Of a DNA stretch of 64,000 nucleotides, positions 1-64,000 are shown piece after piece. The notes below the pieces were generated by a model, which was not told the origin of the DNA, made no database searches, and saw only the letters and a list, made by a program, of their open reading frames with translations. The first letter of the stretch is position 1. The number at the start of each line of letters is the position of its first letter. Source of the stretch: Brachyspira intermedia PWS/A (GTDB taxonomy: Bacteria; Spirochaetota; Brachyspiria; Brachyspirales; Brachyspiraceae); contig NC_017243.1 of assembly GCF_000223215.1 (NCBI RefSeq), positions 3,100,001 to 3,164,000 on the forward strand, given 5' to 3'. The translations under genes were made by a program, and so were the position numbers.

Positions 1-130
1 GTACCTAGATGGAAGCAACACTAATCTTGATAAATGGCAATGTCCAAAATGCGGATATGTACACAAAGATTCTAAAGCACCTAAAAGATGTCCTGTATGC
101 GAACAATACAGAGTTGGGGGAAGTAATTAA
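1..130 (+). CDS. Rubrerythrin/rubredoxin-like protein, C-terminal fragment
   Basis: Only the last 42 codons lie in the window, with the frame starting at base 2. They encode a rubredoxin-type metal knuckle: a tryptophan followed by CPKCGY and, after a short loop, CPVC. This is the iron- or zinc-binding ribbon at the C-terminus of rubrerythrins, which detoxify peroxide in anaerobes. The upstream diiron domain is outside the window, so a stand-alone rubredoxin or another ribbon protein cannot be excluded. No hairpin terminator separates it from the glycerol operon 70 bp downstream. Confidence 0.75.
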   Translation, partial: YLDGSNTNLDKWQCPKCGYVHKDSKAPKRCPVCEQYRVGGSN

Positions 131-201
131 TTTTTAATATATTTGGTTATAAAAATTAGTTATTAATTTATTATTATTTTTTATGTATGGAGGTTAATCT
201 T

Positions 202-951
202 ATGTATAGTAAAAAAGCTGAATTTTTAGCTGAATTAATAGGTTCTTTCTTTCTAATTTTATTGGGATGCGGAGTTGTTGCTTCAGTATTAATAGGAAAT
301 AACGGAGCTCCAGTTAATATTCATATAGCTTGGGGACTTGCTGTTATGTTTGGTGCTTATGTATCCGGTAAAATAAGCGGTGCTCATTTAAATCCCGCTC
401 TTACTTTAGCATTAGCCGTTACAGGCAGATTTCCTTGGAATAAAGTATGGTATTATGTTATAGCTCAGATGATAGGATGTTTCCTTGGTGCAGCTGTAGT
501 ATTTGCTGTTTATTATGCTAAATGGATAGAAGTAGACCCTACATTAAGTACTACAGCAGGAGTATTTACAACTTTCCCAGCTGTTCCAGGATTCTTACCA
601 GGTTTTATAGACCAGGTAGTAGGAACATTTATACTTGTATTCTTAATTCTTACAACAGGTGATGCTAATAATACACCAGCAGGTTCTAATTTAGGATACT
701 TAATAGTTGGACTTATAATAGTTGTTATAGGTATGTCATTTGGATTTATGCATGGTTATGCTATAAACCCAGCTAGAGATTTAGGCCCTAGACTTTTTGC
801 TGTTGTTGCAGGATTTAAAAATAATGGACTTACAGATGGAACTAATATATGGATAGTTCCTATAATAGGACCTATAGTAGGTGCTGTTTTAGGTGCTGTT
901 TTATATGATTTCACAATAGGAAAGTCATTGGCTAAAGATAAACTTCAATAA
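202..951 (+). CDS. glpF: Glycerol uptake facilitator (aquaglyceroporin)
   Basis: Channel of the MIP family for glycerol entry across the inner membrane. The 249-residue protein has six hydrophobic segments and the two hallmark half-helix motifs: NPA in SGAHLNPALTL (near residue 64) and NPARD in YAINPARDLGPR (near residue 195). The aspartate after the second motif is typical of glycerol facilitators rather than water channels. The ATG at 202 is preferred over an in-frame ATG at 187 because GGAGG at 189-193 is correctly spaced only for the later one. It is the first gene of a glycerol operon, with glpK 50 bp downstream. Confidence 0.95.
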   Translation: MYSKKAEFLAELIGSFFLILLGCGVVASVLIGNNGAPVNIHIAWGLAVMFGAYVSGKISGAHLNPALTLALAVTGRFPWNKVWYYVIAQMIGCFLGAAVVFAVYYAKWIEVDPTLSTTAGVFTTFPAVPGFLPGFIDQVVGTFILVFLILTTGDANNTPAGSNLGYLIVGLIIVVIGMSFGFMHGYAINPARDLGPRLFAVVAGFKNNGLTDGTNIWIVPIIGPIVGAVLGAVLYDFTIGKSLAKDKLQ

Positions 952-977
952 ATAGTTTATAGATTATTATTTTTTAA

Positions 978-2486
<1,509 letters not shown>

Positions 2487-2502
2487 TTTGTCATTTAAAT
2501 GT

Positions 2503-2562
2503 TATGCATATTAATATTTTATTCAATTAAGATATTAATATGCATATATATTCTTGTTTTTT
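2503..2562 (+). terminator. AT-rich hairpin after glpK (possible attenuator)
   Basis: A perfect 15-bp inverted repeat (2503-2517 with 2532-2546) is followed by a T-rich stretch ending in TTTTTT. The stem is almost all A/T, so termination may be partial. It sits between glpK and the glycerol-3-phosphate dehydrogenase genes and could lower their expression relative to glpFK. Confidence 0.5.
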
Positions 2563-2672
2563 GAAATTAATTTTAATATGCTGCAATTTTATTAAGAAAT
2601 TGTTTTATTTATTATAAAGAGTTTAGAGTTTTAAAATTTTATTGTATAAAAAATTTAGAGGAAATATATATT

Positions 2673-4112
2673 ATGTATGATATATTGATTATAGGAGCAG
2701 GAGTTTCAGGCACTTCTTCAGCCAGAGAATTAGCCAGATACAAAGCTAATATATGTGTTGTTGAAAGAGGCGAAGATGTTTGTTCCGGAACTTCAAAATC
2801 CAATAGCGGAATAGTGCATGCAGGTTTTGATGCTGCAAATGGTTCTCTTATGGCTAAATTAAATGTTTTAGGCAATAAGATGATGCCAAAAATAGCAAAA
2901 GACCTTGATGTGCCTTTCAAACAAAATGGTTCATTGGTTGTTTGTACTAATGAAGAGGATATGCCTAATTTACAGGCTATATATGACAGAGGAATAAAAA
3001 ATGGAGTTGAAGGACTTCAAATATTAAACAGAGAAGAAGTTCATAAAAAAGAGCCTAATCTTAATGATAATGTATGTGCTGCCTTATATGCACCTACAGG
3101 CGGTATAGTTGATCCTTTCATTTTAAATATAGCTTATGCTGAAAATGCTCATGCTAATGGAGTTGAGTTCAAGTTTGATACTGAAGTAATTAATATTAAA
3201 AAACTTGATGATGGAACTTTTGAAGTAGAAACTAATAATGGCACTATAAAAACAAAATATGTTGTAAATGCTGCTGGTGTTTATGCTGATAAATTCCATA
3301 ACATGATGAGTAAAAACAAAATACATATTACTCCTAGAAGAGGCGATTATATATTACTTGATAAGGAAGTTGATAATCTTGTAACTTCTACAATATTTGC
3401 ATTGCCTACTAAATTGGGTAAAGGTATTTTAGTTACTCCTACAGCTCATGGCAATATAATGCTTGGACCTACTGCTATTGATATAGAAGATAAAGAGGGA
3501 TTAAATACTACTGCTGAAGGTCTTGCTCAGATTATAGAGAAATCTAAAATGACAGTTAAAAATATTCCTTATAATAAAGTTATTACTTCATTCTGCGGAC
3601 TTCGCCCTCATGAAGATAATCATGAATTTATTATAAAAGAACTTGAAGACTGTGAAGGATTCTTTGATTGTGCCGGTATAGAATCTCCTGGACTTGTTTC
3701 TTCTCCTGCCATAGGAGTTATGGTTGCTGATATAGTAAGTAAAAAAGGAAATTTTGAGAAGAAAGAAAACTTTATAGAAACTAGAAAAGGAATCACACAT
3801 TTCAATGCTCTTTCTAATGAAGAGAAAAATAAACTTATAAAAGAAAATCCTTTATACGGACATATAATTTGCAGATGTGAAAAGGTAACAGAAGGTGAAA
3901 TAGTAGAAGCTATAAAAAGCCCTATAGGAGCTAAATCTATTGACGGAGTAAAAAGAAGAGTAAGAGCAGGACTTGGAAGATGTCAGGGCGGTTTCTGTTC
4001 TCCTAAGATTATAGAGATATTAGCTAGAGAACTTAATGTTTCTCCTTTAACTATTACAAAATGTGGAAAAGGTTCTGAAATAGTTATTGGTTATGACAAG
4101 GAAACTTTTTGA
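2673..4112 (+). CDS. glpA: FAD-dependent glycerol-3-phosphate dehydrogenase, GlpA-like, with C-terminal [2Fe-2S] domain
   Basis: Oxidises glycerol 3-phosphate to dihydroxyacetone phosphate using FAD. The 479-residue protein starts with a Rossmann dinucleotide motif (GAGVSGTSSARELA, from about residue 8) and a DAO-type oxidoreductase fold. It ends in a BFD-like [2Fe-2S] domain: ICRCEK near residue 400 and RCQGGFC near residue 435 supply the four cysteines. This DAO plus BFD layout is the anaerobic GlpA type of Firmicutes, Fusobacteria and spirochaetes. The following flavoprotein and DUF1667 genes are its usual partners. A related hydroxyacid oxidase (LhgO-like) is the alternative, but glpF-glpK context favours GlpA. 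Confidence 0.85.
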   Translation: MYDILIIGAGVSGTSSARELARYKANICVVERGEDVCSGTSKSNSGIVHAGFDAANGSLMAKLNVLGNKMMPKIAKDLDVPFKQNGSLVVCTNEEDMPNLQAIYDRGIKNGVEGLQILNREEVHKKEPNLNDNVCAALYAPTGGIVDPFILNIAYAENAHANGVEFKFDTEVINIKKLDDGTFEVETNNGTIKTKYVVNAAGVYADKFHNMMSKNKIHITPRRGDYILLDKEVDNLVTSTIFALPTKLGKGILVTPTAHGNIMLGPTAIDIEDKEGLNTTAEGLAQIIEKSKMTVKNIPYNKVITSFCGLRPHEDNHEFIIKELEDCEGFFDCAGIESPGLVSSPAIGVMVADIVSKKGNFEKKENFIETRKGITHFNALSNEEKNKLIKENPLYGHIICRCEKVTEGEIVEAIKSPIGAKSIDGVKRRVRAGLGRCQGGFCSPKIIEILARELNVSPLTITKCGKGSEIVIGYDKETF

Positions 4113-4176
4113 TTTAGAGTTTGTTAGTATTAAATTAAAAACAATATAATTATTTGTTTTGATTTAAGGAGTAAAA

Positions 4177-5451
4177 ATGGAATCTTATGATGTTGTTGTT
4201 ATAGGCGGAGGACCTGCCGGACTTGCCGCTGCCATTTCTGCTAAAGAAAATGGAATAGATAATTTACTTATGTTGGAAAGAGATGCCGTACTTGGAGGCA
4301 TACTCAATCAATGCATACATAATGGTTTTGGACTTCATAGATTTGGTGAGGAGCTTACAGGACCTGAATATGCTTATAGATTTATAGAAAAAGTTGTTGA
4401 TTTAAATATCAATTATAAACTTAATACTATGGTTTTGGATATTGTACTTAATAATGACAAAACTAAAAAGATTATTTATATAAACAAAGAAGAAGGTTTA
4501 GTTGAGATCAATGCCAAAGCTGTAATACTTGCTATGGGATGCCGTGAACGTTCAAGAGGAGCTTTGAATATACCGGGATTTAGACCTGCCGGAATATTTT
4601 CTGCCGGAGCTGCCCAGCATTTAGTTAATATAGAAGGATATATGCCCGGAAAAGAAGTTGTAATACTTGGTTCTGGTGATATAGGACTTATTATGGCTAG
4701 AAGAATGACTTTTGAAGGTGCTAAAGTTAAAGTAGTAGCTGAAATACTTCCTTTCTCCGGAGGACTTAAAAGAAATATAGTTCAATGTTTGGACGATTTC
4801 GGAATACCTCTTAAACTTAGTCATACAGTTATAGATATTAAAGGAAAAGAAAGACTTGAAGGCGTTACTATAGCAAAAGTCGATGAGAATATGAAGCCTA
4901 TTAAAGGTACTGAAGAATATTATTCCTGCGATACTTTGCTTTTATCTGTTGGGCTTATTCCCGAAAATGAGCTTTCAAAAGAGATAGGCGTTCAAATTAA
5001 CCCTATCACTTCAGGTGCTATAGTTAATGAAAGTTTAGAAACTAATATTGACGGAGTATTCTCTTGCGGTAATGTTCTTCATGTTCATGACTTAGTAGAC
5101 TTTGTATCTGAAGAAGCTGAAACTGCAGGAAAGAGTGCCGCTGCTTATGTTCTTAAAAACAAAAGAAGAGACGACAGCAACTCTATTTCTTTAAAAGGTT
5201 CTAATGGAGTAAGATATACTGTTCCTTCTATGATTAATACTGACAATGTAGATGATCATGTAATGGTAAGATTCAGAGTAGCAAATATATTTCAGAATAA
5301 ATTCTTGAATGTTTATTTTGACGGTGAGAGAGTAATACATAAAAAGCATTTGATATTTGCTCCGGGTGAAATGGAAACTGTAAAACTTGATAAAGCTATG
5401 CTTTCAAAAGAAGGCTTAAAGAATATTGAGTTTAAGATAGAAGATAATTAA
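4177..5451 (+). CDS. NAD(P)/FAD-dependent oxidoreductase, partner flavoprotein of the GlpA-like enzyme
   Basis: A 424-residue pyridine nucleotide-disulfide oxidoreductase-fold protein. GGGPAGLAAAISA near residue 9 binds FAD, and GSGDIGLIMARRM near residue 165 is the second Rossmann motif for NAD(P). A final GG/D-type motif (TNIDGVFSCGNV) precedes the C-terminal region. It follows the GlpA-like gene by 65 bp with an AAGGAG site. In anaerobes this protein sits between GlpA and a DUF1667 protein and probably passes electrons from FAD to a carrier, filling the GlpB role. It is not homologous in sequence to E. coli GlpB as far as can be judged here. Confidence 0.8.
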   Translation: MESYDVVVIGGGPAGLAAAISAKENGIDNLLMLERDAVLGGILNQCIHNGFGLHRFGEELTGPEYAYRFIEKVVDLNINYKLNTMVLDIVLNNDKTKKIIYINKEEGLVEINAKAVILAMGCRERSRGALNIPGFRPAGIFSAGAAQHLVNIEGYMPGKEVVILGSGDIGLIMARRMTFEGAKVKVVAEILPFSGGLKRNIVQCLDDFGIPLKLSHTVIDIKGKERLEGVTIAKVDENMKPIKGTEEYYSCDTLLLSVGLIPENELSKEIGVQINPITSGAIVNESLETNIDGVFSCGNVLHVHDLVDFVSEEAETAGKSAAAYVLKNKRRDDSNSISLKGSNGVRYTVPSMINTDNVDDHVMVRFRVANIFQNKFLNVYFDGERVIHKKHLIFAPGEMETVKLDKAMLSKEGLKNIEFKIEDN

Positions 5452-5488
5452 AAGAGTTTTGATTATTAAATCTAATTGAGGTTAATTA

Positions 5489-6373
5489 ATGAGTAAAACT
5501 ATAAGATTGATTTATCCGCAGTGGCAGGGCGGAATTATATCTGATTGGATAAAGGAATTAAATCCTGAAGATTCTTCAAGAGGTTATTATCTTGGGGCAA
5601 AACTTCTTAGCATACTTGCACCTCAAAATGATAATCATGAAACTTTAGAAGTTCCTGTTTCTTTGGATATAAAAAACAGAGAAATAAAAAATGGTATTAT
5701 GGATTATGATTTTATAGTATCTCAAACTAAAAATGCCTTAGATATTTTAAGCAAAAATAATCCCGATAAAATAATCACTTTTGGAGGCGAATGTTCTGTT
5801 AGTGTAGTGCCTTTCACATATTTAAATAAAAAATATGATAATGATGCTGCTTTAATTTGGATAGATGCTCATCCTGATATTACTTTGCCTGAAGATAATA
5901 CTTATGCAGGATATCATGCTATGGCTGTTAGTGCTTGTATGGGTAATGTTGATAAAAATATAAGCTATATACTTCCAAGCAAAATTTCAGCTGATAGAAT
6001 ATTATTTGTAGGGCTTAGAGATTGGGAAAGAGATGAGATAAAAAAACGTCAAGAGGAATACGGCATAACTCATTTTGCTCCTGAAGCTATTTCTTCATCA
6101 AGTGAATCTGTAATAGAATGGCTAAAAAAATCTAATGCTTCTAAGGTTTTGATACATTTTGATTTAGATGTGCTTGATCCTAATGAGATAATAGCTGCTG
6201 TCGGTGTTTCTCCGAACGGAATGAAGATAAATGAAGCAGTGAGAATAATAAATGATATTGCCAAAGAAAAGGAAATTGTTGGCTTTACTATAGCGGAACA
6301 TATGCCAAGAATTGAGATAATGCTTAAAAATATGATGGCAGATTTGAGTTTATTTAATGAGCTCAATAACTAA
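5489..6373 (+). CDS. Arginase-family (ureohydrolase-fold) protein
   Basis: A 294-residue protein with the binuclear-manganese ureohydrolase motifs WIDAHPDIT (DAHxD, near residue 126) and HFDLDVLDP (DxD, near residue 222), and a late glutamate in FTIAEHMPR. The first metal motif, normally GGDHS, reads GGECS, so the usual histidine ligand is a cysteine. The substrate cannot be assigned. Arginase, agmatinase or formimidoylglutamase activity would normally need that histidine, although some divergent family members carry cysteine here. It lies inside the glycerol-3-phosphate dehydrogenase genes, 37 bp after the flavoprotein and 41 bp before DUF1667, so it is probably co-transcribed. Confidence 0.8.
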   Translation: MSKTIRLIYPQWQGGIISDWIKELNPEDSSRGYYLGAKLLSILAPQNDNHETLEVPVSLDIKNREIKNGIMDYDFIVSQTKNALDILSKNNPDKIITFGGECSVSVVPFTYLNKKYDNDAALIWIDAHPDITLPEDNTYAGYHAMAVSACMGNVDKNISYILPSKISADRILFVGLRDWERDEIKKRQEEYGITHFAPEAISSSSESVIEWLKKSNASKVLIHFDLDVLDPNEIIAAVGVSPNGMKINEAVRIINDIAKEKEIVGFTIAEHMPRIEIMLKNMMADLSLFNELNN

Positions 6374-6414
6374 AAAATAACAAACAATAATAAATATATA
6401 AGGAAGTAATTAAA

Positions 6415-6774
6415 ATGGAAAAAAAAGAATTAACTTGTATATGCTGTCCTATGGGCTGTGCTTTGTCTGTAGAGTTAGAGGGCAGTAATGTTTTAAGTGT
6501 AAGCGGAAACACTTGCAAAAGGGGCGACACTTATGCCAAAGATGAAGTTGTTCGTCCTGTAAGAATGGTTACTTCTATAGTAAAAGTAAAAAACGGAAAA
6601 TTAAAAATGCTTCCAGTAAAAACTAAAGAGCCTATAGACAAATCAAAAATCAATGAATGTCTTGAGGCTTTAAAAACTGTAGAAGTTAAAGCACCTATTC
6701 ATATAGGGGATATTGTTGTTCAAAATGCTGCTGGGGTTAATATAGTTGCTACTAGAAATGTAGAGGCTGTTTAA
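6415..6774 (+). CDS. DUF1667 iron-sulfur protein
   Basis: A 119-residue protein with an N-terminal cluster of cysteines (CICCPMGC near residue 8) and a further CKRG motif near residue 36, the signature of DUF1667. Members are found with GlpA-like dehydrogenases and the partner flavoprotein and are thought to hold an Fe-S centre, acting as the small electron-transfer subunit (a GlpC-like role). It has an AAGGAAG ribosome site and is the last gene of the operon, followed at once by an intrinsic terminator. Confidence 0.85.
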   Translation: MEKKELTCICCPMGCALSVELEGSNVLSVSGNTCKRGDTYAKDEVVRPVRMVTSIVKVKNGKLKMLPVKTKEPIDKSKINECLEALKTVEVKAPIHIGDIVVQNAAGVNIVATRNVEAV

Positions 6775-6801
6775 GCTTATTACTAAATATCATTAAATTT
6801 T

Positions 6802-6837
6802 AAAAGGCATTGTTTATATAAAGCAGTGCCTTTTTAT
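6802..6837 (+). terminator. Intrinsic terminator of the glycerol operon
   Basis: A stem of AAAAGGCATTG (6802-6812) pairs with CAGTGCCTTTT (6824-6834), including one G-U pair, and leads into a T-rich tract. It is 28 bp after the DUF1667 stop codon. Confidence 0.85.
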
Positions 6838-6898
6838 TTGTCTTTATTTATTTTTTATAGTATATTATTATCATAACAATAACTATTTGGAGTAGTAT

Positions 6899-7636
6899 AT
6901 GGACAAAGATTTCAAACAACAATTTGATAAAGTAAAACATCTGCTTGTACCTAGTTTTGATTTGGATAAGCCTTTTAGAGATAAAAAATTTAATGATACA
7001 GAACTTGATATATTAGATATAGGAGAAGTTAATTTATCATCAGGAAAAATAATTGCCTGCGATCCTTTAGCATATATGTATGATGATCAAGTATCTCCAT
7101 TCATTCAAACTGTAAAGCCTAATAAATATAAAGTTTCGCTTCTTATAATAAAAGATGAAGAGAGAATTTCCATAGCTAAAATTTCTTTCTCTGATAAAGA
7201 ACCTAAAAGATATGAACTTGCCGTTACAGGAGAAGAAGATTTATCTGAAGTAGAAGAAGGAGAGTTTTTCGGATATCCTGTGGATGCTGGTATGGGTTGT
7301 TTTTGCGATTATGATGCAGCTAAAAAATATTTTGAATATGAAAACAAACTTGAAGAGGAAAGCGGAGGAGATTTTGATAACAGATACGATGATTTATTTT
7401 CCGACCTATTAGAAGATAATGCCAAAAAGAACCCTAAATATCAATCTGAATATGGTGATTGGCTTAATTGGAATGTACCTGAAAGCGATTCTAATATAGT
7501 ATTATTTACAAGCGGTTATGGTGATGGTTATTATCCTTCCTATTTTGCTTATGATGAAAATGACAATATATGTGCTTTATATACTATATTCATAGATTTA
7601 AACGATGAAGAAGATGAAGACTCTGATGATGAATAA
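6899..7636 (+). CDS. DUF4241 domain-containing protein
   Basis: A 245-residue soluble protein with no signal peptide. The C-terminal half carries the DUF4241 pattern: a glycine-rich DAGMGCFCD segment (near residue 126) and SGYGDGYYPSYFAYDENDN (near residue 205). The protein ends in a very acidic tail (DEEDEDSDDE). DUF4241 proteins occur in immunity and polymorphic-toxin neighbourhoods in other bacteria, but no toxin gene is visible here and no function is claimed. Start is supported by GGAG 9 bp upstream. The gene stands alone between the glycerol terminator and a large palindromic repeat. Confidence 0.75.
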   Translation: MDKDFKQQFDKVKHLLVPSFDLDKPFRDKKFNDTELDILDIGEVNLSSGKIIACDPLAYMYDDQVSPFIQTVKPNKYKVSLLIIKDEERISIAKISFSDKEPKRYELAVTGEEDLSEVEEGEFFGYPVDAGMGCFCDYDAAKKYFEYENKLEEESGGDFDNRYDDLFSDLLEDNAKKNPKYQSEYGDWLNWNVPESDSNIVLFTSGYGDGYYPSYFAYDENDNICALYTIFIDLNDEEDEDSDDE

Positions 7637-7670
7637 TTTTGGGTGTATATAATTAAAATTTTAAAAAAAT

Positions 7671-7990
7671 CTTGGGTGGGCATCTAAAAAATCTAATTTG
7701 ATAATAAAAAAAATTAAAGTTTATATTACAGATAGAAACTTTAAATATAGAGGGTGGGCAAATGTAATTAAGTTTTAAAACTTTAATTACATACCCGCCC
7801 TTTATCTTTTGTTATTTAAATTAATAATGTTACTTTTATTATCTTTACTGCTTAATTAGAAATTTTAGCACCCACCCTAGTTGTATTTAAATTTAAGACT
7901 TATTTACCGCACGAAGAATGATTTTATTAATATGAACTTAATTATTAATTCAAATTAAATTTATTATAAGAATGCATTTACCGTGCGTAG
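7671..7990. repeat. Palindromic intergenic element, copy 1 (G-arm, C-arm, CGCACG box)
   Basis: Begins 35 bp after the DUF4241 stop. Motif starts: GGGTGGG at 7674 and 7752, CCCGCCC at 7794, CCCACCC at 7871, CGCACG at 7908, CGTGCG at 7982. The inner part (7751-7800) is an imperfect hairpin of about 20 bp per arm. The outer arms are inverted copies of each other, dyad near 7776. The second dyad, between CGCACG and CGTGCG, is near 7948, 172 bp away. No gene lies in this stretch. Confidence 0.85.
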
Positions 7991-8065
7991 ATGAGAGTTC
8001 TAAATTTAATTAATATTTTGTTTGAATTGTCATTGAGCTTAAAAACTGTAAATTAAGGCATATTA

Positions 8066-8115
8066 TACCGAACGTATATTGAGCTTTGTATAATGAATGA
8101 TATTGCTGTTCGGTA
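8066..8115. repeat. Short inverted repeat TACCGAAC/GTTCGGTA
   Basis: An 8-bp perfect inverted repeat (8066-8073 and 8108-8115) with a 34-bp spacer, lying between palindromic copies 1 and 2. The sequence resembles a variant of the CGCACG/CGTGCG boxes nearby (ACCGNACG theme) but with a shorter spacing. Confidence 0.6.
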
Positions 8116-8170
8116 AGTCCGTACGACTAGTACCCAACCCAAGCTTTTATTAGATTAAAAATGTATTTTC

Positions 8171-8370
8171 CCGCACGTTAAACTAGATTAACAATATAAT
8201 AAAAATTTGAATTGCAAATAAATCAATATATTTAGCTTTATTCTGCGTGCGTTGAGGATAATCTTAAATCTAATTAATGCTTGGGTGGGATTTAATTTTT
8301 CTGATTAATTTTTAATATAAATAAAATTCTTAATTGAAATTGAAGCCGTAAATTTTAAAGGGCGGGATTT
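8171..8370. repeat. Palindromic intergenic element, copy 2 (half element)
   Basis: CGCACG at 8172 and CGTGCG at 8246 (74 bp apart), GGGTGGG at 8283 (31 bp after the previous motif), GGGCGGG at 8360 (77 bp further). The expected C-arm is absent; the sequence then becomes plain AT-rich DNA up to the MITE-like segment at 8534. Confidence 0.8.
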
Positions 8371-8533
8371 AAAATAAGATAAAAAACATATTTAATAAAA
8401 TTATAAAAATAGGAAATTTAGGATTTGATATACCACAAAATATAGAATTATTAAAAACTAAGTTTAATAATAACGATTAAGAATTAAATATATTTTGGTA
8501 AAAACTATATAACAAAAATATTTATTTATGTTA

Positions 8534-8705
8534 TATATACTGAAAATTTTTAAGTTTGTCATTTTTTTATTCAACTTTTTCCCGCCGCACGCCACAGGCG
8601 GACTTCGTCAAAGAACCATACGAAGTACGCCTCACGGTGAAAGTGCAAGTATAAAATTAGTGTTAAACAATACTAATTTTATATGTGAAATAAATTAGTA
8701 AATAT
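8534..8705 (+). mobile_element. MITE-like element, left end (truncated copy)
   Basis: Starts with the family end TATATACTGAAAATTTTTAA, then the shared core (TTCAACTTTTTCCCGCCGC at about 8570-8588) and a conserved AAGTGCAAGTATAAAATTAG segment. No matching right end is seen before the MATE terminator. The 25 bp just before it (from 8510) resemble the right end of two other copies, so it abuts another decayed element. Confidence 0.55.
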
Positions 8706-8764
8706 GATTTCATTTATAAAATTGATATCTAGTACAAGTATAGTATTAAAATAAATTTTATATA

Positions 8765-8803
8765 ATAAAAAACGCCTGCACTTCTAAGAATAAAAGTGCA
8801 GGC
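8765..8803 (-). terminator. Intrinsic terminator of the MATE gene
   Basis: A perfect 10-bp stem, GCCTGCACTT (8774-8783) with AAGTGCAGGC (8794-8803), is followed on the minus strand by a T run. It is 28 bp after the MATE stop codon. Confidence 0.9.
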
Positions 8804-8830
8804 TAAGGTCTATGAAAAGTTTACGAAATG

Positions 8831-10228
8831 TCATACATTTGCATAAGCTGGTTCAGAATTATTTTCACTATTATTTTCTTCTTCCAATGCCTTTCTTTTC
8901 ATTTTTCTGTAAATATATATGTACATAATACTAGCCATTATAACAGTAACTATGTCAGCTATAGGCTGAGCCCATATAATACCTTTTATGCCGAATAATT
9001 TTGTACCTATAAGTATTGTAGGAACAAATGCTATACCTTGTCTGCTTATAGAAAGCACCAATGAAGGAATTGACTTTCCTAATGCTTGGAATGTAGACAT
9101 AAATACAAATTGAAATCCTATTATAGGAGCTATAGAATAACTAGCAACTAAGAATTTTACTCCATAATCAATTACTTCTTCATTGTTTATAAATACAGCT
9201 ACTGCTAATCTTCCAAATATTAAAGATAAGCCTAAAAGTAAAAATCCTATTACAACGCTTACAGCACAAGATATTTTAATAGCAGCATTCATTCTCTTAT
9301 AATTTTTAGAAGCGAAGTTGTACCCCACAAAAGGCTGAAGCCCTTGGGAAAGTCCTATAAATACTAGTACAACAAGAGTAAATATTCTTTGAGCAACTCC
9401 AAGTCCGGCTACTACATTATCACTGTATCCTGCTGCTAAATTATTTATTAATATGTTTGAAGCACTCATAAGTATATTGTTGATTGAAACAGGTATTCCT
9501 ATAGAAAATACATTGATAAGTATATCTTTATGCAAAGTAAATTCTTTAAAATGTATAGATAGGAAAGATTTTTTTCTTAAAATATGGTATATGTAGTAAA
9601 TAGTAGAACAAGCATTACCTATTATTGTAGCAAGAGCAGCACCAGCAACCCCCATATTCATATAAAGAATCATAATAGGATCTAACACTATATTAACAAT
9701 AGTACCAAGCATCATACCTATCATAGCCTCTTTTGAAGAACCTTCAGCACGTACAATTTGCCCCATAGCCATTTGATTAACTACAAAAGGTGCTCCAAAT
9801 GCCACTATTACTAAATAATCTTTAGAAAATTGATAAGTGTTCTGACTTGCTCCAGAAATTTTTAATATATCCTTCATAAATATTAGATATACAGCCATAG
9901 AAATAAAACCTACTATAATGCTTGCATAAAAAGCAAATGCTGATATCTTTTTTACAGATTCATAATCTCTGGCACCTAATTTTCTTGATATATATGATCC
10001 GCCCCCTATACCGAATATATTACCAAAAGCCATAAGAAGCAAATATATAGGCATACATAATGACACGGCAGCAACCTGATTAGGATCGCCTGTCTGTCCT
10101 ACGAAAAAAGTATCTACCATATTATAAAAAACATTTACTAACATTCCTAATATTGTTGGAAGTGCTAGCGTAATTAGTGCTTTATGTACTGGGTAATTTT
10201 CAAATAATTCTATTTTTTTATCCGTCAT
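8831..10228 (-). CDS. MATE family efflux transporter
   Basis: A 465-residue inner-membrane protein with about 12 hydrophobic segments in two homologous halves, the fold of multidrug and toxin extrusion (MATE) antiporters, which export cationic compounds against Na+ or H+. The N-terminal stretch (LALPTILGMLVNVFYNMVDT, near residue 20) and the GDPNQVAAVSLCMP loop are typical of the NorM/DinF-like branch. The ATG at 10228 is chosen because AGGAGGT lies 9 bp upstream; an in-frame codon 30 bp earlier has no such site. The drug or metabolite exported cannot be inferred. Confidence 0.92.
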   Translation of the reverse strand: MTDKKIELFENYPVHKALITLALPTILGMLVNVFYNMVDTFFVGQTGDPNQVAAVSLCMPIYLLLMAFGNIFGIGGGSYISRKLGARDYESVKKISAFAFYASIIVGFISMAVYLIFMKDILKISGASQNTYQFSKDYLVIVAFGAPFVVNQMAMGQIVRAEGSSKEAMIGMMLGTIVNIVLDPIMILYMNMGVAGAALATIIGNACSTIYYIYHILRKKSFLSIHFKEFTLHKDILINVFSIGIPVSINNILMSASNILINNLAAGYSDNVVAGLGVAQRIFTLVVLVFIGLSQGLQPFVGYNFASKNYKRMNAAIKISCAVSVVIGFLLLGLSLIFGRLAVAVFINNEEVIDYGVKFLVASYSIAPIIGFQFVFMSTFQALGKSIPSLVLSISRQGIAFVPTILIGTKLFGIKGIIWAQPIADIVTVIMASIMYIYIYRKMKRKALEEENNSENNSEPAYANV

Positions 10229-10389
10229 ACGTTTGTACCTCCTTTTTATTATTGTCAATATATATAGTATACTATATATTTAAATATAGCAAGCTATATA
10301 GCAGCAAATTTTCCCAATTTATTCATTAAGATTGCAAATAAAATTTTATTTAATTATACAAATACAACATTAATACTGTAATAAAATAC

Positions 10390-10417
10390 TTGATTTTTTA
10401 TAATTTTAACATATAAT
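10390..10417 (+). promoter_or_regulatory. Sigma-70-like promoter of the carD-like gene
   Basis: TTGATT (10390-10395), a 16-bp spacer and a perfect TATAAT (10412-10417). The predicted transcript starts near 10424, about 58 nt before the CarD start codon. Confidence 0.6.
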
Positions 10418-10481
10418 AGACTGAGGTATATTATTATATTTTATTAGAATAAACCATTAACTATTAACAAGAAAGGCTAAT

Positions 10482-11066
10482 ATGTACAAATTGAATACTT
10501 ATGTTGTATATCCTATGTACGGTATATGCAAAGTTGTGGGAATATCAGATAATAAAGTTAATTCTAATCTAGTAGAATGTTATGTTCTAGAATGTGAAAG
10601 TGAAAATATTACATTAAAAGTGCCTATAAATAGAGTTAAAGAATATCGTATAAGAAAGATTATATCTAAAGCAGAAGCTGATAATCTTTTAAATATATTA
10701 CAGACAAAACCTCATGATATAGAAAACAATTGGAAAATAAGATACCAAGAAAACGAAGAAAAGCTAAGAAGCGGAGATATTAAAGATACGATAGAAGTTG
10801 CAAGAAGTTTATTCACAAGAAACAAATTAAAAGAACTTTCTGCAAGCGAAAAGCGTTTATATGAAAAAGCTTATATGTTTATAGTTAATGAAATTAGTAT
10901 AGCATTAAAAAAAGATAGAGATGAAATTGAAGATATAGTATCAAATGCTTTGGAGAAGTCAGCTAAGAAATTCAAGACTAAGCCGTTAGAAAAAGAAAAA
11001 GTAGTTAAAGAAAAAGAAGAAAAAGATACTTCTAAAAACGGACAAAAAAAAGAAAAAAGAGGCTGA
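10482..11066 (+). CDS. CarD/CdnL-family transcriptional regulator
   Basis: A 194-residue protein. Its first 60 residues match the CarD/TRCF RNA-polymerase-interacting domain (VVYPMYGICKVVGI, then LKVPINRVKEYRIRKI). An all-helical domain follows, with a lysine/glutamate-rich tail from about residue 165. Family members bind the RNA polymerase beta lobe and stabilise open complexes, often at rRNA and growth-related promoters. The C-terminal tail is longer than in minimal CdnL. The membrane PIN/TRAM gene follows 83 bp downstream, a CarD-YacL pairing also seen in Firmicutes and spirochaetes. Confidence 0.88.
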   Translation: MYKLNTYVVYPMYGICKVVGISDNKVNSNLVECYVLECESENITLKVPINRVKEYRIRKIISKAEADNLLNILQTKPHDIENNWKIRYQENEEKLRSGDIKDTIEVARSLFTRNKLKELSASEKRLYEKAYMFIVNEISIALKKDRDEIEDIVSNALEKSAKKFKTKPLEKEKVVKEKEEKDTSKNGQKKEKRG

Positions 11067-11149
11067 TAAAGAATAATACCTTATCCAGTTTATATTAGTT
11101 TATTCCTTAAAAAAATAATATGCATATAATATGAAACTAAGGGGAAATT

Positions 11150-12148
11150 ATGTGGAGAGTTGTGTATTTTGTACTATCTTGTATAGTACTAGCTGTGGAT
11201 TATTTTATACTGAAACATTTTAATTATCAAACATTAACAGTATTCATAATTAGTGCGGTATTGGTATTTTTATTTGAGTTTTTGTTTATTAGAAAGAAAA
11301 CTTCTAAAATCATACTAGGTTTTTTTATAGCATTCTTTTTGACATTAATAACTGTACTTTTAACTATAAGTACAATTAATACAGTAGGAATAACTTTATC
11401 ATTAAATGAAAAATTAATCATTCTATTCGTAGAAGGATATTTGATTTTTGGTATTATTATAGCTTTCATACCAAGCATATCAAATATGTTTAAACTTACA
11501 AAGCAGGATAAAACTAAAACCGCTAAAATATTAGACACATCTGTAATAGTAGACGGAAGAATATATGATATTGCAGAAAAGAAATTTTTTGACGGACTTC
11601 TTATACTTCCAGAATTTGTCATAAAGGAAGTGCAGTTTTTAAGCGATGCAAGAGATCCGCAAAAAAGAATAAGAGGAAGAAGAGCTTTAGAAATATTAAA
11701 TAAAATGAAATCTTCTAAAAACATACTTCTTTCAATAACTGATATAGATTTTCCTAATATAAAAGAAGTTGACTTGAAACTTATTGAGCTTGCTAAAAAA
11801 ATGGATGCTAAAGTAATAACAAATGATTTTAATTTAATGAAAGTAGCTTCCATACATGAAGTAGATATATTAAACATCAATGATTTAGCTAATTCTCTTC
11901 ATGTAGTTGTTTTACCGGGTGAAACTATAAATATAGATTTGATAAGAGAAGGAAAAGATAAACAGGCTTTAGGTTATTTAGAAGACGGTACAATGATAGT
12001 AGTTGACAATGCAAAACATTTAATAGGAAAGAATGTTGAAATAGAAATAGATAATGTTCTTCCTAAAGAGGCTGGAAGAGTAATATTTGCTTCTTTAGCT
12101 TCTTCTAAACCTAATAATAAAAAAAGACATGATAATAAACAGAATTAA
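11150..12148 (+). CDS. PIN and TRAM domain membrane protein (YacL-like)
   Basis: A 332-residue protein with four N-terminal transmembrane segments (about residues 4-115). A PIN nuclease-like domain begins at LDTSVIVDGRIYD (about residue 130) and includes the acidic VITNDFNL motif. A TRAM RNA-binding domain follows (LPGETINIDLIREGKD to about residue 315). This is the YacL architecture. PIN domains are metal-dependent ribonucleases; the substrate of this family is unknown. Start supported by AAGGGG upstream. The cyclase-family gene begins 6 bp after its stop, implying co-transcription. Confidence 0.88.
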   Translation: MWRVVYFVLSCIVLAVDYFILKHFNYQTLTVFIISAVLVFLFEFLFIRKKTSKIILGFFIAFFLTLITVLLTISTINTVGITLSLNEKLIILFVEGYLIFGIIIAFIPSISNMFKLTKQDKTKTAKILDTSVIVDGRIYDIAEKKFFDGLLILPEFVIKEVQFLSDARDPQKRIRGRRALEILNKMKSSKNILLSITDIDFPNIKEVDLKLIELAKKMDAKVITNDFNLMKVASIHEVDILNINDLANSLHVVVLPGETINIDLIREGKDKQALGYLEDGTMIVVDNAKHLIGKNVEIEIDNVLPKEAGRVIFASLASSKPNNKKRHDNKQN

Positions 12149-12154
12149 AAAAAT

Positions 12155-12775
12155 ATGATAATAGATCTTTCAGCTGAAATATATAACAATATGCCTCATT
12201 ATCCTGATGATATTGATGTGAAAGTTTCAGCTGAAAACTATGAATATTTTAATATCACAAATATATCTATGTGCGTGCATACTGCAACTCATATTGATAC
12301 CCCTCTTCATTGCATAAAAGGCAAAGATTCTGCTGCAAGTATAGATTTAAATTATTTTGTTGGAAATGCTTATTGTATTGATATAATGCCTGATAATGAT
12401 AATAAAATAAATTTTGATGATAATTTCAATTTTGACATAATAAAAGAATGCAATATACTTCTTATTAATACATATTGGCATAAGAATATTAATACAGAAA
12501 AACATTATAAAAATTTTCCATATTTGAGTGAAAGTTTTGCATATAAGCTTATAGATTTAAAAATAAAAACTATAGGAATAGATACTCCTTCAGTTGATTC
12601 AATTTCAAATAATAACTTGATACATAATATTTTATTTTCTAATGATATATGTATTGTAGAAAATCTTACAAATTTAGAAAAAGTATCTCATAAAAAATTC
12701 TTTTTCAGTGCCGCACCTTTAAAAATCAAAGGAAGTGAAGGTTCTCCAGTTAGAGCCTATGCTATTATAGATTAA
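12155..12775 (+). CDS. Cyclase-family metal-dependent hydrolase
   Basis: A 206-residue protein of the kynurenine formamidase/isatin hydrolase superfamily (PF04199). The metal-binding motif appears as HTATHIDTPLHC (near residue 43), a variant of HxGTHxDxPxH with Ala for Gly, and a later IGIDTPSVDS matches the second conserved block. Members hydrolyse amide or ester bonds using zinc or manganese. With no other kynurenine-pathway gene nearby, the substrate is unknown. It starts 6 bp after the PIN/TRAM gene and has no strong ribosome site, so translation may be coupled. Confidence 0.8.
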   Translation: MIIDLSAEIYNNMPHYPDDIDVKVSAENYEYFNITNISMCVHTATHIDTPLHCIKGKDSAASIDLNYFVGNAYCIDIMPDNDNKINFDDNFNFDIIKECNILLINTYWHKNINTEKHYKNFPYLSESFAYKLIDLKIKTIGIDTPSVDSISNNNLIHNILFSNDICIVENLTNLEKVSHKKFFFSAAPLKIKGSEGSPVRAYAIID

Positions 12776-12807
12776 TAATGATGATAAAAAATACTTATAA
12801 ATAATAT

Positions 12808-12839
12808 AAAAACCATGTCAGAAATTCTGCATGGTTTTT
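12808..12839. terminator. Bidirectional intrinsic terminator
   Basis: AAAAACCATG (12808-12817) pairs with CATGGTTTTT (12830-12839), with extra CAG/CTG pairing inside the loop. A/T runs on both sides let it serve the cyclase gene (plus) and the convergent barrel gene (minus), which end 33 bp and 17 bp away. Confidence 0.85.
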
Positions 12840-12856
12840 ATTTTTAATTAAAATTA

Positions 12857-13498
12857 TTAGAATCTTATACCTATTTGTCCGCCTATATCAAATCCTCCGA
12901 ATGTTACTTTCGGAGCAACATTTTTATATTCCATAACAGGGAAATCATAAGACATATATATACCCAAAGTAAAGTTATATAATAAAAGAAAATCTAAACT
13001 TGCTTTAAGATAAGGTATATATAAATTATTAAAATTATTTTGAAGCTGTTTTAAATCATATTTTTCAGTATGCTCTCCGCCGCTATTTTCTTTAGAGTAA
13101 CTGCTTCCGCCAAGAGGAAATTTTACTCCAGCACCTACACCAATAGACAAAAATAATATATCAATTTTAGGCATTAAACCTATACTCAAGCTATCAAATG
13201 TTAAATTTTCTTTGTTAATATCTGATTTATAAGCGAATACATCTCTTTGATATCCAAAATCTAAAGCTATTCCTAAAGATAAAACACTTAAATCAAAATA
13301 ATAATTAGGTCTTAAATATACTCCAAATTCAAAACCTCCATCCGGCTTCAATGTTTTATTTTCTTTTCCATCTTCATAAAAAAAACCAATACCTGCTCCT
13401 AAAGGTACAGTTAAATCAACTCCAAAACCGCTTTTAGCCATAAGATTTGTGCTTATAGTTATTATTAACATTGAAGTTATTAATAAAATTTTCTTCAT
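12857..13498 (-). CDS. Predicted outer-membrane beta-barrel protein
   Basis: A 213-residue protein with a Sec signal peptide (KKILLITSMLIITISTNLMAKS, cleavage near residue 20). The mature part has alternating hydrophobic strands rich in glycine and aromatic residues and ends in an aromatic C-terminus (IGGQIGIRF), as expected for a small outer-membrane barrel. It contains repeated GFEFGVYLRPN- and GVGAGVKFPLG-type strands. No specific family is recognised. The ATG at 13498 fits AGAGG upstream; the earlier GTG at 13510 overlaps that site and is rejected. Confidence 0.75.
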   Translation of the reverse strand: MKKILLITSMLIITISTNLMAKSGFGVDLTVPLGAGIGFFYEDGKENKTLKPDGGFEFGVYLRPNYYFDLSVLSLGIALDFGYQRDVFAYKSDINKENLTFDSLSIGLMPKIDILFLSIGVGAGVKFPLGGSSYSKENSGGEHTEKYDLKQLQNNFNNLYIPYLKASLDFLLLYNFTLGIYMSYDFPVMEYKNVAPKVTFGGFDIGGQIGIRF

Positions 13499-13652
13499 AA
13501 TATTGCTCACCTCTTTATATAAAATTAACTCTTTTTATAATATAATAATATTATATATTTTTTCAACTAATATATTTATAATAAATAATTATTTTATATG
13601 TCTTTTTTGCAACTTTGGCGAAGCCAAAAAAGTTGATAAAAAAATTACACGT

Positions 13653-13690
13653 AAAAAGAGCCTGCCATTTTTCAAATAGCAGGCACTCGT
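13653..13690 (-). terminator. Intrinsic terminator downstream of the Rpn-family gene
   Basis: GCCTGC (13660-13665) pairs with GCAGGC (13679-13684), and the minus strand then runs into five Ts. A near-identical hairpin occurs at 14788-14826, so this terminator block is itself duplicated around the Rpn gene. Confidence 0.8.
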
Positions 13691-13784
13691 AATTTTTTTA
13701 TTTCTTTATTTATACATAAAAAAATTATTCACTTATAGTGTCTAGTAAATGATTCTGTCCGCATTATAGGAATTTACTAAATGC

Positions 13785-14681
13785 TCATAATTTTTTTATT
13801 TCTTCTATGCTCAAATCTGTATTTTCACTTATTATTTTTATATCTATTCCTGATTCTTTTAATTTTTTAGCTATGGATATTTGCTGTTCTTTTTTACCTT
13901 GTTCTATACCCTCTCTTTTACCTTGTTCTATACCCTCTCTTTTACCTTCATCTCTCTCTCTTTTTAACATTATAGTTTGACCATATAAAAAAGCATCCCT
14001 AGCATTATAAACTTCCATTTCTTCTTTACTTGATATAAATCTCTCATATTTATCTATTACTTTAGGCATAATATCATTAACCTCCTTTAATTTATCTTTT
14101 ACTTCATCTAAATCTTTAACTGTAAAAAACTCTATCCAAGATAATATTTTATTTTTCTTAATATCATCTATATCTGAACTATTTAATACTTTTATAAATC
14201 TTGGTACTTCTATTATATGCATCTGCATCATATCCAATGACACACTATGATTCTCAGTATCTATTAATTTAAAACATCTATGAGGCTTACCTTCATCATA
14301 AAAATCCATATTAAAGTTCACAAAATTAATACTTATAACCTGACTAATAATATCATAGGGTTCATTTTCATTAATTTCACTTACTACATTTTTTGATATA
14401 TAATAAAATATCCTTTTTACAAAATCAATATTTCCAGATAATTGTATCTCTATAATTATTTTTTTATTGTCCTTTGTTCTAGCTTTAACATCAAGAACAG
14501 ATTCTTTGAGATTAATATTTTCAGGCAGATTATGAGGATTTATAATTTCTAAATCATGTACTTCATCAAATTTTGAATCTCTAAGTACACAATTTACTAT
14601 ATTTTCTAATATATCTTCATTTCCAAGAGAGCCTAGAAGGTAACGCACAAAGTAATCGTTCATTCTGTTAATATTTCTCAT
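13785..14681 (-). CDS. Rpn-family recombination-promoting nuclease / PD-(D/E)XK transposase-like protein
   Basis: A 298-residue protein of the PDDEXK_2 group. The nuclease core shows ESVLDVKAR (acidic residue) and KKIIIEIQLS (ExQ) near residues 60-90, and the N-terminus (MNDYFVRYLLG) is typical of the family. Rpn proteins are DNA endonucleases linked to recombination, present in many copies in some spirochaetes. The C-terminus has a repeated EGIEQGKR octapeptide encoded by a 24-bp tandem repeat (about 13897-13944), then a short helical domain. ATG at 14681 is chosen from the family N-terminus; 14663 is also possible, and neither has a strong ribosome site. Confidence 0.82.
   Translation of the reverse strand: MRNINRMNDYFVRYLLGSLGNEDILENIVNCVLRDSKFDEVHDLEIINPHNLPENINLKESVLDVKARTKDNKKIIIEIQLSGNIDFVKRIFYYISKNVVSEINENEPYDIISQVISINFVNFNMDFYDEGKPHRCFKLIDTENHSVSLDMMQMHIIEVPRFIKVLNSSDIDDIKKNKILSWIEFFTVKDLDEVKDKLKEVNDIMPKVIDKYERFISSKEEMEVYNARDAFLYGQTIMLKRERDEGKREGIEQGKREGIEQGKKEQQISIAKKLKESGIDIKIISENTDLSIEEIKKL
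13897..13944. repeat. 24-bp tandem repeat in the Rpn gene
   Basis: Two adjacent near-perfect 24-bp units, plus a partial third, encode EGIEQGKR repeats. The unit is a multiple of three, so copy-number changes would keep the reading frame. Confidence 0.85.
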
Positions 14682-14787
14682 AAACAAATTATAACAAATA
14701 AATATATAAAAGTAAATTAAGAAAATATTTATTACTAGCACTATTTTTGAAAATATAAGACTTTTATTTATAAGAAAAAACTATTCA

Positions 14788-14826
14788 TTAAAAGAGCCTG
14801 ACATTTTTTAAATAGCAGGCACTCGT
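14788..14826 (-). terminator. Duplicate of the Rpn-side terminator
   Basis: AGAGCCTG/CAGGCACT stem (GCCTG 14796-14800, CAGGC 14816-14820), about 90 percent alike to the hairpin at 13653-13690. It lies downstream of the duplicated 3' end of the oxidoreductase gamma gene. Confidence 0.65.
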
Positions 14827-14844
14827 AATTTTTTATATCAAGCT

Positions 14845-14921
14845 TTTTTATTTATTAAATATTTTCTTCTATTAAGATACTAAATCCTTAACGGCATCGC
14901 GTCCGGCATTAAGAGCCTTTT
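14845..14921 (-). pseudogene. Duplicated 3' end of the oxidoreductase gamma gene
   Basis: These 77 bp repeat 14988-15064 with a single mismatch and a constant offset of 143 bp. They include the last 17 or so codons of the gamma subunit gene (ending in the KDLVS stop region) and its 3' flank. There is no start codon or body, so this is a gene-end remnant left by a local duplication or deletion. It carries its own downstream hairpin (14788-14826). Confidence 0.85.
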
Positions 14922-14947
14922 TTATTTATATATAAAAAAGTTTTCGC

Positions 14948-14980
14948 TAAAAAACCTCTGCACTCTTACGAGTACAGAGG
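14948..14980 (-). terminator. Intrinsic terminator of the vor/kor operon
   Basis: CCTCTGCACTC (14955-14965) pairs with GAGTACAGAGG (14970-14980), with one mismatch, followed on the minus strand by TTTTTT. It is 35 bp after the gamma subunit stop. Confidence 0.9.
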
Positions 14981-15014
14981 CTCAAACTTTTTATTTATTA
15001 AATATTTTCTTCTA

Positions 15015-15569
15015 TTAAGATACTAAATCCTTAACAGCATCGCGTCCGGCATTAAGAGCCTTTTCATTGGACGGAAGAAAATCTTTCTTACGCTCTCCGA
15101 ATACCTTTAAAAATGCCTGCTGTACGCTGTCAAATGATACTATATTATGAAGTGTAAGCAAAGCACCAAGCATAACCATATTAGCAGATTTAGGATTACC
15201 TATATCGCCTGCTATTTTATTTGCTTCAACATAAGCAACTTTTATATCATCTCTTGAAGCCTTTTTATCTATCAAAGATGAATTTATTAAAAGTATTCCA
15301 TTAGGAAGAACATCTTTTTCAAATTTGGTAAGAGAAGGAAGATTCATGATAACTGCTGCACTAGCATCATGAGAAATCATAGGAGAACCCACAAGTTCAT
15401 CACTTACAACTACCGAACAATTAGCAGTACCTCCTCTCATTTCAGGGCCATAAGAAGGACACCAAGTAACATGCTTATTTTCTATCATTCCGGCATAGGC
15501 TATCATCTGTCCCATAGACATAACACCCTGTCCGCCGAAGCCTGCAAAAATAATTCTTTCTGTACTCAT
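15015..15569 (-). CDS. 2-oxoacid:ferredoxin oxidoreductase, gamma subunit
   Basis: A 184-residue gamma subunit with the family N-terminus (IIFAGFGGQGVMSMGQMIAYAG) and the conserved SYGPEMRGGTANCSVVVSD block near residue 40. It is the last gene of a four-subunit complex that decarboxylates a 2-oxoacid with CoA and reduces ferredoxin. It has a GGAGG site and starts 15 bp after the beta gene. The VorC/KorC assignment depends on substrate, which sequence alone does not settle. Its 3' end is duplicated downstream. Confidence 0.9.
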   Translation of the reverse strand: MSTERIIFAGFGGQGVMSMGQMIAYAGMIENKHVTWCPSYGPEMRGGTANCSVVVSDELVGSPMISHDASAAVIMNLPSLTKFEKDVLPNGILLINSSLIDKKASRDDIKVAYVEANKIAGDIGNPKSANMVMLGALLTLHNIVSFDSVQQAFLKVFGERKKDFLPSNEKALNAGRDAVKDLVS

Positions 15570-15584
15570 ATATTCCCTCCTTTT

Positions 15585-16319
15585 TTAAGCATCATTTCTA
15601 AAATTACCAAGAGGATAATGAGGTATCATATATTCTCTTATCCATTTATGAGATTCAGTAGGTGCTATTCCCCAGTTAGTAGTACAGCTTGTAAGCATTT
15701 CTACTATAGAAAAGCCTTTTCCTGCAATCTGATTTTCAAAAGCCTTTTTAACTGCAACTTTAGCCTTTCTAATATTCGCAGGACTGTCTAAAGCGACTCT
15801 CTCAACAAAAGTAGCACCTTCCAAAGTAGCAAGCATTTCGCATACTCTTATAGGTTTACCTGCTCTGTGGAAATCTCTTCCAGCCTGTGTAGTAGTTGTT
15901 CTTTGTCCTTCCAAAGTTGTAGGCGCCATCTGTCCGCCTGTCATTCCGTAAATTGCATTATTCAAAAATATTACTGTAATATTCTCTCCTCTTGCAGCGG
16001 CATGTACTATCTCGGCAGTACCTATTGCAGCTAAATCTCCATCACCTTGAAGTGTAAATACAACACTGTCATGAATGGCTCTTTTTATACCTGTAGCAAC
16101 AGCCGGAGCTCTTCCATGTGCTGCCTGCTGCATATCACAATTAAAATATTTATAAGCAAGTACAGAACATCCTACTGAAGCTATTCCTACAGTTCTGTCA
16201 AGTACATTAAGTTCTTCTAAACATTCAGCTATTATTCTTTGAGAAGTACCATGCATACAACCGGGACAATAATGTGTCCTTGCATCTGTTAATCCTTTTG
16301 ATTTTTCAAATACTGTCAT
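15585..16319 (-). CDS. 2-oxoacid:ferredoxin oxidoreductase, beta (thiamine pyrophosphate) subunit
   Basis: A 244-residue TPP-binding subunit. YCPGCMHG near residue 17 provides two Fe-S cysteines. QGDGDLAAIG near residue 95 is the GDG motif that begins TPP/Mg binding, continuing to FLNNAIYGMTGGQMAPTT. Its ATG overlaps the alpha stop codon (ATGA at 16316-16319), and the AGGAGGT site lies inside the 3' end of the alpha gene, so translation of the two is coupled. The sequence resembles Vor/Kor beta subunits more than pyruvate enzymes, which in this window are a separate fused system at 25-28 kb. Confidence 0.92.
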   Translation of the reverse strand: MTVFEKSKGLTDARTHYCPGCMHGTSQRIIAECLEELNVLDRTVGIASVGCSVLAYKYFNCDMQQAAHGRAPAVATGIKRAIHDSVVFTLQGDGDLAAIGTAEIVHAAARGENITVIFLNNAIYGMTGGQMAPTTLEGQRTTTTQAGRDFHRAGKPIRVCEMLATLEGATFVERVALDSPANIRKAKVAVKKAFENQIAGKGFSIVEMLTSCTTNWGIAPTESHKWIREYMIPHYPLGNFRNDA

Positions 16320-17373
16320 AATAAACCTCCTGCTAAAACTCTCACATTATCTATTATCTCATGAGAAGTAGGTACCAAACCGCCAGCCTTTCCATAGAAT
16401 TTAACAGGAACTTTACATTCTACTGCGAGTTTTACATCATCAACCATCTGTCCCATGCTCAGTTCAACACTTATATACATTTTGCAATTAGGGTTATCAA
16501 ATGCTTTAACAGGAAAAGGCCATAAAGTTTGAGGTCTAATCATACCTACCTTCTTGCCTTCTTCTCTAAATTTATCAACAACACCTCTTACTATTCTTGA
16601 CATAGTACCATAAGAAACAAATATTAACTCTGCATCATCTGTATGATATTTTTCTGCTCTTGCTTCTTTTTCTTTTATTTCATCGTATTTTTTCTGCAAA
16701 TGTAGATTATGTTCATATAATAATTCAGGCTCTAAATAAAGAGAGTTAATTATATTATTTTTTTCTCTTTTGCCTCTTTTTCCGCATGCAGCCCAAGTTT
16801 TTTCTTTTATCTCATACTTTGGCTTATATACTATATCTACAGGCTCCATCATCTGACCTATAAAACCATCAGCAGCAACATAAACAGGTGTTCTGTAATG
16901 ATCAGCTATATCAAAAGCCTCCATTATCATATCAGCAGCTTCCTGTAAATTTGCAGGTGCTAAAACAGGACAATTATAATCCCCATCTCCTCCGCCTTTA
17001 GTCATCATATTATAATCACTTTGAGAAGGCTGTATACTTCCAAGTCCAGGACCTCCTCTCATAACATTAAGTATAACAGCAGGAACTTCCGCACCGGCAA
17101 GATATGATATACCTTCCTGTTTTAAAGCTATACCCGGAGAAGAAGAAGAAGTCATAGCTCTTACTCCAGCTCCGCCTGCCCCATAAACCATATTAATAGC
17201 AGCAACCTCACTTTCTGCCTGCACAAATGATCCACCTGATTCATACATAGCTTTTGACATAAATTCAGGTATCTCATTCTGCGGAGTAATAGGATACCCA
17301 AAAAACATTTACATCCTGCAGCAATAGCCGCACTAGCCATAGCCTCATTTCCTTTCATTAATGTCCTAGCCAT
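16316..17373 (-). CDS. 2-oxoacid:ferredoxin oxidoreductase, alpha subunit (VorB/KorA-like), frameshifted
   Basis: The intact family length (352 residues) is restored only if one base is added. Codons from ATG 17373 read MARTLMKGNEAMASAAIAAG then GCKCF, after which the frame shifts at a T6 run (17300-17305). The conserved continuation FFGYPITPQNEIPEF is in the next frame and runs uninterrupted to 16316. Seven Ts would give the full protein. The start overlaps the ferredoxin stop by one base (TAATG). Domains are the alpha pyrimidine-binding region and a C-terminal transketolase-like domain. Because this is a central enzyme with conserved flanking subunits, a sequencing error or recent mutation is as likely as a lost gene; an internal ATG at 17308 could give a shortened product. 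Confidence 0.85.
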
Positions 17374-17606
17374 TATTTACCCTCCTCTTTGTCTAACCTT
17401 TCTACTGTTATACATATATCCGGACACATCATCGCACAATTAGCACAGCCTATACATTTTTCCATATCAGTAACAGCTGCCGGATAATATCCCCAAGAAT
17501 TCATATTTTCTTTATCTAAATACAGTATCTTAGTTGGACAAACAGATATGCAATTAGAACATCCTTTACATTGTTCTCTATCAATAGTAACTCTGCCTTT
17601 AGCCAT
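17373..17606 (-). CDS. 2-oxoacid:ferredoxin oxidoreductase, delta (ferredoxin-like) subunit
   Basis: A 77-residue 2[4Fe-4S] protein. CKGCSNCISVCP (near residue 13) and CIGCANCAMMCP (near residue 52) are the two cluster motifs. It passes electrons from the TPP site to external ferredoxin. It is the first gene of the delta-alpha-beta-gamma operon, with a strong AAGGAGG site, and its stop codon overlaps the alpha start. This gene order matches Vor/Kor operons. Confidence 0.93.
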   Translation of the reverse strand: MAKGRVTIDREQCKGCSNCISVCPTKILYLDKENMNSWGYYPAAVTDMEKCIGCANCAMMCPDICITVERLDKEEGK

Positions 17607-17861
17607 ATATCCTCCTTCATTGATATTAAACTTTATTAATATAATATAATAAATATTATAAAAAAACTACCGGTACAATACCGGAACAATATTATATTAT
17701 ATTTAAAAATATTGATTTGTCAAAATTTAATATAAAAATAAAAATAAATCAATGAATAATATTAACTATATATTATGAATAATATTAACTATTATATATA
17801 GTAATTATTATATTTTTGTATATAATTATAAGAATAATGTATTTTATTGGAGTGATCATTA

Positions 17862-20264
17862 ATGAATATAGATGATAGAAAGAACATAGAAAGATTATTT
17901 GATTTAGGGCATGATGCTTTTATCAGTAAAGATTATGAAAAGTCTATTGAATATTTAGATGAAATTATCAATATTTATAATAAAGATATTATTGCATATT
18001 CAGACAGCGAATTTATTATATATAGCGATTCTTATGATAATGAAGATGATGAAGAAGGAAAAAATATAAATAATGAAGATATAAATACCACTCATGATAC
18101 TCTAGTAGATGTATACTATAATAGAGGACTATCATATTTTAATTTAAAAAAGTATGAGGAAGCTATTAAAGATTTTGATAAAGTCATAGAATTGTCACCT
18201 GATAAATCTAATGCCTACTACAATAGAGGGCATTCTAAATCATACTTAGGTCAATATGAAGAAGGAATCAAAGATTTCAAAAAAGTTTTAGAGTTTAATG
18301 AAGATGATGCTGAAGCTATATACTATATAGGATTAGGATATTTTTATTTGGGAAGATATGAGGAAGCTATAAAAAACTTTGATATATCTTTATTATTAGA
18401 TGATGAAATTGATGATGCATACTATTATAGAGGGCACTCTAAAAGATACCTAAATATGTATGAAGAGGCATTATCCGACTTTAATAAAGTTATACAATTA
18501 AGAGATGATGACAGCGATTCATATTATTCTAAAGGTTTAACTGAATTTTTCTTAGGGCTATATGAAGATGCTATTAATGATTTTGATAAAGCTATTGAAT
18601 TAGACGGCAATTATTCTAATGCATATTATTTCAGAGGGCTTACTAAAAACAGCTTAGAATTATACAAAGAGGCTATGGATGATTATAAAAAAGCATTAGA
18701 ATACGCCGATGAAGATAATATTATCAGTATATATAATGATATGGGACTTCTAGAATACAAATTAGGAAATTATAAAGAGGCTATCAATTATTATACTAAA
18801 ATTATAGAAATAAATGATGATATATACTATTCCTATTATAATAGAGCATTGGCTGAAGAGTCTTTGGAATTATATGAAGATGCTTTAGCCGATTATAGTA
18901 GAGCTATAGAATTAAATCCTGAAGATACTTACTCATACAACAATAGAGGACTCATAAAAAATGAAATGCAGATGTATGATGAAGCATTAGAAGATTATAA
19001 TAAAGCTATAGAACTAGAGCAAAACGATGCATATTTATACAATAACAGAGCCTTGCTTAAAGGAAGAATGCATTTATACAAAGAAGCTATAGAAGATTTT
19101 GACAAAGCTATTTCATTATACAGTGAAGATGCTGAATTCTATTATTATAGAGGACTTACCAACTCATACCTAAATGAATTAGATGAAGCTTTGAAATATA
19201 TAAACAAAGCCATAGAACTAGATTCTAAATATATTAATGCCTATAATGAAAGAGGGCTTATACATTATAGAAATACCGATTATAAATCAGCTATTAAAGA
19301 TTTCAAAAAAGTTATAGAGCTTGATAATGAAAGTGTATATGCTAATTATCATTTAGCTTTATCTTATGATGCTTTAGAAGAATATGAAACGGCTTTGAAA
19401 TATTATTCTAGAGTTATTGAACTAGATCCTACCACACCTGATCCATATTATAACAGAGCTTTAGCTGAAATTGAAATGGAATTATACAATGAGGCTATAG
19501 AAGATTTTTATAAAGTAATAGAGATTGATAATACCATAATGGACGCTTATTTTAATATAGGTATATGTTATGATTCTTTGAAAGAGCATCAAAAAGCTAT
19601 TGACTGCTACACCAAAGTTATTGAAGCTGATAAATCTTCTATTGATGCTTATTATAACAGAGGATTAAGCAAAGTAGAATTAAAACTTTATAATGAAGCT
19701 TTTGAAGATTATATAAGGGCTTTAGAAATTGATCCTAAATATGCTAATGCTTATAATGGCATAGGTTTTTCAAAGACAAAATATTCCAACAATGAATTTA
19801 AAAACGGCAACACTCAAAGGGCTATAGATTTACTTAATGATGCTTTATTATATTATGAAAAGGGTTTATCTTTAAAAATAAATGATAATTTAAATAACGC
19901 TTCAATTTATGACAGTATGGGCTATACTACTACAAAATTAGCCAATATTTATTTATCAATGAAAGATATGGACAATGCTTACAAATACTATAATAATGCT
20001 TTACTCTGTTTTAGAGAAGCTTTAAAACTAAATAGTAAACATGCTCTGGCTCATAATAGTATAGCGTACATTTATATACATTTAGACAAAATGAACAATA
20101 AAAATAATATTTTTAATGAAGAGGCTTACAAATATTTTTCTGATGCATACAGCTTTGCTAAAAAAGATGATAAAAAATTAATAGTAAAATGTATTACTTC
20201 ACTTGCAAAAGAAAATATAAAAACTGCTGTAGATTTTTGTGTTAATAACAATATAGAGTTTTAA
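17862..20264 (+). CDS. Large tetratricopeptide-repeat protein
   Basis: An 800-residue protein made almost entirely of TPR units of about 34 residues, with the recurrent signature YNRGLxxxxLxxYEEAIxDFDKAIEL, from about residue 85 to 760. There are around 18 repeats. No signal peptide or membrane segment is seen, so it is probably a cytoplasmic protein-interaction scaffold. An acidic, non-repeat insert occupies residues 50-85. Start is supported by GGAGTG 8 bp upstream. TPR proteins of this kind are numerous in Brachyspira; the partner is unknown. The stop codon is directly followed (4 bp) by a palindromic element rather than a classical terminator. Confidence 0.88.
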   Translation: MNIDDRKNIERLFDLGHDAFISKDYEKSIEYLDEIINIYNKDIIAYSDSEFIIYSDSYDNEDDEEGKNINNEDINTTHDTLVDVYYNRGLSYFNLKKYEEAIKDFDKVIELSPDKSNAYYNRGHSKSYLGQYEEGIKDFKKVLEFNEDDAEAIYYIGLGYFYLGRYEEAIKNFDISLLLDDEIDDAYYYRGHSKRYLNMYEEALSDFNKVIQLRDDDSDSYYSKGLTEFFLGLYEDAINDFDKAIELDGNYSNAYYFRGLTKNSLELYKEAMDDYKKALEYADEDNIISIYNDMGLLEYKLGNYKEAINYYTKIIEINDDIYYSYYNRALAEESLELYEDALADYSRAIELNPEDTYSYNNRGLIKNEMQMYDEALEDYNKAIELEQNDAYLYNNRALLKGRMHLYKEAIEDFDKAISLYSEDAEFYYYRGLTNSYLNELDEALKYINKAIELDSKYINAYNERGLIHYRNTDYKSAIKDFKKVIELDNESVYANYHLALSYDALEEYETALKYYSRVIELDPTTPDPYYNRALAEIEMELYNEAIEDFYKVIEIDNTIMDAYFNIGICYDSLKEHQKAIDCYTKVIEADKSSIDAYYNRGLSKVELKLYNEAFEDYIRALEIDPKYANAYNGIGFSKTKYSNNEFKNGNTQRAIDLLNDALLYYEKGLSLKINDNLNNASIYDSMGYTTTKLANIYLSMKDMDNAYKYYNNALLCFREALKLNSKHALAHNSIAYIYIHLDKMNNKNNIFNEEAYKYFSDAYSFAKKDDKKLIVKCITSLAKENIKTAVDFCVNNNIEF

Positions 20265-20265
20265 T

Positions 20266-20695
20266 TTACGCACGGTAAACTAAATAAAAAATATAAATTA
20301 ATTTAGTATTCAAATTTTGCTATATATAAAAATAGATAAAGCGTGCGGAGTATTAAATTAAAAATCTAATCTGCACTTGGGGGGGCTATAATTTCTTCAT
20401 TAGCTTTAAGTATAAATAAATTAAAAATTGCAGATTATAGCAATAAAAATAAAAAAGGGGGGTATGTAAATAAAGTTTTAAAATTTAATTACACTCGCCC
20501 ACCCTTTAGGCTTTTTACTTTATTCTGTCATCTATAAATTATTTTTCTTTTTAGTTTTAACATGTTATTTTAGCTGCCCACCCAAGATTTTTTTAAATTT
20601 ATAGCGAATATACCGCACGTTTAGTAAAGCTAAAAATATAAATTTATATTATAATAAAATTTCATTATGTTTTGAAATTTTGCTAACCGTGCGTT
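20266..20695. repeat. Palindromic intergenic element, copy 3 (complete, symmetric)
   Basis: The best complete copy. Motif starts: CGCACG 20269, CGTGCG 20342, GGGGGG 20379, GGGGGG 20457, CCCACCC 20498, CCCACCC 20577, CGCACG 20614, CGTGCG 20688. Every motif has a mirror partner around a dyad near 20480, giving a 425-bp imperfect palindrome. The intervals (73, 31-37, 78, 41, 79, 37, 74) match the other copies. It starts 4 bp after the TPR stop codon. Confidence 0.9.
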
Positions 20696-20719
20696 TAGAT
20701 ATATAGAATTTTTATCTAA

Positions 20720-20979
20720 TATATACTGAAAAATTTTCAGTTTGTCATTTTTTATTCAACTTTTTCCCGCCGCAAAAAGTTGCAAAAAGTGCAATTATAA
20801 AATTAGTACTAAATAACACTAAAATTATCTTACATGTAAGATAATTTATTAAATTAAAGACTAAATGCAGTCTTTTTGGTTCTTTGTGCCAACAAAATAA
20901 CTGGGGTTCGGGGCAAAGCCCTGAAAATATTTTGAATTAAAAAAATTATTTTAACAAAATATATTTGTTTCAGTATATA
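20720..20979. mobile_element. MITE-like element (260 bp), first of a joined pair
   Basis: Left end TATATACTGAA at 20720 and right end TTTCAGTATATA ending at 20979 are inverted to each other. The inside has the family core (TTCAACTTTTTCCCGCCGC, then about 90 bp shared with the copy at 22963-23255), a palindrome TCTTACATGTAAGA, and a GGGGTTCGGGGCAAAGCCC block. No open reading frame of gene quality is present. TA dinucleotides at both ends fit a TA target duplication. Confidence 0.7.
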
Positions 20980-21269
20980 CTAATAATTTTTAACTTTGTC
21001 AACCGATGCACTTTATATAGATATTATCTACTTTTTTGTCGTACAAAAAAGTAGCAAAAAACGCAATTGCTAAAACTTTATATTTTAAGAATATGTATCA
21101 AATATGGTGTAATACCATAATTTTAAGTCAAAAATGAAGTTGTTTTGGTTCTTTTATACCAATAAAACAACTTGGGGTTACGAAGTACTCAGAGCGGTGA
21201 GGAAAAGCAACCACAAACAATAAAACTAAAAACCTAAATTTTGGCAAACTTAAAAATTTTTAGTATATA
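20974..21269. mobile_element. MITE-like element (296 bp), second of a joined pair
   Basis: Inverted ends of about 29 bp: TATATACTAATAATTTTTAA (20974 on) and, at the right end, TTAAAAATTTTTAGTATATA (to 21269). The interior contains a hairpin around TCGTACAAAAAAGTAG and a TTGGTTCTTTTATACCAATA block that recurs at 32800 and, inverted, near 43110. It shares the TATATAC junction with the preceding element. Confidence 0.75.
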
Positions 21270-21273
21270 ATTC

Positions 21274-21315
21274 AAATTTCATTATGTTTTGAAATTTTGC
21301 TAACCGTGCGTTTAG
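21274..21315. repeat. Second copy of the right half of a CGCACG box
   Basis: These 42 bp repeat 20657-20698, which is the right half of the CGCACG/CGTGCG box in palindromic copy 3, with a 617-bp offset. The two direct copies bracket the pair of MITE-like elements. Confidence 0.8.
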
Positions 21316-21343
21316 AGATATATAAATTTTATATAATATAAAA

Positions 21344-21371
21344 TAGGTATCCCAATTTGTTTGGAATACCT
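21344..21371 (-). terminator. Intrinsic terminator of the cystine-type symporter
   Basis: AGGTATCC (21345-21352) pairs with GGAATACCT (21363-21371), with one bulge, then a T/A-rich tract on the minus strand. It lies 29 bp after the symporter stop. Confidence 0.75.
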
Positions 21372-21399
21372 AAAACTTTTATTATAATATTTTAATTAA

Positions 21400-22791
21400 T
21401 TACATATTAGAACCTGTATTATCACTGGAATTGAATTTGTCCATATCTACTTCCTTGCAGATTTTTCCTGTAACAGCAGCAGTAACCATACCATCATTAA
21501 CATTAAGCATAGTTCTTCCCATATCAATAAGAGGCTCTATTCCTAAAAGTATAGCAACCAATCCCACGGGAAAACCTAAAGCTGAAAGCGTAATCAAAGC
21601 GGCATTTGTAGCTCCTCCTCCAACTCCGGCAATTCCGAAACTTCCAATAGCAATTATTATAACAGCCTTTATTAAGAAAGCAGGTTCAAGAGGATTAATT
21701 CCTAAAGTAGGTGCAATCATAGCAACTACCATAGCAGGATAAATACCAGCACATCCATTCTGTCCTATAGTTACGGCAAGAGAAGCTGATAAATTTGAAA
21801 CTCCTTCAGATATACCCATTTTATCTTTTAAAGCTGAAACAGTTAAAGGCAAAGTACCTGCACTTGTTCTTGATGAGAAAGCAAATGTTAAAACTGTAAA
21901 TGCTTTAGTATAATATTTGATAGGATTATATCCAAATATCATAAGTATTATACTATGAACTATAAGCATAATGATTATAGATATATAAGAAGCTAGAAGG
22001 AATTGTCCTAATTGAGCGAATGCATTCAAATCGCTTGTAGCCATGAATTTAGCCATAAGAGCTAATACTCCGAATGGAGTTAATCTCATAACAAACGCAA
22101 CTATCTTCATAACAACGTCATGTAAAGACTGCATAATCTTTTGAAAGAATTCAAATACTTCAGGCTTTTTCTTTCTAAGTCCCAAAGCAGAAGAACCAAC
22201 TAAAGCTGCAAAAAATACAACCGAAAGTGTAGGCGATCCTCCCATACCGGCTAATGCTGCAAATGGATTTGTAGGTATAATATCTAATAATTGCTGAGGA
22301 ACTGGTCTTGATGAAAACTCTTCCAATCTACCCTCATAATTTGAAGCACCTTTTGATATATCGCCTACCAATGACTGAAGTTTTGAAGCATCTAAGCCAA
22401 ATCCTTTAGCTGTTAAAAATCCAACTAAAGCAGATATAGCTGTCGTTATCATTAGTACTGCAATAATTATCATAGTCATTTTGCCTAGATTATTACTATT
22501 GCCTTTTATGTTAATAAGTGCCATAGTTATAGAAACAAAAATTAAAGGCATAACTAACATTTGTAGAAGTCTCACATAACCGTTACCTACTACATTGTAC
22601 CAAACGATACTTTGATTTACTATTTCCATATTTGAGGCATAAACTGTTCTAAGTACGAAGCCTAAAGCCAAGCCTAGAATTAAGGCTGATAATACTCTAA
22701 TTGTGAAATTTATATGCTTCTTTTGCATAAAATAGAGTAATCCAATTAGAGCAAGCAATATTATAACATTAATTACAATATAAAGTCCCAT
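21400..22791 (-). CDS. tcyP: Dicarboxylate/amino acid:cation symporter family, L-cystine transporter-like (TcyP)
   Basis: A 463-residue inner-membrane transporter of the DAACS (SDF) family with eight or so transmembrane helices and re-entrant hairpins. It has the serine-rich loop FAFSSRTSAGTLPLTV (near residue 300) and AVTIGQNGCAGIYPAM (near residue 340). The overall pattern, including TAKGFGLDASKLQ and GLDxxMGRTMLNVNDG-like ends, is closest to the TcyP/YdjN cystine:cation symporters. Cystine is therefore the favoured substrate, with glutamate/aspartate less likely. Ribosome site AGGAAG precedes ATG 22791. Confidence 0.85.
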   Translation of the reverse strand: MGLYIVINVIILLALIGLLYFMQKKHINFTIRVLSALILGLALGFVLRTVYASNMEIVNQSIVWYNVVGNGYVRLLQMLVMPLIFVSITMALINIKGNSNNLGKMTMIIIAVLMITTAISALVGFLTAKGFGLDASKLQSLVGDISKGASNYEGRLEEFSSRPVPQQLLDIIPTNPFAALAGMGGSPTLSVVFFAALVGSSALGLRKKKPEVFEFFQKIMQSLHDVVMKIVAFVMRLTPFGVLALMAKFMATSDLNAFAQLGQFLLASYISIIIMLIVHSIILMIFGYNPIKYYTKAFTVLTFAFSSRTSAGTLPLTVSALKDKMGISEGVSNLSASLAVTIGQNGCAGIYPAMVVAMIAPTLGINPLEPAFLIKAVIIIAIGSFGIAGVGGGATNAALITLSALGFPVGLVAILLGIEPLIDMGRTMLNVNDGMVTAAVTGKICKEVDMDKFNSSDNTGSNM

Positions 22792-22875
22792 ATAAATACT
22801 TCCTTTTAATATTTTTAATGCATTCTAATATAATATAGTTTTGAAAAAATTGATAGTTTATAATTAAAATCTATT

Positions 22876-23405
22876 TAACGCACGGTAAGTGAAATCTTAT
22901 AATATAATAAAATTTGTATTTATGAATAAATAAATATTTTAAATTTAATTCTGCGTGCGGTGTATATACCTAAAAAATTATATTTTGTCAATTTTATTTT
23001 TTATATTTTTATTATTTTCGGGAACTAGCCCCCGAACCCCCACTTCTTTTGGTGCCACAAAGAAGCTTATATCCTCGATAAACTCGGATACGCTTCGCGA
23101 AAGGCTATATTTGAACTTAAATGTAATAAATTATTTTACATGTAAGACAATTTTAGTATTATTTAGTACTAATTTTATACTTGCACTTTTTGCAACTTTT
23201 TGCGGCGGGAAAAAGTTGAATAAAAAAATTGACAAAGTTAAAAATTTTCAGTATACTCTAAAAATTTAAATAAATCTTGGGCAGGCAGCTAAAAATAACG
23301 GGTTAAAACTAAAAAGAAAAATAATTTAAAAATTACAGAACAAATTAAAAAGCCTAAAGGGCGGGCAAATGTAAGTAAATTTTAAAACTTAATACATACC
23401 CGCTC
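22876..23405. repeat. Palindromic intergenic element, copy 4, interrupted by a MITE-like insertion
   Basis: CGCACG at 22879 and CGTGCG at 22954 (75 bp), then a 293-bp MITE-like element (22963-23255), then GGGCAGG at 23279, GGGCGGG at 23359 and CCCGCTC at 23397. Removing the insertion brings CGTGCG and GGGCAGG to about 28 bp apart, close to the 31 bp of uninterrupted copies. The outer C-arm is missing where peptidase T begins. Confidence 0.8.
22963..23255. mobile_element. MITE-like element (293 bp) inserted in palindromic copy 4
   Basis: Left end TATATACCTAAAAAATTATA and right end AAAATTTTCAGTATA are inverted copies of the family ends. Inverted, its body matches the copy at 20720-20979 over about 110 bp from the TTCAACTTTTTCCCGCCGC core. 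TA at both borders fits a TA duplication on insertion. A plus-strand open frame inside it (22955-23269) looks fortuitous. Confidence 0.75.
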
Positions 23406-23424
23406 TACATTTATTATTTTTTAT

Positions 23425-24651
23425 TTAATTAGAATATATGCTTACTATTTTTAATATTACCTCTGTCATTTTTTCTAAAGACTGAACAGGAATGTATTCA
23501 AATCTGCTGTGAAAATTTTCTCCTCCAGCTGATAAATTCGGACAAGGCAATCCTCTAAAAGATAATCTAGCTCCATCAGTACCGCCTCTAATAGGTCTAA
23601 TCTTATCCTTTATACCGCATTCATTAAAAGCCTTTTTAGCATTATCAATTAAATGCATATGAGGAAGTATTTTTTCTTTCATATTATAGTAGCTGTCTTT
23701 AATATCACAGATAAATGTATTTTCGCCATATTTTTTGTTTAGGAAATCACAAATATCTTTTATGAATTCTTTTTTATGATTGAATTTCTCTAAATCATGA
23801 TCTCTTATAATATATTCAAGTTCTGCTTTTTCTTCAGTACCTTCTATATATGATAAATGATAAAAACCTTCATACTTCTCTGTATACTGAGGCTTTTGTT
23901 CTGCTGGAAGCATAGAGTTAAATTCCATTGCAAATAAAATAGCATTCTTCATTTTATTTTTAGAATATCCCGGATGAACATTGACACCATTAACTGTTAT
24001 CTTACAAGAAGCAGCATTAAAATTCTCGTACTCTATTTCTCCAATCTCTCCGCCATCTATAGTATAAGAAAAATCTGCATTAAACTTTTCAATATCAAAA
24101 TATTCTATACCCTCTCCTATTTCCTCATCTGGAGTGAAAGCTATTTTTATTTCTCCATGCTCTATTGTTTTATCATTCATTAAAATTTCAGCCATAGTCA
24201 TAATTTCTGCAATACCGGCCTTATCATCAGCACCTAAAAGAGTAGTTCCGTCTGTTACTATTAAATCATTGCCTATATATTTATTTAAATTATCAAACTT
24301 TATGCTGCTTAAAACTATATTTTTTTCTTTGTTTAAAACAATATCTTTACCGTCATAATTTTTGATAATATTAGTTTTTATATTTTCTCCCGGTGCATCT
24401 TCATTGGTATCTAAATGTGCAATGAATCCTAATTTAGGCTTATCCTCTTTTCCTTTAGATGCAGGTATCGAAGCATATACAAAAGATTTATCATCGACAT
24501 AAGCATTATCAATACCCATTGTTTTTAATTCATTAACTAAATATTCAGCGAATACTCTTTGTCCTTCTGTACTTGGAGTTTGATTCTCATTTCTGCTGTT
24601 TGAAGTAGTATTAAAAGATGTATATTTTATAAATCTCTCATAAGTTTTCAT
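23425..24651 (-). CDS. pepT: Peptidase T (tripeptide aminopeptidase)
   Basis: A 408-residue M20 family zinc aminopeptidase that releases the N-terminal residue of tripeptides in the cytoplasm. Metal and catalytic motifs are in order: HLDT near residue 82, GADDKAGIAE near residue 143, DEEIGEG near residue 177, and RGGTDGARLSFRG near residue 358. N-terminal ERFIKYTSFNT is diagnostic for PepT. Length is normal. AAGGA precedes ATG 24651. Downstream is the G-arm side of palindromic copy 4 instead of a classical terminator. Confidence 0.95.
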   Translation of the reverse strand: MKTYERFIKYTSFNTTSNSRNENQTPSTEGQRVFAEYLVNELKTMGIDNAYVDDKSFVYASIPASKGKEDKPKLGFIAHLDTNEDAPGENIKTNIIKNYDGKDIVLNKEKNIVLSSIKFDNLNKYIGNDLIVTDGTTLLGADDKAGIAEIMTMAEILMNDKTIEHGEIKIAFTPDEEIGEGIEYFDIEKFNADFSYTIDGGEIGEIEYENFNAASCKITVNGVNVHPGYSKNKMKNAILFAMEFNSMLPAEQKPQYTEKYEGFYHLSYIEGTEEKAELEYIIRDHDLEKFNHKKEFIKDICDFLNKKYGENTFICDIKDSYYNMKEKILPHMHLIDNAKKAFNECGIKDKIRPIRGGTDGARLSFRGLPCPNLSAGGENFHSRFEYIPVQSLEKMTEVILKIVSIYSN

Positions 24652-24732
24652 ATAATAGTCCTTAAAAATAATACCTATATGTTAACAAAATTATTTAATA
24701 ATTCAATACATTATTTTGTGATTTATTTACAT

Positions 24733-25030
24733 ACCCCGCCCTTTAATATTTTCTGCTTAATCTACACATTTTTACTTAAATTAACTTTATTGTTTTATTA
24801 CCCACCCAAGTGTTATTTAAATTTAAAAATTTATTTAATTGGCTATTTTTTATAATCAAAATTTTATTTTAATCAATATTTATAATTTTGTTCTGCATGC
24901 GGATTAGTATACAGCAAATTTAAATAAATCTAGGAGGAGCTATATTTTCAGATTAAGTAATTAAGAAAAAATAAACTTGAATTTTTATTTTGTATTAAGT
25001 AGGATAATGTGTGGCATTCATAATAAAGTT
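24733..25030. repeat. Palindromic intergenic element, copy 5 (decayed)
   Basis: CCCGCCC at 24735 and CCCACCC at 24801 are intact. The next box is decayed (TTGGCTA near 24838, then GCATGCG at 24895-24901). After it, AGGAGG near 24932 stands where GGGTGGG is expected, and GTGTGGC near 25012 stands for the second G motif, 79 bp on. The order and approximate spacing survive although most GC motifs have mutated. It ends at the terminator of the oxidoreductase genes. Confidence 0.6.
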
Positions 25031-25039
25031 TAAAAACAA

Positions 25040-25077
25040 AAAATAACGGCTGCCTACCCTATTGGATAAACAACCGT
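25040..25077 (-). terminator. Intrinsic terminator of the fused oxidoreductase operon
   Basis: ACGGCTG (25046-25052) pairs with CAACCGT (25071-25077), with a G-U pair, leading into TTATTTTTTG on the minus strand. It is 40 bp after the alpha-beta gene stop. Confidence 0.8.
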
Positions 25078-25116
25078 CATCTTTATTTTATATTCTATCT
25101 TTAAGCTATTAACTTA

Positions 25117-27381
25117 TTATAGAACAGGACTTTCATGCATAGCTTTGATTCTAGTCCATCTTCTGTCAACTTCTTTTTGGAATTTATCAAGTATCTCTTG
25201 ATTTTTAAGAAGGTGTTTAGTTTTACCCATCATTTTCAACCATTCAGTAACAGGTAATTTCTTATCATCAGCTACCATTTGAGTGATAGTAGTGATACCA
25301 TGTTCAACCTCATATAATGGGAAGAAGCAGCAATCAACAGCAGCTTTGATAATATCTTTACCCATATCATCAGGAGATTTCCAGTTCAATGGACAAGTGA
25401 TAAGAAGTTTAACAAAAGCAGTACCATGATTATTAGCATACCATTGAGCTTTAGCAGCTTTCTTAATCAAATCCATAGGATAAGCTTCACAACCAGTAGC
25501 AATGTAAGGTATATGACAACCAGCAAAGATTTGAGCAACATCTTTGTGTCCGAATTGTTTACCAACTTCAGCTTTACCAACGTTAGAAGTAGAAGTTCTA
25601 TGTCCTAATGGAGTAGAGAATGATAATTGGTTACCAGTGTTCATGTATCCTTCATTATCATATTCTAATATAATCATTTTGTGATTTCTAATAGCAGCAC
25701 CAATAGAAGGTCCCATACCTATGTCATGACCACCGTCACCAGTAATCATTATGAAAGTAGGATCTTCAGGTCCTTGAATTTCTCCTCTGCGTTTTCTTTC
25801 ATGATACATTTCAACAACACCAGAAAGAGTAGCAGCACCATTTTGGAACAAGTTGTGAACATAAGTAGTTCTGTAAGAGCTGTAAGGATAACCTGTAGTA
25901 ACAACCATAGAACAACCAGTATGTACTAAAAGAACAACATCACCTTCAATACCTTTCATGAAAGTATTGATACCAGAGAAGATACCACAACCGTTACAAG
26001 CACCATGTCCTTGAGCATAACGATAAGCTTTACCAGTTAATTCTCTAAGAGGTGGAACTTTAACATCAAGTTTATGAGTTTGTTCATTCATAGTAACAGT
26101 GATGCCTGATTTTTGACTCTCTAAAGTAAGAGGTTCATGTATAGGTTTCATTTCAACACCAGCATGACCCATATATTGTTCTAAGTAAGAATGTTTTTCA
26201 ACAGAACCAGGGTTAGCTAATTCTTTTAAACCTAAATCAAATAATTCTTTAGCTTTTTCAAGAGTAAACTCAGTACCGCCAAGACCATAAACTCTGCTTA
26301 CAACAGAAGATTTATTGTTTACATCGTTTTTCAAAGCAGCTCTGATTTCAGTAGACATATTACCACCCATACCAGAGTATGAATCTTGTCTGTCACCTAC
26401 TACAACTACTTTAACATTAGCTAATAATTTTTGTAATTCTTTTTCAGGGAAAGGACGAATTTGAGTGATAGCGAAAGCACCTATTTTAAGGTTAGGATTA
26501 GCTTTTCTCATTTCATCAACAGCCAAAGTTCCAGTTTCATAAGAAGAACCGCAAAGCATTAAAGCAACTTCAGCTCCTTCCATATTATAAGTTTCTATTG
26601 GATGATATTGTCTTCCAGAAAGAGAAGCAAATTCTTCGAATACTTCAGTAATGATAGCACGAGAATCTTCTAAAGCTTGAGAAAGCTGTAATTTACTTCC
26701 TGTTAATTCATCTTCGTTCATGTAAGGTCCAATTGTAACAGGATTTTTTCCTGGTTCAACTGAAGTAACTTCTGGAGTATATTTACCTAAGAAGTCTTGT
26801 ACATCTTTATCATTTTTGAAAAGATATATTTTTTTCTTCTGGTGAGAAGTAAAGAATCCATCAGAAGAAACTATGATAGGAAGTTTAGCTTTTTCAGCAA
26901 TTTTTAATGCAAGAATATTGAAGTCGTAAACCATCTGAGTAGTATGAGCCATAATGATGATCCAACCAGTGTTAAGAGCCATCATAATATCAGATTGGTC
27001 ACATTTAATATCTAATGGACCAGAAACAGTTCTGTTTACAACGTTTAATACCATAGGGAATCTTGTTCCCGCTTGAACAGGTAATTGTTCCATAGCAAAA
27101 AGAAGACCGTTAGCAGAAGTAGCATTGAATACTCTACCGCCAGCAGTAGTAGCACCATAACAGATACCAGCAGCACCATGTTCACCATCACCAGGGATCA
27201 TGCAAACAGTGTGTCTTCCATTAGCTTTCATTTCATCTAAGTACTCAGCAATTTGAGTAGATGGAGTGATTGGGTAATAACCCATAACGTGATAATTGAT
27301 TTGAGCGGCTGCAATGGCTGCTAATTCATTACCACTTTCAAGTATGTTTTCTTGTTCAGCAAGATTATATTTGTTAGCCAT
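25117..27381 (-). CDS. 2-oxoacid:ferredoxin oxidoreductase, fused alpha-beta subunit (pyruvate-type)
   Basis: A 754-residue fusion. Residues 1 to about 400 are the alpha subunit (YYPITPSTQIAEYLDE near residue 35, CDQSDIMMALNTGW near residue 126). Residues from about 450 are the TPP-binding beta subunit: GHGACNGCGI supplies two Fe-S cysteines, HTGCSMV the next, and ITGDGGHDIGMG near residue 550 starts TPP binding. It converts a 2-oxoacid, most probably pyruvate, to acyl-CoA, CO2 and reduced ferredoxin. AAGGAGC precedes ATG 27381. It follows the gamma-delta gene by 14 bp. Codon use is more uniform than in neighbours, suggesting strong expression. Confidence 0.9.
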   Translation of the reverse strand: MANKYNLAEQENILESGNELAAIAAAQINYHVMGYYPITPSTQIAEYLDEMKANGRHTVCMIPGDGEHGAAGICYGATTAGGRVFNATSANGLLFAMEQLPVQAGTRFPMVLNVVNRTVSGPLDIKCDQSDIMMALNTGWIIIMAHTTQMVYDFNILALKIAEKAKLPIIVSSDGFFTSHQKKKIYLFKNDKDVQDFLGKYTPEVTSVEPGKNPVTIGPYMNEDELTGSKLQLSQALEDSRAIITEVFEEFASLSGRQYHPIETYNMEGAEVALMLCGSSYETGTLAVDEMRKANPNLKIGAFAITQIRPFPEKELQKLLANVKVVVVGDRQDSYSGMGGNMSTEIRAALKNDVNNKSSVVSRVYGLGGTEFTLEKAKELFDLGLKELANPGSVEKHSYLEQYMGHAGVEMKPIHEPLTLESQKSGITVTMNEQTHKLDVKVPPLRELTGKAYRYAQGHGACNGCGIFSGINTFMKGIEGDVVLLVHTGCSMVVTTGYPYSSYRTTYVHNLFQNGAATLSGVVEMYHERKRRGEIQGPEDPTFIMITGDGGHDIGMGPSIGAAIRNHKMIILEYDNEGYMNTGNQLSFSTPLGHRTSTSNVGKAEVGKQFGHKDVAQIFAGCHIPYIATGCEAYPMDLIKKAAKAQWYANNHGTAFVKLLITCPLNWKSPDDMGKDIIKAAVDCCFFPLYEVEHGITTITQMVADDKKLPVTEWLKMMGKTKHLLKNQEILDKFQKEVDRRWTRIKAMHESPVL

Positions 27382-27395
27382 TTATTCGCTCCTTA

Positions 27396-28427
27396 TTATT
27401 TTTTATAACGACTGTATGTAAGTTCATCAACATTGCAATCAGCTTCTACTTCTATTCTTAAAGCCTGCTGATCTTTTTCAAACTTACCTGAATAAGGTCC
27501 TTTAGGGCAAGCTCTAACACATTTTAAGCAGCCTTTACAATATTGATAATCAATACCCATCATGTTCATAGCTATTTTGTTTGGATCTTTTCTGTCTGGT
27601 CCTTTTTCCCAAACGATACAAAGGTCTGGACAAACAACTTCACAGTTAGCACAGTCTATACAGTTTTTAGGATTGAATACTGGTATATTACCTGTACGAG
27701 TAACTTGTAAATCTTTTAAAGTAGAGTTACCAGCAGCATTGATATAACCACCTGTTAATTGGTTGTTTTTACCATAAACAGGTTCTGGTTTTTTGTAAGG
27801 TATATATGGATATTTACCATCTGCAGGGAAATCTTTTACTACAGAATCACTTCCGCCTCTTCTGAAAGCTTCAACGTTAGGTTCTACTAATTCAGGTTTT
27901 TTGCCTGAGAATTGCTTTCTAATTTGCTCTTCAAATTTAGCAGAATCTATAAAGTCAAGCTGATTAACCATAGCACCCATAATGATAGTGTTAGCTGCTT
28001 GTGAAGGAAGTTTTAAATCATTAGCGATTTTAATAGCATCAACACAAACTACTTTACCACCATGTAATTTAGCGAAGTCTCTTGCTTCATCAGGTGTTTT
28101 ATTAGTGTTAAAAATAACTATAGCATCTTCTTTAACACCAGCTAATGTCATAGGGTTTTTAAGAAGATTCATATGGAATACAGCCACAACATGAGGCTCT
28201 TCTACTGTAGAGTTAACTCTTACTTCTGTATCAGAAAATCTTACGAAAGATTTAACTGGAGAACCTTTCTTTTCTGAACCATAACTTGAGAATGCAGCAC
28301 CATAGAAACCTTGAGTCAAAACACCTACTTCTGCAAGCATTTTACCAGCACTATTAGCACCCATTCCGCCTATACTTTCGAGACGAATCTCGAAAAAGCC
28401 TAAATCATTGACTTTTGGGAGTTTCAC
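27396..28427 (-). CDS. 2-oxoacid:ferredoxin oxidoreductase, fused gamma-delta subunit
   Basis: A 343-residue fusion. The gamma domain comes first (FFEIRLESIGGMGANSAGKM near residue 11, FSSYGSEKKGSPVKSFVR near residue 45). After a linker, a ferredoxin-like delta domain carries CIDCANCEVVCP (near residue 258) and CKGCLKCVRACP (near residue 300), two [4Fe-4S] clusters. It pairs with the alpha-beta fusion directly downstream. The start is a GTG at 28427 preceded by AAAGGAG, since no ATG fits. Together the two genes encode a four-domain oxidoreductase in two polypeptides. Confidence 0.9.
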   Translation of the reverse strand: MKLPKVNDLGFFEIRLESIGGMGANSAGKMLAEVGVLTQGFYGAAFSSYGSEKKGSPVKSFVRFSDTEVRVNSTVEEPHVVAVFHMNLLKNPMTLAGVKEDAIVIFNTNKTPDEARDFAKLHGGKVVCVDAIKIANDLKLPSQAANTIIMGAMVNQLDFIDSAKFEEQIRKQFSGKKPELVEPNVEAFRRGGSDSVVKDFPADGKYPYIPYKKPEPVYGKNNQLTGGYINAAGNSTLKDLQVTRTGNIPVFNPKNCIDCANCEVVCPDLCIVWEKGPDRKDPNKIAMNMMGIDYQYCKGCLKCVRACPKGPYSGKFEKDQQALRIEVEADCNVDELTYSRYKK

Positions 28428-28523
28428 GATTTTTTTCTCCTTTATTTAATTAAAATGAGATTTTGGGAATAAACATTAAAAGTATAATAGTTTATAAAAT
28501 TAATATACTATCAATGTTTATAT

Positions 28524-28551
28524 ATTGTACTATAAATAAGATAAAAGTCAA
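28524..28551 (-). promoter_or_regulatory. Likely promoter of the fused oxidoreductase operon
   Basis: On the minus strand TTGACT (28551-28546), a 16-bp spacer, and TACAAT (28529-28524). The transcript would start near 28517, leaving a leader of about 90 nt before the GTG start. Confidence 0.5.
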
Positions 28552-28652
28552 ATTAATTATCATTATTTTAATGTAGCATATATATATTTTATTAAAAAAA
28601 TACTATATGTTTACACAAGTTTTACAAAAAAAATGTATGAACAATAAAACAT

Positions 28653-28681
28653 TTGACATATGGTACTTTAACTATTATACT
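28653..28681 (+). promoter_or_regulatory. Strong sigma-70 promoter of the chemotaxis receptor
   Basis: A perfect TTGACA (28653-28658), exactly 17 bp, then TATACT (28676-28681). Transcription would begin near 28688, giving an unusually long leader of about 155 nt that includes an AT-only inverted repeat (about 28739-28770) followed by a T run. The rest of the 28428-28843 gap shows no gene. Confidence 0.75.
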
Positions 28682-28843
28682 ATATAGTGGTGTTAAGAGT
28701 TACTAGGATTTCATTAATATAATAAAAATTGTCTTTGTAAGAATATATCAAATATAATTTATATATTCTTTCAATTTTTTTATATTCTAGATTACTAGTA
28801 TTTTTCAATTTGATTTATACATAACTTTATTGGGGTCTGTATT

Positions 28844-30688
28844 ATGAAAAAGCGATTTAATAGTTTAAATGTACAAATACCTATGGTAGTTAATATTTTT
28901 ATCGCATTGCTTTTAATTATTTCTATATCAACATTAGTATATATGTCGAAAAAAGCCATAGATAAATCTTCATACGATGGATTTGGAACTACAATAAAAG
29001 GATATTCCACTTTTTTTGATTCTCTAATTGAAAATCAGTTAATTTTATCAGATACTTATGCTTCTTTTTCTTTCGTAATAAATTATATGGAATATAGAAA
29101 TCCTGCAGATGAAAGTAATATGCTTACAGTATTAAAACTTATAGGAGCAAAAAACCCATATGTTAAAAGCCTATCTTTGATAGAAGCTGATGGAACTATA
29201 TTAAATAATTCTGAAGATAATAATATTGATGTAGGTAAAAAAGTAGCTGATCTGTATCCGGATTTATGGAGAAGATATGATCCTGTAAAAAAACCTACTC
29301 TAGCTGATGCTATATATAAAGACAAAGATGGCAAGTGGATCACTGCTATAATCTCTCCGGTTAAGTCTAAAACTGATAATACATATCTTGGCGGTATGAT
29401 GATTATATTAGATTGGCAGAAAGTTATAGATGAAATATCCATTACTGCAGGAGAGGTTCTTACTCATTGGATAAGATTATGGGTATTCAATAAAGATACT
29501 TTACTTGTAATGCATAATGTACCAAGCGAAGTTGGTAAATTGGCTCCTGTGGAAATTAAAACAATAGTTAATAACACTGAAGGAAAATTGGAATTCCAAA
29601 ATGATGGTATGACTAAAGTATGCTTATATAATTCCCTTAAAGATCAGCCTTGGAAAGTTGCTTTTTCTATGCCTTTGAGTTTTATTGAACAACAAAGTAC
29701 AAATATATTAAAGATTGGAATTCTAATAGGAGTATTAGGAATAATATTTAGTTTTGTTATCGGATTCTTATACATTAAAAAGATTATTAGTCCTTTGAAA
29801 ATACTTGTAGAAGAAGCTGAAGAAATGTCTAAAGGAGAATTTGTACTTAGAAAATTCAAATTCAAGAAAAACGAAATTGGGGATATAGCATATTCATTCA
29901 AAAATATGAGAGATGCTATGGTAAAAATTATTAATGAAGTTAATGCTACTTCAGAAAAAATTAACAATGCCGCTGCTAACCTTACTCAAGGAAGTGATGA
30001 CTTATCAGCTAGAACAGATGCTCAGGCTTCCAGTCTTGAAGAAACTGCTTCTGCTATAGAAGAGATGGCTTCTACAATTAAATCATCAGCAGAACATTCT
30101 GTAGAAGGAAACGATATGATGATAGCTTCTAAAAAGGCTGTAGAAAATGGAGCAAGCGTTATAGCGGAAACTACTAAAAACATAGAAGAAGTTTATGAAT
30201 CTAGTGAAAAAATAAAAAGTATTACTAAAACAATAGAAGATATTGCATTCCAAACTAATATACTTGCTCTTAATGCTTCCGTAGAGGCCGCAAGAGCTGG
30301 AGATCAGGGAAGAGGTTTTGCTGTTGTAGCTTCTGAGGTTAGAAACCTTGCACAAAACTCTCAGTCATCCGCTAAAGACATAACATTGCTTATAGAAAAT
30401 ATTTATGAAAAGATTAATAAATCTGCCGAAACTGCAAGAGAGTCACAATCTATATTCAATGATATACAGTCAAAAATAGATGGAACAGCAAAGATAATGC
30501 AGGAAATAAGCACAACCGCAGTAGAACAGCAAACAGGTGTGGATCAAGTAAATATAGCGGTATCTAAAATAGATGGTATAACTCAGCAAAATGCTGCTTT
30601 AGTTGATGAAACTACAAACTATGCTAGAGAATTATTAGAACAGTCAGAGAATTTAAAAAGTATTATGACTTTCTTCAAAATGGATTAA
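28844..30688 (+). CDS. Methyl-accepting chemotaxis protein
   Basis: A 614-residue transmembrane receptor. Transmembrane helix 1 covers about residues 12-35. A periplasmic sensor of about 240 residues (dCache-like) contains DPVKKPTLADAIYKDKDGKW. Helix 2 is near residues 286-308, followed by a HAMP domain and the cytoplasmic signalling hairpin. The highly conserved tip is near residue 475 (FQTNILALNASVEAARAGDQ, then GRGFAVVASEVRNLA). It signals through CheA/CheW to the periplasmic flagella of spirochaetes. The ligand is unknown, although dCache sensors often bind amino acids. Confidence 0.95.
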   Translation: MKKRFNSLNVQIPMVVNIFIALLLIISISTLVYMSKKAIDKSSYDGFGTTIKGYSTFFDSLIENQLILSDTYASFSFVINYMEYRNPADESNMLTVLKLIGAKNPYVKSLSLIEADGTILNNSEDNNIDVGKKVADLYPDLWRRYDPVKKPTLADAIYKDKDGKWITAIISPVKSKTDNTYLGGMMIILDWQKVIDEISITAGEVLTHWIRLWVFNKDTLLVMHNVPSEVGKLAPVEIKTIVNNTEGKLEFQNDGMTKVCLYNSLKDQPWKVAFSMPLSFIEQQSTNILKIGILIGVLGIIFSFVIGFLYIKKIISPLKILVEEAEEMSKGEFVLRKFKFKKNEIGDIAYSFKNMRDAMVKIINEVNATSEKINNAAANLTQGSDDLSARTDAQASSLEETASAIEEMASTIKSSAEHSVEGNDMMIASKKAVENGASVIAETTKNIEEVYESSEKIKSITKTIEDIAFQTNILALNASVEAARAGDQGRGFAVVASEVRNLAQNSQSSAKDITLLIENIYEKINKSAETARESQSIFNDIQSKIDGTAKIMQEISTTAVEQQTGVDQVNIAVSKIDGITQQNAALVDETTNYARELLEQSENLKSIMTFFKMD

Positions 30689-30698
30689 AATTTAATTT

Positions 30699-30776
30699 AT
30701 TATCAGCTATGAAATTTTATTGACAAATAATCTTTACTTTTTGTACAAATTAAATTATCATAGCTGATAATTTTAT
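30699..30776 (+). terminator. 14-bp inverted repeat between the receptor and the barrel gene
   Basis: A perfect 14-bp inverted repeat (30699-30712 and 30758-30771) encloses 45 bp and is followed by TTTTATTTTA. It may end the receptor transcript, but the loop contains TTGACA (30720-30725) and, 18 bp on, TACAAA, which could be the promoter of the next gene. Confidence 0.5.
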
Positions 30777-30789
30777 TTTAGGATTATCT

Positions 30790-31902
30790 ATGAAAAACTA
30801 TATCAAAATTGTGATAACCTTTATCACATTCTTATTAATAACTTCTTTATTAAATGCTCAAGAAAAATATACCAATGCTATAATGCCTCCGCTTCCAAAT
30901 GCATTTGATATGTTTATTGGAAGAGAAGGAAACAACGAACTTCCTCAATATATAGAACCTGATTATTTTAGAGATGATTATAAAAGAAAACTTCCAAATC
31001 CTAATGATACAAATTTAGGCTTCTTTCAAAAGTATCCTATAGAATTTCATTTAACTACTACTTTTTCCTATGCAGCTCATACAAATACTTTTAATTTAAG
31101 AGATACTTTTGCAACTATTGGTCAGACATTTCATAATGACTATATACAATTTACAGGATTTATAACAGCATACGGATATTTTGATACACATAACCCAGAT
31201 ATAGAATATCCATATATAAAAGGAAATGCTGGTCTTTATGATGGAGGAGTACAGGCTGTGTTTATCGATAGAATACTAGTATCAGCCAGAGGAAGAGCTA
31301 CTTTTGATATTAATACTACTACTTTCATGCTTATGCCGCATTATTATGATACTACATTAAACCCTGCTCATATTGATACACCTGATTATTATATACCTCA
31401 AGTATTAAATGGACCTGGTATAAGAGTTGGATTTATAGGAAATCATTATGAGATAGCTTATTCTCAAGGAGATTTCAGACATAGTATACCTAAAGCATTT
31501 TTATTTAGATTTAATATACCTAATATTGAATTTAGATTCTTATATGAACATGAAAACAGAAGAGACCCACAATTTTATCATATAAATTTATTTGATTCAC
31601 TTGTTCAGGCTTCTGCAACATTTAGATTCCCTCTTATGAATGAAACTATTTGGCTTAATGCTATTGCCGAATATACTTGGAGAGAAAATGATGCTCATTA
31701 TATACGTTTAGAGCAGGGTTTTGAATGGTATATGTTAAACATTGCTTTAAGAGAAATGGTTCATATAAAAGATAAAAATGCTAAATTATATTTAGAATAT
31801 GCTATATTTGGTAAATTCAAAGCTGGTCCTGCTGAATTCAATGTAGGTTTCCAAGGTTCTACAGATGGAAGATATTATATTGCAGGAAATGTAACATTTT
31901 AA
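30790..31902 (+). CDS. Predicted outer-membrane beta-barrel protein
   Basis: A 370-residue exported protein. The signal peptide is residues 1 to about 23 (IVITFITFLLITSLLNAQ). The mature protein has many short amphipathic strands with Tyr/Phe/His, such as YPIEFHLTTTFSYAAHT, and ends in a strand with C-terminal phenylalanine (YYIAGNVTF), the usual signal for outer-membrane barrel assembly. The family is not recognised with certainty; a surface protein or porin-like role is inferred only from the topology. It starts 10 bp after a GGA site, just beyond the inverted repeat. Confidence 0.75.
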   Translation: MKNYIKIVITFITFLLITSLLNAQEKYTNAIMPPLPNAFDMFIGREGNNELPQYIEPDYFRDDYKRKLPNPNDTNLGFFQKYPIEFHLTTTFSYAAHTNTFNLRDTFATIGQTFHNDYIQFTGFITAYGYFDTHNPDIEYPYIKGNAGLYDGGVQAVFIDRILVSARGRATFDINTTTFMLMPHYYDTTLNPAHIDTPDYYIPQVLNGPGIRVGFIGNHYEIAYSQGDFRHSIPKAFLFRFNIPNIEFRFLYEHENRRDPQFYHINLFDSLVQASATFRFPLMNETIWLNAIAEYTWRENDAHYIRLEQGFEWYMLNIALREMVHIKDKNAKLYLEYAIFGKFKAGPAEFNVGFQGSTDGRYYIAGNVTF

Positions 31903-31963
31903 CAACTTGTAGTATTTTCCTTATAATATATAATATTATTCTAATAATTTAAGGAGGGTTACT

Positions 31964-32383
31964 ATGAAAAAAATAATATGTACAATATTAACTTTATCTG
32001 TATTATCAATATATGCTTATGGTGCTTCTATAGCATTAAGCGAAGTACCTAGTAAAGCTATAGCATTTGCTGATAAATATTTTGCTGATTATTATTTATA
32101 CAGAGCAACTGAAATGGGAGGTTCTTATTCTTTAATATTCAAAGGCGGACTTAAAATATATGTTAATTCTAATGGAGAATGGAGAACTGTAGACGGCGGC
32201 GGAGAAGAAATATCTATAGCTTATGTAGAAGATAAAGTTAGAAATGCTATCAAAAAAGAATTTCCTGATGAAAAAGTTATTAGTATAAAGAAAAATAGCA
32301 AAAATTATGACATAGAGTTCAAAAGCAGAAGAAAAATAGCTGTAGATCTTGAAGGCAACATCACTAAAAAAGGAAGATGGTAA
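31964..32383 (+). CDS. Periplasmic PepSY-like domain protein
   Basis: A 139-residue secreted protein. The signal peptide is about residues 1-20 (IICTILTLSVLSIYAYG). The mature part has two PepSY-like (DUF2874) half-repeats: YSLIFKGGLKIYVNSNGEWRTVDGGG near residue 45, and YDIEFKSRRKIAVDLEGNI near the end. Such proteins bind or inhibit peptidases or act in cell-envelope regulation; the specific role here is unknown. AAGGAGGG precedes the start, suggesting strong translation. It is 61 bp after the barrel gene. Confidence 0.82.
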   Translation: MKKIICTILTLSVLSIYAYGASIALSEVPSKAIAFADKYFADYYLYRATEMGGSYSLIFKGGLKIYVNSNGEWRTVDGGGEEISIAYVEDKVRNAIKKEFPDEKVISIKKNSKNYDIEFKSRRKIAVDLEGNITKKGRW

Positions 32384-32400
32384 TTTAAAAAATATAAAAT

Positions 32401-32438
32401 AAAAGTACAAGCATAAATATTATGTTTGTACTTTTTTA
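32401..32438 (+). terminator. Intrinsic terminator after the PepSY-like gene
   Basis: AAGTACAAGCATA (32403-32415) pairs with TATGTTTGTACTT (32421-32433), with one G-U pair, then TTTTTATTTT. Confidence 0.88.
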
Positions 32439-32530
32439 TTTTAACTACTATTATAATTTTATATTGCAAATAAAAAGCAGATTTAATAATTTAAGATTTT
32501 GATAAACTCTAACTAAATAATTAAAAAAAT

Positions 32531-32604
32531 TGGAGATAATGGGGCTCGAACCCACGACCCTCACAATGCCATTGTGATGCTCTCCCAAACTGAGCTATAT
32601 CCCC
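32531..32604 (-). tRNA. tRNA-Ala (anticodon GGC)
   Basis: Read on the minus strand it folds as a normal cloverleaf: acceptor GGGGATA/TATCTCC with the G3-U70 pair that marks alanine tRNAs, D-arm GCTC...GAGC, anticodon stem TCACA/TGTGA with loop ATGGCAT, a 5-nt variable loop, and T-arm GTGGG TTCGAGC CCCAT. The anticodon is GGC, reading GCC and GCT-type alanine codons. The discriminator is A. The terminal CCA is not encoded; the next bases form a T run that probably terminates the transcript. Confidence 0.95.
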
Positions 32605-32754
32605 TTAATAAGATTCAAGCATTTTAAATTATTTTTAAGTAAAAGTCAATCTATTTGTTTTCTTTATTAATTATAAGTTTTAACATTTGCATACAAACTA
32701 ATTTAAAATATTTTATAGCTTAAAGTGCATTAACTTGTTTTTGAAGGAGTGATT

Positions 32755-32826
32755 TTAGTTGCGGTGGCTTTGCCCCCACACCCCCACTTCTTTTATTGGT
32801 ATAAAAGAAGCAAAAGAACTGCAAGC
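32755..32826. repeat. Fragment of the MITE-like family interior
   Basis: Contains TTTGCCCCCACACCCCCACT and TTTTATTGGTATAAAAGAAG, blocks that occur inside the elements at 20974-21269 and 22963-23255. No ends are visible, so this is an internal remnant in the gap between the tRNA and the membrane protein gene. Confidence 0.55.
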
Positions 32827-32905
32827 ACTTATTATCATCTTACATATTGTTGCTGATTTACTTATTTGGTTTATAATTGAAGTATAATTTTTTTAAGAGT
32901 TTTTT

Positions 32906-34369
32906 ATGACCACTTTAGATATAAATGAAATATTAGGATATGGTATAACAGAACAGCCTACCGAATATAATTCAGAATATGAACTTATTAATTGGCTAAA
33001 GTATGATTTACTTCAACAAGCACTTAGCAAATGTAAAACTAAAAATTCAAATAATATTATAATTATAACAGATGAAGAAGAAAAATATTATACTTTAAAT
33101 ATAGGTATTGAAGATTATAAAAATAATATTAAAAATAAAACCATTATTAATTTTTATTTAGAAAACATTTTATTTGATTTTAGTATAAAATACGCTAATG
33201 TAAATAAAGTACATTACAATTTAAGATTAGATAATTTAATTATTAATAATGAGTTAGATTTTAGTTACAATAATTTTTTTAATATATTTGATTCTAATAT
33301 ACAATTTCATAATATTGAATTTGAAAATAATTTATGGTTTGATCATCTGATATTAAATAAAGGAATTTACTTTTCTGGATGTTATTTTAAAGATAAATTA
33401 TGTTTTGGAAGTTCTAAAATAAATGATAAATTATATATATCAAATTCTACATTTGAAAATGGAATATCATTTGCTAATAATCAATATATAAATAGTATTG
33501 AAATTATAGATTCATACTTAAATAAAGAATTAATATTAAAAAACAATAATATAGAAAAAATAATTGATATAAATAAAATTAATATTGATGATAATATTGA
33601 AGAAAAAAATTATAATTCAAAAATTATATTAGATAATGTTGTTTTTGATAACAATACTTCTTCTATAAACTTAAATAATATAAAAAAAGTAAATGAAATA
33701 AATATAAATAACACTTTTATTAATGGTAGAATAAATTTAAAAAATATAGAAGTAGAAGAAGCAGATTTTAAGGGCTCTGTTATTAATGGAGGTTTAATCA
33801 ATCCGGTTAATTTCAAAGTTCATAAATTCGCTAACCGTGAAAGTGCTTTATTTCTTAAAAATGAGGCTTATGCTAGAAATAATGCTATTGATGCCTTAAA
33901 GTATAAGGCTAAAGAAATTGAATGTCATAAAGATGATTTAATGAAATTGTCAAAAGACATTATACAAAATAAAGAATATTCATTTACTAAAAAAATAAAA
34001 GAATTATATAAAATTGTTGGAGATATAGCATCAATATATTTAAGTTCTTTATACAGTGATAATGGGCAGAATTGGATTAAGGCCTTATTTATGACTATAT
34101 TAATAACAATTATTTGTTTTACTGTTTTTTATATTCCTGATTTGACTGATTCTAATATAATACGCCTATATTATAGAAATCTATTTCCAGAGTTAATAAA
34201 ATATTTTATACCTACTGATTACAGCCTTATTATAAAATATGCCGCGTCTAAACTGAATTTATTTTTAAAAACATTCGGAGTGTTAGTTTATTTTTTAGGT
34301 AAAGTTTTATTCTGGTACGGCTCGGTGCAGACTGTTCAGGCTTTTAGAAAATTTGCAAAAGGGGCTTAG
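32906..34369 (+). CDS. Pentapeptide-repeat-like membrane protein
   Basis: A 487-residue protein. Residues about 95-310 form degenerate five-residue repeats with recurring F/I/L at every fifth position (for example FENGISF, ADFKGSVINGG), suggesting a right-handed beta-helix. A helical linker follows, then two or three C-terminal transmembrane segments (about residues 390-410 and 455-475) and a terminal VQTVQAFRKFAKGA motif seen in related membrane proteins of epsilonproteobacteria and spirochaetes. Very Asn/Ile-rich composition. Function unknown; the C-terminal pair resembles an ion-channel-like module but this is not established. Confidence 0.7.
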   Translation: MTTLDINEILGYGITEQPTEYNSEYELINWLKYDLLQQALSKCKTKNSNNIIIITDEEEKYYTLNIGIEDYKNNIKNKTIINFYLENILFDFSIKYANVNKVHYNLRLDNLIINNELDFSYNNFFNIFDSNIQFHNIEFENNLWFDHLILNKGIYFSGCYFKDKLCFGSSKINDKLYISNSTFENGISFANNQYINSIEIIDSYLNKELILKNNNIEKIIDINKINIDDNIEEKNYNSKIILDNVVFDNNTSSINLNNIKKVNEININNTFINGRINLKNIEVEEADFKGSVINGGLINPVNFKVHKFANRESALFLKNEAYARNNAIDALKYKAKEIECHKDDLMKLSKDIIQNKEYSFTKKIKELYKIVGDIASIYLSSLYSDNGQNWIKALFMTILITIICFTVFYIPDLTDSNIIRLYYRNLFPELIKYFIPTDYSLIIKYAASKLNLFLKTFGVLVYFLGKVLFWYGSVQTVQAFRKFAKGA

Positions 34370-34370
34370 A

Positions 34371-34585
34371 TTATTTATTAATTAGATATTTTGAAAGTAT
34401 TTCATTAGCTATTTCTGATATATAAGTTTCTGATTGTTTGGATAAAATTTCCAATTCAGATAATATTTTTTATCTAAATAAATAGGAGTTTCTATATCTT
34501 CGCTATTAATAAGAAATTTTCCGTTTTCGAAATCTGTAATTCTATGAGCTTTTGAAAAATCATATTCTTTTTTTATATCACTCAT
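34371..34585 (-). pseudogene. brnA: BrnA-family antitoxin, frameshifted
   Basis: The N-terminal part (MSDIKKEYDFSKAHRI) is typical of BrnA, the ribbon-helix-helix antitoxin of the BrnT toxin. The reading frame breaks at an A6 run on the coding strand (plus-strand T6 at 34466-34471). Adding one base restores IETPIYLDKKILSELEILSK and the C-terminal ETYISEIANEILSKYLINK helix pair, for a 71-residue protein ending at 34371. Without it translation ends at 34409 with an unrelated tail that lacks the DNA-binding helices. The start overlaps the end of brnT (ATGAGTGA) and has a G-rich ribosome site. Confidence 0.75.
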
Positions 34586-34879
34586 AATCCCCCCTATTAT
34601 AATATTGATTAATTTCGTTTTTAGTTGCATACCTTGCTGATATGATTCTTATAACTTCTTCATTAGAATTTTTTGTTCTATCTGTATGAATTACAACAAC
34701 AATAAACTTTCCTTTAATATTACCCATTGTAATAAATCTATCCTCATAATCAGAATGTTCTTCATCTTTCATAATGAGGGCATTTTTATCTGAGAAAACA
34801 TATATTGCATCTTCAAATGAAATTTTATGTTTTTTATATTGATAATATTTTTATTATTATCCCATTCAAATTTAATCAT
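34578..34879 (-). pseudogene. brnT: BrnT-family ribonuclease toxin, frameshifted
   Basis: BrnT toxins are small RelE-like ribonucleases neutralised by BrnA. The start (MIKFEWDNNKNIINIK) is typical, but an A6 run on the coding strand (plus-strand T6 at 34830-34835) shifts the frame. One extra base restores KKHKISFEDAIYVFSDKNAL, continuing into DEEHSDYEDRFITMGNIKGK and the conserved RIISARYATKNEINQYY end (100 residues). The C-terminal ORF alone could start at an internal ATG but lacks the first half of the fold. As read, the toxin is probably inactive. Confidence 0.75.
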
Positions 34880-34966
34880 AATATTATTTCATATTATTAA
34901 ATTATAATATCAATAATAATGAATTAATTTACTTTTTATTAGTCAAACACTTGTAAAATATCATTA

Positions 34967-34993
34967 GCAGACTGTTCAGACATTTAGAAAATT
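34967..34993 (+). repeat. Remnant copy of the 3' end of the membrane-protein gene
   Basis: Twenty-five of 27 bases match 34327-34353, in the same orientation, the part that encodes VQTVQAFRKF at the end of the pentapeptide-like gene. The brnTA module lies between the two copies. Confidence 0.75.
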
Positions 34994-35004
34994 ATTAACT
35001 TTAA

Positions 35005-35110
35005 AAAATCAATTACATACCCCACCCTTTATATTTACAATCTATTATGATGTTTTTATACTAATTTTCTTTTTTATTTTTACTGTTATTATAACTGCTT
35101 ACAAAATTTT
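35005..35110. repeat. Palindromic intergenic element, copy 6 (C-arm fragment)
   Basis: AATTACATACCCCACCCTTT (CCCACCC at 35021) is the C-arm start seen in other copies. A decayed CTGCTTACAAA about 76 bp later stands where the second CCCACCC is expected. No CGCACG box follows before trmD. Confidence 0.6.
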
Positions 35111-35161
35111 TATTATATTTAAAGCACTTGATATATAGTTTGTATAAAGTATAATGCTAAA

Positions 35162-35896
35162 ATGATAATAGATATTCTTACACTTTTTCCAAAATTTTAT
35201 GAAAGCACCACTTCTTTCGGTGTTATATCAATGGCTCTCAATGAAAAAAAAATAGATTTAAATATTGAAGATATGAGAATCTACGGAGAAGGCAATTATA
35301 AAAAATGTGATGATTATCCTTATGGCGGAGGTCCCGGAATGATTATGACTTATAATATATTTAAAAAATATTTTGACAGTCATAAAAAAGGATATACAAT
35401 TATTTTCTCGCCTTCAGGAAAAACTCTCACTCAGCAGAAAATAAAAGAACTTGCATATAAAGAACATATAACAATGATACTAGGACATTATGAAGGAATA
35501 GATTACAGAGTTGAAGAGAAATATGCAGATGAGGCTTTAAGTATAGGCGATTATGTATTAAGCGGAGGAGAGATACCTGCTCTTTTATTGCTAGATGCTA
35601 TTGCAAGATATAAAGGCGTTATGAATAATGAAGAGTCTGTTATAAGCGATACATTTGAAGAAAACAGCAATGGACTTTTAGAATATGAACAGTATACAAG
35701 ACCGCCTGAAATAGATGATATGAAAGTGCCTGAAATACTTCTTTCTGGAAATCATAAAAATATTGATGAATACAGAAGAAAAAGAAGCATTATAAAAACT
35801 TTTGCAAACAGAGCAGATCTATTTTCAAAAATCAATCTTAATAAAAAAGATATAGAAACCATTTTTGAATATTTAAAAGAAAATAATAATAAATAA
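35162..35896 (+). CDS. trmD: tRNA (guanine-N1-)-methyltransferase
   Basis: Methylates G37 of tRNAs with S-adenosylmethionine, preventing frameshifting. The 244-residue protein has the SPOUT knot motifs in order: YGGGPGMIM near residue 57, LGHYEGIDYRVEEKY near residue 110, and SIGDYVLSGGEIPALLLLDA near residue 132. Length is normal. The usual rimM/rpsP/rplS partners are not adjacent. No clear ribosome site precedes ATG 35162. The acetyltransferase begins 17 bp downstream. Confidence 0.96.
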   Translation: MIIDILTLFPKFYESTTSFGVISMALNEKKIDLNIEDMRIYGEGNYKKCDDYPYGGGPGMIMTYNIFKKYFDSHKKGYTIIFSPSGKTLTQQKIKELAYKEHITMILGHYEGIDYRVEEKYADEALSIGDYVLSGGEIPALLLLDAIARYKGVMNNEESVISDTFEENSNGLLEYEQYTRPPEIDDMKVPEILLSGNHKNIDEYRRKRSIIKTFANRADLFSKINLNKKDIETIFEYLKENNNK

Positions 35897-35912
35897 TCGG
35901 AGTATTTAATAA

Positions 35913-36404
35913 ATGAAAATAAGAAAAACTACAGTTAATGACATTGATAAAATTTTAGAAATATTTGATTATGCAAGAAAGTTCATGGCTGAAAATAATA
36001 ATCCAAATCAATGGGTTGATGGATATCCGGGAAAGAGTGATGTTGAATTGGATATAAAAAATGACAGCAGTTATGTATGCTTAGATGATAATGGAGAGAT
36101 AATTGGTACTTTTTCTTTTGCTGTAGGAGAAGATGAAAATTATGATAAAATATATGACGGTAATTGGCTTAATGATAAAGAATACGGCACTATACATAGA
36201 ATAGCAGTACTTGGAGGAAGAAAAGGCGTTGCATCATTTTGTCTTAATTATTGTTTAGGCATATGCAGCAATATTAGAATAGATACTTATAAGGATAATA
36301 TACCTATGCTTAACTTCCTTAAAAAAGAAGGTTTTAAACAATGCGGAACTATCATTTTAAAATTGAACGGCGGTAAAAGAATAGCATTTCAAAAAACTGT
36401 TTAA
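35913..36404 (+). CDS. GNAT-family N-acetyltransferase
   Basis: A 163-residue GCN5-related acetyltransferase. It begins IRKTTVNDIDKILEIFDYAR and has the central beta-strand region (YGTIHRIAVLGGRKGVASF) with a modified acetyl-CoA loop, RKGVAS in place of the usual Q/RxxGxG/A. The late FLKKEGFKQCGTI strand is typical. Acetyl-acceptor unknown. Good GGAG site. Its stop codon overlaps that of the convergent lipoprotein gene by 4 bp, so no separate terminator exists between them. Confidence 0.85.
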   Translation: MKIRKTTVNDIDKILEIFDYARKFMAENNNPNQWVDGYPGKSDVELDIKNDSSYVCLDDNGEIIGTFSFAVGEDENYDKIYDGNWLNDKEYGTIHRIAVLGGRKGVASFCLNYCLGICSNIRIDTYKDNIPMLNFLKKEGFKQCGTIILKLNGGKRIAFQKTV

Positions 36405-37530
36405 TAGTTATGAAATTTAATGACTCCATTTTCTACCATAAAGCCGTACACTGAATCATCAAACATATGTATTCCTCTAAGTTTATTAAATCCGTCTGTA
36501 CCTAAATACTCTTTAACATGGTTTTGCGATAAAAACGGATTAGTCCTTATAAAGAAATACATTCCATTATCCATTCCGGTATATGTAACCCTGCCCGTAC
36601 TTGACATACCTACTGCCAAAGAATTATCACGGCATGGTATTTTATAAGATTCTTTTAATTTAAAATTATCCAATTTTGAAGTATATATAATATCCTCCTG
36701 ATGCTTACCCTCAACTATGTTCATTGTAAGTATAGCGAGCACTTCTTTTTCAGGAACATAAACACAATCAACTATTTCTCTATATGACATTTTACCAGTA
36801 TCAATATACTCAACTTCTTTAAGAGAATATCTGTTCTCCATTTTACCGCTGTCCATATCATATATATCAAGAAGAGGTATTCTGTCTTTATCTCTTTTTA
36901 AAATAGCAAATTTATGATTAGTTAATGTTAATAATTTCACTAATGATTCATATTCATTATCTATAATTGTATCTATACTATAAAGTGTATTTCCCTCTGG
37001 AGATATTTTATTTAAAGAAACTAAACCTACTTTTGTATAATTAGTATTTGTTACTTTAACCGTATATGTTTCTATTTGAGGAGCATCATCCCCTTCAGTA
37101 GAAGGACTTTCAGAAGGCAAAGACATCATCACATTGCTGACAACAACATCGCCTACATATCTTAAATTGTATCCGGTTATATATATATTAGAATTTGAAT
37201 CTATAAGGGATATTGTAGAAGTTTCAAGATTTTTATATTCTAATGGAAAATATCTTACATTACTTCCTGAAGCTATTACCATTCTTGAATTATATAAATC
37301 CAAAGCATAAACTGTATCATTCTTCACCCTATAAAATTCACCGAAATAATATTCATTATCAACTTTATATATCTTAGGACTATCTAAATCAACAAATTCA
37401 TTGCTGTAAATTCCTATATCTTTACCAAGAGAAAGCTCCGTAACAACCTTAGCAGGAACTATTAAAGGCTTCGGTAAACATGAAATTAAAAATAAAAGTA
37501 TAAATAATAATATAAATATTTTTTCTTCAT
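36401..37530 (-). CDS. Putative lipoprotein, frameshifted near the start
   Basis: From ATG 37530 the codons read MKKK, and the frame then breaks at an A6 run on the coding strand (plus-strand T6 at 37519-37524). One more base gives a lipoprotein signal peptide (IFILLFILLFLISCLPKP, lipobox LISC) fused in frame with the rest, 376 residues in all. The mature part is rich in beta strands with repeated D-x-Y/S patterns and may form a propeller-like or sensor domain; no family is recognised. Without the base, translation would need a GTG at 37327 that has no ribosome site and yields a signal-less fragment. The heptose kinase gene is 48 bp upstream in the same direction. Confidence 0.7.
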
Positions 37531-37578
37531 AATCTCTACAATCTTCATATAAAAAATAACTTACTAATTTTATAAGAA

Positions 37579-38586
37579 TTATAATGCATCAATTAATTCT
37601 TCCAAAGTTAAAGTAGAAGTTCCCCTCTTACCCACAACAACACCAGCAGCAGCATTAGCAATTTCAGAAGAATCTTTAAATGATAAACCCACTGATAAAC
37701 ACATAGCAAGCACTGATATAACTGTATCACCAGCACCTGAAACGTCGAATACACTTTTTGCCTTTGTAGGTATTATATAAGGGACATTTTTATCTTTGAG
37801 TTTTATTTCTTTATCAAATAAAGCCATTCCATTAGCACCTAAAGTTATCATCAGCTTTGATAAGCTTAATTTTTTTATTATATTATCACCTAAAATCTTT
37901 ATGGCTTTTTCATCGAATTCATAAAAAGGAGATTTACTTTCAGCTCCTTCCACAGCCTCTTTCAAATTAGGAGTCATAAGAGTTGCTTTTTTATAAAATG
38001 AAAAATGCTTTATAGCAGGGTCAACTAATACAGGCTTATTCTTTTTATTACATGTATCTATTATCTTTTTTGATAACTGTTTTGTAATTATACCTTTTGC
38101 ATAATCGCTTATTATAACAACGTTATAATTATCTACATTATCAATAAATGCTTTTTCTATATTCTTCACAATATTAGAAGAAAAAGGATTGGTACTTTCT
38201 TCATCTATTCTTACTATCTGCTGAGTACCTGCCACTATCCTAGTTTTTGTTATAGTGGATCTTGTATCATCTACTACAAGTCCATTTGATGATATATTTG
38301 AACAATTCATATTATCAATTATAACATCTGCAGCTTTATCATGTCCTATAACACCTATAATAAATATATTATCATTATTGTTATTTCCGAGTAAAGCTGA
38401 TATATTTCTTGCAACATTTCCAGCACCACCTAAATAATTTTCTTCATGATTTACATGAAGTACAGGTACGGGAGCTTCAGGAGATATTCTTACAACATCT
38501 CCGTAAGTGAATCTGTCAAGCATTAAATCGCCTATTACAAGAACTTTGGCATCTATTATTTTTTGGGCTTTATCTTTTAAGTCCAT
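37579..38586 (-). CDS. rfaE1: D-glycero-beta-D-manno-heptose-7-phosphate kinase (RfaE1/HldE kinase domain)
   Basis: A 335-residue PfkB-family sugar kinase. The N-terminal VLVIGDLMLDRFTYGDV and the GGAGNVARNIS motif (near residue 53) are diagnostic of the HldE kinase domain. The anion hole/catalytic DVSGAGDTVISVLA is near residue 285. It phosphorylates heptose 7-phosphate at C1 for ADP-heptose synthesis, used in lipooligosaccharide. The nucleotidyltransferase half of HldE is absent and would be encoded elsewhere. AGGA precedes ATG 38586. Confidence 0.9.
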   Translation of the reverse strand: MDLKDKAQKIIDAKVLVIGDLMLDRFTYGDVVRISPEAPVPVLHVNHEENYLGGAGNVARNISALLGNNNNDNIFIIGVIGHDKAADVIIDNMNCSNISSNGLVVDDTRSTITKTRIVAGTQQIVRIDEESTNPFSSNIVKNIEKAFIDNVDNYNVVIISDYAKGIITKQLSKKIIDTCNKKNKPVLVDPAIKHFSFYKKATLMTPNLKEAVEGAESKSPFYEFDEKAIKILGDNIIKKLSLSKLMITLGANGMALFDKEIKLKDKNVPYIIPTKAKSVFDVSGAGDTVISVLAMCLSVGLSFKDSSEIANAAAGVVVGKRGTSTLTLEELIDAL

Positions 38587-38796
38587 ATAATTATCAATTC
38601 CTATAAATTTATAATTTTTTAAAATTATAACATAAATTATAAAAAAAGTAAATACAAATATCTAAAATTACATATCATTATAATATCAAAACAGCTTGTA
38701 ATTTTTACGAATATAAATTATTATTATTTTTCATAAAACTTCAAATACAAAGCATATTATAATAAATAAAAATTAATTTAAGAGATGAAATAAAAT

Positions 38797-39372
38797 ATGA
38801 TAAAATTAAATAAAGTAATAGAAGAAATCAAACAAAAGAAAATATATTTTTTAATAGCATTATTGATTTTTATAGCAGATACAGTATCTAAATATTTTAT
38901 AGATAAATATTTGCAGGAAACTATTATTAAAAGAGTAATAGGAGATATATTAATATTCATATATACAAGAAATTACGGTGTATCTTTTGGTTTTCTAAAT
39001 AATGTACCTGAAACAATTCAGCATATAATACCGGAATTATTAAAAGTTATAGTATTCATAGCTATGATTGTAATTTTCTTTATAATGCTTTCTATCAATG
39101 TAAAAAAACAAAGATTATCTATGATTGGTTTTACTATGGTTCTTGGAGGGGCTATGGGAAATTTAGTTGATAGAATTATGAGAGGATATGTTACTGATTT
39201 TATAAGTATGGGATTCAATGAAACTATAAGATTTCCTTATAACTATAATATTGCTGATGCTTCTATCACAATAGGAATATGTATTATAGCTATAGGAGTG
39301 TTTGTGTTCAAAGAAGATTTTGATAAAAAGAAAAATATAGAATCTGATAAAAACAATACTGAAAATAATTAA
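38797..39372 (+). CDS. lspA: Lipoprotein signal peptidase (signal peptidase II)
   Basis: A 191-residue inner-membrane aspartic peptidase with four transmembrane helices. It removes signal peptides from diacylated prolipoproteins at the conserved cysteine. Both catalytic aspartates are visible: GNLVDRIMRGYVTDFI near residue 124 and NIADASITIG near residue 151. The N-terminal RNYGVSFGFLNN matches the family motif. The charged C-terminal tail is longer than in E. coli. GAGATG precedes the start. The pseudouridine synthase begins 2 bp after the stop. Confidence 0.94.
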   Translation: MIKLNKVIEEIKQKKIYFLIALLIFIADTVSKYFIDKYLQETIIKRVIGDILIFIYTRNYGVSFGFLNNVPETIQHIIPELLKVIVFIAMIVIFFIMLSINVKKQRLSMIGFTMVLGGAMGNLVDRIMRGYVTDFISMGFNETIRFPYNYNIADASITIGICIIAIGVFVFKEDFDKKKNIESDKNNTENN

Positions 39373-39374
39373 TT

Positions 39375-40364
39375 ATGAGCATAGAAGAATTAGAAAATAA
39401 TAATAGTATTGATACAGAAGAAATAGAAGACGATGAAATTGATGCTGAAAGTACTAATAATAAAAAATCGTTCATTATAACAAAAGATGATATAGGTAAA
39501 AGATTAGATACATTTGTAAGCGAAAAATTAAATATCACTAGAAGCCAAGTAAAAAATTATTTAACTTCTATAATCGTAAATGATGCTGAAAAAAAATTAT
39601 CATATTCTCTCAAATTAAATGATAATATAATAATCAATTTAGATAATATATTAAAAGAAAAAACAGATACAGAAAATCCATTACCTGAAAACATTGATTT
39701 AGATATACTTTACGAAGATAAATATTTACTAGTAATAAATAAGCCTGCCGGTATGAGTGTGCATTGTTCACCTTCTGAAATGAGCGGGACCTTAGTTAAT
39801 GCACTTCTATACAAAATAAAAGATTTTGATTTTGTTGGAAATAAAGAGAGAGCTGGAATTATACATAGATTAGACAAAGATACTTCAGGACTTATGATTA
39901 TTGGAAAAAATGCTAATATAGTGTCTAGCATTCAAGAGCAATTTAAAAACAGAACTATAAAAAAGATTTATCATGCTATTGTTATAGGCGTACTAAAAGA
40001 TAATTATATGGAAATAAATCTGCCTATAGGAAGGCATCATATATACAGAAAAAAAATGACTGTGAGAGATGACGGTAAAGAAGCACTTACTCATATAAAA
40101 GTTTTAAAAAGGTTCAAAGCCCATACACTTATAGAAATTAATCTTAAAACAGGAAGAACTCATCAAATAAGAGTTCACTCATCATATAAAGGTTTTCCTG
40201 TAGCTGGTGATAAAATATATTCTAAAAGTTTCAATAAATATTCGGGTCTTATGTTAGTTGCCAAAAAAATAGAGTTTATGCATCCAATTACTAAAGAAAC
40301 ATTAGATTTTGAAATAGATTATCCTGATTATTTTGCAGATTTCCTATACTCTGATAATATATAA
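39375..40364 (+). CDS. RluA/RluD-family pseudouridine synthase
   Basis: A 329-residue enzyme that isomerises uridine to pseudouridine in rRNA. After a variable acidic N-terminus, an S4 RNA-binding domain spans about residues 38-90 (GKRLDTFVSEKLNITRSQVK). The catalytic domain follows with YLLVINKPAGMSVHC near residue 118 and the active-site aspartate in HRLDKDTSGLMI near residue 160. The late KTGRTHQIRVH block is conserved. RluD is the nearest type by layout, but the exact uridine is not determined by sequence. It is 2 bp downstream of lspA with no ribosome site of its own. Confidence 0.9.
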   Translation: MSIEELENNNSIDTEEIEDDEIDAESTNNKKSFIITKDDIGKRLDTFVSEKLNITRSQVKNYLTSIIVNDAEKKLSYSLKLNDNIIINLDNILKEKTDTENPLPENIDLDILYEDKYLLVINKPAGMSVHCSPSEMSGTLVNALLYKIKDFDFVGNKERAGIIHRLDKDTSGLMIIGKNANIVSSIQEQFKNRTIKKIYHAIVIGVLKDNYMEINLPIGRHHIYRKKMTVRDDGKEALTHIKVLKRFKAHTLIEINLKTGRTHQIRVHSSYKGFPVAGDKIYSKSFNKYSGLMLVAKKIEFMHPITKETLDFEIDYPDYFADFLYSDNI

Positions 40365-40451
40365 AAATATGTAAAAATTTATATAAAATTATATATAAAT
40401 GTCATTTTTTGTCATCATTGTATATTAGTATATTGCTATGAGGATATGACA

Positions 40452-41051
40452 ATGACTGATAATGATTTTAATAAATTGATTAAATGGGCTAAAAAAAATG
40501 ATGCCTATAATATTATAAGTATGACTAAAAAACAAATAACTTCAGCAAAAGAATTAAATTTGAGTAACTTGGATATTGAGAGAGTGTCTTTAGAGATTTG
40601 TAAACTTACAAACATAGAAAAACTTTATTTATCTTTAAACTATATAGAAAAAATTCCAAAACAAATAAAAAATTTAAAAAAATTGAAAGTGCTTGATATA
40701 TCTGCTAATAATATAAAAGTTATTCCTAAAGAAATATTTGATTTAACAATGCTTGAGTATTTGAATATATCTAATAATTATATTGATGAAATTGATAATG
40801 ATATAGAAAAGCTCATAAACTTAAAAGAACTAGACATAAGCAGCTGCAATATATCTTCTCTTCCTGAAGGCATATTTAAATTATATAATATTGAATTTCT
40901 TGATATATCCTCCAATAAAATAAAAAAGATAGATAGTAAAATAAAAAATTTAGAAAATTTAGAAGAACTAATTATTGATTCAAACAAATTAAAAAGAATC
41001 CCTAAAGAGATAAATAATTTAAAAAAATTAAAGATATTGTCAATCTTTTAA
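40452..41051 (+). CDS. Leucine-rich repeat protein
   Basis: A 199-residue protein made of about six bacterial LRR units of 23 residues (LEYLNISNNYIDEIDNDIEKL, LKELDISSCNISSLPEGIFKL style), starting near residue 30. No signal peptide, so cytoplasmic. LRR proteins mediate protein binding; the partner is unknown. The second ATG (40452) is preferred because GAGGA at 40440-40444 is well spaced for it but overlaps the first ATG (40446). The stop codon is 3 bp before palindromic copy 7. Confidence 0.82.
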   Translation: MTDNDFNKLIKWAKKNDAYNIISMTKKQITSAKELNLSNLDIERVSLEICKLTNIEKLYLSLNYIEKIPKQIKNLKKLKVLDISANNIKVIPKEIFDLTMLEYLNISNNYIDEIDNDIEKLINLKELDISSCNISSLPEGIFKLYNIEFLDISSNKIKKIDSKIKNLENLEELIIDSNKLKRIPKEINNLKKLKILSIF

Positions 41052-41482
41052 ATCCCACCCTTTAGATTTAAAAGTTATCTCTGTATTGAAAAATTTTATT
41101 TATATTAAAAGCCAATTTAGAAAAAGCATACCCGCCCTAAATTTAATTAGATTTTTAATCTGCTTCACGCACGGTGAATCGGCTTTTTTATATAATCAAC
41201 ATGTTATTATTAATAAGCATATACTTATAGCTTAGCTTAGCGTGCGGTGAATGCATTATAAATTTAAAAAACTCTTGGGTGGGAAGCAAAAATAACTGAT
41301 AAAACTAAAAGGAAAAATAATTAAAAAATGACGGAATAAATTAAAAAGCATAAAGGGTGGGCAAATGTAATTAAATTTTAAAACTTAATTACATACCCCG
41401 CCCTTTTATATTTAAAGCTATATCTGCATTAAAAATTTTATTTGTTTTAATAGCTAACTTAGAAAAAGCATACCCGCCCTAG
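41052..41482. repeat. Palindromic intergenic element, copy 7
   Basis: Motif starts: CCCACCC 41054, CCCGCCC 41131, CGCACG 41168, CGTGCG 41241, GGGTGGG 41277, GGGTGGG 41355, CCCGCCC 41397, CCCGCCC 41473. It is mirror-symmetric around the CGCACG/CGTGCG centre (41207) and again around the G/C centre (41379). It fills the whole gap between the convergent LRR and rsuA-type genes, starting 3 bp after one stop and ending 22 bp before the other. Confidence 0.9.
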
Positions 41483-41501
41483 CGTTTATTAGATTTAAAA
41501 T

Positions 41502-42551
41502 CTACTTTCCCAGTACTTTTTTTATTAATTGATTTTCTATTGTTATTTTTTTACCTATAAGCTTTTTATCTTTTCTATTTTCAGAAAATTCAGATTTAGT
41601 ATTTTTCTTCTGAATTTTTCCTTTAAATGTAGATGACTTTTTAGTAACTAATCTTTTTTTCTTAGGCTTAGCTTTAGCCCATTTGGATTTATCATGTACT
41701 TTTTTATTTTCTTCTTTATCGTTTGAAATACTATCTTCATAATTTTCATCTTCTATATCATCAGGAATATTTTCAAATATACTTTCAATATCTTTCAATT
41801 TTTTATCTTTTTGCTTGAAGAAGAAATCTATCTCTTTTTTAGTTAAATCTCTTATATGACCAGCCTCTAAAGTTCCTGAAACTTCATCGTATTTGCTGAC
41901 ACATCCTACAGATATTCTCTCCAAATCTATAACTTTGTAACCAAGATGATCAAATATTTTTCTTATCTCTCTGTTTTTTCCTTCATTGATAGTCAAGCGT
42001 ATTTTGCTTTGTATTCTACCCTTTGATAAGATTTTAAATTTAAAAGGAGAATATGAAACATTTTTAATTGTGATACCTTTGCTTGCATTCAAAAGAGCTT
42101 CAGAATCTATTTTACCATTAACTGTAACATCATAAACCTTTAAAATCTCATAAGAAGGGTGAGTAATGATATTAGCAAACTCTCCGTCATTTGTTATTAT
42201 CATTATACCTCTTGATTCGGAGTCAAGCCTTCCGGCATAAAAAAGCCTTTCTTTAATGCCTTTAAAAAATTCTGTAATTATTCGCCTTCCGGGTAAATAT
42301 TTTGTAGTGCTTACAACCCCTATAGGTTTGTATAATGCCATATACCTTTTAGTCTGTCTTTTTATTAATTCTCTGTCAATAGAAACAGAATCATCTTCTT
42401 TAACTCTATAAGCAGGATCGAGTATAACCTGATTATTTACCCTAACCCTTCCTGACATTATAGCCTTCTCGCAGTTTCTCCTGCTTGCAAAACCGGATTC
42501 TAATATAACTTTTACAAGCCTAACAGCTTCTTCATTTTGTTGCTTTTTCAT
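41502..42551 (-). CDS. RsuA/RluB-family pseudouridine synthase
   Basis: A 349-residue enzyme. An S4 domain comes first (ILESGFASRRNCEKAIMSGR near residue 17). The catalytic domain follows, with RMIxLY-like RYMALYKPIGVVSTTK and the active-site aspartate in AGRLDSESRGIMIITNDGEF near residue 108. LTINEGKNREIRKIF is the conserved C-terminal block. A long lysine-rich tail (from about residue 250) is unusual and probably binds RNA. RluB/RluE/RsuA cannot be told apart here. ATG 42551 has AAAAGG upstream; earlier in-frame codons encode a hydrophobic stretch not found in the family. Confidence 0.88.
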   Translation of the reverse strand: MKKQQNEEAVRLVKVILESGFASRRNCEKAIMSGRVRVNNQVILDPAYRVKEDDSVSIDRELIKRQTKRYMALYKPIGVVSTTKYLPGRRIITEFFKGIKERLFYAGRLDSESRGIMIITNDGEFANIITHPSYEILKVYDVTVNGKIDSEALLNASKGITIKNVSYSPFKFKILSKGRIQSKIRLTINEGKNREIRKIFDHLGYKVIDLERISVGCVSKYDEVSGTLEAGHIRDLTKKEIDFFFKQKDKKLKDIESIFENIPDDIEDENYEDSISNDKEENKKVHDKSKWAKAKPKKKRLVTKKSSTFKGKIQKKNTKSEFSENRKDKKLIGKKITIENQLIKKVLGK

Positions 42552-42589
42552 ATTTATTAATAGCCTTTTGAATTTTATAAGTTTTATAC

Positions 42590-42852
42590 TATACTGAAAA
42601 AATCTAAGTTTGTCAACTATTAGCCTAATACCCATTAGCTACGCTTCGCGGAGACTTTCCACACGGTATTGCAAATCATTATGTATAGCCAACTATACGC
42701 GACCGAAGGAAGTACTGTAAAGTATGCGGCTGATTACTTGTTATTATACAATATATACGCTGCATTTTAAATATATATATATTATTAATATATAATAATA
42801 TTTTATAATTACATTTTTAAAAATTAACAAAATATAATTGTTTATGTATATA
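42590..42852. mobile_element. MITE-like element (263 bp), first of a second joined pair
   Basis: Left end TATACTGAAAAAATCTAAGT at 42590. The right end, AACAAAATATAATTGTTTAT followed by GTATATA at 42852, is nearly the same as the right end of the copy at 20720-20979. The interior has TACGCTTCGCGG and CGACCGAAGGAAGT hairpin-forming blocks and no gene. Confidence 0.6.
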
Positions 42853-43150
42853 CTGAAACTTTTTAACTTTGTCAATTTTTTATTCAACTTTTTCCCGCGA
42901 CTTCGCCAAAGTTGCTGCCAACACCATTGGTGGACTTCGTCGGCACGCTTCGCGAAAGTGCAAGTGTAGACTTTATCCACATGAGTTTCCATTATACCAA
43001 TACTGAAAGCTACATTGCTACTGTACGCATAACGTCGGTAAAATAACCTTATATCATATATAAACTCGAATACGCTTCGCGAAAGACTGCATTTTTGATA
43101 ATAATATGGTATTACACTATATTCAATACATATTTTTTAAATATTAAATT
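42847..43150. mobile_element. MITE-like element, second of a second joined pair (right end decayed)
   Basis: Left end TATATACTGAAACTTTTTAA at 42847, sharing TATATAC with the preceding element. The interior has TTCAACTTTTTCCCGC and ACGCTTCGCGAAAG blocks, and GGTATTACACTATATTCAA (about 43108-43126) matches, inverted, the element at 20974-21269. A clear right end is not visible before dnaX. Confidence 0.55.
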
Positions 43151-43224
43151 GTAGTATGTGTATTTATTGTATATTGTTCATATAATTGTTTAGCTATATA
43201 CAAAAACTATAATTCTATAAAAAA

Positions 43225-44802
43225 TTATAAAGAACTTTCATCTACCTCTGTAGCCTGCAATTTACTTTTTAATTTATCTATCATGTTTCCTTCAACTGCC
43301 TTCTGAAATTGTATAGCCACATCTTTATTTTTAGTGAAATGAGGTATAGCTTTTGCTACCAAATCATTTATGCGTTTATCTGTTTGAGTCATATCATATA
43401 TATGATCAGGTAATGCCACTATTAAAACAGCACCTTTACTTTCTATAGGGTTTCCTTGAGATAATAAAGAATATATAGTAGGGCTTTCTGACTCTATAAA
43501 TGAAAGTATTTTATTATAGAATATTCTTCTCTTATCATTAGGGCTTAAAGGAACATCATATTGAGGTTTAGGCTGATTCACTGCCGGAGTATTATTATTA
43601 GATGTATTATTGTTATTGCTTAAGCTTTCAAATCCATAATCTTCATTAACAGAAACAGCAGCCTGCATATTTGAAGATATTATATCTACAGGACGAATCA
43701 AATTGTCAGTATTAAGAAGCAAAAGCATACGCATTTCAAATATAGTTCTAGTATTAGAAGCACTTCTTATACGCTCTTCAGTCGATAATATATAATCAAG
43801 TATTCTCTCTATCTCATCATCGCTATAATGATTAGCAAAAACTTTTAAATCATCTCTCTCATTTTCTGTTATCTCTAATAATTTTATATCATCAATACCG
43901 CTTTTTATCATAAGCACAACACGTATATACTCGATTATACTGTTTATGAATGTTCTAGGATCTACAGACTCCTCAAATAATTTCTTCACAAATTCAAAAT
44001 AAGTTTTTTTATCCCCTGAAATCATGATATCAAAAAACTCTTTGACAAAAGAGAAATTATTTCCGCCTACAACAGCATTAACATCTGCACTAGTTATATA
44101 CTTTTTATCTGTAGTATAAGCTATCATCTTTTCAAGTATAGTTTCACTGTCACGTACAGAACCTCTGGCCTGTTTAGCTATTAAGAAAATTGCTTCTTCA
44201 TCATATTTAATATTTTCTTTATCAAGTATGCCTTTTAATATTTTTTCTAAGTCTTCTATACCAAGAGATTTAAAAGTATATTGCTGACAGCGGCTTCTTA
44301 TAGTAGGAAGTACTCTTTCAGCTTCAGTAGTAGCAAGTATAAAAACCACATGAGCAGGAGGCTCTTCTAATGTTTTAAGCAAAGCATTAAAAGCCTCATT
44401 AGTTATCTGATGCACCTCGTCTATGATATATACTTTATATTTACCGGCAACCGGAGATATGCGTACATTTTCAATAATTGTTCTTATATTCTCTATACCT
44501 CTGTTGCTTGCACCGTCAATTTCTATAACATCAAGAGGAGTACCGTTTTCTATTTGAGTACAAGAAGGACAAACTCCACAAGGCTTATCAGTAGGGCCAT
44601 TAACACAATTTAGGGCTTTAGCTATAATTCTAGCAAGGGAAGTTTTTCCAACTCCATGAGCACCTGAAAAAAGATATGCATGTGCTATCTTCTTTTGAGC
44701 TATACTTTTTGATATAGTTTTAGTGATATGTTCCTGACCTATAACTTCTTCAAAAGTTTGAGGACGGTATTTTCTTGCAATTACTTTATAGTTTTCAGCC
44801 AT
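43225..44802 (-). CDS. dnaX: DNA polymerase III subunit gamma/tau
   Basis: Clamp-loader ATPase of the replicative polymerase. The 525-residue protein has Walker A GAHGVGKTS near residue 46, a zinc module with CVNGPTDKPCGVCPSC near residue 67, the DEVH box (IIDEVHQIT near residue 127), sensor/arginine-finger SRCQQY near residue 168, and domain III after that. The C-terminal region from residue 370 is an Asn-rich linker plus a short domain. It is shorter than E. coli tau. No classic slippery site for a separate gamma form was noticed. Start ATG 44802 has only a weak GGA site. Confidence 0.95.
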   Translation of the reverse strand: MAENYKVIARKYRPQTFEEVIGQEHITKTISKSIAQKKIAHAYLFSGAHGVGKTSLARIIAKALNCVNGPTDKPCGVCPSCTQIENGTPLDVIEIDGASNRGIENIRTIIENVRISPVAGKYKVYIIDEVHQITNEAFNALLKTLEEPPAHVVFILATTEAERVLPTIRSRCQQYTFKSLGIEDLEKILKGILDKENIKYDEEAIFLIAKQARGSVRDSETILEKMIAYTTDKKYITSADVNAVVGGNNFSFVKEFFDIMISGDKKTYFEFVKKLFEESVDPRTFINSIIEYIRVVLMIKSGIDDIKLLEITENERDDLKVFANHYSDDEIERILDYILSTEERIRSASNTRTIFEMRMLLLLNTDNLIRPVDIISSNMQAAVSVNEDYGFESLSNNNNTSNNNTPAVNQPKPQYDVPLSPNDKRRIFYNKILSFIESESPTIYSLLSQGNPIESKGAVLIVALPDHIYDMTQTDKRINDLVAKAIPHFTKNKDVAIQFQKAVEGNMIDKLKSKLQATEVDESSL

Positions 44803-44908
44803 ATTTACAGTGTTCCATTTAAATTATTTTTTATTATTTTTGATTTAATTTATTTTAACAGACTATTATTATTTGTCAATTTTGATTTTTTATAAGTTAT
44901 AATTTTAT

Positions 44909-44940
44909 AATAAGGTTAGGCATAATAACCTAACCTTATT
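44909..44940 (-). terminator. Hairpin after the NSS transporter
   Basis: A perfect 12-bp stem, AATAAGGTTAGG (44909-44920) with CCTAACCTTATT (44929-44940), 20 bp after the transporter stop. The following minus-strand tract is AT-rich rather than a clean T run. Confidence 0.75.
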
Positions 44941-44960
44941 ATTAATAAATTATATATTCA

Positions 44961-46274
44961 TTAGAATCCGCCTAATGTGATACTTAATATTAAAATCAAA
45001 ACAGATACTCCAACAAATACATATTTAGACATAAAATCAAACCACTTAGGTAAAGGTTTATTCATACCCTTTTCTACATTTTCCCTGAAAGTTTTCATTC
45101 CGAAAATCCAAAAAGTCATTATACCTGAAAGCATAGCTCCTGTAGGAACAATATAAATAGAAACAAAATCCATCCATGCTCCCACTCTATCAGCTCTTTC
45201 TATAAAAATACCAACAGATATCATGATTATACCAATAGTAATAACAGCAGCCTTTCTTGATAATTTCAATCTATTTTCTAAAGCCTCAATAGGACATTCC
45301 ATCAAATTTATTAAAGATGAAATAGCCGCAAATAATATAGATATATTAAATAGTATAGAGAAAAAATAACCAAAAGGCATTTTCTGAAATACTAAAGGTA
45401 TTGATATAAATACTAAAGGAGGTCCTGCATTAGGATTTATTCCAAATGCAAATACAGCAGGTATAACTACAAAAGCACATAATAAAGCCCCCAAAGAACT
45501 AAAGATAGCTGTTTGAACTGCAGCCTTTGGTATATTTATATCATCTTTTAAGTATGAACCATATACTACCATTCCACTTCCAGCTAAAGATAAAGAAAAA
45601 AAAGCCTGACCAAGTGCCATAGCCCAAGCTTTAGGATTAGATAAAATTTGCCAATCGGGAAATAATAAATAATCTATTCCCTCTTTTATATTAGGTAAAG
45701 TTAATACCCTCACTAATAATATAATAAATAATATATAGAATAAAGGTATTAAGAACATATTAGTAAGTTCTATTCCTTTACTTACTCCCCCAATTAATAT
45801 TAGAACGCAAATAACTATTCCCATAATATGCCAAGGTATACTTCCAAAATCAGTTACAAGAGATACAAAATATAGACCAATATCTGAAGATGAAAATAAA
45901 CTGCCATCTATAGCACCAGCAGTATATCTTAATATCCAGCCTACAACTACAGAATATCCTATAGCAATACCAAGTGATCCAATCATAGGAATAATACCTA
46001 TGATACCGCCAAAATTTTTATTTCTAGTTTTTAAAGCATTTTCAAAAGACCCTATAGGACCTGTTCTGTTCATTCTGCCTAATGTAAATTCGCCTATTAA
46101 ACCTATTACACCTAAAGCAATAACAAAGAAAAAGTATAATATAATAAATATTGCTCCGCCGAACTGCCCTACTCTCCAAGAAAACATCCAAACATTACCT
46201 ATTCCAACTGCAGAACCTATACAAGCTATAATAAAACCTATAGAGCCGCTGAAATTCCCTCTTTCTTTTTTCAT
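44961..46274 (-). CDS. Sodium-dependent NSS/SNF-family amino-acid transporter, probable tryptophan importer
   Basis: A 437-residue member of the neurotransmitter:sodium symporter family with 11-12 transmembrane helices. The N-terminal sodium/substrate region is GSAVGIGNVWMFSWRVGQFG near residue 18, lacking an N-terminal extension as in bacterial LeuT-type members. It follows tryptophanase (22 bp after tnaA) in the same direction, the arrangement of the TnaT Na+-tryptophan symporter, so tryptophan is the inferred substrate. The ATG at 46274 is preferred; a GTG at 46283 is possible and neither has a strong ribosome site. Confidence 0.87.
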   Translation of the reverse strand: MKKERGNFSGSIGFIIACIGSAVGIGNVWMFSWRVGQFGGAIFIILYFFFVIALGVIGLIGEFTLGRMNRTGPIGSFENALKTRNKNFGGIIGIIPMIGSLGIAIGYSVVVGWILRYTAGAIDGSLFSSSDIGLYFVSLVTDFGSIPWHIMGIVICVLILIGGVSKGIELTNMFLIPLFYILFIILLVRVLTLPNIKEGIDYLLFPDWQILSNPKAWAMALGQAFFSLSLAGSGMVVYGSYLKDDINIPKAAVQTAIFSSLGALLCAFVVIPAVFAFGINPNAGPPLVFISIPLVFQKMPFGYFFSILFNISILFAAISSLINLMECPIEALENRLKLSRKAAVITIGIIMISVGIFIERADRVGAWMDFVSIYIVPTGAMLSGIMTFWIFGMKTFRENVEKGMNKPLPKWFDFMSKYVFVGVSVLILILSITLGGF

Positions 46275-46295
46275 ATATGACACACTTAATTTTTA

Positions 46296-47675
46296 TTAAG
46301 ATAAAGGCTCCAATTTGGAAGTAAAATGTCTTAATATAGGAGGCTCCCAAGTTATTCTATATCCTTTTATAGAAGATGCCCTATCTCTTATTGATATCAA
46401 AGCCTCAGCTACAACATCCATATGTGCCTGAGTATAAACTCTTCTAGGTATTGCTAATCTTGTTAATTCCAATTCAGCTTCTATTTGTTTTCCTGTTTTA
46501 GGATCATTTCCTATCATATAAGAACCTATATCGCAGCCTCTTATTCCAGCTTCTCTATATAATTCTATAGCCAAAGCCTGTCCTGGAAACTCATAATAAG
46601 GAATATGAGGAAGCATTTTCTTAGCATCTACAAATAAAGCATGTCCTCCAACAGGATATTGGAATGGTACTTTAGCTTCTCTTAATATATCTCCTAAATA
46701 CTCAATCTGTCCTATTCTATAATTTAAATAATCAAAGTCTAATCCCTCATCTAAACCTATAGCAAGACCTTCCAAATCTCTTCCTGATAATCCGCCGTAA
46801 GAAACAAAACCTTCATTAGGAATAGTAGATATTTTCACTTTTTCAAATAAAGCTTCATTCTCTTTTATACCTATTAATCCGCCCATATTAACTATAGCAT
46901 CTTTTTTGGCACTCATAGTAAATCCGTCAGCATATTGGAAAGTTTCTTTTACTATTTCTCTTATAGATTTATTCTCATAGCCTTTTTCTCTTTTCTTAAC
47001 AAAATAAGAGTTTTCAGCATATCTTGCAGCATCTATAATAAGTGGTATATTATATTTCTTAGCTATTTCAGAAGTTTCTTTGATATTTTGTATAGATACA
47101 GGCTGACCTCCTGCAGTATTATTAGTAATTGTCATTATAATAATACCAACATTTTCAGGCTTATACTCTTTTATCAATTTCTCAAGTCTTTCTACATCCA
47201 TATTACCTTTGAAATCAAAATAATTCTCTGTATCCAATGCCTCTTTACAAACACAGTCTACAACTATACCGCCTGCTAATTCAACATGTCCTCTTGTTGT
47301 ATCAAAATGCATGTTTGAAATAGAATACTGACCTTTTTTAATTATATTAGGAAGCAATACCTTTTCTGCAGCTCTTCCTTGGTGAACAGGCTGAAAATAT
47401 TTGTATCCGAATATGGATTTAGCAACATCCATAAGATGAAAATAACTTCTGCTTCCAGAGTATGATTCATCACCCATCATAATTCCAGACCATTGCTTAT
47501 CGCTCATAGCTCCAGTACCTGAATCAGTTAATAAATCAATATAAACATCTTCAGCTTTCAAAGCAAATACATTGTAATTTGCTTCTTTTATTTTTTCTTC
47601 TCTTTCTTCTCTGGAAATCATTCTTATAGGCTCTACCATTTTAATTCTAAATGGTTCTGCAATATATTTCTTCAT
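46296..47675 (-). CDS. tnaA: Tryptophanase (tryptophan indole-lyase)
   Basis: PLP-dependent beta-eliminating lyase that splits L-tryptophan to indole, pyruvate and ammonia. The 459-residue length is typical. Family motifs include [20 protein letters not shown] near residue 53, NTAGGQPVS near residue 187, the region [19 protein letters not shown], and the PLP-binding lysine in [17 protein letters not shown] near residue 255. Tyrosine phenol-lyase is the close relative, but indole-lyase is favoured by motif and by the tryptophan-type transporter downstream. AAAGGAG precedes ATG 47675. No leader peptide or TnaC-like region was recognised. Confidence 0.9.
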
Positions 47676-47824
47676 ACCTACTCCTTTAATTTAGTTTAGT
47701 TTAATTATTTTTTTATTACAAATAGTATATTAAATTAATATATATTATAATAATAAAAACTATATTATCACTACATCAAAAAAAATCAATTATATAATTT
47801 ATTAAATTTTATCAAAAAACAAAA

Positions 47825-47857
47825 AATCCGTAAGAGTCATTATAACTCCTACGGATT
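47825..47857 (-). terminator. Intrinsic terminator of the V-ATPase operon
   Basis: AATCCGTAAGAGT (47825-47837) pairs with ACTCCTACGGATT (47845-47857), with one mismatch. On the minus strand it is followed by TTTTTTG. It is 31 bp after the atpK stop. Confidence 0.88.
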
Positions 47858-47887
47858 CTTATTTATTCACTTTTATTAATTACTTAA

Positions 47888-48376
<489 letters not shown>

Positions 48377-48411
48377 TTATTTTCTTTTTAATTATTTTTT
48401 ATATAAACTAA

Positions 48412-50280
48412 TTAAGCCGCTTTTTTGAGAGGCTTATACTCTTTTCCGCCGCCTTCAAAACCAACGTTATTGTAGAACTCTACAAATGTTAATCTCAAAG
48501 GGTGTACCAAAGCACCAAGTATGTTTAGTAAGAATATAGCTATATGTCCTACTACAAGGAATACAACCATTATCACTACACCAACACCAGGAATAGCTTT
48601 GAAACTCATACCTATCTGATTTATTACCAATGCCAATATAGAACCAGATGCACCTAAAGCAAACAAACGTATATAAGAAAGTGTATCACCCATTATACCA
48701 GTTGCCGCAAAATAAACCCCAAGTATAGAGTTTAATACATCAGGCTTCTTACCAACATTAGAAAGTATTACTAAGAATACCAAACCAACAGCTATTAAAG
48801 CATAATATACAGTGCTGAATTGTTTGATAACTTCCATTTTTTGCATATCGCCCAAGAACCATAAAACAAGTCCCGGTATGAATAGAAGTTTACCTATAGC
48901 ACCAAGTATATCGCCTATAGGGCTAGTTTTAATCCTGTCTATAACGCCTACCAATAAAGCGAAACATATATGAAGTACGCCTATAAGTAATGCTGTATTA
49001 AATGGAGTTAAGAACCAATTTTCTTTTAAGTCTGTAATTATTAAATACTTACTTAAAGTGGCAAATAAAGGTATTTGTGTATTTGAAGGTATGCTTACAC
49101 CAAAGAAACTTCCTCCGTTTATAACACCCATAATAGTAGTACATATACCTAATGTTAAAGCAAGTATGCCTACTCCTCTTAATTGTCCTTTTAATACTGT
49201 AAATAAGCCTATTAAAGCTACTATAGTTAATACTATACCATAACCTGAATCACCGAAACAATAAGCGAAGAATAATGGATAGAAAACTGCTATCATAGGA
49301 GTTAAATCTATCTCGAAATAATTCGGTAATTGGAATAATTTTGTAATAAGCTCATAAGCACCTGAATACTTATTATTTTTAAGCTCAACAGGAACTCTAT
49401 CATCTCTTGAAGGATCTTCCATTATATAAGCTATTTTTTTGCTGTCGAATAAAGACTTCACTTCGCTTTCTTTATCTTTAGGAACATAAGCCTCTACATA
49501 AAGGATTTTTCCTTCAGTGCCTTCACTAGCTACAAAGCTTTCTTTAGCTTCTTCAAAGTGATTAGATATATTAAGATTATCTATTTCTTTATTAATAGCT
49601 TCTATAAATACCTGATTTTTTATAATCTCAGTATCATTATTTTCTATTTCTTTATCAAGCTTAGCTATTTTCTCATTTATTTCACTATAAGAAAGAGAAG
49701 GCATATTAACTATATCGAAAGGAATTGTCTCTTCACTGCCGTCTTTTTTGAAAGCAACAAAATAAACTTTTCCGGCTTCCTCTTTTATAGAATAAGTAAA
49801 TATATCCTTAACTTCAGAGAAATTATAGTCATTATACTCTTTAGCATTTGCACTGTAGAATAGAATATTATAGCCTGTTTTTTCTTTTAAGCCATTAACT
49901 TTATCAAAGCTAAAATCTCCAAAAGGAGCTATAACAGATAATTCTTTTTTAAGCATATCTCTTTCAGCTTTTAATTTATCAGAAGCCTGAGAAGTAGATA
50001 TAACATTTTCTATAACTTCATTAGCTTTTTTTGATAAATTATCAGCTTTCACATTAGAAACATCTTTTTTAGCCTTTTTAGCATCAGCCAAAGCATTATT
50101 AATAATATTTTTAGCTCTTAAAGCATCATTTTTCTTACTTGAAATATTCTCTATATTTTCAGATGAAACACCATTAGCAATTTCAATATGCACAAGTCCA
50201 AGTGATGCCAAATCGCTTAAAGTTTTTTCCCTATCCTCATGAAAGACAAAGAGAGAGAGTTTCTTCATTTTTCTAATCAT
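48412..50280 (-). CDS. atpI: V-type ATP synthase subunit I
   Basis: A 622-residue a/I-type subunit: a long cytoplasmic coiled-coil half (about residues 1-320), then seven or so transmembrane helices. The ion-conducting half-channel helix contains DTLSYIRLFALGASGSILAL near residue 545, with the essential arginine in YIRLFALG. It bridges the peripheral stalk and the K ring. The start overlaps the atpD stop (ATGA, 50277-50280), with AGGAGG inside the end of atpD, so translation is coupled. Confidence 0.93.
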   Translation of the reverse strand: MIRKMKKLSLFVFHEDREKTLSDLASLGLVHIEIANGVSSENIENISSKKNDALRAKNIINNALADAKKAKKDVSNVKADNLSKKANEVIENVISTSQASDKLKAERDMLKKELSVIAPFGDFSFDKVNGLKEKTGYNILFYSANAKEYNDYNFSEVKDIFTYSIKEEAGKVYFVAFKKDGSEETIPFDIVNMPSLSYSEINEKIAKLDKEIENNDTEIIKNQVFIEAINKEIDNLNISNHFEEAKESFVASEGTEGKILYVEAYVPKDKESEVKSLFDSKKIAYIMEDPSRDDRVPVELKNNKYSGAYELITKLFQLPNYFEIDLTPMIAVFYPLFFAYCFGDSGYGIVLTIVALIGLFTVLKGQLRGVGILALTLGICTTIMGVINGGSFFGVSIPSNTQIPLFATLSKYLIITDLKENWFLTPFNTALLIGVLHICFALLVGVIDRIKTSPIGDILGAIGKLLFIPGLVLWFLGDMQKMEVIKQFSTVYYALIAVGLVFLVILSNVGKKPDVLNSILGVYFAATGIMGDTLSYIRLFALGASGSILALVINQIGMSFKAIPGVGVVIMVVFLVVGHIAIFLLNILGALVHPLRLTFVEFYNNVGFEGGGKEYKPLKKAA

Positions 50281-50876
50281 AAAGACGCCTCCTTAGCTCT
50301 GTTTCTTTCTTTTACTATCTTTTGAGAAGACTTACTTAAATTATCCTCGTCTTCCATATACCTTTTAATCTTGATTATAGCTGTTTTATACTCAGGAATC
50401 TGTACTTTCTCATAAAGGTTAACTTTCTGAGTAGTTTTTTTCCTAGCATAAGCCAAAGCATTTAATCTAGCCTCAGTCATTTCAATTTTTACCTGAATAG
50501 TCATAAGGCGTTCAAACATACTTATGGCAAGTCTTATCCAAGAAGGCATATTAAAGAGGCTGACATTTTCAATAGCAAAATCTATATTAGAAAGTATATT
50601 CACTTTAACACCGGCAATGTTTTTAAGCTCGGAATTAATTTTCTTGATTTTTACTATCTCAGGAAATTCAGTCCAAAAACCATTGTAGTTTTGATTTTCT
50701 TTAACTAACTTTTGGTATTCTTCTTTAAGTAATTCAATCTCAGCGGTAATCTTTCTCACCTCAAGACGAAGAGCTGCCTCTTTACTTTTTAAAGTAGGCA
50801 ATGCTTTCTCACGTATAGAAAGCTGACGTCTTAGGTTTTGAAGAGCCGTTTTATTGTATTGAAACTTTAATGCCAT
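50277..50876 (-). CDS. atpD: V-type ATP synthase subunit D
   Basis: A 199-residue central-stalk subunit, mostly two long antiparallel helices (coiled coil) that rotate inside the A3B3 head. The N-terminal ALKFQYNKTALQNLRRQL and the C-terminal ARKKTTQKVNLYEKVQIPEY, with LYEKVxIP being the family signature, support the call. It sits between B and I. The usual central-stalk partners F and C are not found in the operon. Confidence 0.9.
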   Translation of the reverse strand: MALKFQYNKTALQNLRRQLSIREKALPTLKSKEAALRLEVRKITAEIELLKEEYQKLVKENQNYNGFWTEFPEIVKIKKINSELKNIAGVKVNILSNIDFAIENVSLFNMPSWIRLAISMFERLMTIQVKIEMTEARLNALAYARKKTTQKVNLYEKVQIPEYKTAIIKIKRYMEDEDNLSKSSQKIVKERNRAKEASL

Positions 50877-50900
50877 ATTTTGTACCTACTTTATTAAAAA

Positions 50901-52226
50901 TTAGTTGTTAGTCCATTTACCATATTTTTCTACAAGTGATTCTTTTACACCTACTTCTGCTTTACTGAAGTATTTACCCATCAATTCCCAACCAGTTTCT
51001 AACATCTCATCAATTTTTATGTTAATGTCTATTGCTAATAATCTTTCAGAATATTCAGCAGCATATTTCAAACATCTTTCATCGTACTCAGTCAAGTCGA
51101 ATCCGTTTTCTTTTTTCATTTTAGCATTAGCAGCATCTGAATAAAGACGTACTAAAGTATTCATTACAGCAGGGTGATCTTCTCTAGTTTTCTTACCTAT
51201 AACCAACTGTTTCAAACGTGAAAGACTTCTGAATGGGTCAATGATTGTTTTACCTATATCAGAGTCACGTCTTAAGTAAAGCTGACCTTCAGTGATGTAA
51301 CCAGTGTTGTCTGGTACAGCATGTGTAATATCACCTTCGTTAAGAGTAGTAACAGCAATAATAGTAATAGATCCGCCGTCTGGGAACTGAGCTGCTTTCT
51401 CATATATTTTAGCAAGGTCTGAATATAAAGAACCTGGCATAGAGTCTTTAGAAGGAATTTGGTCCATCTTGTTAGATACGATAGCCAAAGCATCTGCATA
51501 AAGTGTCATGTCTGTAAGAAGAACAAGAACTTTCTGCTTATGCTCAACTGCGAAATATTCAGCAGCTGTACAAGCCATATCAGGTATCAAAAGTCTTTCT
51601 ACTGGAGGGTCATCAGTAGTATTGATGAAACATATGATTTTATCTAATGCTCCAGCTTCAGTAAATGTATTTTTGAATGATAAGTAGTCATCGTTAGAAA
51701 GTCCCATACCTCCAAGAATGATCTTATCAGCTTCAGCTCTCAAAGCAACCTGTGCAAGTACTGCGTTATAAGGCTGGTCTGGGTCTGCGAAGAATGGTAT
51801 TTTCTGTCCTGTAACAAGAGTATTGTTAAGGTCGATTCCAGCAATACCAGTAGCGATAAGTTCGGAAGGCTGTTTTCTTCTAACAGGGTTTACAGAAGGT
51901 CCTCCGATTTCTACTTCCTTACCTTCAATTTCTGCACCTCCGTCAATAGGCTCACCATAAGCATTGAAGAATCTTCCTGCAAGAAGTTCGCTTACTTTAA
52001 GTCTAGGAGGTCTGCCTAAGAATACAACTTCAGCGTTAGTAGGTATACCTTCAGTACCTTGGAAAACCTGAAGTGTAACAATATCTCCAATCATTTTTAC
52101 AACCTGAGCAGGTCTGCCAGCTACTAGAGCCATCTCATCGTTACCAACATTTTCTGCTCTTAATGATACAGTTGCTTTAGTGATCTGTACTAATTTTGTA
52201 TATACTTTTTGAAATGCTTTAGGCAT
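50901..52226 (-). CDS. atpB: V-type ATP synthase subunit B
   Basis: A 441-residue non-catalytic B subunit of the A3B3 head. It shows the alpha/beta ATPase fold without a standard P-loop, as expected for B. The nucleotide-interface arginine region PFRSLSRLKQLVIGKKTREDH is near residue 340, and MPGSLYSDLAKIYEKAA near residue 263 is typical. It overlaps the end of atpA by 8 bp and has a GGAG site, so expression with A is tightly linked. Confidence 0.95.
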   Translation of the reverse strand: MPKAFQKVYTKLVQITKATVSLRAENVGNDEMALVAGRPAQVVKMIGDIVTLQVFQGTEGIPTNAEVVFLGRPPRLKVSELLAGRFFNAYGEPIDGGAEIEGKEVEIGGPSVNPVRRKQPSELIATGIAGIDLNNTLVTGQKIPFFADPDQPYNAVLAQVALRAEADKIILGGMGLSNDDYLSFKNTFTEAGALDKIICFINTTDDPPVERLLIPDMACTAAEYFAVEHKQKVLVLLTDMTLYADALAIVSNKMDQIPSKDSMPGSLYSDLAKIYEKAAQFPDGGSITIIAVTTLNEGDITHAVPDNTGYITEGQLYLRRDSDIGKTIIDPFRSLSRLKQLVIGKKTREDHPAVMNTLVRLYSDAANAKMKKENGFDLTEYDERCLKYAAEYSERLLAIDINIKIDEMLETGWELMGKYFSKAEVGVKESLVEKYGKWTNN

Positions 52227-53982
52227 GTGTTATACTCCTTTCAGCAAATATTGATTCCATCTCAGCTGTGTATTTTTTGTGATCATCAGACTGATATACA
52301 GAATAGTTCATCTGTTTGAATGCGTTAATAAGTCTTTTGAAATAAGTACCTACTTCGCTGTAATCATCAAATCTGTAATCAGCTTCTACAACTTTCATAA
52401 CTTGATTTAATAATTCTTTTTGTCTTTCTATAGGACAGTTCTTATCTACTTTATCGAAAGCGTCCTGCTGTAAGATAACGAAGTCTATAAGTTCTGCTTT
52501 CCATAAACGCTGATGGTATTCAAGAGGTACTGCGTCGTCACCAAGAATGCTTATTTGGTCATTAGCTTCCTGTCCTCTTCTAGCAATATCTTTTGCTTTA
52601 GTTACTTTATCAGCCCAGCCTTTTTCTATATTAATATCTGAGAATTCTATGAACTCTGGATATTCAATATATTTAGAATAAGAATCTAATGGGTCAACAG
52701 CAGGATATCTCTTACTGTCAGCACGTTTTTGTGATAAAGCGTAGAAACATCTAGCAGCTTTACGAGTAGATTCTGTTACCGGCTCTTTCAAGTTACCGCC
52801 TGCAGGAGATACTGTACCTATGAATGTAATAGAACCTGTTTCTCCGTTATTTAAGTATACGAAACCTGCTCTAGCATAGAAACTAGAAATAATAGCAGGC
52901 AAGTCGATAGGGAATGCGTCCGGTCCTGGCAACTCTTCAAGTCTGTTAGACATCTCTCTTAAAGCCTGTGCCCAACGAGAAGTAGAGTCAGCAAGAAGAA
53001 GAACTTTAAGTCCCATTGATCTGTAATATTCAGCTATAGTCATACCTACATAAACTGAAGCTTCACGAGCAGCAACCGGCATGTTAGAAGTGTTACAGAT
53101 GATTGTTGTTCTTTCCATCAAACTTCTTCCTGTTCTAGGGTCTATAAGTTCTGGGAATTCTGTAAATATTTCTACTACCTCATTAGCTCTCTCACCGCAA
53201 GCTGTCATTATGATCAAGTCAGCATTTGCATTAGTAGCTAAAGCGTGCTGTAATACTGTTTTACCTGCTCCGAATGGTCCTGGAATAAATCCTGTACCAC
53301 CTTCAGTAATAGGGTTGAATGTATCTATAGTTCTTACACCTGTTTCTAATAGTTTGAAAGGTCTTGGCTTTTCTTTATATGCTTTAATAGTAAGTTTTAC
53401 AGGCCAAGTTTGTATCATTGTTACATTTACTTTTTCACCATTAGCTGATTTGATTACAGCTAGTGTATCTTGTAAATGATAAGTGCCTGCTGAAGCAACG
53501 CTTTCAACAACACCTTTGCCTTCAAATTTGAAAGGAACCATTATTTTATGGTCAATCCAACCTTCTTTAACAGCACCAATCCAATCTCCAGCTTGTACTT
53601 CCTCTCCTACTTTAGCTATTGGAGTAAAGTCATAAGTTGATTCTTTATCTTCAGAAAGATCATTATATTTACCTCTTTCTAAGAATACACCTTGTAATTT
53701 GTCAAGGTCATTTTGAAGTCCGTCAAAGTTTTTACCTAAAAGTCCAGGTCCTAATTCAATCTCTAACATTGAACCAGTAAACTCTACGGCATCACCTAAT
53801 TTTACGCCCCTAGTAGATTCAAATACCTGAGCACTAGCACTAGTACCTGATATTTTAATAACCTCAGCCATAAGTTTCGCATTACCGCAAGATACATAAC
53901 ATATCTCGTTTTGTGAAACAGGACCGTCTACCTCTATTGAAATTAGGTTTGATATAATAGCAGTTACTTTACCTTTAGTCAT
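52219..53982 (-). CDS. atpA: V-type ATP synthase subunit A (catalytic)
   Basis: A 587-residue catalytic A subunit. Walker A is GPFGAGKTVLQH near residue 233, the Walker B region LLLADSTSRWAQALREMSNR is near residue 324, and the A-type non-homologous insert precedes the P-loop. It binds and hydrolyses ATP to drive ion pumping, or makes ATP in reverse. GGAGAT precedes ATG 53982. It is preceded by the DUF2764 gene (28 bp). Confidence 0.96.
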   Translation of the reverse strand: MTKGKVTAIISNLISIEVDGPVSQNEICYVSCGNAKLMAEVIKISGTSASAQVFESTRGVKLGDAVEFTGSMLEIELGPGLLGKNFDGLQNDLDKLQGVFLERGKYNDLSEDKESTYDFTPIAKVGEEVQAGDWIGAVKEGWIDHKIMVPFKFEGKGVVESVASAGTYHLQDTLAVIKSANGEKVNVTMIQTWPVKLTIKAYKEKPRPFKLLETGVRTIDTFNPITEGGTGFIPGPFGAGKTVLQHALATNANADLIIMTACGERANEVVEIFTEFPELIDPRTGRSLMERTTIICNTSNMPVAAREASVYVGMTIAEYYRSMGLKVLLLADSTSRWAQALREMSNRLEELPGPDAFPIDLPAIISSFYARAGFVYLNNGETGSITFIGTVSPAGGNLKEPVTESTRKAARCFYALSQKRADSKRYPAVDPLDSYSKYIEYPEFIEFSDINIEKGWADKVTKAKDIARRGQEANDQISILGDDAVPLEYHQRLWKAELIDFVILQQDAFDKVDKNCPIERQKELLNQVMKVVEADYRFDDYSEVGTYFKRLINAFKQMNYSVYQSDDHKKYTAEMESIFAERSITHA

Positions 53983-54010
53983 TTCTATCTCCTAATTAAT
54001 TATACATACA

Positions 54011-54847
54011 TTACATAGCAGACGCTTTTTCTTTTAATGAACCTATTAGCGTCTCTAAATGTTTCTTACCTTCCTCTTCGTTTCTTCCATTTATACTAAC
54101 AGCATAAGTGAGATTTATATAATAAGCAAAAACATTATCTGTTGTGAAAGATTTTATAGATGTAAGTTTGTCTAAAAATTCTCTTACTAAAGAACACTCT
54201 ATATTTTCCATATTATATGGATCTGCTTTATCTGATGAATTGAATGTTTCAACAATAGTATTAATGTATGGTATCTCTCTGCCTACTCCAAAATCTGAAG
54301 CTGTAGATTTTGTTAATGCAGATATCAAAGAATAATCTCCTATAAGTTCTTTTGCTATCTCATCACTGCTGAAACCTAAAGCTCTTCCATTTAAAGCAGC
54401 AAGAACGTTCTTCATATCTCTCATAAATAAAGCATAATTTTTTATAAATGAATTACCGCTTTGTATCATCTCTTCATAATACAAATTTAAAAGAGTATTT
54501 TCTATATGTCTTGCATTTTCCCATTCAATATTCTTATTATCTTCCAAAAATTTGCTCATATATAATGGTAAATTTGATATGCTTGAATATTTCTGCATTT
54601 CTTCTTTGCCGAATATTGATGGTTCTATATGTTCTATATAAGGAGTAAATAATCCCTTTTGTTTTGCTATAGCACTTACTAAATTTTTATTATCATTTTG
54701 ATAAATTAAATACTTAAAAAATTTAGAATCTTTAGCACTTAAACTAGATAATATGCTTTGAGTAATTTCATTAATATCATACTTAGCCTTAGCGTCAGAA
54801 AGTTTAACTTCGGGAAGACCTGAGATAAGATAATAATATGATCCCAT
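54011..54847 (-). CDS. DUF2764 family protein, V-ATPase operon component (subunit C-like role)
   Basis: A 278-residue, mainly helical soluble protein starting MGSYYYLISGLPEVKLSD, the DUF2764 signature. It is found between subunits E and A in V-ATPase operons of Bacteroidetes, Chlamydia and spirochaetes. Because those operons lack subunit C, a role at the centre stalk in place of C/d is inferred, not shown. The ATG at 54847 is preferred over GTG 54853, which would overlap the AGAGGAG site. It lies 11 bp after atpE. Confidence 0.85.
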   Translation of the reverse strand: MGSYYYLISGLPEVKLSDAKAKYDINEITQSILSSLSAKDSKFFKYLIYQNDNKNLVSAIAKQKGLFTPYIEHIEPSIFGKEEMQKYSSISNLPLYMSKFLEDNKNIEWENARHIENTLLNLYYEEMIQSGNSFIKNYALFMRDMKNVLAALNGRALGFSSDEIAKELIGDYSLISALTKSTASDFGVGREIPYINTIVETFNSSDKADPYNMENIECSLVREFLDKLTSIKSFTTDNVFAYYINLTYAVSINGRNEEEGKKHLETLIGSLKEKASAM

Positions 54848-54858
54848 ACTCACTCCTC

Positions 54859-55473
54859 TTATTTAGTAAATATTACTTCTTCCGTTTTTGCTTTAATATA
54901 ATCACTGAAAAATTCTACGAAATCTTCATCTGTAAACTGCAACTGATAATTTCCGCCTTCAGGAACGATTTTGAAACCGTTAGATAATTTCTTATCAAAA
55001 TTAATAGTAGCATTATTTATAGCACTTTTTATAGATTTCTCGAAAGATGCATCTATATCAGCTTTCTTTGATTCTGGGAAATATACTGTTACATCTGAAT
55101 TACTTGAAGCGATATCCCATTTTTTTACTACTTCAAGTATTAAATCTTTTAAGAATGAAGTGTCTGCAAAAGCACCTTTAAGTCCGTCTTCTAATACTTT
55201 AGCAGTTACTAAATCCTTTATTCTTTGTTTTAAAGCACTGATTGACTGCTCGCCTGCCATACGAACATCTGTTATTGTATTTTTCTTTAGCTCTTCTGAC
55301 TTTCTTTCTGCCTCTTTTATAATTTCTTCTGATTTTGCTTCTGCCTCTTTTATAATTCTGTCAGCTTCGCTTTTAGCATTTGAGATTATTTCATCAGCTT
55401 TTTTGTTGGATTTTTCAACACCATCTTGATATATACGTTCAAGAAGGGAGTCTAATTTTTTCTCTTCAGCCAT
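54859..55473 (-). CDS. atpE: V-type ATP synthase subunit E (peripheral stalk)
   Basis: A 204-residue subunit. Residues 1-100 form a long helix (charged heptads such as ADRIIKEAEAKSEEIIKEAE), and the C-terminal half is the globular domain that contacts the A3B3 head. It is the first gene of the seven-gene minus-strand operon E, DUF2764, A, B, D, I, K. GGAG precedes ATG 55473. Subunits C, F and G/H are not seen. Confidence 0.92.
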   Translation of the reverse strand: MAEEKKLDSLLERIYQDGVEKSNKKADEIISNAKSEADRIIKEAEAKSEEIIKEAERKSEELKKNTITDVRMAGEQSISALKQRIKDLVTAKVLEDGLKGAFADTSFLKDLILEVVKKWDIASSNSDVTVYFPESKKADIDASFEKSIKSAINNATINFDKKLSNGFKIVPEGGNYQLQFTDEDFVEFFSDYIKAKTEEVIFTK

Positions 55474-55889
55474 AATAACTCCTTGACTTTTTTATAAATT
55501 GATTTATAGAAATTTTAAAATTTTTCTCCAAAAACACTATTTTATTAGTTTATCAATATTTTTAAAAAAATCAAGCAAAATACGTAAAATAATTATATAG
55601 ATTATTTTTTTAACACAGGTATTGCATGTATCAATATTCGATAATATTGTAACATTTTTTAACAAATAAATAAAATAAAACAACAATTAAGTATAAATTA
55701 AAAAACTATTAAAAAAATCAAAAGAATATTTACAGTTTATATTCACATTATATTGTTACTGTTTTTTATGGTAATTATTAACAGTATAGAAATAAATTTG
55801 AAGTATATTATATTTTAATATAGATTAATTATCTAAATTCTTTTTATAAAACATACTCTCAATAATTTAGTTTTGAAATTTATTGAGAA
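55474..55889. other. Upstream region of the V-ATPase operon
   Basis: About 416 bp of AT-rich DNA with no gene found. It must contain the V-ATPase promoter, but no convincing pair of promoter boxes stood out. Confidence 0.5.
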
Positions 55890-56092
55890 CCCCCACCCTT
55901 TAAGACTTGATAACCTACTTTTTAATTAAAACTTTATTAAGAATTTAAAACTTAGATTATATTTGTTGGCCCCCACCCAAGTTTTTTTAAATTTGAAATC
56001 TACCCAACGCACGTTTAATTTTATATTTTTACATCAAAAAATCATAATTATAAATTTCATTATAATTATGATTTTATTTAACGTGCGGTAAT
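55890..56092. repeat. Palindromic intergenic element, copy 8 (C-arm plus CGCACG box)
   Basis: CCCACCC at 55892 and 55974 (82 bp apart), CGCACG at 56008, CGTGCG at 56082 (74 bp). The middle of the box contains a further AT hairpin centred near 56055. The CGTGCG end lies 7 bp from the hpt stop codon (56101-56099), so on the hpt transcript this element takes the place of a terminator. Confidence 0.85.
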
Positions 56093-56098
56093 TTAGTT

Positions 56099-56629
56099 TT
56101 ATTCAACAACTCCAATATATGGAAGATTTCTGTATTTTTGAGCATAGTCAATTCCGTATCCTACAACAAATTCATCTTCAATATCAAAACCGTTATAATC
56201 TATCTTTATATCAACTTTTCTTCTTGAAGGTTTATTTAAAAGTGTGCATATTTTAAGAGAAGCAATATTTCTAGTTTTTAATACCTCACATATTTTCTCT
56301 AGAGTATATCCTGTGTCTATTATATCTTCTACTATAATAACATCTCTTCCTGTGAGAGGTATATCAACATCTTTAAGTATTTTAATTTCAGAACCTATTT
56401 TATTGTTTCCATAACTAGATACTATCATAAAATCAATTTCCACTGGTACATCAATATGTCTTGATAAATCAGCAATGAATATAAAAGAACCTTTTAAAAG
56501 TCCTATTATGCATGGTATGTTTTCTTTATCTTTAAGATCATTAGAGATTTGCTCTGCTAATTCTTTAACTTTCTTATTTATATCTTCTTCAGATATAAGT
56601 ACTTTTGATATATGCTCATCTTTTCTCAT
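56099..56629 (-). CDS. hpt: Hypoxanthine phosphoribosyltransferase
   Basis: Purine salvage: joins hypoxanthine or guanine to PRPP, giving IMP or GMP. The 176-residue protein has the PRPP-binding motif VIIVEDIIDTGYTL near residue 95, LLKGSFIFIADLSRHI near residue 43 and the C-terminal DEFVVGYGIDYAQKYRNLPYIGV, all typical of bacterial Hpt. AAGGA precedes ATG 56629. Confidence 0.94.
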   Translation of the reverse strand: MRKDEHISKVLISEEDINKKVKELAEQISNDLKDKENIPCIIGLLKGSFIFIADLSRHIDVPVEIDFMIVSSYGNNKIGSEIKILKDVDIPLTGRDVIIVEDIIDTGYTLEKICEVLKTRNIASLKICTLLNKPSRRKVDIKIDYNGFDIEDEFVVGYGIDYAQKYRNLPYIGVVE

Positions 56630-56804
56630 ACATTATTCCTTAATTTTTTTATAGTAATTTTTTTTATATATTATCGTATAAAATAATGTTTAATTAAAAA
56701 TAAAAAATATATTCTGGAATTAGAATTTTTATATTCAAAGAAATTGTTTTATTGAAGTTTTTATGAATTGATTAAGATAAAATATATAATCCACTTTATA
56801 TAAC

Positions 56805-56848
56805 AAAAAGCCGACAGATAAAATATTTTATCCATCGGCTTTGTTTTT
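56805..56848 (-). terminator. Intrinsic terminator of the acyl-CoA/Etf operon
   Basis: AGCCGACAGATAAAATA (56809-56825) pairs with TATTTTATCCATCGGCT (56824-56840) in a long stem with two mismatches, then a T-rich run on the minus strand. It is 23 bp after the etfA stop. Confidence 0.85.
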
Positions 56849-56870
56849 ATATTAAAAGCTTAAGCTTAAA

Positions 56871-57890
56871 TTAATTAGCTTTTTTAGCTTCTATAGCTTT
56901 TGCTAATTCTTCAGCTAATAGAGGAAGTACTTTGTTAACATCACCTACTATACCCAAATCAGCGATTCCAAACATTGGAGCATCTTTATCTTTGTTTATA
57001 GCAATAATGTATTCAGATTCTTCCATACCAGCCATGTGCTGAATAGCACCAGAAATACCACAAGCGAAATATATATTAGGTCTTACTGTTTTACCTGTTT
57101 GACCTACTTGTCTAGCCTGCTCTATGTATCCAGCATCTACAGCAGCTCTTGAACCAGAAACGATAGCACCGATTTTAGAAGCTACAGCCTCAAGATTCTT
57201 GAAGTTTTCTTTAGAACCTACACCTCTACCACCAGATACCAATATCTTAGCTTCTGTAATATCAACTTTCTTAGTAGTTTCTTTTACAACATCTAAGATT
57301 TTAACTTTCATTTTAGAAGTGTCTATAGTTAAAGGTAATACTTCAACTTCACCTTTTTTACCTTCTTCTTTAGCTAATTTTTGCATTACGCCAGGTCTTA
57401 CAGTAGCCATTTGAGGTCTGTGGTCTGGACAAACAATAGTAGCCATCAAGTTTCCGCCGAATGCAGGTCTTGTCATTCCGAAAACTTTAGTTTCATCATC
57501 TATATCTAATTTTGTACAGTCAGCAGTAAGTCCTGTAGATATTCTTGAAGATACTCTAGGAGCTAAGTCTCTTCCTAAAGTAGTTGCACCTAATAATACT
57601 ATTTCAGGTTTTTTAGCATTGATTATAGCAGTTAATGCTTGAGCATAAGCTTCAGTATCGTACTGTTTTAAAAGTTCATTGTCAACAACTACTACTTTAT
57701 CAGCACCATACTCAACTAAAGTTTGAGCTAAGCCTTCTATTTCATGTCCTACTAAAGCTGCTGTTACAGATACGTTTAATTTAGCAGCAAGTTTTTTTGC
57801 TTCACCAATTAATTCTAAACCTACGTTTTGAATTACACCGTCTCTTTGCTCTGCAAATACTAATATTCCTTTGTAATCACTTAAATTCAT
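56871..57890 (-). CDS. etfA: Electron transfer flavoprotein, alpha subunit
   Basis: A 339-residue EtfA. The C-terminal FAD-binding domain shows ILVSGGRGVGSKENF near residue 210, SRAAVDAGYIEQARQVGQTGKTV near residue 243, and CGISGAIQHMAGM, with the late DAPMFGIADLGIVGDVNKVLP segment. It accepts or bifurcates electrons for the acyl-CoA dehydrogenase encoded three genes earlier. AAGGAG precedes the start. It is the last gene of the operon. Confidence 0.94.
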   Translation of the reverse strand: MNLSDYKGILVFAEQRDGVIQNVGLELIGEAKKLAAKLNVSVTAALVGHEIEGLAQTLVEYGADKVVVVDNELLKQYDTEAYAQALTAIINAKKPEIVLLGATTLGRDLAPRVSSRISTGLTADCTKLDIDDETKVFGMTRPAFGGNLMATIVCPDHRPQMATVRPGVMQKLAKEEGKKGEVEVLPLTIDTSKMKVKILDVVKETTKKVDITEAKILVSGGRGVGSKENFKNLEAVASKIGAIVSGSRAAVDAGYIEQARQVGQTGKTVRPNIYFACGISGAIQHMAGMEESEYIIAINKDKDAPMFGIADLGIVGDVNKVLPLLAEELAKAIEAKKAN

Positions 57891-57925
57891 TATCTATCTC
57901 CTTTTCTAAGGTTCTTTGTTAATTA

Positions 57926-58711
57926 TTAAATAACAAATTTTTCTTTTAATTTTTCAATTATGATATTAACAGCTTCTTTTGTATCAACTTCAAATACTTT
58001 ACCGGCTTGTTTAGCTCCTTTAGTAAATGATTTTTTAACTTTTGTAGGAGAACCAGTAAGACCTATCAAAGAAGGGTCAATTTTGATAGTTTCAGAAGAC
58101 CAAATTTCAATTTCTTTATCATAAGCTTCAACAATACCTTTAACTCTCATATATCTTGGGCTATTAGCTTCTGATAATACAGTTATTAATGCTGGTAATT
58201 GAACGTTCAATAGGTAATATCCATCTTCTATTACTCTTTTTACTGTTAATGATTTATCAGCTTCATTATACTGAATTTCTTTAGCATAAGAAATTTGAGG
58301 TATTTGTAAGTGTTCAGCTGTTTGAGGTCCAACTTGAGCAGTATCACCGTCTATAGCTTGTCTACCTGAAATAATAATATCATATTCTAAAGTTCTTAAA
58401 GCAGCTGCTAATGTATTAGAAGTAGCTAATGTATCAGCACCGCCGAATTTTCTATCTGTTATAAGAATAGCTCTGTCTGCTCCCATAGCATAAGCTTCTC
58501 TTAATATAGCTTCAGCTTGAGGAGGTCCCATAGTTATTACAGTTACATGAGCACCATATTTATCTTTTAATTTTAAAGCTTCTTCTAAACCTGCTTTATC
58601 ATCTGGGTTCATTATACTAGGAACACCATCTCTTATTAATGTACCTTTTACAGGGTCTAGTTTAATTTCTGTTGTATCTGGAACCTGTTTTATACAAACT
58701 ACTATTTTCAT
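57926..58711 (-). CDS. etfB: Electron transfer flavoprotein, beta subunit
   Basis: A 261-residue EtfB. The family start is MKIVVCIKQVPDTTEIKLD, and a conserved SGRQAIDGDTAQVGPQ block near residue 118 binds the adenine nucleotide (AMP in simple Etf, FAD in bifurcating Etf). The sequence is closest in style to clostridial Bcd-linked Etf, but bifurcation cannot be proved from these motifs alone. GGAGG precedes the start; 38 bp after the dehydrogenase. Confidence 0.94.
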   Translation of the reverse strand: MKIVVCIKQVPDTTEIKLDPVKGTLIRDGVPSIMNPDDKAGLEEALKLKDKYGAHVTVITMGPPQAEAILREAYAMGADRAILITDRKFGGADTLATSNTLAAALRTLEYDIIISGRQAIDGDTAQVGPQTAEHLQIPQISYAKEIQYNEADKSLTVKRVIEDGYYLLNVQLPALITVLSEANSPRYMRVKGIVEAYDKEIEIWSSETIKIDPSLIGLTGSPTKVKKSFTKGAKQAGKVFEVDTKEAVNIIIEKLKEKFVI

Positions 58712-58749
58712 TTCTATTCCTCCATAAATATTTTATTTACTTAATTGGC

Positions 58750-59895
58750 TTATTTTAAAAGGTTTCCTGCTATTACCATTCTTTGAACTTCAGATGTACC
58801 TTCATAGATTTCAGTAATCTTAGCGTCTCTCATCATTCTTTCAACAGGATATTCTCTAGTGTATCCATAACCACCATGAAGCTGAACAGCTTTAGTTGTT
58901 ACTTCCATTGCAGTTTCTGCAGCGAATAATTTAGCTCTAGCAGCATCTACAGAATATGGAAGATGGTTACTTTCTCTCCAAGCAGCTTTGTAAACAAGAA
59001 GTCTTGCAGCTTCTACTTTTACTTCAAGGTTAGCTAATTGGAATTGAGTGTTTTGGAAATTAGCTATTGTTCTTCCGAACTGTTTTCTTTCTTTTACATA
59101 AGCAACAGTCTCATCAAGTGCACCTTGAGCAATACCTAATGCTTGAGAAGCAATTCCTATTCTTCCTCCGTCAAGAGTCATCATAGCAATTTTAAATCCT
59201 TTTCCTAATTCTCCTAATAGGTTGTCTTTAGGTATTCTTGCATTTTCAAATATTAATTCGCAAGTAGCAGAACCTCTAATACCTAATTTTTTCTCTTTTT
59301 TACCAACACTAAATCCAGGAGTTGTTGATTCAACTATGAATGCAGAAATACCTTTTAATCCTTTTGATTTATCTGTCATAGCGAATATAACATATACATT
59401 AGCATATCCTGAATTTGTTATGAATATTTTAGAACCATTAAGTACCCATTCTTGAGTAGCTTCATCTAATACAGCTACAGTTTGCTGACCAGCTGCATCT
59501 GTACCAGCATTAGGTTCAGTAAGTCCGAATGCTCCAAGCCATTCACCGCTAGCCAATTTAGGAACATATTTTTGTTTTTGAGCGTCTGTACCGAATTGTA
59601 ATATAGGCCAAGTTCCAAGAGAAGTATGAGCAGAAAGAATAACACCAGTAGTACCGCAAACTCTTGATAATTCTTCAACAGCCATAGCGTACATTAAATT
59701 GTCTCCACCAGCTCCGCCGTATTCCTTAGGAATAGGTATACCCATAAGTCCGATTTCAGCCATTTTCTTAACAGTTTCAACAGGAAATCTTTCTTCCTCG
59801 TCAATTTCTGTTGCTAAAGGTTTTACCTCTTTTTCAGCAAATTCTCTGATCATTTGTCTGAAAAGTTCATGTGTTTTAGGCAAATTAAATTCCAT
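58750..59895 (-). CDS. Short-chain acyl-CoA dehydrogenase (butyryl-CoA dehydrogenase type)
   Basis: A 381-residue FAD enzyme of the acyl-CoA dehydrogenase family. FAD/substrate motifs include FGLTEPNAGTDA near residue 127 and FITNSGYANVYVIFA near residue 158. The catalytic glutamate is in ITEIYEGTSEVQRMVIAGN near residue 365, the position used by short-chain (butyryl) enzymes. In this operon it probably reduces crotonyl-CoA to butyryl-CoA with EtfAB rather than oxidising fatty acids. AGGAGG precedes ATG 59895. Confidence 0.92.
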   Translation of the reverse strand: MEFNLPKTHELFRQMIREFAEKEVKPLATEIDEEERFPVETVKKMAEIGLMGIPIPKEYGGAGGDNLMYAMAVEELSRVCGTTGVILSAHTSLGTWPILQFGTDAQKQKYVPKLASGEWLGAFGLTEPNAGTDAAGQQTVAVLDEATQEWVLNGSKIFITNSGYANVYVIFAMTDKSKGLKGISAFIVESTTPGFSVGKKEKKLGIRGSATCELIFENARIPKDNLLGELGKGFKIAMMTLDGGRIGIASQALGIAQGALDETVAYVKERKQFGRTIANFQNTQFQLANLEVKVEAARLLVYKAAWRESNHLPYSVDAARAKLFAAETAMEVTTKAVQLHGGYGYTREYPVERMMRDAKITEIYEGTSEVQRMVIAGNLLK

Positions 59896-59957
59896 TCTAG
59901 TCCTCCTGATAATATCTTTATCAAATTTTTTTTAATTTATAATAAATTTAACAATTG

Positions 59958-60362
59958 TCATTTTTTCATAATAGTTGCTTTTCCGCTTAAAACAACTTTG
60001 CCTTCTTGATTTGTACAAGTAGTAGAAAGAATTACTCTGTTCTTTTCAGGAATAAGTTCTATAATTTCAGCAGTAGCTGTGATTGTATCTCCGAAATATA
60101 CAGGTGCTGTGAATTTTAATTCTTGTCCCATATAAATACTTCCTTCACCTGGAAGTTTTGTTCCTAAAACTGCAGATACAAGTCCGGCAGTAAGCATTCC
60201 ATGAGCTATTCTATGTTTAAACATAGTTTGCTGAGCATGAACTTCATTCAAATGAGCTGGGTTTGTATCAAGTGTAATTCCAGCATATAAAATTACATCT
60301 GTTTCTGTTATAGTTTTAGCAACTTCAGCTTTCATACCAACTTTTAATTCTTCAAATTTCAT
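59958..60362 (-). CDS. (R)-specific enoyl-CoA hydratase, MaoC/PhaJ family
   Basis: A 134-residue single hot-dog domain. The hydratase-2 motif is present with catalytic D32 and H37 in YAGITLDTNPAHLNE, equivalent to D31/H36 of Aeromonas PhaJ. It adds or removes water between crotonyl-CoA and (R)-3-hydroxyacyl-CoA. The ATG at 60362 has TAGGAG upstream and fits PhaJ length; an earlier ATG at 60389 would place a basic leader upstream of that site. It is the gene between the permease and the acyl-CoA dehydrogenase. Confidence 0.9.
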   Translation of the reverse strand: MKFEELKVGMKAEVAKTITETDVILYAGITLDTNPAHLNEVHAQQTMFKHRIAHGMLTAGLVSAVLGTKLPGEGSIYMGQELKFTAPVYFGDTITATAEIIELIPEKNRVILSTTCTNQEGKVVLSGKATIMKK

Positions 60363-60415
60363 AATTATTCTCCTAAAAAATATTTTCATAAATAATAAAT
60401 AGAGATTTTATAAAG

Positions 60416-60452
60416 TTTCGGCAAAATGTCTTTATCAGATATCTTGCCGAAA
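60416..60452 (-). terminator. Hairpin between the permease and MaoC genes
   Basis: TTTCGGCAA (60416-60424) pairs exactly with TTGCCGAAA (60444-60452). On the minus strand the following bases are ACTTTATAAA, a weak T run, so it may only attenuate transcription or stabilise the upstream mRNA. Confidence 0.55.
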
Positions 60453-60478
60453 AATATTTCAATTTTTTATTTTTTATA

Positions 60479-61867
60479 TCATACAACTCCAAAGCTAGCA
60501 AGTACGATACAAATAGCAACTGTTATTACAGGAATTATAGCAGTACACATAGCAATATCACCATAAGATTCTCTGTGAGTCATACCAGTAACTGCAAGAA
60601 CTGTGATAACGGCACCATTGTGAGGCATAGTATCCAAACCACCACAAGCCATAGAAGCTATTCTGTGTAAAACTTGAGGGTCTATGTTAGCAGCTAAAGC
60701 ATCTCTTAAATATGTATCAGCAAGAGCTTCAAGAGCTATACTTAATCCGCCTGATGCAGAACCTGTTATACCAGCAAGTGCTGATACAGAAACTGCTTCT
60801 GATACAAGAGGGTTAGAAGAAAGACCTAATAAAGCACCTTTTACAACAGCAAATGCTGCCATAGAAGCAATAACGTTTCCGTAACCAACCTCAGAAGCTG
60901 TGTTCATTACAGCAAGGAATGATCCTGATACACCATCAGTAAGAGTTTTAGTAACATTATCCATTCTCTTTAAGTTAACAAGTATTGCTACTATTATAGA
61001 AATAACTAATGCAACGATTAAGCTCCAGTTTCCTACAACTTTACCAGCACTAGTTCCGTAACTTTCAAGATAAGAAAGGTCTAAACTAGGGAATACAAAT
61101 TTAGAAGTGATAAGTCCTACAACCAATACCAACAATATAGGAAGTATAGCAATTCCGAATGGAGGTACTTTTTTTTCTTCATTAGTTACAGTTGGTTCAT
61201 TTTGATGTACTCCATATCCTTCACCTTTAGCCATAGCTTTTTTTGCTCTTCTTTGAAGCCATAAAATTCCGCTTGCTCCCATTATTATAGAACCTATTAT
61301 ACCAAGTATTGGAGCTGCATAAGCGTCAGTTCCAAAATACTGCATAGGAATAGCATTTTGGATTTGAGGAGTTCCAGGTAAAGCTGTCATTGTGAAAGTG
61401 AAAGCTCCGCAAGCAATTGCGCCTGGGATGAATCTTTTAGGGATTCCTGCTTCTCTAAATAAAGCTGCTGCTACAGGATAAATAGCGAAAGATACAACGA
61501 ATAAAGATACACCACCATAAGTAAGTACAGCACATGCAAGAACTATAGCAAGTATAGCTTTTTCTTTACCGAATTTTTCACAAATAAAATATGAAATACT
61601 TTTTGCTGAACCTGTATCATCCATTACTTTACCAAATATAGCACCAAGTAAGAAAATAGGGAAATAACTTCTTACATATCCAGCTAAGCTACTCATGAAT
61701 GTTTCTGTATATGTAGCCAAAATGTGAATACTTCCGCTATCAATACCACTCATTATTGCAGCAAAACAAGCAAGAATAGGCGCTATGATTAAAACTGAAA
61801 ACCCTCTATACGCCAAATACATCAAAAGTATCAGCGATAATATAATACCAATTGTTCCAAATGCCAT
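60479..61867 (-). CDS. GntP-family permease (hydroxy-acid/short-chain acid transporter)
   Basis: A 462-residue inner-membrane transporter with about 12 hydrophobic segments and the GntP-family pattern, including YFPIFLLGAIFGKVMDDTGSA near residue 70 and GGLSIALEALADTYL near residue 375. GntP proteins import gluconate, 3-hydroxybutyrate and related acids by cation symport. Its place between a CoA-transferase and an (R)-enoyl-CoA hydratase suggests a hydroxy acid such as 3-hydroxybutyrate. AAGGAG precedes the start. It is 28 bp after the CoA-transferase. Confidence 0.85.
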   Translation of the reverse strand: MAFGTIGIILSLILLMYLAYRGFSVLIIAPILACFAAIMSGIDSGSIHILATYTETFMSSLAGYVRSYFPIFLLGAIFGKVMDDTGSAKSISYFICEKFGKEKAILAIVLACAVLTYGGVSLFVVSFAIYPVAAALFREAGIPKRFIPGAIACGAFTFTMTALPGTPQIQNAIPMQYFGTDAYAAPILGIIGSIIMGASGILWLQRRAKKAMAKGEGYGVHQNEPTVTNEEKKVPPFGIAILPILLVLVVGLITSKFVFPSLDLSYLESYGTSAGKVVGNWSLIVALVISIIVAILVNLKRMDNVTKTLTDGVSGSFLAVMNTASEVGYGNVIASMAAFAVVKGALLGLSSNPLVSEAVSVSALAGITGSASGGLSIALEALADTYLRDALAANIDPQVLHRIASMACGGLDTMPHNGAVITVLAVTGMTHRESYGDIAMCTAIIPVITVAICIVLASFGVV

Positions 61868-61895
61868 ATAATGTCTCCTTTTAATTTTTTTTAAT

Positions 61896-63455
61896 TTAAA
61901 ATACTAATCCCATTTTTTCATCAATAAATATTTTTGAATCCATTTTCTTCAAGTCATCAGCTACAATAGGCTTGAATTCCATTTGATCCAATATATCTTT
62001 TTGGAGATCTACTCCAGGAGCTATTTCAACTAGTTTTAATCCTTCTTTAACAAGAGTGAAAACAGCTCTTTCAGTTACATAAGTAACTTTTTTATTATTT
62101 TTATTAGCAATATTACCGCTGAATGTAACTTGCTCTACATCTTTTACAAATTTCTTAACTTTTCCTTCCTGAAGAATTCTAAGCTCACCATTTTCTACGC
62201 CTATTTTTAATCCTCCAGTTGTGAAAGTACCCAAGAATACTACTTCCTTAGCATTTTGAGTGATATTAATAAATCCGCCACATCCTGCAATCTTTGGTCC
62301 AAATTTAGAAACATTGATATTTCCGTATTGATCGCATTGTGCTAATCCTAAAAATGCCATGTCTAATCCGCCGCCATCATAGAAGTCAAATTGATATGGC
62401 TGATCAACTATAGCTGTAGCATTGAATGTAGCTCCGAAGCTAAGTCCGCCCATAGGAGTACCGCCTATTGCACCAGGCTCAACAGTAGGTGTGAAGTATT
62501 GCTCTTGACCTTCTTCATTTACTACCATTGCTATAACTTCTGGCATTCCTATACCATAGTTAAGTATTTTTTTACTCTTATCTAGAAGCATTGCACATCT
62601 TCTTGATATTATTTTTCTTTCATCAAGTTTTACTTCTTTAAGACTTCCTTCTACAACGAAGTTATTTTTTACATAACCTTCATTGAAATATTCTCCAAAA
62701 GTCTGCATATGATTTTCAGGAGTTTCAGCTATAACTACATAATCTACTAAAATTCCAGGAATTTTTACTTCTTTTGGAGGTATGCTTCCTCTTTTTACTT
62801 TTCTTTTTACTTGTACAAAAACTTTTCCCCCATTATTTTTAGCGGCAGTTGCTACAGATAAAGCTTCAAGTGTAAGAGCTTCTTCTTCAAAAGAGATATT
62901 ACCATCTTCATCTGCAGAAGTACCTCTTAATATAGCATAATCTAGTTTTGGAGCATGATAGAATAATAAATCTTGTCCACTGAATTTACATCTTTCAACG
63001 ATATCTTCAGTTGTTACGCTATTAAGTTTTCCGCCTTGAAGTTCCGGATCAACAAAAGTTCCAAGTCCTACATGTGAAAGTATACCTGGTTTTCCGGCTG
63101 CCATTTCTCTAAACATTTGAGAAATAACACCTTGTGGAAGATTGTAAGCTTCAATTTCATTGTTGTTGGCTAATTCGCCAAGTTTTGGAGCCAATCCCCA
63201 GTGTCCTGCTACAACCCTTTTTACAAGTCCTTTATGAGCTAAGTGTCCTGCGCCTCTTCCTTTACTATCTCCGATTCCAGCTGCAAAAATGACACTTAAA
63301 TTATTAGGAGATCCTTTTTCTAAAAAGGATTTCTCAACGCTAGTTAAAATTTCTTCAGCAGATCCGATACCTACAAATCCGCATAACCCTACAAAAGAGT
63401 TATCCTTGATAAGCTCAGGAACCTGACTTGCTTTTATAAATTTTCCTTTATCCAT
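61896..63455 (-). CDS. Acyl-CoA:acetate/3-ketoacid CoA-transferase (fused alpha-beta)
   Basis: A 519-residue family-I CoA-transferase of the YdiF/propionate-CoA-transferase type, both subunits fused. The N-terminal half has GLCGFVGIGSAEEIL. The C-terminal half holds the catalytic glutamate in TVEPGAIGGTPMGGLSFG near residue 330 that forms the CoA thioester. It moves CoA between short-chain acids, for example from butyryl-CoA to acetate or a hydroxy acid. AAGGTGG precedes ATG 63455, and a clear promoter lies just upstream, so it heads the six-gene operon. Confidence 0.9.
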   Translation of the reverse strand: MDKGKFIKASQVPELIKDNSFVGLCGFVGIGSAEEILTSVEKSFLEKGSPNNLSVIFAAGIGDSKGRGAGHLAHKGLVKRVVAGHWGLAPKLGELANNNEIEAYNLPQGVISQMFREMAAGKPGILSHVGLGTFVDPELQGGKLNSVTTEDIVERCKFSGQDLLFYHAPKLDYAILRGTSADEDGNISFEEEALTLEALSVATAAKNNGGKVFVQVKRKVKRGSIPPKEVKIPGILVDYVVIAETPENHMQTFGEYFNEGYVKNNFVVEGSLKEVKLDERKIISRRCAMLLDKSKKILNYGIGMPEVIAMVVNEEGQEQYFTPTVEPGAIGGTPMGGLSFGATFNATAIVDQPYQFDFYDGGGLDMAFLGLAQCDQYGNINVSKFGPKIAGCGGFINITQNAKEVVFLGTFTTGGLKIGVENGELRILQEGKVKKFVKDVEQVTFSGNIANKNNKKVTYVTERAVFTLVKEGLKLVEIAPGVDLQKDILDQMEFKPIVADDLKKMDSKIFIDEKMGLVF

Positions 63456-63495
63456 ATTACCACCTTCTTAAAATAATTGAAATAGTTCTTAGTTA

Positions 63496-63524
63496 ATTAT
63501 AGGACATTTTTTTTTAAAAATCAA
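63496..63524 (-). promoter_or_regulatory. Promoter of the CoA-transferase/Etf operon
   Basis: On the minus strand TTGATT (63524-63519), exactly 17 bp, then a perfect TATAAT (63501-63496). Transcription would start near 63489, giving a leader of about 35 nt that holds the ribosome site. Confidence 0.75.
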
Positions 63525-64000
63525 TGCATAATGTGATAAAATAGCCATTTTGTTTAATGCCAAAACTAAAAAAACATAAAATTTCAAGATATTGTATTTA
63601 AGTATTTCTTAATTTTATAGTATAACAAATATTTGAAATATAATCTTTATCAAAAATGTATACAAAATGTCATTATATTTTTTTTAGATTTTAATTAATT
63701 TTTCATTAGTTTTTTATAATATTAATTCTAGACTACAAAAAATAATATAAACGTTTCATAATTATAAAAAACTATAAAATAGGGGATTGTGGTATTATAA
63801 AATAATAACAAATTACCTAATATTGAACTTTGACATATTAAAATACTTTTCTTTGATCAATGATAAATAAGATTAACATTATTTGTTACACACAATAAAA
63901 ATATTTTTTAAATATTGTTCCTATTATAATGTAGAAAATAATTATTTTATATGATTACAAGCAAAAATTGTGAGTAAATAGCTAATAAATAAAATATACA
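63525..64000. other. AT-rich region at the window end
   Basis: About 476 bp with no open frame of gene quality on either strand and none of the palindromic or MITE-like motifs. It may contain the upstream region of a gene beyond the window. Confidence 0.5.

Follow-up and report, generated by a model that had tools for sequence, protein, structure and literature searches.

Brachyspira species are gut spirochaetes. On the chromosome of Brachyspira intermedia PWS/A (3,304,788 bp), a palindromic series of short GC-rich motifs begins 2 bp past the stop codon of a TPR gene (17862-20264), and similar series recur nearby with the motifs at nearly the same distances and widely differing DNA between them. 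What holds these distances constant? An initial annotation proposed selection on geometry, as for a protein complex or a folded RNA, or an element spread by copying. The window referred to below is the whole stretch analysed, 64,000 nucleotides at chromosome positions 3,100,001-3,164,000, and coordinates given without a locus or genome are positions within it. The recurring spaced-motif element is confirmed as real. Its arrays are built from three modules, AB (CGCACG...CGTGCG), GG (GGGYGGG...GGGYGGG) and CC (the inverse of GG), with conserved linkers between them. The copies and parts in the window are the following.

20266..20695, no strand assigned: whole array AB-GG-CC-AB, spacings 73-37-78-41-79-37-74
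20269..20347, no strand assigned: first AB unit of that array, CGCACG...CGTGCG, 73 bp start to start
20379..20463, plus strand: GG unit of that array, degenerate motifs GGGGGGG and GGGGGG
20464..20497, no strand assigned: GC linker of that array, palindromic core AAGTTTTAAAA
20498..20583, minus strand: CC unit (inverse GG) of that array, CCCACCC...CCCACCC
20614..20693, no strand assigned: second AB unit of that array, CGCACG...CGTGCG, 74 bp
7674..7987, no strand assigned: GG-CC-AB array, 38 bp past the stop of gene 6899-7636
8172..8366, no strand assigned: AB-GG array, second copy within the convergent gap that also holds 7674..7987
22879..22959, no strand assigned: solitary AB unit
23278..23365, plus strand: decayed GG unit (GGGCAGG...GGGCGGG), following a second repeat family
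24735..24807, minus strand: CC unit with spacing shortened to 66 bp, decayed AB/GG remnants continuing to ~24960
35021..35027, minus strand: isolated CCCACCC remnant preceded by half a GC linker
41054..41479, no strand assigned: CC-AB-GG-CC array between a convergent LRR gene (stop at 41051) and an rluD-like gene
55892..56087, no strand assigned: CC-AB array, 11 bp from the stop of gene 56099-56629

The modules form a polar array with a period of ~345 bp, and copies are truncated at different points; the two frequent layouts, CC-AB-GG (~310 bp) and AB-GG-CC-AB (~425 bp), are both cut from this one periodic array. Conservation among copies is high in the B-G linker (~30 bp, core TAAATTTAAA) and in the G-C linker (~35 bp, core AAGTTTTAAAACTT) and much lower in the 67-72 bp fillers. 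The motifs lie where the initial annotation placed them, and only its letters for the copy at 20.3 kb need correction: the order given there is right, but G-runs replace GGGTGGG at both G positions, and CCCACCC occupies both C positions. The start-to-start distance from CGCACG to CGTGCG, described as near constant, is 74, 74, 73, 74, 75, 73 and 74 bp in seven pairs. The G-G and C-C distances are 76-80 bp (77-80 bp had been given for G-G) and the G-C distance is 41-42 bp, in agreement with the earlier estimate of about 42 bp for this centre; B-G and C-A start distances in the window are 36-37 bp. A tandem CC-AB run with a period of ~234 bp occurs at locus L210 (G010:C1:2493000-2496800) in a genome assigned putatively to B. 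pilosicoli.

The B. intermedia genome holds 129 exact CGCACG-N60-80-CGTGCG pairs and 0 matches to the reversed pattern; the same control is uninformative for the direct-repeat (G-G type) pattern, which is identical when read backwards. CGCACG/CGTGCG makes up 169 of the 256 complementary GC-rich hexamer pairs that lie 71-77 bp apart, compared with 0.2 expected from other offsets. The spacings are sharply distributed: in 60 genome loci together with the window, AB spacing is 72-77 bp in 89 of 93 cases, GG spacing 76-79 bp in 62 of 65 and B-G spacing 34-38 bp in 55 of 59. Across 393 genomes of Spirochaetota, only Brachyspira stands clearly above control levels. Pattern matches are found in 24 of 26 Brachyspira genomes, and 23 of the 26 carry the element. 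The two AB matches in genome G019 were discarded as coding-like DNA unlike the element, so that three genomes (G001, G003 and G019) are without it. Carrier genomes hold up to ~150 intergenic copies, and B-G matches number 96 in B. hampsonii, 47 in B. innocens, 18 in B. alvinipulli and 0 in B. catarrhinii. The only Rfam match in the window is a tRNA (32531-32604), and the element matches no Rfam family. The initial annotation knew of no description of the element; this holds for the Brachyspira repeat literature searched, and the parts consulted of the genome papers of B. intermedia PWS/A (PMC3163572) and B. pilosicoli (PMC2897892, PMC3532143) do not mention such a repeat.

Whether selection acts on the motifs and their distances was examined in orthologous gaps across sampled stretches of the B. 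intermedia genome (G000) and of genomes G004 and G007. Element motifs are kept in both genomes in 30 gaps and in one genome only in 8. For retained, alignable elements, in pairs chosen by motif presence (with both directions run) and with sites within one genome not fully independent, motif G/C identity between species is 0.889-0.916, filler G/C identity is 0.576-0.602 and element-free intergenic G/C identity is 0.629; whole-filler identity is 0.763-0.786, against 0.769 in element-free gaps. Thus, the filler evolves like ordinary intergenic DNA whereas the motifs do not. The distance between retained orthologous motifs changes by 1 bp or less in 91% of cases and by more than 3 bp in 5%, compared with 56% and 27% for control anchors 74 bp apart in element-free DNA and 77% and 11% for anchors 37 bp apart. 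Selection on geometry, that is, on the words and their spacing, with neutral filler, is therefore supported. Same-place elements with retained motifs are also recognisable between B. intermedia and the putative B. pilosicoli genome, for example near guaA, and filler in elements retained at the same place in other Brachyspira genomes (putative B. pilosicoli and B. murdochii) is ~60-70% alike while the motifs are kept. The AB-GG element ~100 bp upstream of the guaA start (L078 807-1098), kept in B. intermedia and the putative B. pilosicoli genome, has a possible regulatory role.

The element is also distributed unevenly. No AB unit lies inside an ORF in any sampled region. Convergent gaps account for 48 of 124 gaps with the element and for 84 of 628 gaps without it (odds ratio 4.1, p 5e-10), and gene 3' ends are 30 bp or less from an element edge in 46 of 150 cases, gene starts in 3 of 98. 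In B. intermedia, 52 of 78 GG pairs fall within 0.4 Mb of one chromosome pole, where 18.9 are expected (p 3e-15). Counted in 200-kb steps away from position 0, which is the published skew-based origin in a genus whose origin has been inferred and not mapped, GG pairs number 31, 21, 7, 7, 3, 4, 3 and 1. AB units number 37 in 0-0.4 Mb compared with 2 in 1.5-1.9 Mb (5.3 vs 0.45 per 10 kb of intergenic DNA). A putative B. murdochii genome (G009) has 37 of 44 blast matches within 0.4 Mb of its cumulative-skew minimum, as estimated from 20 samples (p 2e-16). The dnaA gene of B. intermedia (G000:C2:1329973-1330452) is 1.33 Mb from the skew-defined origin, and that of the putative B. murdochii genome is near the skew maximum. 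If dnaA marks the origin, the element-rich pole lies nearer the terminus. The parB gene is ~0.9 Mb away, a location that does not settle the position of the origin, and the sampled element loci contain no match to the parS consensus.

Among the options of the initial annotation, a protein complex on DNA is the best. Building on the established reality, range and placement of the element and on selection for its motifs and distances, we infer protein binding and a part in chromosome organisation. The reading that we tentatively favour, at somewhat less than an even chance, is an undescribed, BIME-like Brachyspira family of DNA-level protein docking arrays that has a chromosome-organising role and is kept by host selection. 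Paired GC-rich half-sites (CGCACG/CGTGCG at ~74 bp and GGGYGGG/GGGYGGG at ~78 bp) would be held apart by AT-rich spacers free of sequence requirements, and a putative dimeric or multimeric protein would dock on both motifs of a pair, spanning a constant stretch of DNA. The resulting nucleoprotein array may organise or buffer the chromosome region near the enriched pole through loops or supercoils, a role suggested by the genomic distribution. The copies would have arisen by duplication along a route that does not involve RAYT and may now be mostly inherited vertically. The three Brachyspira genomes that lack the element count against docking, since they show that the genus can do without it. 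So does the fact that the origin at the enriched pole is defined by skew, with dnaA elsewhere. The AB filler also lacks the 10-11 bp phasing that a DNA-wrapping complex might favour, and motif variants that change in concert, described below, are odd for a protein that reads one fixed sequence. A more specific version, in which more than 100 docking arrays spread through ~0.8 Mb around the replication pole mark a chromosome domain, as a macrodomain-type system unrelated to MatP, ParB and Noc that would read DNA by the distance between motifs rather than as continuous sequence, is unlikely.

The motifs and spacing might instead serve a putative transposase, the element being purely selfish: a non-autonomous mobile element (MITE- or BIME-like) that brings the host nothing and survives where it does least harm, in convergent gaps. 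Spread by copying, one of the initial proposals, is supported: dispersed paralogous copies are ~70% alike and one locus underwent tandem expansion. A selfish origin also accommodates the strictly intergenic position of the copies, their presence or absence in different genomes, the element-free relatives within the genus and a clean gain or loss of ~225 bp, present only in B. intermedia, at the first end of an inversion of the 50.4-56.2 kb segment. Empty or decayed orthologous sites exist, and no target-site duplication was identified at them. However, a dead copy should lose motifs and filler alike, and orthologous, apparently old copies keep ~90% of motif G/C while their filler drifts. The strong gradient toward one chromosome pole also argues against a selfish element, as does the lack of machinery and carriers: the RAYT/Y1 transposase (PF01797) is found in 0 of 26 Brachyspira genomes and in 5 of 14 control genomes, and blastn finds no match to the element in phages or plasmids. 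The pattern has 80 matches in viral contigs, only one of them with AT-rich filler and that one unlike the element; these are chance matches in GC-rich contigs. The selfish reading is somewhat unlikely.

A transcribed RNA hairpin, acting as a bidirectional terminator or as a stabiliser of mRNA 3' ends, would account for the proximity to gene 3' ends and for the excess in convergent gaps, and the 6-bp GC stem of AB always closes in predicted RNA folds. Yet it closes equally with shuffled filler (88.4/89), and swapping arms gives stronger predicted folds. The mirror symmetry in the initial annotation holds at the level of the motifs, but the arms differ in sequence, which gives each array a polarity. 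Arm X continues CGCACG-CAGA and arm Y continues CGCACG-GTNA, so that the departure from a perfect palindrome is regular; sorting of arms into X and Y has a median log-likelihood ratio of 24.6, compared with 11-14 for shuffled arms. GGGT is commoner on X sides and GGGC on Y sides, the G2/C1 letters on the two sides of the GC centre read T/G or C/A in 23 of 23 cases listed, and adjacent dyads share polarity in 27 of 32 TG/CA cases. Polarity has no clear bias with replichore (34/21 and 15/15). Once arms are oriented, the filler has no covariation (observed pairing 0.535 vs 0.544 when shuffled, with 453 of 500 shuffles reaching the observed value), and complementarity between arms is lower within a copy than between copies. 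The AB stem has a mismatch at its first inner position in 85% of cases; only the 6-7 bp motifs are complementary, and the filler is unpaired. The co-varying stems envisaged at the outset are not supported, and an RNA hairpin or cruciform with paired filler is rejected by three tests (arm complementarity, folds with shuffled filler and covariation). Since the filler lacks base-pair covariation, long hairpin and cruciform readings are not supported and the element appears to work at the level of DNA rather than RNA. Some motif variants do change in concert and keep complementarity: CACGCG/CGCGTG at three independent loci, CGCATG/CATGCG at two and CGCCG/CGGCG at one, where nearly zero are expected. 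These favour a hairpin to some extent and hint at kept motif complementarity, but they are suggestive and not proof because one-sided single changes (7) are about equally common. With the element also lying between divergent genes (22 of the 124 gaps) and having no Rfam match, an RNA hairpin is quite improbable.

That the element is a site of recombination or inversion, of an integron attC or invertase type, at which DNA between two copies is flipped, is very improbable. In favour of this reading, the element is enriched at synteny breaks (8 of 15, compared with 22 of 145 collinear gaps, p 0.0016), lies at both ends of the 50.4-56.2 kb segment inverted in G007, is inverted in place between species in one case and has asymmetric, attC-like arms. 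Against it, the breakpoint signal is strong in G007 (p 0.001) and weak in G004 (p 0.19), most copies keep their place from one species to another, a single crossover point could not be mapped, and palindromes are known to provoke breaks with no dedicated enzyme. The element flipped in place lies between collinear flanks (L066 776-1218 vs L135 17153-17598).

A second repeat family, probably a separate MITE-like element, is found in the window at 8540-8800, 20719-21265 and 22995-23269, with ends like TATATACTGAAAATTTTTAAGTTTGTCA and an interior bearing CCCGCCGC. Its copies sit within or beside arrays; a GG unit that is unbroken in L107 is split by such an insertion in L120, and at 20700-21305 a second-family repeat is flanked on either side by an AB right end. 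In L106, L107 and L108, the rluD-like gene closes with codons (KSDFKSNKR*) that match the B-G linker, and element-free species end the gene differently, as if insertion of the element may have supplied a new C-terminus.

The arrays can be compared with several known systems. The sites of matS/MatP and parS/ParB are many, short and concentrated in one chromosome region, a crowding that the Brachyspira motifs share; unlike these sites, the motifs are paired at fixed spacing, consensus parS is missing from the loci and parB is distant. ERIC, RPE and the intergenic repeats of Borrelia and Neisseria are imperfect palindromes of 100-400 bp whose whole length is conserved as a hairpin. The Brachyspira element is likewise an intergenic imperfect palindrome, but it is conserved only in spaced short motifs and matches no Rfam family. 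The closest likeness is to the REP/BIME elements with RAYT transposases of E. coli, Pseudomonas and Stenotrophomonas (PMC2817692): more than 100 extragenic copies (129 AB units, none within ORFs in the sampled regions), regularly spaced modules that alternate in orientation and are joined by conserved linkers, palindromic motifs that have complementary variants, and mosaic, truncated arrays. In contrast to REP/BIME, no RAYT/Y1 transposase is found in the 26 genomes, the motif pairs are 74-80 bp apart over unpaired AT-rich spacer where a REP is a hairpin of 20-40 nt, the GTAG/GTGG head is missing and the modules are far larger. The element is BIME-like in form and yet lacks two defining features, RAYT in the genus and a hairpin REP. 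Gyrase-binding BIME-2 elements, with a gyrase motif and ~10.75-bp GC phasing, are also intergenic and strand-symmetric, with a suggested role in genome organisation and an expected need between convergent genes (PMC6379681). Strong gyrase sites have AT/GC phasing of ~10.5 bp over ~130 bp; the AB filler, the only filler considered here, has none (AA/TT power at 10.5 bp 0.20 vs 0.29 in element-free DNA).

The family is carried by most of this well-sampled genus and appears to have been missed in the Brachyspira genome papers, as far as the parts consulted extend, because one copy resembles another in nothing but short, spaced words. It offers a clear natural example of selection for a distance and a few bases, with the intervening DNA evolving at the neutral intergenic rate. 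The element marks likely breakpoints of many Brachyspira inversions. If the docking reading is true, the arrays would provide a handle on the organisation of the spirochaete chromosome and on the disputed location of its origin, for which skew and dnaA disagree.
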